Shown piece after piece: positions 1 through 29,998 of a stretch of 29,998 nt of DNA. The translations under genes and the position numbers were made by a program. The notes under the pieces are model-generated. The model was not told the origin of the DNA and did no database searches. It saw only the letters and a program-made list of their open reading frames with translations. How positions within the stretch are numbered: position 1 is the stretch's first letter; each line of letters starts with the position of its first letter. The DNA is from an uncultured Oscillospiraceae bacterium (GTDB lineage Bacteria; Bacillota; Clostridia; Oscillospirales; Oscillospiraceae), in NCBI GenBank assembly GCA_934636305.1, contig CAKUAM010000016.1, positions 1 through 29,998 of the forward strand, given 5' to 3'.

Positions 1-4
1 CAAC

Positions 5-39
5 CAGTTTTTCGAACTTTTTCAAAGTTCGAAAAACTG
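5..39. repeat. Perfect 16-bp inverted repeat
   Basis: The arms at 5-20 and 24-39 are exact reverse complements around a 3-nt loop. A second imperfect stem follows at 42-75 (TCAGCG with CGCTGA, plus an inner CGAAAA/TTTTCG pairing). A third perfect hairpin lies at 75-104. Such stacked palindromes are typical of small intergenic repeat elements. I cannot tell from one copy whether this is a dispersed family. Confidence 0.75.
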
Positions 40-74
40 TCTCAGCGGGGCGAAAAGACTTTTTCGACACGCTG

Positions 75-104
75 AACAGGAGCGGCCGGATGGCCGCTCC
101 TGTT
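75..104 (-). terminator. Hairpin just after the aminotransferase stop
   Basis: The 13-bp arms at 75-87 and 92-104 are perfect and enclose a GGAT loop. The hairpin begins two bases after the aminotransferase stop codon on the minus strand. No clear U-run follows, so it may be a terminator or a 3' stabilising structure rather than a textbook intrinsic terminator. Confidence 0.5.
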
Positions 105-106
105 TG

Positions 107-1300
107 TCAATGTGTTTCGTTATATTTCCGGATCCCCAGCGCAAGCAGATCCATTGCCCGCTCCAGATCCTCCTGCTTCAGCACGTATGCAATGCGGATT
201 TCATTGCGTCCCTTGCCCGGCGTAGCATAGAAGGGCTCACCGGCGGAGAACATGACCGTATCGCCATGATCCTCAAACTCCTGCAGCAGCCACAGCTGGA
301 ACTTCTCCGCGTCATCAACCGGCAGCGCCGCCATCAGATAAAACGCACCGCGCGGGCACTCACAGATCACGCCCGGAATCTCATGCAGCTTGCGCACGAC
401 GGTATCGCGGCGGCGTTTATATTCCTGGCGCACCTGCTCAAAATAATCCGGCCCGACTGTATAGAGCGCTGCAGCCGCAAGCTGATCGAGCGTTGCCACA
501 GACAGTCTTGCCTGACAGTATTTGAGCGCATTGGCCATAAAGTCCTTATTCCGGCTGATCAGGCAGCCAATTCTCGCACCGCAGGCAGAAAACCGCTTCG
601 ACACAGAATCAATCAGGATCAGATTCTCATAGCCGTAGTCGAACTTGCCAAACGAATGCAGCGGCTCCCCGTCATAGGTAAACTCCCGGTAAACCTCATC
701 TGCGACGAGATACAGATCATGCTCCACAGCAACGTCCAGCAGCATCTTCATCTGCTCGATAGTCAGGCAGGTGCCTGTGGGGTTGCCAGGGTTCGTAATC
801 ATGATTGCCTTGGTCTTTGGGGTGATGCACGCCTCAATGCGCGCGCGGTCTGCATAGAAATACCCTTCCTCTGGCTTGGTATGCAGGGGATGGATCACGC
901 CGCCAGCCGTGGTGATGAACGTATGGTAGTTGGGATAAAACGGCTCCGGGATGATTATCTCGTCGCCATCGTCAAGCAGACAGTCGGCCGCAATCTGCAG
1001 TGCCTCGCTGCCACCGGTGGTTACCAGGATGTCTCCCTCGTCCAGCGCAACGCCGATATTTCTGTAATATCCCTGAATGGCAGAAATCAACTCCGGAATG
1101 CCGGGCGACGCCGCATAGGCCAGCACCGGCGCACGGAAATTGTGAATTGCGTCATAAAGGGCATCCGGCGTATGAATATCGGGCTGGCCGATATTCAGAT
1201 GATAGATTTTCTTTCCGGCTGCCGCTGCTGCCACTGCGTAAGGATGGAATTTGCGCATGGGGGATTGGCCGCATGCAAGTGCTTTGCTGGACAACTTCAT
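107..1300 (-). CDS. Pyridoxal-phosphate aminotransferase, class I (AspC-like)
   Basis: A 397-aa fold-type I aminotransferase, probably transferring an amino group from aspartate or a similar amino acid to 2-oxoglutarate in the cytoplasm. Visible family landmarks are the substrate-loop NIGQPD (36-41), the Asn motif NPGNPTG (170-176), D201 in ADEVY (pyridine nitrogen contact) and the PLP Schiff-base lysine K235 in SVSKRFSACGARIG. The length is normal for the family. The ATG at 1300 is chosen because AGGAGG sits 6 bases upstream; 33 further in-frame upstream codons lack a ribosome binding site. A promoter at 1377-1406 precedes it, and the gene appears monocistronic. Substrate specificity (aspartate, alanine or aromatic) cannot be read from sequence alone. 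Confidence 0.9.
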   Translation of the reverse strand: MKLSSKALACGQSPMRKFHPYAVAAAAAGKKIYHLNIGQPDIHTPDALYDAIHNFRAPVLAYAASPGIPELISAIQGYYRNIGVALDEGDILVTTGGSEALQIAADCLLDDGDEIIIPEPFYPNYHTFITTAGGVIHPLHTKPEEGYFYADRARIEACITPKTKAIMITNPGNPTGTCLTIEQMKMLLDVAVEHDLYLVADEVYREFTYDGEPLHSFGKFDYGYENLILIDSVSKRFSACGARIGCLISRNKDFMANALKYCQARLSVATLDQLAAAALYTVGPDYFEQVRQEYKRRRDTVVRKLHEIPGVICECPRGAFYLMAALPVDDAEKFQLWLLQEFEDHGDTVMFSAGEPFYATPGKGRNEIRIAYVLKQEDLERAMDLLALGIRKYNETH

Positions 1301-1376
1301 ATGAATACCTCCTGTACCCGTATTTTCCGGGGTGCCCTCCCCGTTCCGTGCGAATATTTTGCACGAAATTTTATCC

Positions 1377-1406
1377 ATTATATCATGCACCCCCCACAAA
1401 AATCAA
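1377..1406 (-). promoter_or_regulatory. Promoter of the aminotransferase gene
   Basis: On the minus strand TTGATT (1401-1406) and a perfect TATAAT (1377-1382) are separated by 18 bases. The -10 is extended (TGATATAAT). The deduced leader is about 70 nt. Confidence 0.7.
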
Positions 1407-1450
1407 TTACAACTTCCTGTCCGGCGCTGATTTTTCCACAAAGCAGAAAT

Positions 1451-1482
1451 CCCCCAGCCTGCACGCGTATGCAGGCTGGGGG
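1451..1482 (-). terminator. Strong hairpin downstream of lpdA
   Basis: Perfect 13-bp arms (1451-1463 and 1470-1482) enclose a 6-nt loop. It lies about 70 bases past the lpdA stop and upstream of the aminotransferase promoter. On the minus strand it is followed by a short T-containing stretch (ATTTCTGCTTT), so it probably ends the lpdA transcript. Confidence 0.6.
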
Positions 1483-1506
1483 ATGGTTTCTTTGGGTGTC
1501 TTTCAG

Positions 1507-1546
1507 GCGTCAGCTGACAATGGCACACGCGCTTGTCAACTGACGC
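1507..1546. repeat. Inverted repeat with a GTCAGCTGAC core
   Basis: The arms 1507-1520 and 1533-1546 pair over 14 bases with one mismatch. The left arm contains the palindrome GTCAGCTGAC, which recurs at 8465-8474. It sits six bases after the lpdA stop and has no U-run. Confidence 0.5.
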
Positions 1547-1551
1547 AAGCC

Positions 1552-2919
1552 TTACAGCATAAACAGCGCCTCGCGCACGACCTCGCCGACCGTCGGGTGG
1601 GGGAATACAATCTTATCCAGATGCTGCACCGGCAGCTTTGAATGCACCATCATGGCCGCGCCATAGATAATCTCCGAAGCATAGGAGCCCACCATATGCA
1701 CGCCCACGACACAGCGGTTCTTTCTGTCATAGACCAGCTTGCAGAAGCCGTCGCCCTTCGGGTTCTCCGCCAGATAGCGTCCGGACAGCCGCATCGGCGC
1801 CTTCACGACCGTCACGTCCATGCCTTTTTCCTTTGCGCTCTGCTCCGACTCGCCGACGCAGGCAACCTCCGGCGTTGTGTAAATCACAGAGGGGATAATC
1901 GAATAATCAATCTTATCCTTTTTGCCGAGCATATCGTTGAGTGCGACCTCCGCCTCCCGATAGGCCGTATGCGCCAGCATCAGCTTACCGTTGCAGTCGC
2001 CAATGGCCCATACACCGGGGACATTGGTACGCATATGATCGTCCGTCACGATCGCGCCGCGCGCAAGCGCAAGACCCAGCGTCTCAGCGCCAAGACCGCT
2101 CACATCCGCGCGGCGGCCTGCTGACAAAAGTACCCGGTCGCACGGCACCTCATGCCGGCCATCGGCATCGGAATAAATCACGCTGTTTGCCGTCACTTCC
2201 TCCACCTTTGCCTGCAGGCAGAAGGTCATGCCCTGCTTCTGATAGGTTTTCATCAGGATCTGGCAGATCTCCGGGTCCGTGCCGCCGGCAATTTTCGGCA
2301 TCATCTCAATCACCGTGACCTTCACGCCGATCGAGGCAAAATAGCACGCCATTTCCAGCCCGATGACGCCGCCGCCGATGCATACCAGCGCCTGCGGCTT
2401 TTCCCGCAGCGCAAGAATCTCGCGGTTCGTCATGGCAAAGCCGCTGGCAAGCGCCTCCTTCACGCCAGGAATCGGCGGTACAACTGCGCTCGATCCTGTT
2501 GCCACGACAAGCTTTTCCGCAGCAAGCGTTTCCTCGCCTGCCTGCACCAGAAACAGCTCCCCATCCTTTCCGCGCAGCGCTGCCTCCGCAGAAAAGACCG
2601 TCACGCCGTTCGCCTTCATCGCGCTCCCGACGCCGCGCACCAGCGTTTTTACAACCTGATCCTTGCGGTCAACAACCGCCGCGTGGTCAATCGAAACATT
2701 CTGCGCTGTCACGCCATAATCTGCACCATGCAGCGCCGCCTGATACTGCTTGGCACAGTACAGCAGGCTTTTTGTCGGAATGCAGCCTTCATTGAGGCAG
2801 GTGCCGCCCAGCGCCCGCTTTTCCACAAGCGCCGTGCGCAGTCCGGCCTTTCCTGCGCGCTCCGCGCAGAGGTACCCGCCGGGGCCGCCGCCGATAATCA
2901 CAAGATCAAATTTCTGCAT
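1552..2919 (-). CDS. lpdA: Dihydrolipoamide dehydrogenase (E3)
   Basis: A 455-aa FAD- and NAD-dependent flavoprotein disulfide reductase that reoxidises dihydrolipoyl groups of 2-oxoacid dehydrogenase or glycine cleavage complexes. The N-terminal FAD motif is GGGPGG (10-15). The redox-active disulfide is C41/C46 in GGTCLNEGCIPTK. A second dinucleotide fold begins at CIGGGVIGLE. The C-terminal base is H441 followed by E446 (HPTVGE). Length and motif order are complete. The start has GGGAGG about 9 bases upstream. No E1, E2 or lipoyl-protein gene is adjacent, so its partner complex must be encoded elsewhere. Its neighbours (cobalamin operon upstream, aminotransferase downstream) look functionally unrelated. 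Confidence 0.93.
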   Translation of the reverse strand: MQKFDLVIIGGGPGGYLCAERAGKAGLRTALVEKRALGGTCLNEGCIPTKSLLYCAKQYQAALHGADYGVTAQNVSIDHAAVVDRKDQVVKTLVRGVGSAMKANGVTVFSAEAALRGKDGELFLVQAGEETLAAEKLVVATGSSAVVPPIPGVKEALASGFAMTNREILALREKPQALVCIGGGVIGLEMACYFASIGVKVTVIEMMPKIAGGTDPEICQILMKTYQKQGMTFCLQAKVEEVTANSVIYSDADGRHEVPCDRVLLSAGRRADVSGLGAETLGLALARGAIVTDDHMRTNVPGVWAIGDCNGKLMLAHTAYREAEVALNDMLGKKDKIDYSIIPSVIYTTPEVACVGESEQSAKEKGMDVTVVKAPMRLSGRYLAENPKGDGFCKLVYDRKNRCVVGVHMVGSYASEIIYGAAMMVHSKLPVQHLDKIVFPHPTVGEVVREALFML

Positions 2920-3039
2920 ATCGTGTTCCTCCCATGCGTTTCATTTTCTCCAGTGTATCACGGCGGTTGGCCGTTTGGAAATGCTTTTTTCGGATACGCA
3001 CATTCCGTTTTTGTTGTTTTTATGTTATTTTGTGTTGGT

Positions 3040-3624
3040 TTATGTTTTCTCTATCCCGATTTTACGATAGGTATGCGCAGCCAGATCCACCACGTATCCG
3101 CCCCCCGGCGCCGGCTGCCACACGTAGGACGGTTTCTGCTCCTCCGGAAACAGCGCCTGCATCACCGTCAGGATCGTCCCGCCGTGCACGACCGCCAGCA
3201 CATCAGACGGCTGTGCCTGCAGCCGTGCAAGTCCGGACAGGATTCTTGTCTCCGCCTGCCGGAACGACTCTCCCCCCGGCGGCACATTCCCGAACCAGTC
3301 TCCTGTAATCCAGTCCGTATACACAGGCTTGTCCTTCAATTCGTCATAGGACTTCCCCTCAAATATGCCGAAGCTGACCTCACGCAGCTGCGGCCATACC
3401 TCATGCGGCAGCGCACCATAGACAATCTGCAGCGTCTGCTCCGTGCGCAGAAGCCCGCTTGTCACGACCAGCTGCCCGTCATACGCCGGATAGACGCCGC
3501 ACGCCGCGGCCTCGCGCAGCTGCTGCGCGCCCTGCTCGCTGAGCGGCAGATCCAACGCGCCGTAGTACCACCGGCGCGCATTGCCCTCTGTCCGGCCATG
3601 CCGGATCATCGTCAGCATATTCAT
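3040..3624 (-). CDS. cobC: Histidine phosphatase, probable alpha-ribazole-5'-phosphate phosphatase
   Basis: A 194-aa phosphoglycerate-mutase-like phosphatase. The N-terminal RHG motif (residues 8-10, in MIRHGRTEGN) holds the phosphohistidine, and the second histidine lies in AVVHGGTI. The family removes the phosphate of alpha-ribazole phosphate or adenosylcobalamin phosphate. As the last gene of an operon carrying cobT, cobU and cobS, this role is well supported by context, although the fold alone would also allow a generic phosphatase. The start at 3624 overlaps the preceding stop as ATGA and has GGAG 8 bases upstream, which decides against a longer reading inside the upstream gene. No convincing terminator follows; an A-rich, G-poor minus-strand stretch lies at about 3003-3042. 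Confidence 0.85.
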   Translation of the reverse strand: MNMLTMIRHGRTEGNARRWYYGALDLPLSEQGAQQLREAAACGVYPAYDGQLVVTSGLLRTEQTLQIVYGALPHEVWPQLREVSFGIFEGKSYDELKDKPVYTDWITGDWFGNVPPGGESFRQAETRILSGLARLQAQPSDVLAVVHGGTILTVMQALFPEEQKPSYVWQPAPGGGYVVDLAAHTYRKIGIEKT

Positions 3625-3992
3625 TTCTTCAGCTCCAGCGGCAATCCGCAGAACAGCCGCACAACACGCGACGCGCGCGACGCCAGCCAGCCGTTCATGC
3701 GGCCCGTGGCCTCCCGCCATTCCCGCTCCACCGGATCAATCGGCACCACACCGCAGGAAATATCGTCGCAGATCAGGACCTTCCCCGTCAAATCCATCTG
3801 CGCCAGCTGCTCCGCCGGCTCCTTGCCTGCCTGCACACAGGCAAGGGAAAACCGCTCCAGATGGCAGATGCAGCGCGCACCGGTATCAAGCTCTGTACCG
3901 CTGCAGGTAAAAATCTCCGTCTCCTTCAGGCCAAACTGCGCCTTTGCAAACGCAGTTTTCCCCTGATAGGCGCCGCCAATGATCAAAACCAT
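3621..3992 (-). CDS. Short CobU-like protein (second adenosylcobinamide kinase homologue)
   Basis: Encodes 123 aa, clearly shorter than normal CobU (about 175-180 aa). The N-terminal P-loop GGAYQGKT (6-13) is intact. The C-terminal part matches the conserved end of CobU well: CDDISCGVVPIDPVEREWR, then GRMN and GLPLELK at the end. The middle of the domain is missing or highly reduced. It lies 11 bases after cobS, has AGGAG upstream, and overlaps cobC as ATGA. The fuller CobU at 4759-5292 keeps the middle but has lost this C-terminal signature, so the two proteins look complementary. It may be a kinase/guanylyltransferase subunit, a specialised paralogue or a decaying duplicate. The family assignment is sound; the function is inferred. 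Confidence 0.75.
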   Translation of the reverse strand: MVLIIGGAYQGKTAFAKAQFGLKETEIFTCSGTELDTGARCICHLERFSLACVQAGKEPAEQLAQMDLTGKVLICDDISCGVVPIDPVEREWREATGRMNGWLASRASRVVRLFCGLPLELKK

Positions 3993-4003
3993 ATCCGTTC
4001 TCC

Positions 4004-4762
4004 TCAAAAAATTGCAAGGATCAGCAGCCCGGAGAGCTCGCCCAGCGTGATGCTGAGCCCTGCAATATCCCCGGACATACCGCCAAGATTTCGTGCGGCA
4101 AGCCGCGCGGTCACAATGCTCGTCAGCCCTGCCCAGGCAACCGCCAGCACGCAGGCCGGTCTGGAAAACAGCCAGAGCACGTCCGCCGCCATAACCAGCA
4201 GATACATAAGCAGCAGGATCCGGCGCTGCGTTTTCGTTTTCTTCTGGGCAAAGCTGCCGGCATACTGGCTGGTCTGCATGGGCGCAAACGACTCCACCGC
4301 CACACCCGCCATGCAGCGCGTCACAACCGGAATGAGCAGCAGCGCGCGCCATGCGCTCTCATAGGGCAAATCCGCCGCCGCGGCAAATGACAGCAGAAAC
4401 AGCAGCACCGTGCACACCACGGCAAACGCACCGACACGCGAATCCTTTAAAATCTTCTGCCGCGTGGGCAGATCGCGCCGCGACAAAATTGCGTCGCAGC
4501 AATCCATAAATCCATCCAGGTGGAAAAATCCCGTTGCAAGGCAGGGGACTGCCGCCACAATTGCTGCGGAAAGCATACCCGTGAAGCCCCATTTGGCAAA
4601 GAGGGCAGCGCAGAGCGCCCAGATGGTGCCCACAATCAACCCCATCACCGGCAGATAGAGGATCTGCCAGGGGCGTGCCTCCTCGTCCCAGACCTTATAG
4701 GGGCAGGGGATCGCCAGATAGGTGCCCCAGGCCATCATGCATGCCGTAATCTGCCGCTTCAT
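4004..4762 (-). CDS. cobS: Adenosylcobinamide-GDP ribazoletransferase (cobalamin synthase)
   Basis: A 252-aa polytopic membrane protein that joins adenosylcobinamide-GDP to alpha-ribazole (phosphate), the step that closes the nucleotide loop of cobalamin. The family signature is visible at residues 78-116: GFFHLDGFMDCCDAILSRR, with acidic metal/pyrophosphate ligands, then RQKILKDSRVGAFAV. Several hydrophobic segments follow. The length is typical. The start at 4762 overlaps the cobU stop as ATGA and has GGGGAGG upstream; further in-frame upstream codons fall inside cobU and are rejected. Confidence 0.93.
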   Translation of the reverse strand: MKRQITACMMAWGTYLAIPCPYKVWDEEARPWQILYLPVMGLIVGTIWALCAALFAKWGFTGMLSAAIVAAVPCLATGFFHLDGFMDCCDAILSRRDLPTRQKILKDSRVGAFAVVCTVLLFLLSFAAAADLPYESAWRALLLIPVVTRCMAGVAVESFAPMQTSQYAGSFAQKKTKTQRRILLLMYLLVMAADVLWLFSRPACVLAVAWAGLTSIVTARLAARNLGGMSGDIAGLSITLGELSGLLILAIF

Positions 4763-5292
4763 CGTGTAAACCCTCCCCGATACCACAGCGCCTGTCCTGC
4801 CGTCAGCTCCGCCACATTTTCCGCCGCCGCGGCCAGCGCCCGGTCCAGCCGGGCAAGGCCCCTGCGGTAGCATTCGGTCCACTCGTCATAGCGCCCGGCA
4901 TCCGCATAAATAAAGTCGCTTACAAACACGCAGCAGCGCATCCCAGCCGCCAGCGTCAGAAGCTCCTGCTCCAGCCGCTCCGGCGCAGTCTTGTCCATGC
5001 TGCCGTCCGCCCGGAACATCTCATTGGACAATAACGCCGTCACACTGTCAAGGAGCATCGCACCATCCGGCTGCATGCGCGCCAGCGCGGACACAATTCC
5101 GGTTTCACACTCAACCGTCTCAAAGCCGAGCCCCGCACGATTTTCCAGATGCCGCTTGATCCGCAGCTCATCTTCCGCGTCGTGCGGGATCATCGTCGCA
5201 ACATAATAGTGCGGGCCAGGCTGCGCGCAGACGATGTCCTGCGCAAGCGTGGATTTTCCATTCTTCGCCCCGCCCGAAAGAAAATAGATCAT
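4759..5292 (-). CDS. cobU: Adenosylcobinamide kinase/guanylyltransferase
   Basis: A 177-aa CobU-family protein that phosphorylates adenosylcobinamide and then forms adenosylcobinamide-GDP. The P-loop GGAKNGKS spans 7-14. H48 in RIKRHLENR corresponds to the guanylylated histidine of known CobU proteins, and LLDSVTALLSNEM matches the family LLDCxTxWLxN segment. The usual DEVGxGxVP block near the C-terminus is absent; here it reads SDFIYADAGRYDEWT. That block is instead present in the short homologue at 3621-3992. The gene is ATGA-coupled to both cobT upstream and cobS downstream. Confidence 0.88.
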   Translation of the reverse strand: MIYFLSGGAKNGKSTLAQDIVCAQPGPHYYVATMIPHDAEDELRIKRHLENRAGLGFETVECETGIVSALARMQPDGAMLLDSVTALLSNEMFRADGSMDKTAPERLEQELLTLAAGMRCCVFVSDFIYADAGRYDEWTECYRRGLARLDRALAAAAENVAELTAGQALWYRGGFTR

Positions 5293-6395
5293 ATGGTAAA
5301 GCTGTCCTTTTCTCGGATTTGTGTCAGATACCCATCATCAATGGCCGCCTCCGGGAAGGTTGCCATCGTATCGATCACCGCGCAGGCCGCCTCTACCACG
5401 CGAAAAGCCAGCGGGCAGCCGCTGCCTTCCCCGAGCCGCATGCCCAGCTGCAGGCACGGCTGCAGTCCAAGAAGCTGCTGCGCAATCTGATAACCGCGCT
5501 CATACGACACATGCGAGCCAATCAGATAGCCGCGTGCATGCTCGCAGAGCGCCGCGGCGCACAGCGCCGCAACCACCGAGATAAAGCCGTCAACGACCAC
5601 CGGCAGCCGCTCGTGCGCCGCGCCGAGGAACACCCCTGTCATTGCACACAGGTCAAAGCCGCCGACCTTCTGCAGCACATCGACTGCATCAGCCCCATCC
5701 GGCCGGTTCACAGCCAGCGCCTGCTTTATGACCTGCTTTTTCTTTAAAAATGCCGCATCTGTGATGCCGCCGCCGCGACCGGTCACCGCCTCGACGGGCT
5801 GCCCGCTGAGAGCTGCCAGAACGGCCGCCGACGTTGTGGTATTTCCGATCCCCATCTCGCCGACACCGAGGATCTGGACGCCGTCCTTTTTGGCCTGCAC
5901 GGCAAGCTCCATACCGGTGAGGATTCCCTGCACGGCCTGCTGTCTGGTCATGGCCGGGCCAACTGCAAGATTCTGCGTACCCTTTCCAAGGCTGCAGTTC
6001 ACAATCTCCGGGCAGGTATAGGGCAGGGCAATGCCCATATCGACAACAATAAGACCATCGCCAAAATGCTTCGCCAGACACGACGCGCCTGTCAGGCCGC
6101 GGGTCAGGTTGATTGCCTGCGCGCGCGTGACCGACTGCGGCGCGGACGAAACTCCCTCCGCAACAACGCCATTATCAGCTGCCAGCACGTAAATTCTCGT
6201 GCTGCGGATCTCATTTTTCACATGTCCGGTGATGCCGGCAAGCTGGACCGAGAGATCCTCCAGCCGGCCAAGGCTTCCGGGCGGCTTCGCCAGCGCATCC
6301 TGCCGCGCCCGTGCCTGCCGCATGGGCTCCTGATACAAAGGTTCAATTTCCTGCAGCTGCGCATGCAGCCGCTGTTCTGTTTCGTTCATTGTCAT
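5289..6395 (-). CDS. cobT: Nicotinate-nucleotide:dimethylbenzimidazole phosphoribosyltransferase
   Basis: A 368-aa cytoplasmic enzyme that transfers phosphoribose from nicotinate mononucleotide to the lower-ligand base, giving alpha-ribazole phosphate. Diagnostic segments are KPPGSLGRLEDL near the N-terminus, GEMGIGNTTTSAA in the middle and the catalytic glutamate E323 in GEGSGCPLAF. The length is close to characterised CobT. The ATG at 6395 gives the same ATGA overlap seen at other junctions of this operon. An ATG two codons later (6389) has better GGAG spacing and could be the true start. No gene making dimethylbenzimidazole is visible, so the base may be salvaged or made elsewhere. Confidence 0.93.
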   Translation of the reverse strand: MTMNETEQRLHAQLQEIEPLYQEPMRQARARQDALAKPPGSLGRLEDLSVQLAGITGHVKNEIRSTRIYVLAADNGVVAEGVSSAPQSVTRAQAINLTRGLTGASCLAKHFGDGLIVVDMGIALPYTCPEIVNCSLGKGTQNLAVGPAMTRQQAVQGILTGMELAVQAKKDGVQILGVGEMGIGNTTTSAAVLAALSGQPVEAVTGRGGGITDAAFLKKKQVIKQALAVNRPDGADAVDVLQKVGGFDLCAMTGVFLGAAHERLPVVVDGFISVVAALCAAALCEHARGYLIGSHVSYERGYQIAQQLLGLQPCLQLGMRLGEGSGCPLAFRVVEAACAVIDTMATFPEAAIDDGYLTQIREKDSFTI

Positions 6396-7159
6396 AACTC
6401 CAATAGCTGTTCTTTTTCCATCCAGGCAAGCGACGACGCGCACTGCATCAGCTCCAGCGTGCACGTAACCTGCGGGCAGAGCGTATCCATCAGCCGCACA
6501 AGCGCGGCAACATCCATGACGCCGTCGTTCAGTGCGTGATGCAGATCGCGCTCTCCATCATTATTGTGCAGATGCACATGCGAGAGATATGGCGCGCAGG
6601 CGCGCAGCCAGTCCTCCGGTGCCTGCTTGGACACCATGGTATTTGCGTGGCCAAGATCCAGGCAGATCCGCAGCCGGGGATCTGCCACCGCCTGCACAAT
6701 GGGCAGCAGCAGCGAAGCGTCCGGCTCCATGACATTTTCCAGGCAGACCGTCAGATCCGCCGGAACCTCCTGCACAAGCGCCTGCCAGAACGCAATGCTG
6801 CGGGAGACAAACCACTCCGGATAATAAACCAGCGGCAGATAGCCTGCATGCAGAACCAGCTTATGCAGCCCCATCTGCTGTGTGCGGGCAATGGCCTGAC
6901 GATAGCGCTTTTTTGTAACCTCCAGCACCAGAGGGTCAATGGCCGCTGGCGTCAGCTCATTAAACGGCCCATGCAGCACAAACCGATCCGCCGCGGCCAG
7001 GCATGCCTCCACCGGCACCTCCCAGTCGCCCTCCGGCAGTCCCCCGTCCAGCCGTTCTGCCGTACAGAACTGCGCAAGCTCAATACCCACGCCGTACTCG
7101 CGCGCAGCGGCGCAGCAGTCCACCCCGATGGACGAAACATACACGCTCGCCCGGTTCAT
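6392..7159 (-). CDS. Sugar-phosphate isomerase/epimerase-like TIM-barrel protein
   Basis: Encodes 255 aa with the features of the AP-endonuclease family 2 / xylose-isomerase-like TIM barrel. Likely metal ligands sit at the ends of successive strands: H63 (VLHGP), H104 (LVLHAG), E141 (CLENV), D168 and H171 (LDLGHA), H197 (HVHLHNND) and a terminal glutamate in TLELM. The set looks intact, so an active divalent-metal enzyme is expected. The substrate is unknown. It is ATGA-coupled to nudF upstream and cobT downstream, which ties it to cobalamin nucleotide-loop assembly or precursor supply, but this rests on context only. Confidence 0.8.
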   Translation of the reverse strand: MNRASVYVSSIGVDCCAAAREYGVGIELAQFCTAERLDGGLPEGDWEVPVEACLAAADRFVLHGPFNELTPAAIDPLVLEVTKKRYRQAIARTQQMGLHKLVLHAGYLPLVYYPEWFVSRSIAFWQALVQEVPADLTVCLENVMEPDASLLLPIVQAVADPRLRICLDLGHANTMVSKQAPEDWLRACAPYLSHVHLHNNDGERDLHHALNDGVMDVAALVRLMDTLCPQVTCTLELMQCASSLAWMEKEQLLEL

Positions 7160-7719
7160 CCGAGCTTGCCCTCCTGCTGCATACACCATACCCGCAGCGC
7201 AGCGGCCTGTGTCTTGGCGTCCGGGATCTGCCCGGCAAGAATTTTATCCACAAGCTCCCGCAGCGGCATCCGGAACACGTTCAAAAATTCATCCTCATCC
7301 AGCTCCCGCTCGCCAAAGGTCAGCTTTCTGGCAAGAAACATGTGAATGACCTCGCTGGAATACGCGCAGGTCGGATAAAATACGCCCAGCGGAAGCATCT
7401 CGCCGGCAACTGCGCCGGTTTCCTCCCGCAGCTCCCGCAGCGCAGCCTGTTCGGGATCCTCGCCAATGTAATCCAGCTTTCCCGCCGGGATCTCCGTAAT
7501 CACCTGACCGACAGGGTAACGGAACTGACGCTCCAGCAGCACATCGCCGTTATCCAGCAACGGCAGAATGCACACCGCGCCATGATGGATGGTATATTCG
7601 CGGGTCGCCGTTTTGCCGTTCGGCAGACGGATGGTATCTTTGAAAATATGCAATACATTGCCGTCAAAAATCGATTCGGAGGACACCTTTGTCTCCTGCA
7701 GATTCTGAAAATCTTCCAT
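7156..7719 (-). CDS. nudF: NUDIX hydrolase, ADP-ribose pyrophosphatase type
   Basis: A 187-aa NUDIX enzyme. The box at about 80-104 (GKLDYIGEDPEQAALRELRE, then ETGAV) is complete except for one extra residue between the first Gly and the first Glu. The preceding EIPAGK is typical of ADP-ribose pyrophosphatases, which split ADP-ribose to AMP and ribose 5-phosphate. The ATG at 7719 is set by GAGGGAG upstream and by the promoter at 7748-7776; longer in-frame reading is not protein-like. It is the first gene of the cobalamin operon and overlaps the next gene as ATGA. Confidence 0.88.
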   Translation of the reverse strand: MEDFQNLQETKVSSESIFDGNVLHIFKDTIRLPNGKTATREYTIHHGAVCILPLLDNGDVLLERQFRYPVGQVITEIPAGKLDYIGEDPEQAALRELREETGAVAGEMLPLGVFYPTCAYSSEVIHMFLARKLTFGERELDEDEFLNVFRMPLRELVDKILAGQIPDAKTQAAALRVWCMQQEGKLG

Positions 7720-7747
7720 GCTTATGCTCCCTCTTGCTTTTTTCCCT

Positions 7748-7776
7748 ATCTTACCTTGCTGCAGGCAGATTGTCAA
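7748..7776 (-). promoter_or_regulatory. Promoter of the nudF-cobTUS operon
   Basis: Minus-strand TTGACA (7771-7776) and TAAGAT (7748-7753) are separated by exactly 17 bases. Transcription would begin near 7741, leaving a leader of only about 20 nt, too short for a cobalamin riboswitch. Confidence 0.8.
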
Positions 7777-8108
7777 ATGAAGCAGATTTTTCCTGTGTTT
7801 TTTTCTGCGCCGTGCATATGCTATGTACAGAAATCGTTGGCAGTGCTTTTGAGATGCTTTGCCGCCGGATGTCCATACGCTGGTGCGCGCACGGATGCAG
7901 CCGCGCTTGGCCGGAGCGGCGGAAGGCCGGCAAACGGGGATCCTGCGTCCCGCTGATCCGGGCAGAATCCGAAAAGCCGCCCGGTTTCCCTGCGGTCTTT
8001 TGCGGGCGCACCGACCTGGCCTGACAGACCGTTCTCCGGCAAGAGGCCGTGATGGAGAACCCATCACGGCCTCGGTTGCTGCTGTGCGCGTTTGCCGCGC
8101 TGTCCTTT
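7777..8108. other. Gene-free GC-rich stretch with stem-forming segments
   Basis: About 330 bases with no protein-like reading frame. It contains a perfect 13-bp hairpin at 8043-8073 and several shorter complementary segments, for example GGATC/GATCC near 7938-7960. It lies between the terminator at 8109-8148 and the promoter at 7748-7776. I see no match to RNase P, tmRNA, SRP or 6S RNA hallmarks. It could be an unknown structured RNA or a decayed insertion. Confidence 0.4.
8043..8073. repeat. Perfect 13-bp hairpin
   Basis: The arms 8043-8055 and 8061-8073 (GAGGCCGTGATGG and its complement) enclose a 5-nt loop. No T-run flanks it on either strand. Confidence 0.65.
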
Positions 8109-8148
8109 AAAAAACACGGCCTGTCCATCTGGACAGGCCGTGTTTTTT
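8109..8148 (-). terminator. Strong intrinsic terminator of the 53-aa gene
   Basis: An 18-bp perfect palindrome (8109-8126 and 8131-8148, 4-nt loop) with six A bases on one side and six T bases on the other can terminate in both directions. On the minus strand it ends the small membrane protein gene. In the reconstructed pre-insertion sequence it began right after that gene's stop codon. Confidence 0.85.
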
Positions 8149-8152
8149 GTTA

Positions 8153-8234
8153 AGGTGTATCTGAAAACTGGTGATGTGATCGGCAGCGCGAAAAGGCCCG
8201 CTGCCCGGGGCGTTGGCTGTTTTCAGATACACCC
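8153..8234. mobile_element. 82-bp MITE-like element with TA flanks
   Basis: Terminal inverted repeats of 15 bp (8154-8168 and 8219-8233, GGTGTATCTGAAAAC) bound a short interior that forms its own stem (8182-8188 with 8199-8205). TA dinucleotides flank both ends (8151-8152 and 8235-8236), as expected for elements mobilised by IS630/Tc1-mariner-type transposases. It encodes no protein. It is inserted exactly at the stop codon of the small gene at 8234-8395. Confidence 0.7.
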
Positions 8235-8395
8235 TAGTCTGCGTAATCCTGCATTTCTTCGCAGCGGGCCCGATGCGCCGCAATCTTGTGCGCGCATGCC
8301 TTGATATCATCCAGGCAGCCCACCACAAGCAGCACGGCGCCGATTACAGCCATCACTGCACCGGAAATTTTAAGGATTGTTTTGAGTGATTTCAT
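8234..8395 (-). CDS. Small single-span membrane protein, 53 aa
   Basis: The reading frame starts at an ATG with AAAGGAGG 8 bases upstream. A lysine-containing N-terminus (MKSLKTILK) precedes a hydrophobic span ending in AVLLVVGCLDD (about residues 10-28), followed by a short charged tail with two further cysteines and the end CEEMQDYAD. It has its own promoter (8425-8453) and its own terminator (8109-8148). Function is unknown; short proteins of this shape occur in Clostridia. The last base of the TAG stop comes from the adjacent MITE-like element. Confidence 0.75.
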   Translation of the reverse strand: MKSLKTILKISGAVMAVIGAVLLVVGCLDDIKACAHKIAAHRARCEEMQDYAD

Positions 8396-8424
8396 TTGGG
8401 AATCCTCCTTTGTCCGTTTTCTTT

Positions 8425-8453
8425 AGTATATGGAATGACTTCTGTTTTTTCAA
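8425..8453 (-). promoter_or_regulatory. Promoter of the 53-aa membrane protein gene
   Basis: Minus-strand TTGAAA (8448-8453) and TATACT (8425-8430) are separated by 17 bases. It lies about 30 bases upstream of the start codon and just after the nitroreductase gene. Confidence 0.75.
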
Positions 8454-8462
8454 GCTTTCTTT

Positions 8463-8476
8463 GTGTCAGCTGACAC
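8463..8476. repeat. 14-bp perfect palindrome abutting the nitroreductase stop
   Basis: GTGTCAGCTGACAC lies immediately after the nitroreductase stop codon, with no loop and no T-run. Its GTCAGCTGAC core is shared with the inverted repeat at 1507-1546. It could be a protein binding site. Confidence 0.45.
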
Positions 8477-8998
8477 TCAAATGCGGACAATGAAATCCGC
8501 CTTGCGCGCCTTTGCCGGCTGCGGCTGCGAGGCTGCATAGCCCAGAATGCAGTGGCCGACGCCGGCATAGCGCTCCTCCACGCCCCATTTTTTCATGAGC
8601 GCCTTACCCTCCGGTGAATCGAACTCCTGTCTGGCCCGATGGATCCAGCAGCTGTCCACGCCAAGGCTGTGCGCCGCTGTCATCAGATTTCCAAGCACCA
8701 GGCTGCCGTCCTCAATCCACGTTCCGACGGTTGTATCGGCAAAAACGACGCAGACCGTCGGCGCGCCATAGAACGGATGGCTGTCCGGGCTGCCCAGGAT
8801 GCTGGCATTCATCCTTTCCAGCTCCGCAATATCCTCCGGCTTCTGCAGAACGACAATCTTTGCCGCCTGGCGGCCCATGCCGCTGGCTGCATACGTTCCG
8901 GCCTGCAGAATCTGCTTGAGCGCCTGCGCCTCAACCTGACGCGGAAGATAGCTTCTTACGCTTCTGCGCGTCATCAGGCAATTTAAAACCTCATTCAT
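8477..8998 (-). CDS. Nitroreductase-family FMN oxidoreductase
   Basis: A 173-aa member of the small nitroreductase-like flavoprotein family, expected to bind FMN and use NAD(P)H. The N-terminal TRRSVRSYLPRQV is the typical FMN phosphate-binding segment. YAASGMGRQ and the mid-protein GTWIEDGSLVLGNLMTAA match the family core, and VDSCWIHRA and HCILGYA lie near the C-terminus. AAAGGAGG sits about 8 bases before the ATG. It begins 24 bases after birA and is probably co-transcribed with it, so it may fall under BirA control. The physiological substrate is unknown. Confidence 0.88.
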   Translation of the reverse strand: MNEVLNCLMTRRSVRSYLPRQVEAQALKQILQAGTYAASGMGRQAAKIVVLQKPEDIAELERMNASILGSPDSHPFYGAPTVCVVFADTTVGTWIEDGSLVLGNLMTAAHSLGVDSCWIHRARQEFDSPEGKALMKKWGVEERYAGVGHCILGYAASQPQPAKARKADFIVRI

Positions 8999-9022
8999 GA
9001 AAGTGCCTCCTTTGCACGTTTT

Positions 9023-10003
9023 TCAGGTATAGCCATACATGCCCCGTACCGAGACCTCCCCGGAGGAAATTGCCTCGTGCGTGCCGTCCTGATAGGTGAC
9101 CAGCAGCGCCGCCTCGTCATCAATCCCGTCTGCATGCGCCAGCAGAACCGTATCGCCGCGGACAAGCTTTACATCCTGTCCAAGCGTCACGCAGTGCGCG
9201 GAAAACTCCTGCAGCCATGCAGCCTTTTCGGTAAACAGTCCCTGCTCCATTTCATACAGCGCGCGCACAAGCTCCGCCGCAAGCCGGCTGCGGTCAACAG
9301 GCGCGCCGGTCTTTGCCTCAAGATTTGTCGACATGGCCGCGACCTCCGGCGGCAGCGCCGCCTTTTCGCAGTTGATCCCGATGCCGACGACCAGATAATC
9401 CACCTCACGCGATTCCGCCTCAATCCCAATCTCCGTCAGAATCCCACAAAGCTTTTTCTTTCCGATTACAAGATCATTTGTCCACTTGATCCCGGGATAG
9501 AGGCCCGTCACCGCATACACGGCGCGCGCAGCCGCCACAGCGGTCATCGCCGTCAGGTGCATGAGCGCCTCGGGCTTGGCATGCGGCCGCAGAATCATGC
9601 TGAAATACAGTCCTCCCGGCGGTGAAACAAATGTCCTGCCGCGCCGGCCGCGGCCAGCCGTCTGCAGCCCGGTCATGATCGCCGTTCCATCCGGGGCGCC
9701 CTCTGCTGCCTGCCGCTTGCAGGCGTTGTTTGTTGAATCAACCTGTTCCAGCACGCAGACACGATCCTGCCAGGGATGGCCCTGCAGAAAGCTTCTGACC
9801 TGCGCAGCGCTGAGCGCATCCGGCCGCCCGGTCAGCAGATAGCCGCGGCGCGGCGCGGCCTCGATGGTATAGCCCTCCTGGCGCAGCTGGTCAATTGCCT
9901 TCCACACAGCTGCGCGGGAGAGGCCAAGCTGTCTGCTGATGGCCTCGCCGGAGACCGGCGTCTGGCTGGTCAGCAGCAGAGATAATACGTTTTCTTTTGT
10001 CAT
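9023..10003 (-). CDS. birA: Bifunctional biotin-protein ligase and biotin operon repressor
   Basis: Encodes 326 aa. An N-terminal helix-turn-helix (about 1-60, including SGEAISRQLGLSRAAVWKAI) marks it as a regulatory group II BirA. The ligase domain shows the biotinyl-AMP loop GRGRRGR (117-123), then KWTNDL with a lysine of the active site, and a C-terminal SH3-like domain. It makes biotinyl-AMP, biotinylates carboxyl carrier proteins and, when charged, represses transcription. The ATG at 10003 is chosen because AAGGA lies 11 bases upstream; two earlier in-frame ATGs (10015, 10033) lack a usable ribosome binding site. It faces bioY across a BirA operator. Confidence 0.92.
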   Translation of the reverse strand: MTKENVLSLLLTSQTPVSGEAISRQLGLSRAAVWKAIDQLRQEGYTIEAAPRRGYLLTGRPDALSAAQVRSFLQGHPWQDRVCVLEQVDSTNNACKRQAAEGAPDGTAIMTGLQTAGRGRRGRTFVSPPGGLYFSMILRPHAKPEALMHLTAMTAVAAARAVYAVTGLYPGIKWTNDLVIGKKKLCGILTEIGIEAESREVDYLVVGIGINCEKAALPPEVAAMSTNLEAKTGAPVDRSRLAAELVRALYEMEQGLFTEKAAWLQEFSAHCVTLGQDVKLVRGDTVLLAHADGIDDEAALLVTYQDGTHEAISSGEVSVRGMYGYT

Positions 10004-10042
10004 GGTATTATTCATCCTTGATTTTTGCCCCATCCTGTTGTA

Positions 10043-10073
10043 TTGTAAACCTTGCAGAAAATTAAGTTTACAA
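10043..10073. promoter_or_regulatory. BirA operator between birA and bioY
   Basis: TTGTAAAC (10043-10050) and GTTTACAA (10066-10073) form a perfect inverted repeat with a 15-base spacer. This fits the known BirA site (TTGTAAAC, N14-16, GTTTACAA). It overlaps a plausible bioY promoter (TTGATT at 10018-10023, TATTGT at 10041-10046) and lies between the divergent starts, so biotin should repress bioY and perhaps birA. Confidence 0.88.
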
Positions 10074-10089
10074 AAGGAGTTTCATTCTT

Positions 10090-10659
10090 ATGCAGCACAG
10101 AAAAACATTGATGCTCGTCCTGACCGCGCTTTTCGCCGCCCTGACGGCCATCGGCGCATTCTTCAAGATCCCGTTCCCACTGGCGGCAATCTCCATGCAG
10201 TTCTTCTTCACAGCCATGGCCGGCGTCCTGCTGGGCGCAGGTTGGGGCGCGCTGTCGCAGCTGGTCTATGTGCTCATCGGCCTCATCGGCATCCCGATCT
10301 TCGCGCTTGGCGGCGGCTTCTCTTATGTGTTCCAGCCGACATTCGGGTTCCTGCTTGGCCTGATCCCGTGCGCATTCGTCATCGGCAAGCTGGCAAAGCG
10401 GCCGCTTACGTTCTGGCGTTCGGTTCTGTCGATGCTGGCTGGTCTTGCCGTGCTGTACGCCATCGGCGTGCCGTATATGGCGCTCATCGCAAATGGCTAT
10501 CTCGGCAAGGGGCTGACCTTCTGGCAGGTCATCCGCAGCGGTATGCTCATCTATCTGCCGGGTGATCTTCTGAAAATTGCAGTCAGCAGCTTCCTGTGCG
10601 TGATTATTACACGCCGGCTGCCGCAGGTATTCAGCACGCCGGAAAGGGCAAAGGCATAA
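10090..10659 (+). CDS. bioY: Biotin transporter S-component BioY
   Basis: A 189-aa membrane protein with about six hydrophobic segments. The BioY signature GGGFSYVFQPTFGFLLG (74-90) is intact. BioY binds biotin and works either alone or with an ECF energising module (EcfA, EcfA', EcfT); no such module is in the window. AAAAGGAG precedes the ATG by about 8 bases. Its divergence from birA across a BirA site supports biotin-controlled salvage. No biotin synthesis genes are visible. Confidence 0.93.
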   Translation: MQHRKTLMLVLTALFAALTAIGAFFKIPFPLAAISMQFFFTAMAGVLLGAGWGALSQLVYVLIGLIGIPIFALGGGFSYVFQPTFGFLLGLIPCAFVIGKLAKRPLTFWRSVLSMLAGLAVLYAIGVPYMALIANGYLGKGLTFWQVIRSGMLIYLPGDLLKIAVSSFLCVIITRRLPQVFSTPERAKA

Positions 10660-11033
10660 GCCATACGTCCAGTTGACAGGGATGCGCACAGTTACTACAT
10701 GGCAAAACACCGCCTGGCTGCGCGCACGCCCGTGTCGGCTGGCGTTTTCTCTACTTAACCACAAATTTTTCCGCTTGTCAACGGTCTTGCATACAAGCTG
10801 TCAGCGGTTGTTGACAAACATGTCTAGAAACCGGTGGTTGGTTTCGTGCATTTTTCCGAATTGCGCCTTGACACACACGCTGCAAAACAGTACAATGTAG
10901 GGTAGGATTTGTATGGCTGTAGTGGGACTTGGGGAAGCCCATGCGGCTTTATGATTCAATACGCCGTACCGGTGCGCTTGCTACGGTTCACGGCGTACCC
11001 AATCTTGTAAACAGGAGGTGTCATTCGCAATTT
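10660..11033 (+). other. Intergenic region before rny: promoter, leader hairpins, weak repeats
   Basis: This 374-base stretch has no credible gene. A weak hairpin near 10705-10755 (AAAAC/GTTTT with GC pairs between) may end bioY. An 8-bp inverted repeat TTGTCAAC/GTTGACAA lies at 10775-10782 and 10810-10817. The rny promoter is at 10868-10896. The roughly 130-nt rny leader contains a 38-nt hairpin at 10960-10997 (outer TACGCCGT/ACGGCGTA, inner ACCG/CGGT). Confidence 0.55.
10868..10896 (+). promoter_or_regulatory. Promoter of rny
   Basis: A perfect TTGACA (10868-10873) and TACAAT (10891-10896) are separated by 17 bases. The start would be near 10903, giving a leader of about 130 nt. Confidence 0.85.
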
Positions 11034-12587
11034 ATGGAATTTAACACGCTATGCCTTATCCTTTGCATCGTGGCAGTCGTGCTTTGCGCGGTATTCTTCG
11101 CAGCCGGCATTCTGTACCGGAAAAAGGTCGCAGAAAAGCAGATCGGCAGCGCCGAGGAAGAAGCCAAACGCATCATCAACGAAGCCATCAAGGGCGGCGA
11201 GAACAAGAAGCGCGAAATGCTGCTCGAGGCGAAGGAAGAGATCCATAAATCACGCAGCGAATACGAACGGGAAGTCAAGGAGCGCCGGGCAGAGGTCTCC
11301 AAGCAGGAGCGCCGGCTGCAGCAGAAGGAAGAAGCCCTTGACAAGAAAATTGATCTGCACGAGAAAAAAGAGGACGAGCTTGCCAAGAAGGTCGCCGCCA
11401 TCGACAAGCAGCAGGAGGAGGTTGCTTCTCTCAAGCGCAGCCAGATGGAAATGCTGGAAAAGATCTCTGGTCTGACGCAGGAGGAGGCCAAGGCCTGCAT
11501 CCTCAAGGACGTCGAGGACGATGTCCGCCACGAGACGGCCATGAAGATCAAGGAGATTGAGACGCAGATGAAGGACGAGGCCGATCAGACGGCCCGCGAA
11601 ATCATCGCAACCGCAATCCAGCGCTGCGCTGCTGACCATGCAGCAGAAATCACCGTATCCGTTGTCCCGCTGCCCAACGACGAAATGAAGGGCCGCATCA
11701 TTGGCCGGGAGGGCCGCAACATCCGCACCCTTGAAACCATCACCGGCGTGGATCTCATCATCGATGATACGCCGGAGGCCATCACAGTTTCTTCGTTCGA
11801 TCCGGTCCGCCGTGAGGTTGCCCGGCTTGCTTTGGAAAAGCTTATCGCTGACGGCCGCATCCACCCGACCCGCATTGAGGACATGGTGGAAAAAGCCCGC
11901 CGCGAGGTTGACCACACCATCAAGGTTGAGGGCGAACGCGCAACCTTTGAAACAGGCGTTCATAACCTGCATCCGGAGCTTATCAAGCTGCTTGGCCGTC
12001 AGAAGTATCGCACCTCTTACGGCCAGAATGTACTCAACCACTCCATTGAGGTTGCACACATTGCCGGCCTCATGGCCTCTGAGCTTGGCGTCGATGTGAC
12101 GCTGGCCAAGCGCGCAGGCCTGCTGCATGATCTCGGCAAATCCGTCGACCATGAGATGGAGGGCAGCCATGTGCAGCTGGGCGTGGAGCTCGCCAAGAAG
12201 TACAAGGAAAACCCCGTCGTCATCAACGCCATCGAGGCGCACCATGGCGACGTTGAGCCGCAGACCGTGATTGCCTGTCTCGTACAGGCTGCAGACGCTA
12301 TTTCCGCTGCACGCCCCGGTGCACGCCGTGAAAACGTCGAGAACTACATCCGCCGTCTGGAAAAGCTTGAGGATCTCACCAATTCCTTCCCCGGCGTTGA
12401 AAAAGCATATGCCATTCAGGCCGGCCGTGAGGTCCGCGTGATGGTCAAGCCCGAGGAAGTCAACGAGGATAACATGATTCTGCTGGCACATGACCTTGCC
12501 AAGAAGATTGAATCCGAGCTGGAGTATCCGGGCCAAATCAAAATCAACGTCATCCGCGAAACAAAGGCTGTTGATTACGCCAAATAA
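11034..12587 (+). CDS. rny: Ribonuclease Y
   Basis: A 517-aa membrane-anchored endoribonuclease that starts mRNA decay. An N-terminal transmembrane helix (about 5-28) is followed by a long charged coiled coil (about 30-190), a KH domain ([21 protein letters not shown]) and an HD domain with [12 protein letters not shown] as metal site. Order and length match RNase Y. The ATG at 11034 is used because it places the transmembrane helix at the N-terminus. AGGAGG lies 14-15 bases upstream, which is unusually far. An upstream in-frame ATG at 10941 would add 31 residues without homology-like features. A strong terminator follows the stop. Confidence 0.95.
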
Positions 12588-12599
12588 AAAAAGCCAAAA

Positions 12600-12638
12600 C
12601 CCGTGCCGAACGAACGGTTCGTTCGGCACGGGTTTTTT
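12600..12638 (+). terminator. Intrinsic terminator after rny
   Basis: Perfect 16-nt arms (12600-12615 and 12617-12632) are followed by six T bases (12633-12638). The stop codon of the convergent NUDIX gene overlaps the T-run. The A-stretch on the left lets it act on the minus strand too. Confidence 0.92.
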
Positions 12639-13195
12639 CATTTCTTTACCCGATCCAGGAGCTTCTGATAGACCGGCAGCATGTCCGGCTCGGACACCGC
12701 CGCGCAGATGTCCTCCACCGGAAGCCAGCGCACTGCGCTGTTTTCATCCGGCTTGACACGTACAGGCTGCGTTTCATCTGCCTCCAGCAGATAGGTCAGG
12801 TTCAGATGCAGATGGGCGGAAACAAATTTTCCACGCTTGTAATGCGGATTAACCGTCAGGATCTCCAGCGAAATAGGCTCCTTTGTCACGGGGCGGCTCC
12901 CTGTAACACCGGATTCCTCGTTGGCCTCGCGCAGTGCAACGGCCAGCAGATCGGCCTCGCCATCGGCATGGCCGCCGAGCCAGGCCCAGGACTGATAGAT
13001 ATTATGATATGCCATCAGCACCTGCCTGCGGTCGCGGCTGACGATCCAACACGAGGCCGTGAAGTGCGCCAGCTCGTTCCCCCGCGTCAGAAGATCCGGG
13101 AACAGATCCATATCCTGCAGCATCAGCCGCCGATCCTGCTCCTCCTGCTCACAGCCAGGTCTGAACGCTAGCAGCTGCGCGCGCAGCGCGTCCAT
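12638..13195 (-). CDS. NUDIX hydrolase
   Basis: A 185-aa NUDIX-fold protein. The box WLGGHADGEADLLAVALREA, continuing NEESG, is recognisable; the first catalytic-box Glu position appears to be Ala in the best alignment, while the REx2EE core is kept. The substrate is unknown; nucleotide or nucleotide-sugar pyrophosphates are the usual range. The ATG at 13195 lies one base after the rpiB stop (TAATATG), so translation is probably coupled to rpiB and needs no strong ribosome binding site. An upstream TTG at 13210 lacks one. It shares the terminator of rny. Confidence 0.82.
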   Translation of the reverse strand: MDALRAQLLAFRPGCEQEEQDRRLMLQDMDLFPDLLTRGNELAHFTASCWIVSRDRRQVLMAYHNIYQSWAWLGGHADGEADLLAVALREANEESGVTGSRPVTKEPISLEILTVNPHYKRGKFVSAHLHLNLTYLLEADETQPVRVKPDENSAVRWLPVEDICAAVSEPDMLPVYQKLLDRVKK

Positions 13196-13196
13196 A

Positions 13197-13637
13197 TTAC
13201 TCGTTTTCAAGTGCCATCATCTTGTCAATCCGGCGCTGGTGCCGCTCGACACCGGAAAACGCTGTATCCAGCCACACATCCACAATCTCCAACGCCAGCA
13301 TTTCGCCGGTCACAGCAGCGCCAAGCGCCATCATGTTGGTATCATTATGCTGGCGCGTCAGGCGCGCAGACATCGGGTTATCCAGCAGCGCACAGCGGAT
13401 GCCCTTGACCTTGTTGGCCGTGATGGACACACCAATGCCGGTCGTGCAGCAGACAATCCCGCGGTCACATTCCCCGCTGGCGACGGCCTTTGCCGCAGGC
13501 GCGGCAAAATCCGGGTAATCACAGCTTGTTTCGTCGTAGCAGCCAAAATCCTTATAGGACAGGCCCCGCTTATCCAAATGCGCCATGATAGCCTTTTTGA
13601 GGGCCAGGGCGCCGTGGTCGCATGCCAATGCAATCAT
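13197..13637 (-). CDS. rpiB: Ribose-5-phosphate isomerase B
   Basis: A 146-aa enzyme of the RpiB/LacAB family that interconverts ribose 5-phosphate and ribulose 5-phosphate in the pentose phosphate pathway. Visible landmarks are ACDHGA (5-10), DYPDFA (40-45), the catalytic-cysteine segment IVCCTTGIGVS (C64 before TTGIG, where most members have CGTGIG) and RQHNDTNMMALGA. CAGGAGGA precedes the ATG at 13637. It has its own promoter and is followed by a coupled NUDIX gene. Confidence 0.92.
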   Translation of the reverse strand: MIALACDHGALALKKAIMAHLDKRGLSYKDFGCYDETSCDYPDFAAPAAKAVASGECDRGIVCCTTGIGVSITANKVKGIRCALLDNPMSARLTRQHNDTNMMALGAAVTGEMLALEIVDVWLDTAFSGVERHQRRIDKMMALENE

Positions 13638-13665
13638 GTTTGTTCCTCCTGCAAGGTTTTTTCTT

Positions 13666-13694
13666 ATTATACTGCGAAGGCAGATGCTTTTCAA
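13666..13694 (-). promoter_or_regulatory. Promoter of rpiB and the NUDIX gene
   Basis: Minus-strand TTGAAA (13689-13694) and a perfect TATAAT (13666-13671) are separated by 17 bases, about 30 bases before the rpiB start. Confidence 0.82.
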
Positions 13695-13702
13695 TATGCT
13701 TT

Positions 13703-13724
13703 CTTTCTCGCTTCTCCGAGAAAG
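13703..13724. repeat. 8-bp hairpin between xre and rpiB
   Basis: CTTTCTCG (13703-13710) pairs with CGAGAAAG (13717-13724). It lies downstream of the XRE gene on the minus strand, but no U-run follows, so termination is uncertain. Confidence 0.4.
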
Positions 13725-13783
13725 GGCATGTTCTTAGTATTTTCCTTACCTGAACAGCTGTCTCATTGTTTTTATTAAAACCT

Positions 13784-14005
13784 CTATTGCTTCGTATCAC
13801 TTCGCCCGACCAAATAATCCAGCGTTACATGATAATAATCCGCCAGCTTGATTGCCAATTCTAATGGCAACGGTCGTTCCCCACGTTCATATTTCGAATA
13901 TAGCGACTGGTCACAAAGTAAATAGTCAGCAATTGTCTGCTGTTTGAGATCATGATCTTCTCGCAAATCGCGGATTCTGAGTTTCAATTTCATCACCGCA
14001 GACAT
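13784..14005 (-). CDS. XRE-family transcriptional regulator
   Basis: A 73-aa stand-alone Cro/CI-type helix-turn-helix protein. The HTH is LKQQTIADYLLCDQSLYSKYERGERPLP, ending in the usual LIVG-type tail LADYYHVTLDYLVGRSD. There is no extra sensing domain. Start at 14005 is preferred weakly (GAG 5 bases upstream); ATG at 13993 is an alternative. It is divergent from a 53-aa gene, and two copies of the palindrome AGGACN5GTCCT lie between them, so it very probably represses that gene and perhaps itself. Confidence 0.88.
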   Translation of the reverse strand: MSAVMKLKLRIRDLREDHDLKQQTIADYLLCDQSLYSKYERGERPLPLELAIKLADYYHVTLDYLVGRSDTKQ

Positions 14006-14013
14006 GATATCTC

Positions 14014-14028
14014 AGGACAGGTTGTCCT
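14014..14028. promoter_or_regulatory. Operator O1 of the XRE switch
   Basis: AGGACA and TGTCCT flank a 3-base centre, a perfect inverted repeat. It lies nine bases before the XRE start codon and just upstream of the -35 of the divergent promoter. Confidence 0.7.
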
Positions 14029-14029
14029 C

Positions 14030-14058
14030 TTGACATATAGGACTTTTTGTCCTAAAAT
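14030..14058 (+). promoter_or_regulatory. Promoter of the 53-aa gene
   Basis: A perfect TTGACA (14030-14035) and TAAAAT (14053-14058) are separated by 17 bases. Operator O2 fills the spacer, so a bound repressor would block RNA polymerase. Confidence 0.85.
14039..14053. promoter_or_regulatory. Operator O2 of the XRE switch
   Basis: AGGAC (14039-14043) and GTCCT (14049-14053) flank five T bases. The right half (TGTCCT) equals that of O1. The two sites are centred 25 bases apart, about 2.4 helical turns. Confidence 0.68.
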
Positions 14059-14077
14059 TGGAATTGAGGTGATGAAA

Positions 14078-14239
14078 ATGCAGGATTATAAAGAAATGTA
14101 TCTCAAGCTGATGCGTGCAACTGAAGATGCCATCCGCATTCTGATCGACGCACAGCGCAGCTGTGAGGAAATCTATTTATCCTCCGACAAAGGCACTGTC
14201 GTGCCACATCCGGTACAATCCCACAATGCAGAAAAATAA
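14078..14239 (+). CDS. Small protein, 53 aa, controlled by the XRE repressor
   Basis: The frame encodes MQDYKEMYLKLMRATEDAIR then a charged, probably helical stretch and a flexible tail. The ATG at 14078 has GAGG 8 bases upstream; the ATG at 14072 is too close to it. Small proteins of this KEMYLxLMRAxExAI shape are familiar beside XRE regulators in Clostridia, sometimes in mobile DNA, but I know of no function. A strong promoter and terminator frame the gene, so it is a real transcription unit. Confidence 0.75.
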   Translation: MQDYKEMYLKLMRATEDAIRILIDAQRSCEEIYLSSDKGTVVPHPVQSHNAEK

Positions 14240-14269
14240 GCGGGACGCTCTGCGTCCCGCTTTGTTTGT
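14239..14269. terminator. Bidirectional terminator between the 53-aa gene and murA
   Basis: Perfect 10-bp arms (14239-14248 and 14252-14261) enclose a 3-nt loop. On the plus strand TTGTTTGTT follows. On the minus strand TATTTTTC follows, serving murA. Confidence 0.88.
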
Positions 14270-15564
14270 TATCCTGCATCCTCCGTTACCGGAGCAGTAT
14301 CAAATGTCTCGATGCGGCGGATTCTTGCGCCAAGCGCCGTCAGCTTGCCAACAATGTCCTCATAGCCGCGCTCAATGTAGTGTGCATCCTCAATCAGCGT
14401 GGTTCCCTCGGCGCACATCGCGGCAATCACCATCGCCGCACCCGCGCGGAGATCACACGCCCGCACCTCGCAGCCATGCAGCCGCTGCACGCCGTCGATA
14501 ATTGCGGTCTTGCCCTCGACCTGAATGTTTGCACCCATGCGGCCAAGCTCCGCTGTGTACCGGAACCGGTTATCATAAATTCCTTCTGTAACCAGACTCG
14601 TGCCGACCGCTGTTGCCAGACAGACCGAAATTTGCGGCTGCATGTCCGTCGGGAAGCCGGGGTAGGGCATGGTTTTGACGTTGGCCCGATGCAGACGGTA
14701 AGCCGACTCCACACGGATGGCATCATCATATTCGGTAATATCCGCGCCAATCTCACGGAGCTTTGCCGTGATGCAGTCCAGATGCTTCGGAATCACATTC
14801 TCAATCAGCACATCACCGCCGACAGCCGCAGCCGCAGCCATGTACGTACCGGCCTCAATCTGGTCAGGGATGATGGAATAGCTGCCGCCATGCAGCGCCG
14901 GAACACCGCGAACCTTGATGACATCCGTGCCGGCGCCGGAAATCTGCGCGCCCATGGCATTGAGGAAGTTTGCAAGGTCAACAATATGCGGCTCCTTGGC
15001 GCAATTCTCAATGATTGTCATACCGCTGCAGAGCACCGCAGCAAGCAGAATATTCATCGTCGCACCGACGGAGACAATATCCAGATAAATATGTCCGCCG
15101 CGCAGGCCGCCCTTCGGTGCGTCCGCGCAGACATAGCCGCCGGCCTGCTCAACCATGGCGCCCATTGCCTCAAAGCCCTTGATATGCTGGTCAATGGGGC
15201 GGACGCCAAAATTGCACCCGCCCGGCATGGCAACATGTGCATGACCGAAGCGGCCAAGCTCCGCGCCGATCAGATAGTACGACGCGCGGATGCGGCGCAC
15301 AAGCTCAATCGGAGCCGTTGCATTGCGGGCATGGGAACAGTCAATTTCCAAGGTGTTGCGGCCATAGCGGTGAATTTCTGCACCCATGTCGCGCAGAATC
15401 TCCAGCAGCAGGCGCACATCCGAAATATCCGGAACATTTTCAATGCGGCAGGGGCCGCTGACCAGCAGCGTGGCCGGAAGAATGGCGACCGCAGCATTCT
15501 TCGCCCCGGAAATGGTGACCGAGCCGGAGAGCTTTGTTCCGCCCTGAACGATATATTGAATCAA
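14269..15564 (-). CDS. murA: UDP-N-acetylglucosamine 1-carboxyvinyltransferase
   Basis: A 431-aa enzyme of the first committed step of peptidoglycan synthesis: phosphoenolpyruvate plus UDP-GlcNAc to enolpyruvyl-UDP-GlcNAc. K22 in SGAKNAAVAI and the catalytic cysteine C117 in MPGGCNFGVRPID are present, so fosfomycin sensitivity is expected. The start is the TTG at 15564, with GAGGG 8 bases upstream; it places the family N-terminus (IQYIVQGGTKLSGSV) correctly and no ATG is available nearby. The codons upstream of it in frame are leader sequence. It has its own promoter and is separated from yycI by about 270 bases. Confidence 0.93.
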   Translation of the reverse strand: MIQYIVQGGTKLSGSVTISGAKNAAVAILPATLLVSGPCRIENVPDISDVRLLLEILRDMGAEIHRYGRNTLEIDCSHARNATAPIELVRRIRASYYLIGAELGRFGHAHVAMPGGCNFGVRPIDQHIKGFEAMGAMVEQAGGYVCADAPKGGLRGGHIYLDIVSVGATMNILLAAVLCSGMTIIENCAKEPHIVDLANFLNAMGAQISGAGTDVIKVRGVPALHGGSYSIIPDQIEAGTYMAAAAAVGGDVLIENVIPKHLDCITAKLREIGADITEYDDAIRVESAYRLHRANVKTMPYPGFPTDMQPQISVCLATAVGTSLVTEGIYDNRFRYTAELGRMGANIQVEGKTAIIDGVQRLHGCEVRACDLRAGAAMVIAAMCAEGTTLIEDAHYIERGYEDIVGKLTALGARIRRIETFDTAPVTEDAG

Positions 15565-15755
15565 ATCAGAATCCCTCTTTGGTTGGTAAGTCGTCCCGGC
15601 ATGTGCTGCCGGACGTCCGAACGCAGCTGATGGCGGACATGCAAACGGACAGACCGAATCCGGCCTGGCCGCCTGCTGGTTCTTGCTGTTTTCTCCTGCA
15701 GTCTCAGTATTTGCAGCTGTCCGCAGGGTTAACAGCGCCAAATCAGCCCACTGAT
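15565..15755 (-). other. murA leader, about 190 nt
   Basis: Transcript leader between the murA promoter and its TTG start. It holds a hairpin near 15593-15614 (GTCCCGGCA with TGCCGGAC, one bulge) shortly before the ribosome binding site, plus further CGGAC/GTCCG repeats. No known riboswitch motif was recognised. Confidence 0.4.
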
Positions 15756-15784
15756 AGCATAGCACACCACGGCAGGAATGTAAA
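15756..15784 (-). promoter_or_regulatory. Promoter of murA
   Basis: Minus-strand TTTACA (15779-15784) and TATGCT (15756-15761) are separated by 17 bases. Confidence 0.6.
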
Positions 15785-15836
15785 GGAAAAATGACAAATC
15801 AGAAACAGGAATCTTCATATTTTCTTCATAATTCGA

Positions 15837-16655
15837 TCAAACTGCACTGATTTCGCGCGTGATTGCATTGACATAGAAGCTGCCGGAATCTGTCTCAATA
15901 TACCATACCGGAACAAACCGGATCCCGGATGCCGCTGTCTCCGTCGGCAGATAGCCCTGCGTCAGCTGCCAGACACTTTCACCAACCCATCCCAGCACAT
16001 CCCGGCTGGCAAGCAGCTGTGTCAGCGCATCCGCGCAGGAGATGCTCTGCTGCTCAGACACACGGGTAATGCTCTCGCTGCCAAGATAAAATGTGCCCTC
16101 CAGCTGCACAAGCTGCTCCTGCCGATAGGTCAGCTGCAGCATGCTGCCGAACACCGGCACGCCAAGAAGGCTCTGCCCGGCCTGCACAACGGCAGTGCCG
16201 TCTGCCTGCTGCAGCTGCTGCACGGATGCAGCCTGAAAGCCCATACTGCGCAGCAGCTTCCGCGCCGCAGCCTCTGGCTGGCCGGCGCGCTTGCTCCCCA
16301 TAAGCACGGCGGAAAAGCCACCGGTTCTTGTCAGCTGCAGCGTGCCGAGCTCTGAGCTGTACTCCGTCTCAAAGCGGTCCGGGTCACTGGTCATCACTGC
16401 CTTCTGCCCCAGCAGTGCCTGCACGGCCGTTTGCTGCTCTCCGCCAAGCTCTACACTGTAGAGTGTCGCGCTGCGCGGCAGCTCATCGAGCTCCAGGGAA
16501 ATCCCATAGCCGCCATAGAGCGTGCGCAGCTGCTCAAGCATCTGCCTCTGCTCATGTATCTGCGCCATCCGATTGGGCACCACTACCAGCAAAAGGCAAA
16601 GGGCGCTTGCCGTCAGCACCAGCAAAATCAGATTTTTGATTCTGGAACCACTCAT
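15837..16655 (-). CDS. yycI: YycI-like WalK regulatory protein
   Basis: A 272-aa protein with one N-terminal transmembrane helix (about 7-28, IKNLILLVLTASALCLLLVV) and an extracytoplasmic domain. YycI and YycH contact the WalK sensor kinase outside the membrane. Sequence recognition is weak, but its size, topology and last place in a walR-walK-yycH-yycI order are the family pattern. It overlaps yycH as ATGA. No terminator is obvious after it. Confidence 0.75.
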   Translation of the reverse strand: MSGSRIKNLILLVLTASALCLLLVVVPNRMAQIHEQRQMLEQLRTLYGGYGISLELDELPRSATLYSVELGGEQQTAVQALLGQKAVMTSDPDRFETEYSSELGTLQLTRTGGFSAVLMGSKRAGQPEAAARKLLRSMGFQAASVQQLQQADGTAVVQAGQSLLGVPVFGSMLQLTYRQEQLVQLEGTFYLGSESITRVSEQQSISCADALTQLLASRDVLGWVGESVWQLTQGYLPTETAASGIRFVPVWYIETDSGSFYVNAITREISAV

Positions 16656-17941
16656 ACTCCGTCCTCCTGCTGCATCCGCCATCCAAGAGAGAGCTGTCCG
16701 GAGCCGTCATCGGCATACAAAAGCCGCAGACTGCTGCCATCCGGCAGGCATGCTGCCGCCTGTGCTGCCGGCAAAAGCGCAGATGGCTGCGTATCGAGAC
16801 TATAGACCCGATAGGGGACCGAAGCCTGCGTGATCTGCGTTCCGGAGAAGTGGATCTCGATGGCGCCGCTCTGCGGCGCGACCTCGATTCCGGACAGATA
16901 ATAGGCAAACGTACATACCGCGTCATTGCCGGTTTGCGTATACGTCTGCAGATACACGCGCGCATCCCCATAGGCATCGCCTGTCAGACTGCTGATCAGA
17001 CTCCGCGCTGCCTCGATCCGGTCGCTTTGTGCCACGGATGCACTCTGATAGCGGCTGTCCGGCTGTGTGATGCGCAGGGTAATCAGCCCCTGTGCGCTGA
17101 TGCGCAGCGTCAGTCCCGTCTCTGTAAACGACGTGGCGCCGCTGTTGTCCACATAGCGTGCATCCCCATATGGGTTGATGCCCGTCTGTGTCGCCAGAGC
17201 GGAAATGAATCTTGCATCACAGGGATTGGCACTGATCCCGATATACGCCGTCTTGCCGGCCATCACCAGGGAGAGTGCGTCCAGACCGCTGTACGGTGCC
17301 TCCCCGGACTCAAAGGCAAAAAAGCTGCCGTCCGGTACCGCCGACGCCTGCAGCGCGGCAAACGTCTGGCTGGAAAGGTCTGTCTGCGCAGCATAGCACT
17401 GCTGCCCAAGCAGATACAATGTCACCGTATCCTGCTCCTGCGCGAGCACGTACCACTGGGCCGCCTCTGCCTCCGGTGCACGCACGCCAAGCCAGACGCC
17501 AAGCACCTCCGGTGCGATTGCTCCGGGGAAGCAGAACGCTGCGCTGTTTGCCCGCAGCGCAGCATACAGCTGCGCGCGTGTACAGCTCTGCAGCTCTGCC
17601 GCGCTCTCCAGCGCCTGGGCCAGAAGGCTGCCGTACTGACCATACAGATCGTCCAGCGCGGCAAAATCATACTGCGCACTCTGCCGGCCTGCCTCTGTGT
17701 TGAGAGAAATGGCAATCGGCTGGGCCGCACCGGTGATTGTGCCGCCGGTGGCCGGCGCCGTATAGGTCAGCTCCGCCTCGTTGAGGCCAAACAGCCCTGC
17801 AAATGGCCGCAGCGCACTGGCCAGCCATTTTGTCTCTGTCAGGGTCTTTTTCGGCAGGCACATGATACCAAGCGCCAGATTTGCCAGCACAAGCAAGGCA
17901 ATCAGAACATCCTTGCCAAGCTCTGTCAGTCTGTGCTTCAT
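16652..17941 (-). CDS. yycH: YycH-like WalK regulatory protein
   Basis: A 429-aa protein with an N-terminal transmembrane helix (about 10-28, GKDVLIALLVLANLALGI) and a large extracytoplasmic part rich in Ala, Gln, Ser and Tyr. Known YycH proteins are about this size and modulate WalK with YycI. It overlaps walK upstream and yycI downstream as ATGA, so the three are translated together. The assignment relies on context and topology more than on motifs. Confidence 0.75.
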   Translation of the reverse strand: MKHRLTELGKDVLIALLVLANLALGIMCLPKKTLTETKWLASALRPFAGLFGLNEAELTYTAPATGGTITGAAQPIAISLNTEAGRQSAQYDFAALDDLYGQYGSLLAQALESAAELQSCTRAQLYAALRANSAAFCFPGAIAPEVLGVWLGVRAPEAEAAQWYVLAQEQDTVTLYLLGQQCYAAQTDLSSQTFAALQASAVPDGSFFAFESGEAPYSGLDALSLVMAGKTAYIGISANPCDARFISALATQTGINPYGDARYVDNSGATSFTETGLTLRISAQGLITLRITQPDSRYQSASVAQSDRIEAARSLISSLTGDAYGDARVYLQTYTQTGNDAVCTFAYYLSGIEVAPQSGAIEIHFSGTQITQASVPYRVYSLDTQPSALLPAAQAAACLPDGSSLRLLYADDGSGQLSLGWRMQQEDGV

Positions 17942-19722
17942 GCCCGTGCCTCCGTTTTGCTGCCAGGCGGCTCCATCTGTGCATCTGCTGCCGGCAGCGT
18001 GATGAGCACAGACGTCCCTTTGCCGTATTCAGACGAAATTTCAATCCATCCCTTATGCTGGTTCAGAATTTCCTGCGCAATAGACAGGCCCAGACCTGTG
18101 CCGCCCGATTCCCGTGAGCGCGCCTTGTCCACGCGGTAGAACCTGTCAAACAGCCGCGGCAGATCCTTTTCCGGGATGCCAATGCCGTTGTCGGTCACGC
18201 GGACAAACACGTTTTGCCCTGTTGTTCCAACTGTCAGGTCAATTTTTCCACCGTCCGGCGTATATTTGACCGCGTTGGAGACAATGTTTGTGATTACCTG
18301 CTCAATACGCTCCCGGTCCCCATTCACATCGGGGATTTGGCCCTCACTGTGCAGCGTCATGGTATGGCGGTGATTCTGCTCGGCATTGAGCTTCGCCGCA
18401 TCATAGACGTTCTGGACAGCCTTGAGGAAGGGGAAGCGTGAGATGTTCATTTCCATCTTGCCGTAATCAATCTTGCTGAGCGTCAGCAGATCCTGCACAA
18501 TGCGCGTCATGCGGTCTGTTTCACTGATGATGACGTTCATGAAATTGCTCTTGAGCTCCGGCGGCAGCTCGTCGCCCGTCTCCACAATTGTTTCCGCATA
18601 GGATTTGATATTGGTCAGCGGCGTGCGCAGCTCATGGGAGACGTTTGCAACAAACTCGCGCTTGAGCTGCTCGCTGCGGCGCTGCTCCGTAACATCATGG
18701 ATGACAACCAGCACGCCGCCCTGCGTATGGTCGGAGGAAAACGGCGCCATGAACAGCTCAAGCTCCCGGTCGCCGACGGTTTTCTGCGTTTCAATATATT
18801 GCGGCCGCTTGAGTGTCAGAAGCGTGTCCAGCTCCGCCTCCTTGGAGAAAATTTCTTCGAAGGTCGTTGCGGCGGACAGGTTCTGCGCCAGCATCTGCAT
18901 GGCCGCGGGGTTGTAGTGAATGACCGTTCCGGCAGTATTGAACGCCACAACGCCGTCCGTCATATGCAGAAACAGCGTGGAAAGCTTATTTCGCTCATTT
19001 TCCGCAACGGAGATTGTATCCTGCAGCACCTTTGCCATATGGTTGAAGTTCTCTGTCAGCTCACCAATCTCATCCTGACTGTCCACCGTGACGCGCTGGG
19101 CAAAATCGCCGGCAGCCACGCGCTTTGTCCCTACAGTGAGCGCGCGGATGGGCGTAATGAGGATCTGTGAAAGCAGAAATGACAAAACCACGCAGATCAC
19201 AAGCCCCAGCGCCAGCGCGCGCAGGATAATGGCCAGCAGCTCACTGGTCAGCGCGTCGACAGTCGCACGGTTGTCGAGAATGTAGGCAATATACTGCGTG
19301 CCGTCCCGTGTGACCGGCACGGCCAGATCCATATAGTTGTTGGTGATGGCGCTGGTCTGCCCAACCGCTCCATTCATCGCTGTCAGGATATTCTGCGTGA
19401 CGCTGACGCTCGTTTTCTGGTTGGAGCTGTCAAGCACACTGCCGTTCATATCCAGAATATAGACATTGCGCCCCTTGACATCGATCCCCAGGCCGGCCTG
19501 CGCCATCAGCAGCGCCTTCATCTGTGCGGGTGCATTGTCCTCCTCGGCCAGTGCCTGCAGCTGCACAATAAACTCCGGGGTAAAGGTGTCCTCCATCTGC
19601 TCATAAAACTGAGAAACGTAGAAGTTACCGACGCCGCTCATCAGAAATGCACCGGTTGTCAGCATCAGCGCAAGGATCAGGATGACCATAATCATGACCA
19701 TCTTCATGCGCAACGATCGCAC
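17938..19722 (-). CDS. walK: Sensor histidine kinase WalK (YycG)
   Basis: A 594-aa membrane sensor kinase. Order: transmembrane helix (about 5-30), extracellular sensor domain (about 35-160), second helix (about 162-187), HAMP (about 188-240), PAS (about 246-343), HisKA with phosphoacceptor H363 in VANVSHELRTPL, then HATPase with NAVKYTP, DNGIGIPEKD and GGTGLGLSIA. The full WalK architecture is present. The GTG at 19722 is chosen: AAAGGGGG lies 8 bases upstream and the protein then begins RSLRMKMVMIMV. A TTG at 19728 and an ATG at 19707 are alternatives. It follows walR by 31 bases and governs cell-wall hydrolase genes in Firmicutes. Confidence 0.93.
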   Translation of the reverse strand: MRSLRMKMVMIMVILILALMLTTGAFLMSGVGNFYVSQFYEQMEDTFTPEFIVQLQALAEEDNAPAQMKALLMAQAGLGIDVKGRNVYILDMNGSVLDSSNQKTSVSVTQNILTAMNGAVGQTSAITNNYMDLAVPVTRDGTQYIAYILDNRATVDALTSELLAIILRALALGLVICVVLSFLLSQILITPIRALTVGTKRVAAGDFAQRVTVDSQDEIGELTENFNHMAKVLQDTISVAENERNKLSTLFLHMTDGVVAFNTAGTVIHYNPAAMQMLAQNLSAATTFEEIFSKEAELDTLLTLKRPQYIETQKTVGDRELELFMAPFSSDHTQGGVLVVIHDVTEQRRSEQLKREFVANVSHELRTPLTNIKSYAETIVETGDELPPELKSNFMNVIISETDRMTRIVQDLLTLSKIDYGKMEMNISRFPFLKAVQNVYDAAKLNAEQNHRHTMTLHSEGQIPDVNGDRERIEQVITNIVSNAVKYTPDGGKIDLTVGTTGQNVFVRVTDNGIGIPEKDLPRLFDRFYRVDKARSRESGGTGLGLSIAQEILNQHKGWIEISSEYGKGTSVLITLPAADAQMEPPGSKTEARA

Positions 19723-19753
19723 GGGCAACGCCCCCTTTCCGTACAGGCCAGAC

Positions 19754-20455
19754 TCAGCCTGCGAAATAATAGCCGACGCCGCGGCGCGTCATGATATAGG
19801 CGGGCTTCCCCGGATCATCCTCAATTTTTTCGCGCAGGCGGCGCACCGTCACGTCAACGGTACGCATATCGCCGTAATACTCGTAATTCCAGACGCGCTG
19901 CATGAGATCCTCGCGGGAGAATACCTTGCCGCGCTCCCGGATCAGATAGGACAGCAGATCGTATTCCTTCTGCGTCAGATCCACGGGCTTTCCGTTCTTT
20001 GTGACCAGATAGCTGTCCTGGTTGAGAACCAGACCGCCAGCCTCCACTGTATTTGCCGCAGCGGTCTGCGGCGCCGGCGCATACTCCATGCTGCGGCGGC
20101 GCATATTGGCCTTGACCCGAGCCATCAGCTCCTTCATGGAAAACGGCTTTGTCATATAATCATCCGCCCCTGTTTCCAGGCCAAAGACCTTATCCATTTC
20201 CTCCTCGCGCGCCGTCAGCATGATGATGGGCACGGGGTTATTTTCCGCGCGGAGCGTTCTGCAGATATCAAACCCGTTCATCTTCGGAAGCATCACATCC
20301 AGCAAAATGAGGTCCGGGTCCTTTGTCTGCGCCAGCTGCAGGCCGGTTTCGCCGTCAAGCGCCTCCAGTGTCTGATAGCCCTCCCGTGCCAGATTGAATT
20401 TCAGAATTTCAACAATTGCACGTTCATCCTCTACAATCAGGACTGTTTTTTCCAT
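19754..20455 (-). CDS. walR: Response regulator WalR (YycF)
   Basis: A 233-aa OmpR/PhoB-type regulator. The receiver domain has the acidic pair E9/D10, the phosphoacceptor D53 in LLDVMLPKMNG, and K102-type lysine in MTKPFSMKEL. The C-terminal winged helix shows LTQKEYDLLSYL, VWNYEYYGDMRTVDVTVRRLR and RGVGYYF, the WalR-like recognition region. AGGAGG precedes the ATG. It lies 20 bases after an rRNA methyltransferase gene, with which it is probably co-transcribed, and directly before walK. Confidence 0.95.
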   Translation of the reverse strand: MEKTVLIVEDERAIVEILKFNLAREGYQTLEALDGETGLQLAQTKDPDLILLDVMLPKMNGFDICRTLRAENNPVPIIMLTAREEEMDKVFGLETGADDYMTKPFSMKELMARVKANMRRRSMEYAPAPQTAAANTVEAGGLVLNQDSYLVTKNGKPVDLTQKEYDLLSYLIRERGKVFSREDLMQRVWNYEYYGDMRTVDVTVRRLREKIEDDPGKPAYIMTRRGVGYYFAG

Positions 20456-20474
20456 ATGGGATCCTCCTAATCTC

Positions 20475-21812
20475 TTAAAGCGGACGCCGCAGCGCCTTTG
20501 GATAGTGATTCTTCAGTTGTCCGGCCGCACCCTTCGCCCAGCCGAGTCCAAGCCCCTCCACGCAGATCTGGGTCCAGCCGCAAAGCGGAGAGGACAGCAC
20601 ATTTCCGGCCAGATAGGCTCCCAGCTGCGGATCTTCCGCCTGAAAGCTCACTGTGTTTGCAGGCGTTTTCAGCCACAGGGCCCAGGCATGCGCCGGCTCA
20701 AACCGGCCCTTGCGCACCTCACCAAGCTCCAGCCCCGCGCGCAGCACATGCAGCCCGCGCAGCGATGGCAGGCTCTGCGGCACCAGATAGACATTGCTGC
20801 CGAACAGCAGCGGCTCTCCCTCCGGCAGCCCGGCCTCCGTCTGGCGGCAGAACTCCACCAGCTCCGGCGGCATCGGCGCTGCCGCCTGCATGGGGATCTC
20901 CGCCGGCGCGCTGTCGCCCTGTCTCTGCAAAACAGCTGCATAATGTCCCTCTCCCCGCAGCTTGTGCGGCCAAAGACGGAACGTATGCTCCAGTCCCGGC
21001 ATCGGATCTGCTATCCAGTCCGGCCTGCCGGGAGAAAACCACGGAGCATCGATCTGCAGCACGGAAAACTCCGGAGTGTCATGCAGAAATGCGGAAATTA
21101 CGCCTTCATTTTCAAGCGGGGAGAAGGTGCACGTAGAATAGACCAGTCTGCCGCCCGGACGCAGCATTTTTGCTGCGGAATGCAGAATCTCCAGCTGTCT
21201 GGCCGCGCAGATGGCGTTTGTATCCTCTGTCCAGTCCGTCACTGCGGCAGCCTCCTTCCGGAACATTCCTTCTCCGGAGCAGGGCGCATCCACAAGGATT
21301 TTATCAAAATATCCCTCGAACCGCTCTGCCAGCCGCTTCGGGTGTTCATTGAGCACCAGCGCATTGGAGATCCCAAGCCGCTCGATATTCCCGGACAGAA
21401 TATAGGCGCGCTTGGCATTTATTTCGTTGCAGACAAGAAATCCCTGCCCCTGCAGCTTTCCTGCCAGCTGTGTGGATTTCCCGCCGGGCGCAGCGCAAAG
21501 ATCCAGCACACGCTCCCCAGGATGGACATCCAGAAGCTCCGCCGGCGCCATTGCGCTCGGCTCCTGCAGGTAATACAGCCCCGCAGCATGATAGGGCAGC
21601 AGACCCGGCCGTGACACCGCATGGTAATAATATCCCGTCGGGCACCACGCAACAGGGGAGAGCTCCAGTTGTGCAAGGCTCCCGGTAAAGCCCGTTTTGA
21701 GCGGATTCATCCGCAGACCGGTGCACAGCGGTCTGTCATAGGAAGCAAGAAAGGCCTCGTATTCATCTTTTAACAGCTCGCGCATCCGCGTCTGAAAGCC
21801 CTCCGGCAGCAT
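20475..21812 (-). CDS. rRNA m5C methyltransferase (NOL1/NOP2/Sun, RsmF-like)
   Basis: A 445-aa SAM-dependent RNA cytosine-5 methyltransferase. The SAM loop is DLCAAPGGKSTQ (104-115). Both cysteines of the family are present: C178 in DAPCSGEGMF and C228 in YSTCTF. The C-terminal third resembles the RsmF/YebU RNA-binding extension, so 16S rRNA is the probable target. AAGGAG lies about 9 bases before the ATG. It heads the walRK-yycHI operon. Confidence 0.9.
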   Translation of the reverse strand: MLPEGFQTRMRELLKDEYEAFLASYDRPLCTGLRMNPLKTGFTGSLAQLELSPVAWCPTGYYYHAVSRPGLLPYHAAGLYYLQEPSAMAPAELLDVHPGERVLDLCAAPGGKSTQLAGKLQGQGFLVCNEINAKRAYILSGNIERLGISNALVLNEHPKRLAERFEGYFDKILVDAPCSGEGMFRKEAAAVTDWTEDTNAICAARQLEILHSAAKMLRPGGRLVYSTCTFSPLENEGVISAFLHDTPEFSVLQIDAPWFSPGRPDWIADPMPGLEHTFRLWPHKLRGEGHYAAVLQRQGDSAPAEIPMQAAAPMPPELVEFCRQTEAGLPEGEPLLFGSNVYLVPQSLPSLRGLHVLRAGLELGEVRKGRFEPAHAWALWLKTPANTVSFQAEDPQLGAYLAGNVLSSPLCGWTQICVEGLGLGWAKGAAGQLKNHYPKALRRPL

Positions 21813-21880
21813 GGCAGCGTCTCCTTCTGATGTACATACTTTGCTATAATATATTATATTGCATTTCCATGAAAAAGGAA

Positions 21881-21912
21881 AGAGGCACGCCGCATTTTTG
21901 CGGCGTGCCTCT
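21881..21912 (-). terminator. Intrinsic terminator after mscL
   Basis: Perfect 14-bp arms (21881-21894 and 21899-21912) with a TTTT loop are followed on the minus strand by CTTTCCTTTTTC. It ends the parAB-serS-mscL transcript. Confidence 0.88.
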
Positions 21913-21922
21913 GGCTGTGGTT

Positions 21923-22354
21923 TTATTTGTTCTGAAGCAGATCCCGGATCTGTGTAAGCAGGATCTCCTCCTTCGTCGGCTCCGGCTCTTTTTCCGGTTC
22001 CGGCTCTGCCGGCTTTTCAAGCTTTGCCTTTGCGGTATTCAGGGCCTTGACCACAAGGAATACAACAAATGCAATCAGCAGGAAATCAACGATTGTTGTC
22101 AGGAACGTGCCGATTCCCAGCACAACCGCCTCGCTGACAACAGTTTCTCCCTCCATAACGGCAGGCTTCAGCGTAATATTGAGCGTACCCAGATCCACGC
22201 CGCCAATCAGGCAGCCAATCAGCGGCATGATGATATCGTTGACAAGGCTCGTGCTGATCTTGCCGAACGCTGAGGCGATCACAACGCCAATGGCCATGTC
22301 CATGACATTGCCGCGGGAAATGAACGTCTTAAATTCATGAAAGAACTTTTTCAT
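21923..22354 (-). CDS. mscL: Large-conductance mechanosensitive channel MscL
   Basis: A 143-aa pentameric inner-membrane channel that opens under high membrane tension to release solutes. The N-terminal helix and TM1 read FKTFISRGNVMDMAIGVVIASAFG, with the GxxxG-like pore-lining pattern. TM2 is FLLIAFVVFLVVKALN. A Pro/Glu-rich linker (EPEPEKEPEPTKEE) leads to the C-terminal helix LLTQIRDLL. Length is normal. GAGGG precedes the ATG. It follows serS by 37 bases. Confidence 0.95.
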   Translation of the reverse strand: MKKFFHEFKTFISRGNVMDMAIGVVIASAFGKISTSLVNDIIMPLIGCLIGGVDLGTLNITLKPAVMEGETVVSEAVVLGIGTFLTTIVDFLLIAFVVFLVVKALNTAKAKLEKPAEPEPEKEPEPTKEEILLTQIRDLLQNK

Positions 22355-22391
22355 CGTTCAACCCTCTGTATATTTTATTTTCAGCAAGCGT

Positions 22392-23714
22392 TCAGTGCTT
22401 CGGGATAAGAACTTCCTTGCCGCCCATATACGGCTGCAGGCACTTCGGGATGGTAACGGAGCCATCGCGCTGCAGGTGGTTCTCCAGGAACGCAATGAGC
22501 ATGCGCGGCGGTGCAACACAGGTGTTATTGAGCGTATGGGCAAGATACATCTTGCCATCTGCGCCCTTGACGCGGATACCCAGTCTGCGCGCCTGTGCGT
22601 CGCCGAGATTCGAGCAGGAGCAGACCTCAAAATACTTCTTCTGCCGCGGGCTCCATGCCTCGATATCGCAGGATTTGACCTTCAGATCCGCCAGATCGCC
22701 GGAGCAGCATTCCAGCTGACGGACCGGAATCTCCATATTGCGGAACAGCTCAACAGAATAGCTCCAGAGCTTGTTGTACCAGTCCATGGACTCCTCCGGC
22801 TTGCAGACCACAATCATTTCCTGCTTTTCAAACTGGTGAATGCGGTACACACCGCGCTCCTCCAGGCCATGGCTGCCGACCTCCTTGCGGAAGCAGGGGG
22901 AATAGGATGTAAGCGTCAGCGGCAGCTTGTTCTCCGGCAGAATCTGATCGATGAAGCGGCCAATCATGGTGTGCTCACTTGTGCCGATCAGGTACAGATC
23001 CTCTCCCTCGATCTTATACATCATGGCCTCCATCTCCGGGAAGGACATGACGCCCTTGACCACGCTGCCATGCATCATGAACGGCGGAATCACATACGTA
23101 AAATGCTTCTGGTCGATCATGAAATCCCGCGCGTAGGCCAGAACCGCCTCATGCAGACGTGCAATGTCGCCCAGCAGATAATAAAAGCCCATGCCGGCCA
23201 CGCGGCCTGCAGAATCCTTGTCAATACCATCAAAGGACTGCATGATATCCACATGATGTGGAATTTCATAATCCGGCACAACCGGCTCGCCAAAGCGCTG
23301 AACCTCTACATTGCAGCTGTCGTCCGGGCCGATGGGCACAGACGGATCGATGATGTTTGGAATCACATACATGATCTCGCGCAGCTGATTCTCTGCGTCA
23401 GCCTGCTTCTTTTCCAGCTCTGCGCGACGGTCATCGTCAGCCTTGACCTTGGCGTTATTTTCATCAATCTGTCTCTGCAGCTCGGCCTTCTGTGCTTCAT
23501 CCGCCTTCTTGAGCTGACCATACAGCGGGCCATTTGCCTTGGAGAGCTTGTTGCGCGCAGCCTTCAGCTGCTCGCACTCCTGCAGGGCAGCACGCTTTTC
23601 CGCGTCAAGGCGGATTGCCTCATCAACAAGCGGAAGCTTGTCATCCTGGAACTTTTTCCGGATGTTTTCACGGATTGCATCCGGATTTTCCCGCAGAAAT
23701 CTAATATCAATCAT
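22392..23714 (-). CDS. serS: Seryl-tRNA synthetase
   Basis: A 440-aa class II aminoacyl-tRNA synthetase that charges tRNA-Ser. An N-terminal coiled-coil arm spans about 30-112. Motif 2 is CFRKEVGSHGLEERGVYRIH (274-293), followed by QFEKQEM. Motif 3 contains TLNNTCVAPPRMLIAFLEN (394-412). Common bacterial enzymes read GSAGRDTRG and TLNGSGLAVGR at these places; the GSHG and LNNT forms resemble archaeal/eukaryotic-type SerRS. All class II elements are present, so it should be active. AGGAAGGA lies upstream. It sits 18 bases after the coiled-coil gene and has no T-box. Confidence 0.94.
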   Translation of the reverse strand: MIDIRFLRENPDAIRENIRKKFQDDKLPLVDEAIRLDAEKRAALQECEQLKAARNKLSKANGPLYGQLKKADEAQKAELQRQIDENNAKVKADDDRRAELEKKQADAENQLREIMYVIPNIIDPSVPIGPDDSCNVEVQRFGEPVVPDYEIPHHVDIMQSFDGIDKDSAGRVAGMGFYYLLGDIARLHEAVLAYARDFMIDQKHFTYVIPPFMMHGSVVKGVMSFPEMEAMMYKIEGEDLYLIGTSEHTMIGRFIDQILPENKLPLTLTSYSPCFRKEVGSHGLEERGVYRIHQFEKQEMIVVCKPEESMDWYNKLWSYSVELFRNMEIPVRQLECCSGDLADLKVKSCDIEAWSPRQKKYFEVCSCSNLGDAQARRLGIRVKGADGKMYLAHTLNNTCVAPPRMLIAFLENHLQRDGSVTIPKCLQPYMGGKEVLIPKH

Positions 23715-23732
23715 ACGCTTTCTTCCTTCCTG

Positions 23733-24293
23733 TTATTCGCTTGCCAGCGCCTCATACTCCGCCAGCGCCGTCGGGCCAAGATAGTCCTTCAGGCGTTCAA
23801 GCGTCTGCATGGCGCGTGAAAATGTGATGTTGCCTTCGCGCATCTGGCAGCTCTTTGCCTCCAGCAGCGCTTCATACGCCTCTTTTGTGCGGTCAAGCTC
23901 CCGGCGCACTGCGGTCAGCATTTCGCTTTCCGTCTGCTTGTTGGAGTTCTCCTCCCGCTGCAGCTTCTCCAGCTGGGTGTTCAGCCCGTCAATCTGCTCC
24001 TGCAGCTGGGTATTTTCCTTTTCCAGCGCAATTTTTTCATCCTGCAGATTGCGGTTTTCCTCCTGCAGCGCCTCAGCGTTGCTCAGTGCGCTCGTGCTGG
24101 CCGCGTTGAGTTCCGAGATTTTTGCCTGTGAACTGTGCATCTGCAGAATCAGCGAAATCAGCACCAGGATAAATGCTGCTGAAAACAGAATCGTCATATA
24201 TCGAAGCAGCGCTGCCTTCCGCTTTTCACTCAGCGGCTTCCCGGTATCTGGTGCACCGGTATCCGGCTGTGGCGTTGTCTTTTTTTCTTCCAT
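23733..24293 (-). CDS. Membrane-anchored coiled-coil protein of unknown function
   Basis: A 186-aa protein. A cytoplasmic Pro/Thr-rich N-terminus with a basic KRKAALLRY patch precedes one transmembrane helix (about 33-52, MTILFSAAFILVLISLIL). A long heptad-like coiled coil follows (about 60-125, rich in Glu, Gln, Leu and Asn) and a helical tail containing MQTLERLKDYLGPTALAEYE. Topology is probably N-in with the coiled coil outside. GGAG lies 8 bases before the ATG, and the start overlaps the parB stop as TGATG, so it is translationally coupled to parB. I do not recognise a named family. Confidence 0.82.
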   Translation of the reverse strand: MEEKKTTPQPDTGAPDTGKPLSEKRKAALLRYMTILFSAAFILVLISLILQMHSSQAKISELNAASTSALSNAEALQEENRNLQDEKIALEKENTQLQEQIDGLNTQLEKLQREENSNKQTESEMLTAVRRELDRTKEAYEALLEAKSCQMREGNITFSRAMQTLERLKDYLGPTALAEYEALASE

Positions 24294-25168
24294 CAGTGAT
24301 GCTCCTTTTTGCGGATGGTCTGCAGCGCCTCATACAGCTGCTGCAGATCGTCCTGTCCGTAGTATTCCAGTTCAATCCGGCCTTTTCTTTTTCCGGGGAC
24401 AATTTTGACCTTGCGTCCCAGTCCCGCAGAAAGCTCCTTTTCACAATCCGCCAGATAATCCACCTGCGGCGGCTTGACAGGCTGCGGAACCGCCGCCTTG
24501 CATAAACGCTTGCCGAGCGCCTCCGTCTGCCGCACGGACAGGCCCTGCGCAATGACGCGCTGCGCAATTGCCAGCTGCTGCGTTTCATTTTTGATTGGCA
24601 GCAGGGCGCGTGCATGGCCGGCAGACAGCGTCCCGTCCTTGACCAGCTCCAGCACCTCCGGGCTCAGGCTCAGCAGACGCAGCGCGTTTGCCACCGCCGG
24701 GCGGGATTTCCCCACGCGGGCCGCGGCCTGCTCCTGCGTCATTTCATATGTGACCATCAGTTCCTGGTAGCCCAATGCTTCTTCAATGGGGTTGAGGTCG
24801 GCGCGCTGCAGATTTTCAATGAGCGCCAGCTCCATCGCCTTTTTGTCGTCGGCCTCGATAATTACAACCGGCACATCCGAAAGCCCTGCCTGCCGCGCCG
24901 CACGCCAGCGGCGCTCGCCGGCGATGATCTGATAGAACCCAGATGGCATTTTTCTGACCGTCAGGGGCTGGATGATGCCGTGCATCTGGATGGACTCTGC
25001 CAGCGATGCAAGCTCCTCCGGGTCAAAATGCTTTCTTGGCTGCAGGGGATTGGGCTCAATTTTCTGCAGCGGCAGCGTCACCGTGCCCTCTGCGGGCACC
25101 TGTGTCTGCTCATTCAGTTCTCCAAACAGGGCGCCCAGACCCTTGCCAAGACCTTTTTGTGTTGCCAT
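24293..25168 (-). CDS. parB: Chromosome partitioning protein ParB (Spo0J)
   Basis: A 291-aa CTP-dependent DNA clamp that loads at parS sites and spreads. The N-terminal KGLGKGLGALFG is the ParA-contact segment. The CTP motif GERRWRA (84-90) and NLQRADLNPIEEA are intact. The central HTH covers about 135-160 (QEQAAARVGKSRPAVANALRLL). The C-terminal dimerisation helix ends the protein. The ATG at 25168 has AAAGGGAG upstream; a longer in-frame reading is antisense-like and rejected. It lies 13 bases after parA. Confidence 0.95.
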   Translation of the reverse strand: MATQKGLGKGLGALFGELNEQTQVPAEGTVTLPLQKIEPNPLQPRKHFDPEELASLAESIQMHGIIQPLTVRKMPSGFYQIIAGERRWRAARQAGLSDVPVVIIEADDKKAMELALIENLQRADLNPIEEALGYQELMVTYEMTQEQAAARVGKSRPAVANALRLLSLSPEVLELVKDGTLSAGHARALLPIKNETQQLAIAQRVIAQGLSVRQTEALGKRLCKAAVPQPVKPPQVDYLADCEKELSAGLGRKVKIVPGKRKGRIELEYYGQDDLQQLYEALQTIRKKEHH

Positions 25169-25181
25169 ATCTACGCTCCCT

Positions 25182-25943
25182 TTACACCGTTTCTTTTGCA
25201 AGGATCTCCTGCGCCACGGCATCATAGGCTGCCGCGCCGCGGCTGAACTTATCGTATGCGCATACGGGCATGCCGTGACTTGGCGCCTCTGACAGGCGCA
25301 CGTTGCGCGGAATTGCCGCTGCAAAGACCTTCCCGGGAAAATGGCGGCGCACCTCCTCCGCGACCTGTGCGGAGAAGTTTGTTCTGCCGTCATACATTGT
25401 CAGCAGCACGCCGAAGATAGAAATGGACGGATTGAGGCGTTTTTTTACCGCACGCAGCGTCACCATCAGGTCAGATAAGCCCTCCAGCGCGTAATATTCA
25501 CACTGCACCGGGATCAACACCTGATCTGCCGCGCAGAGCGCATTGAGCGTCAGAAGCTCCAATGACGGCGGGCAGTCAATAAAAATATAGTCATAGTTTT
25601 CGCGCACAGGCTCCAATACATGCTTAAGTGCATATTCACGGGCCTGTGCGCCAACAAGCTCTACGCCTGCACCGGACAGCTCCACCGTGGATGCAATCAC
25701 ATCGCAGTACGGCGTATGGACAATTGCGTCGGCTGCCGGAACGCCGTCGATCACCATATCGTAGCTGTTATGCGCAGCGGCGTTCTTTTCCAAACCAAGA
25801 CCAGAGGTAGCGTTTGCCTGCGGATCAAAATCACACAACAGCACGCGTTTTCCCGCCTTTTGCAGCGCCGCTGCAAGATTAACTGCGGACGTTGTCTTGC
25901 CGACGCCGCCCTTCTGATTGACAAACGCGAGGATTCTGCCCAT
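25182..25943 (-). CDS. parA: Chromosome partitioning ATPase ParA (Soj)
   Basis: A 253-aa deviant Walker-type ATPase that cooperates with ParB in origin segregation and replication control. The deviant P-loop KGGVGKTT spans 11-18; the switch motifs LLCDFDPQAN and YIFIDCPPSL follow. The length is typical of Soj. A ribosome binding site (AAGGCGGAG) precedes the ATG. A parS site lies about 95 bases upstream, beyond the promoter. Confidence 0.96.
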   Translation of the reverse strand: MGRILAFVNQKGGVGKTTSAVNLAAALQKAGKRVLLCDFDPQANATSGLGLEKNAAAHNSYDMVIDGVPAADAIVHTPYCDVIASTVELSGAGVELVGAQAREYALKHVLEPVRENYDYIFIDCPPSLELLTLNALCAADQVLIPVQCEYYALEGLSDLMVTLRAVKKRLNPSISIFGVLLTMYDGRTNFSAQVAEEVRRHFPGKVFAAAIPRNVRLSEAPSHGMPVCAYDKFSRGAAAYDAVAQEILAKETV

Positions 25944-25979
25944 AGCTCCGCCTTCTTTCCGGTCAGTTTTGCAAATAGT

Positions 25980-26008
25980 ATTATACTTGTCTGCTCTCAG
26001 AAATGCAA
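25980..26008 (-). promoter_or_regulatory. Promoter of the parAB-serS-mscL operon
   Basis: Minus-strand TTGCAT (26003-26008) and a perfect TATAAT (25980-25985) are separated by 17 bases. The parS at 26039-26054 begins about 30 bases upstream of the -35. Confidence 0.8.
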
Positions 26009-26038
26009 CCAGATGTGTTACTTTTTATGATTTATTCA

Positions 26039-26054
26039 TGTTTCACGTGAAACA
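26039..26054. other. parS: parS site 1
   Basis: A perfect 16-bp TGTTTCACGTGAAACA palindrome, the canonical ParB/Spo0J loading site, lies between parA and lexA. Confidence 0.96.
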
Positions 26055-26060
26055 TAAGAC

Positions 26061-26097
26061 GAAAATCCCGGGTGCCGAGAAAGCCGGCGTCCGGGAT
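26061..26097 (-). terminator. Intrinsic terminator of lexA
   Basis: A 13-bp stem with two G-T pairs (26065-26077 with 26085-26097) is followed on the minus strand by TTTTCGTC. It lies 18 bases after the lexA stop and ends transcription before parS site 1. Confidence 0.75.
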
Positions 26098-26115
26098 CGG
26101 TTGTACTGTGTGCTT

Positions 26116-26694
26116 TCAATATTTTCGAATCACTGCCTTGACCTTGCCGAGAATCTGCGCATTATCGCCGTCAATAGGGTTGTAGTCCGGATTTTCCGGC
26201 ATCAGCCAGACATGGCCGTCCTTACGCGTGAAGCGCTTGACCGTCGCGGAATCCTCCAGCAGGGCAACCACAATTTCCCCGTTTACCGCCGTCTGCTGCG
26301 GCCGGACAACAACAGTATCTCCGCTGAGAATCCCGGCATTCATCATGGAATCTCCGCGCACACGCAGCGCGAAGCAGCCGGCCTCACCATCCCAGGGAAT
26401 GTAGTTTTCAATATTTTCAATTGCGAGAATCGGTACACCTGCCGTCACAACGCCTACAACCGGAATTCGGTCGGCGCGGTGCGCCTCCGGCAGCGTAATG
26501 GCTCTTTTTTTCATGGTGTCCATCTCGATCAGACCTGCGTCACGCAGCGCCCCGAGGTGATAATGCACCGTTGCAGTAGACTGCAGACCGACGGCTGCGC
26601 AGATTTCCCGCACGGAAGGTGCGTAGCCGTTTTCTGCGACAAATTGCGTCAGAAACTGCAAAATCTGCTCGCGCTTATTGCTTGTACGCCCCAT
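26116..26694 (-). CDS. lexA: SOS repressor LexA
   Basis: A 192-aa repressor and self-cleaving serine peptidase. The N-terminal winged helix (about 1-65) includes YAPSVREICAAVGLQSTATVHYHL. The cleavage site is A85-G86 in VVTAGVP. The catalytic serine is S116 in RGDSMM and the lysine K153 in TVKRF. All are intact, so autoproteolysis on RecA filaments is expected. AAGGAG precedes the ATG. A palindrome CAAACGTTTG overlaps the -35 of its promoter, but a standard GAACN4GTTC box is not seen there. Confidence 0.95.
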   Translation of the reverse strand: MGRTSNKREQILQFLTQFVAENGYAPSVREICAAVGLQSTATVHYHLGALRDAGLIEMDTMKKRAITLPEAHRADRIPVVGVVTAGVPILAIENIENYIPWDGEAGCFALRVRGDSMMNAGILSGDTVVVRPQQTAVNGEIVVALLEDSATVKRFTRKDGHVWLMPENPDYNPIDGDNAQILGKVKAVIRKY

Positions 26695-26723
26695 TTTGCT
26701 AGCTCCTTTTTTATTGTTTCTTC

Positions 26724-26752
26724 AGTATAGCACATACTCACGCAAAATGCAA
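26724..26752 (-). promoter_or_regulatory. Promoter of lexA with overlapping palindrome
   Basis: Minus-strand TTGCAT (26747-26752) and TATACT (26724-26729) are separated by 17 bases; the -10 is extended (TGCTATACT). The palindrome CAAACGTTTG (26750-26759) overlaps the -35 and could be an operator. Confidence 0.65.
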
Positions 26753-26767
26753 ACGTTTGTTTTAGCT

Positions 26768-27652
26768 TTATAGTCCTTCCAGATCAAATGACGGAATGTA
26801 TTCTGCGCTGGCTGCAGAGAAGTCCTGCGTGTAGCCATGATTGAGCTCCAGAAAATACAGATAAGAGAGAACCGCGTCATATTCCTGCTGCGTGATGCGC
26901 CGGTCAAATGGCGGCAGTTTCTGTGCCCGTCCCATCGGCACATACTGGCTCATCAGACTAACAAGCACGTCCTTTTTTGGGAAGGTATCTGCAATCCAGT
27001 CCAGAACACCTAGGGAATTATCAATACATCCCGGCAGCACCAGGTGCCGGATAAGCACGCCCCGGAGCATCTGCTCATCTTCGATCTGCACGCTGCCGGT
27101 CTGCCGGTACATCTCCCGGATTGCGTCAGCTGCAATCTGCGGGTAATCCTCCGCCTGTGAGAGCATCTTTGCAAGCTTTGGATCGCTGTACTTAAAATCC
27201 GGCAAATAGATATCTATATATCCCTCCAGCTCCCGCAGTGTCTGCACGGACTCATATCCGCCGCAGTTATAGACAATGGGAACCGGAATCCTGGGCGACA
27301 GGGCAGGGAGGATGGACGGCAGAAACTGTGTTGGCGTGACAAGATTGATATTCTGGCACCCTTCGTCAATCAGCCGCTCCATGGCCTCCCGCAGCTGCTG
27401 CGTGCTGATGGTTTTTCCGAAATTCTCCTGTGAAATCACGCCATTCTGGCAGAAGGCGCACCGGAGCGTGCAGCCGGAAAAGAAAATTGCGCCGCTGCCA
27501 TAGCTTCCAGAGATCACCGGTTCTTCCCAATAGTGCAGTGCAGCACGCGCGGCGCGCAGCTGGCCGGGCATCTGACAAAATCCAAGCTGGCCCGCGGTTC
27601 TGTTTACACCACATTGACGCGGGCAGAGGGTACAGTGCTGATAAGATAACAT
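26768..27652 (-). CDS. Radical SAM protein, pyruvate-formate-lyase-activase-like
   Basis: A 294-aa protein with the radical SAM cluster motif CTLRCAFC (C61, C65, C68; CX3CX2C), as in activases. An extra N-terminal cysteine set CTLCPRQC (7-14) and C26 may bind another metal or zinc. NLVTPTQFLP and YNCGGYES match the COG1313 group, putative PflA-like proteins of unknown target. No glycyl-radical enzyme gene is nearby. CAGGAGG precedes the ATG. Its promoter overlaps that of the divergent lipoprotein gene, and readthrough into lexA is possible. Confidence 0.88.
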   Translation of the reverse strand: MLSYQHCTLCPRQCGVNRTAGQLGFCQMPGQLRAARAALHYWEEPVISGSYGSGAIFFSGCTLRCAFCQNGVISQENFGKTISTQQLREAMERLIDEGCQNINLVTPTQFLPSILPALSPRIPVPIVYNCGGYESVQTLRELEGYIDIYLPDFKYSDPKLAKMLSQAEDYPQIAADAIREMYRQTGSVQIEDEQMLRGVLIRHLVLPGCIDNSLGVLDWIADTFPKKDVLVSLMSQYVPMGRAQKLPPFDRRITQQEYDAVLSYLYFLELNHGYTQDFSAASAEYIPSFDLEGL

Positions 27653-27696
27653 AGAAGCCTCCTGTCTGCCGCTGCAGACTCCATGGTATTTCCCAC

Positions 27697-27725
27697 AGTA
27701 TACGAAAGTTTTCCGCTTTACACAA
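27697..27725 (-). promoter_or_regulatory. Promoter of the radical SAM gene
   Basis: Minus-strand TTGTGT (27720-27725) and TATACT (27697-27702) are separated by 17 bases. Its -35 overlaps the -35 of the divergent promoter. Confidence 0.6.
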
Positions 27726-27745
27726 GTTTTTTTCTATGATAAACT
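27717..27745 (+). promoter_or_regulatory. Promoter of the lipoprotein gene
   Basis: TTTACA (27717-27722) and TAAACT (27740-27745) are separated by 17 bases. The deduced start lies about 15 bases before the coding start. Confidence 0.6.
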
Positions 27746-27764
27746 CTCTGCAGGAGTGATAACT

Positions 27765-28328
27765 ATGAAAAAACATACGTATGCGGCGCTGCTGGCCGCA
27801 GCTTTACTGCTCAACACTGCAGGCTGCGCGAAGCAGCCCACAACCGCAGATGCGCCGGCACAGGAAACCCAAGTTCAAGATACTGTCCCTGAGCAGGCCC
27901 ACCAGCCCCAACAGGAAGAAGCGCAGCCTCGGCCAGAAACAGCAGGTACGGAAGATTCCACTTCTGCCGGTGTCTGGCTGGACGAGCCGGAAACGATGCA
28001 GCTGGATCTGGAGGAAACCATCAGCTGCAGCTATACGCTGCCGCATCTGACGCTCGCCTCCGATTCTGCCTCCGCGGCAGCCAACGCAGTCTTTGAAACG
28101 CTTTCTGATAATATTGTCGCTTACGCGCAGGAAACTGTTTATTCCGCCGCGCAGGAAAAGCAGGCCATGGGCTTTGTCAACGGCAGCTACAGCATAGAGT
28201 CCACAGATTCTGTCCTGACCATCCATTATACAATCTCGGTTTCCTATTCCACACAATCCGCTGATACACAGATCACGCATGATTTCAGCATTGATCTCAC
28301 CAACGGAGAATTATTGGAGGAGGATTGA
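27765..28328 (+). CDS. Putative lipoprotein
   Basis: A 187-aa protein with a lipoprotein signal peptide: MKKHTYAALLAAALLLNTAG before C21 (lipobox NTAGC). A low-complexity Gln/Pro/Glu/Ala linker (about 24-65) tethers a C-terminal domain (about 75-187) with YTLPHLTLAS, FVNGSYSIES and SIDLTNGELL. This end faintly recalls the DUF3298/DUF4163 fold, but the match is weak. CAGGAG lies 8 bases before the ATG. It is the first gene of a pair with the rRNA methyltransferase, whose ribosome binding site lies in its last codons. Confidence 0.8.
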   Translation: MKKHTYAALLAAALLLNTAGCAKQPTTADAPAQETQVQDTVPEQAHQPQQEEAQPRPETAGTEDSTSAGVWLDEPETMQLDLEETISCSYTLPHLTLASDSASAAANAVFETLSDNIVAYAQETVYSAAQEKQAMGFVNGSYSIESTDSVLTIHYTISVSYSTQSADTQITHDFSIDLTNGELLEED

Positions 28329-29717
28329 GTGTTTCACGTGAAACACTCAGATTATATCATGAGTGAGCTCAAACGCGGCAATCGCTATACCGTTACCATC
28401 GACGCCGCAACAATTGAGGGCGCCGGCATTGCCAGAATCGACGGACAGGTTGTCTTTGTCTCCGGTGCACTGCCCGGAGAACAATGTGAGATCCGCATTG
28501 TCCATATTGGAAAACGCGCCGCATTTGCCGAAATTATAAAAATTGAAACGCCCTCCGCACACCGCATCCAGCCTGACTGTCCCTATGCAGCACACTGCGG
28601 CGGCTGCACCCTGCGGCATATGGACTACGCGCAGGAGCTGGCAATCAAAAAACAGCACGTTCTGGATTGTCTGCAGCGCATCGGGGGACAGACAATATCC
28701 GATCTGGCTATCACAGGCGCGGCTCATATAGATGGCTATCGGAATAAGGTACAATTTCCTGTGCAGCAGCAAAACGGAGCCCCCGTTGCCGGATTCTTTT
28801 GCGGGAAAACGCATACCGTCGTACCGATCCAGAGCTGTCGGATTCAGCCAGATTGCGCTGACCGGGTCCGGCAGGCTGTTTTGCGCTGGATGCAGACCTA
28901 TAATATCCGCGCCTATGATGAAAAAACGCATACCGGATATATCCGGCACATCTATCTTCGTTTTGGCGCTGTGAGCAAGCAGATTCTCGTCTGCATCGCT
29001 GCAAATACACAGCAGCTGCCAAAAACGAATCAGCTGGTTGATACGCTCCTGCAGACAGAACCGGCTATCACGACCATTGTCTTTTCACCCAATACAAAAA
29101 AGGGGAATACCATTCTCGGGACAGATTTTATTCCGCTGTATGGCGATGGCTGGATTTGCGACACCCTCTGTGGGCTGCAGTTCCGGCTCTCCGCACCGGC
29201 CTTTTATCAGGTCAATCACGAGCAGGCCGAGAAGCTGTATGAAAAAGCTGTCTCGCTTGCCGAGCTAAGTGGAACGGAAACGGTTCTGGATCTGTACTGT
29301 GGAACCGGTACCATTACACTTTGTCTGGCCCGCCACGCCGGGCGCACCATTGGTGTAGAGATTATTCCGCAGGCCATTGAGGATGCAAAGCGAAATGCAA
29401 TTGCAAATAATCTCCCCAACACAGAATTTTTCTGCATGGACGCAGGACAAGCTGCAAGTATGCTGGCTGAGCAGCATACGCAACCAGATGTCATTGTTGT
29501 AGATCCCCCGCGCAAGGGCATCAGCCAGGATGTCATTGACGCCATAGCCAAAATGGTGCCGCAGCGCGTGGTCTATGTGTCGTGCGATCCGGCAACATTA
29601 GCAAGGGATGTAAAGCTGCTGCAGGAAAAGGGATATCTTCTTCGCCATGCAGAGGCGATAGATCTGTTCCCGCGGTGTGCACATGTGGAGACAGTAGTCT
29701 TGATGTCAAGAAAATAA
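28329..29717 (+). CDS. rlmD: 23S rRNA (uracil-5-)-methyltransferase, RlmD/RlmCD-like
   Basis: A 462-aa TrmA/RumA-family enzyme that forms m5U in 23S rRNA. An N-terminal TRAM domain (about 14-72) binds RNA. An iron-sulfur cluster site is formed by C84, C90, C93 and C170. The SAM motif is LDLYCGTGTIT (320-330), then DPPRKG (392-397) and the catalytic nucleophile C419 in YVSCDP. The GTG at 28329 is favoured because AGGAGG lies 5 bases upstream. The next possible start, ATG at 28359, lacks a ribosome binding site. The first codons read MFHVKH because they are a parS site. It follows the lipoprotein stop with no gap. Confidence 0.92.
   Translation: MFHVKHSDYIMSELKRGNRYTVTIDAATIEGAGIARIDGQVVFVSGALPGEQCEIRIVHIGKRAAFAEIIKIETPSAHRIQPDCPYAAHCGGCTLRHMDYAQELAIKKQHVLDCLQRIGGQTISDLAITGAAHIDGYRNKVQFPVQQQNGAPVAGFFCGKTHTVVPIQSCRIQPDCADRVRQAVLRWMQTYNIRAYDEKTHTGYIRHIYLRFGAVSKQILVCIAANTQQLPKTNQLVDTLLQTEPAITTIVFSPNTKKGNTILGTDFIPLYGDGWICDTLCGLQFRLSAPAFYQVNHEQAEKLYEKAVSLAELSGTETVLDLYCGTGTITLCLARHAGRTIGVEIIPQAIEDAKRNAIANNLPNTEFFCMDAGQAASMLAEQHTQPDVIVVDPPRKGISQDVIDAIAKMVPQRVVYVSCDPATLARDVKLLQEKGYLLRHAEAIDLFPRCAHVETVVLMSRK
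28330..28345. other. parS: parS site 2, inside the start of rlmD
   Basis: A second perfect 16-bp TGTTTCACGTGAAACA palindrome, about 2.3 kb from site 1. It overlaps codons 1-6 of the rRNA methyltransferase gene. Outer bases extend the symmetry (GAGTGTTTCACGTGAAACAC continues to CTC). Confidence 0.96.
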
Positions 29718-29994
29718 AATCAAGTGCCAGAAAGCGGCGTATTTCCGGGCTTTTTGCGAGGTGATCATCATCAGAGGGGCCTTGCGAAAAGCTCGGTTTT
29801 CTTATATGGAAACATATCTACGGCAAAATGTGTGTCAGGTTGTAGCCTCGGATTAGATGTCAGGCATTTCGGGATGATTTTTGGAAAATGAAAAGTGCTG
29901 ACAACCAATCCGGCAACTCGACCAGTTTGGGTGTTTGTAGGCAGTGGAATAGATGTGAAGGGAAATTCGGTAAGTCGGAATTTTGGAGGTTATT
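29718..29994. other. AT-richer intergenic region
   Basis: About 280 bases without a credible gene. A weak hairpin with a T-run at about 29731-29755 (AAAGC/GCTTT plus two GC pairs) may end the rlmD transcript. The remainder looks poorer in GC than the rest of the window and shows no recognisable motif. Confidence 0.4.
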
Positions 29995-29998
29995 ATGG
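29995..29998 (+). CDS. Possible start of the next gene, cut by the window end
   Basis: An ATG at 29995 follows GGAGG with a 5-base spacer. Only four bases of the gene are in the window, so nothing can be said about its product. Confidence 0.4.

Follow-up and report, generated by a model that had tools for sequence, protein, structure and literature searches.

A divergent XRE repressor gene and 53-aa protein gene with twin palindromic operators, a probable member of a family of Clostridia cassettes of fixed geometry

Within a window of 29,998 nucleotides from an uncultured Oscillospiraceae bacterium (the whole stretch of DNA that we analysed), two small genes diverge, one encoding an XRE repressor and the other a 53-aa protein, and two palindromes lie between them (Table 1). 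An initial annotation, made from the sequence by itself, had described a divergent regulator and 53-aa ORF, two AGGACN5GTCCT operators 25 bases apart and a near-consensus promoter with an operator-filled spacer, and each of these was located as described. Both operators match AGGACN5GTCCT exactly (25 bp start to start, with a gap of 10 bp); operator 2 sits within the N17 spacer between TTGACA and TAAAAT, its last base being the first base of the -10, and operator 1 sits within the spacer region of the candidate minus-strand xre promoter. These are the only two exact AGGACN5GTCCT sites in the window, whereas the mean in 100 dinucleotide shuffles was 0.02 (0/100 reached two); with up to two mismatches allowed the window has nine matches vs. 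7.24 expected, and because this is near expectation only the exact operator pair is informative. The positions of operators 1 and 2 recur in homologues at about -43 and -68 from the xre start, respectively, and in the alignment TATTGA or TATTGAC is common at the small-gene -35. An Rfam search of the window, and of three loci from a genome in which the small gene is repeated (G778, described below), gave no match at gathering scores.

Table 1. Coordinates of the features of the divergent pair, as positions in the window.
Feature	Position	Strand	Basis
xre repressor gene, 67 aa from TTG 13987	13784..13987	-	HTH_3 match; start aligned with homologues
GGTGAT, candidate xre ribosome-binding site	13992..13997	-	present in most aligned homologues
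TATCAT, candidate xre -10	14004..14009	-	homologue alignment and inference
Operator 1, AGGACAGGTTGTCCT, over xre promoter	14014..14028	.	exact match; homologue position
TTGACA, small-gene -35, between operators	14030..14035	+	sequence; homologue alignment
Operator 2, AGGACTTTTTGTCCT, in -35/-10 spacer	14039..14053	.	exact match; homologue position
TAAAAT, small-gene -10	14053..14058	+	sequence; homologue alignment
GAGG ribosome-binding site, small gene	14066..14069	+	sequence
53-aa cargo gene (MxDYKxMY...AQ..CEE.Y family)	14078..14239	+	homologues; predicted single helix 4-35
G+C-rich hairpin and T-rich run, likely terminator after small gene	14240..14270	.	read from sequence; inference

The regulator consists essentially of one HTH_3 domain (Pfam HTH_3, 48.6 bits vs. 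a cutoff of 23), and its profile matches the ICEBs1 regulator (PDB 7t8i, E 1.5e-9) and C.AhdI (E 3.7e-4). It had been read as a 73-aa protein (48.2 bits in that form); however, the ATG required for this length (14005-14003, minus strand) overlaps the candidate -10 of its own promoter, and the starts of the homologues align at the TTG downstream of the candidate ribosome-binding site, so that we take the regulator to be 67 aa long. In homologues the place of TATCAT is occupied by TATAGT- or TATACT-like sequences, and the -35 of the candidate xre promoter is poor.

The small protein remains, as originally noted, without a known function: it has no match in Pfam, NCBIfam, PHROG or PADLOC, and a PDB profile search returned weak matches (best, inner centromere protein, E 0.013), which we take to reflect coiled-coil composition. 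A single-sequence search recovered one cluster (98% identical), an alignment search recovered 944 proteins at E ≤ 0.001 from 1094 candidates, and the relatives that bear a name among the 120 matches listed are all labelled hypothetical. Members of the family occur in 23/147, 11/291 and 32/150 genomes of samples drawn from the order, the class and the family, respectively, which overlap in part. AlphaFold predicts one helix at residues 4-35 (pLDDT about 98 at 11-30) and a poorly predicted tail. The conserved ends are separated by 25 residues in 53 sequences, by 32 in 19 (15 from G778) and by 37 and 39 in one each; of 121 retrieved proteins, 118 have 25 residues there and three have 24. The exact seven-residue step in length suggests that the family may form a coiled coil.

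To place the regulator among its relatives, we confirmed 313 of them in public genomes with the regulator protein as the sole query and kept the best 80. In this protein-chosen set, an exact GGACN5GTCC lies no more than 130 bp upstream in 46/51 XREs with the motif CDQS-YSKYE vs. 0/28 XREs without the full motif (the counts exclude L054, a CDQS-YSKYE member without upstream DNA, and one of the 28, L036, does carry CDQS). The five CDQS-class loci without an exact site are L008, L012, L032, L048 and L051; at L032 one recognition residue is changed and AGGGC stands in place of AGGAC, and at several CDQS-class loci the alignment has operator 2 alone intact. Over 63 distinct CDQS-class upstream regions, a set gathered partly with the operator pattern, the site is present in 59, nearly always at -67 to -73 and/or -42 to -46. 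A scan by operator pattern, with no protein involved, found one site each in 8/295 and 5/391 genomes (one site-bearing genome being common to both sets) and two sites in none, and a reversed-pattern control gave two and three matches, respectively; 11 of the 12 distinct sites adjoin a CDQS-class XRE, and the twelfth (L121) lies inside an unrelated ORF. The pair and its operators are therefore conserved, on which the initial annotation had in part staked its proposal of a small XRE-controlled divergent module, and that proposal is supported, within a sample of mostly uncultured genomes from one class. The surroundings vary: four genes that neighbour the pair in the window were tested at the 80 XRE loci, many of them short, and any of the four was present at L035 (rny) and L039 (murA) alone. 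In Vescimonas fastidiosa, a named isolate, the pair lies between prmA and a parB-like gene and its XRE is of IDQS class; this pair, on a record described as a plasmid, is also the one match among plasmid records.

The spacing of the operators extends beyond the GGAC class. Where the small gene lies beside an XRE of another class there is no GGAC site, and often a different palindrome replaces it (e.g. GAACN5GTTC or AACCTN5AGGTT). Ten of 15 such loci carry twin palindromes, spaced by 25 bp, that no shuffle out of 100 equalled (the remaining five, L133 with p 0.05, L134, L140, L174 and L191, do not), and among 27 more distant XRE loci seven have one at p ≤ 0.01. Upstream DNA was available for 191 distinct small XREs; at a spacing of 25 bp, 72 of them scored at least 18 of 20, vs. 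0 to 4 XREs at each of 19 other spacings from 17 to 36 bp. Chance may accordingly account for between one and a few of these 72, most likely GGATA. The layout is not universal, since 119/191 XREs fall under the threshold. AGGAC accounts for 32 of the 72 cassettes; eight of the 72 XREs come from operator-pattern loci, and seven of these eight are AGGAC.

The half-site of the twin palindrome changes with the recognition helix, which we write as x1x2x3-Q-x5x6-Y-S-x9-Y-E (Table 2). We measured this covariation in 41 XREs, comprising all 40 outside CDQSL and one CDQSL. Pairs with equal x5, x6 and x9 (48 pairs) differ on average at 0.29 of the five half-site bases vs. 3.18 for other pairs, a contrast equalled in 0/5000 permutations. 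The contrast persists at equal protein identity (MAFFT): at 0.6-0.7 identity, same-motif pairs average 0.08 mismatches (13 pairs) and different-motif pairs 3.4 (47 pairs), and at 0.7-0.8 identity the values are 0.07 (15 pairs) and 2.56 (9 pairs), so that relatedness alone does not suffice to explain the match of helix and half-site. At 0.8 identity or above, the different-motif pairs number three and average 1.33; five same-motif pairs above 0.9 identity average 1.6, a value that results from the out-of-register scoring of one CSQVCYS[HYN]YE member. The first base of the half-site is A in 70/71 cases that have the Gln, in keeping with the Gln-adenine contact of the 434 repressor. Passages of PMC3317979 and PMC4653904 make no mention of that contact, and the 933W repressor paper reports that position 1 of the operator is of little importance for that repressor.

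Table 2. Recognition-helix motifs and the half-sites found with them.
Helix motif	Half-site	Number
CDQSLYSKYE	AGGAC	32
CDQSQYSKYE	AGGGC	
PQRTYAYYE	AGAAC	7
SQTGYSKYE	AACCT	5
QTTYSKYE	AGTCG	3
CSQVCYS[HYN]YE	ATAAC or AAAAC; TAACA once, scored one base out of register	
QNTY	ATCTC/ATCTG	4
QTTYSDYE	AAGGG/AACGG	3
QTTYSRYE	ATGCG/ATGCA	3
QSTYSDYE	ATCGG	
QQTYSDYE	ACCGG	
QRVYSNYE and QRIYSNYE	AGCGG and AGCGA	
QRKYSYIE	AGATA	2
QQGYNHIE	ACTCA	2

We asked how well this code predicts the half-sites of 19 held-out XREs, which score 16-17 and have a motif already tabulated, and the outcome was mixed: the half-site was predicted exactly in 12/19 and to within one mismatch in 14/19, with 2/5 exact outside CDQS/CDRS. 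Evidence that cassettes are insulated from one another within genomes is likewise mixed: each of the four cassettes in G676 has a half-site of its own (one cassette scoring 17), whereas G702 has two near-identical cassettes of one class (L234 and L261).

The cargo, too, is exchanged. By a simple ORF rule, the cargo belongs to the small family in 22 of the 72 twin-operator cassettes and is a different ORF in 38, with no cargo found in the other 12. The rule is crude, missing known small genes at L001 and L005 and leaving some of the 38 doubtful. The small family is the commonest single cargo family that we noticed. Among the recurrent other cargoes, which were grouped by eye, a Cys-rich small protein (CG.C..FR.HY.K...GHC..P...CP.W; L066, L070, L027, L035 and L122) accompanies XREs of at least three operator classes, and a cargo ending in RHDFG (L044 and L252) is found under more than one operator class; eight cargo sequences that were scanned (three of them cut at 100 residues) gave none above the Pfam cutoff. 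Conversely, at 73 distinct small-gene loci a divergent regulator lies within 350 bp in 30, namely an XRE in 24 and an Arc-like protein in eight, with both in two; the 43 loci without one are an upper bound, as two profiles were used and fragments and contig ends are included. All eight small-gene loci that have GGAC sites are beside an XRE of CDQS or CDRS class. Both the regulator, with its matching site, and the cargo are exchanged, and the layout stays fixed.

Several of these loci have features of their own. At L130, L155, L159, L172, L176, L185 and L196 the small gene diverges from Arc-like ribbon-helix-helix proteins (SIRIDEE.LNKLH.VADYEGRSANSQIL), and several Arc-like loci have in common an AT-rich intergenic sequence unlike the XRE palindromes. 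An array at L130:475-2260 comprises XREs, an Arc-like protein, a small gene, another XRE class and a further small gene. By eye, a small-family gene at L139:117-2399 lies between genes like those for V-type ATPase subunits B and D. In two genomes (L137 and L149) a subtype with MDYQ.AY... directly follows a membrane-protein-like gene, similar in both and read in the same direction, with neither a divergent XRE nor an Arc-like regulator.

In one genome the small gene has multiplied. In G778 (L201-L219, e.g. L203:2527-3116) it lies inside a repeat of about 0.6-0.7 kb with 19 protein matches and 30 DNA matches; many contigs end at the repeat, and the flanking sequence varies from copy to copy. Among 24 further genomes from the genus, the repeat has no match in 20 and a single short, weak one in each of the other four. 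The 17 cores compared, each of 42 codons, are all different and open (mean dN 0.062, dS 0.344, ratio 0.18), which argues that the small protein is being kept; it is a strange case, a gene that has reached 19 copies in a single genome while under purifying selection.

Taken together, we consider it very probable that the pair in the window is a negatively autoregulated switch, one of a set of fixed-geometry Clostridia cassettes whose half-sites vary in step with the recognition helix and whose cargo can be swapped. The 67-aa XRE would bind, as a dimer, both AGGACN5GTCCT palindromes, and the covariation of helix and half-site lends such binding indirect support; on operator 2 the dimer would block RNA polymerase at the promoter of the 53-aa gene, and on operator 1 it would block its own, weaker promoter. 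With the promoters head to head and the -35 regions between the operators, such binding would make a negatively autoregulated switch with a self-adjusted set point, in which the small helical cargo, probably a coiled coil, may be kept low except when repressor is short. We lean, by a little, towards a broader reading, that these are a natural set of insulated cassettes: at least 12 distinct repressor/operator pairs built on a common chassis (back-to-back promoters enclosing 15-bp palindromes at a spacing of 25 bp), with specificity set mainly by the three helix residues after the invariant Gln, different repressors and cargoes plugged in, and the commonest noticed cargo able to spread as a repeat. 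Two observations weaken this broader reading: G702 has two cassettes of one class, and the prediction of held-out half-sites had mixed success.

We weighed four alternatives. By analogy with the controller proteins that time the genes of restriction-modification (R-M) systems, the cassette could spread horizontally and, in a newly entered cell, express its cargo only until the repressor builds up, which we regard as rather unlikely. The cargo promoter is near-consensus and the repressor promoter poorer, the operator is the same as that of M.SsoII, and the neighbourhood is not conserved at the 80 XRE loci, all of which fit such a role; however, mobility genes were not seen adjoining the pair, and resident copies with intact promoters suggest use after entry.

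It is doubtful that the 53-aa protein is a dedicated antirepressor or co-repressor of the XRE that would, like SinI with SinR, relieve repression and give a bistable switch. The two genes are adjacent and divergent, a predicted single helix suits partner binding, a divergent XRE or Arc-like gene is present at the 30 small-gene loci counted above, and an HTH gene of another type is found at two or more further loci (L127 and L302), yet the partners of the small family include XREs of several classes as well as Arc-like ribbon-helix-helix proteins, whose fold is unrelated, one XRE class precedes unrelated cargoes, and some small genes (e.g. L128 and L154) have no visible divergent regulator, the total of such genes being the upper bound noted above. 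Regulators and cargoes are exchanged independently, and this disfavours both an antirepressor and a toxin, slightly less so because the count of regulator-free small genes is an upper bound.

A toxin-antitoxin module, in which the 53-aa protein would be the toxin and the XRE both antitoxin and repressor, is improbable: the small size and adjacency of the two genes and the twin operators would suit it, and XRE antitoxins exist, but the layout is divergent and not operonic, copies without a visible regulator occur (again as an upper-bound count), one genome has 19 copies, and the small protein has no match in Pfam, NCBIfam or PADLOC, a search that an undescribed toxin family would escape.

Very improbable is a remnant of an immunity switch from a phage or integrative element, for although the XRE sequence resembles the ICEBs1 regulator and phage repressors, a small-gene relative lies in a 37.9-kb viral contig (L301) with a different HTH gene beside it, phage records give one clear and one weak small-gene match, and 2/24 double-site viral contigs (L093 and L096) have an XRE of another kind adjoining the site pair, the ten sampled window proteins are all of cellular families (metabolism, RNase Y, seryl-tRNA synthetase, histidine kinase), the clear phage-record match (MT835649, an unverified scaffold; 51% identity, E 3e-9) lies among bacterial-looking genes (by eye, an Obg-like GTPase and others), and the ORFs listed for the 24 viral contigs include no small gene and no CDQS XRE. 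Those 24 stretches were the yield of the double-operator pattern, by which we had considered a phage origin and rejected it; a separate scan of viral contigs with three peptide patterns, which miss distant members, confirmed one relative among 24 stretches that matched those patterns. The XRE genes of another kind at L093 and L096 lie beside a GGACN5GTCC pair at 25 bp. The protein of L179 recurs in MT835649 (L302), where its gene diverges from an HTH-like gene of one more type that has a palindrome of its own, so that L301 and L302 have small-family genes divergent from two further HTH-like kinds with private palindromes. The phage-type and toxin-type switches that the initial annotation had likened the pair to are thus unsupported, and where it saw a layout reduced to two small genes the pair does not look like a two-gene remnant, being one of many cassettes on one plan.

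Read as an autoregulated cassette, an anonymous pair of tiny genes becomes a testable system, and a large uncharacterised micro-protein family gains a regulatory context. Small repressors with predictable operators would aid the reading of regulation in gut Clostridia, and the cassette family is perhaps a ready-made set of orthogonal repressors.

Among known systems, a lambdoid switch would have a Cro-like second repressor and phage genes, and here the small protein has no HTH match and the ten sampled proteins are cellular. In SinR-SinI an XRE repressor lies beside a tiny helical protein, SinI, which resembles the oligomerisation helices of SinR; in contrast, the window XRE has no oligomerisation domain and its cargo is exchangeable, the small protein being found with several XRE classes and Arc-like proteins and not with one dedicated repressor type. 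The ICEBs1 regulator (PDB 7t8i) and 434-type repressors have an HTH fold in common with the window XRE, but the latter has no effector domain and the window has no visible integrase or protease partner. C.AhdI-type C proteins are small stand-alone XREs that regulate their own gene, a likeness seen by profile, and unlike them the window has no R-M genes among its sampled neighbours. A search of the open-licence literature found no description of the 25-bp chassis with its helix-to-half-site relation or of the small-protein family; for the operator strings it matched work on M.SsoII alone. According to passages of that work, AGGACAAATTGTCCT is the experimentally defined regulatory site bound by the N-terminal, 434-repressor-like domain of M.SsoII, and M.Ecl18kI, its near twin, keeps RNA polymerase away and so represses its own gene, one of a divergent pair, whereas the N-terminal domain of M.Ecl18kI by itself formed a less stable complex and failed to control transcription in vitro (PMC3978073, PMC6100179, PMC3695355), so that an HTH alone may be weak. 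The window operator is the same AGGACN5GTCCT, as M.SsoII-type R-M control would have it, and no restriction or methyltransferase gene lies beside the pair, which is flanked by an rpiB-like gene and a gene of the EPSP synthase (MurA) family. M.SsoII and M.Ecl18kI thus resemble the window in having a palindrome of the same class between divergent genes, a likeness at the level of operator and fold, but they have an HTH fused to a methyltransferase and one site, where the window has two sites and no restriction gene. Autoregulation of a divergent gene by an XRE protein is well known, and the AGGACN5GTCCT palindrome already has a published reader.
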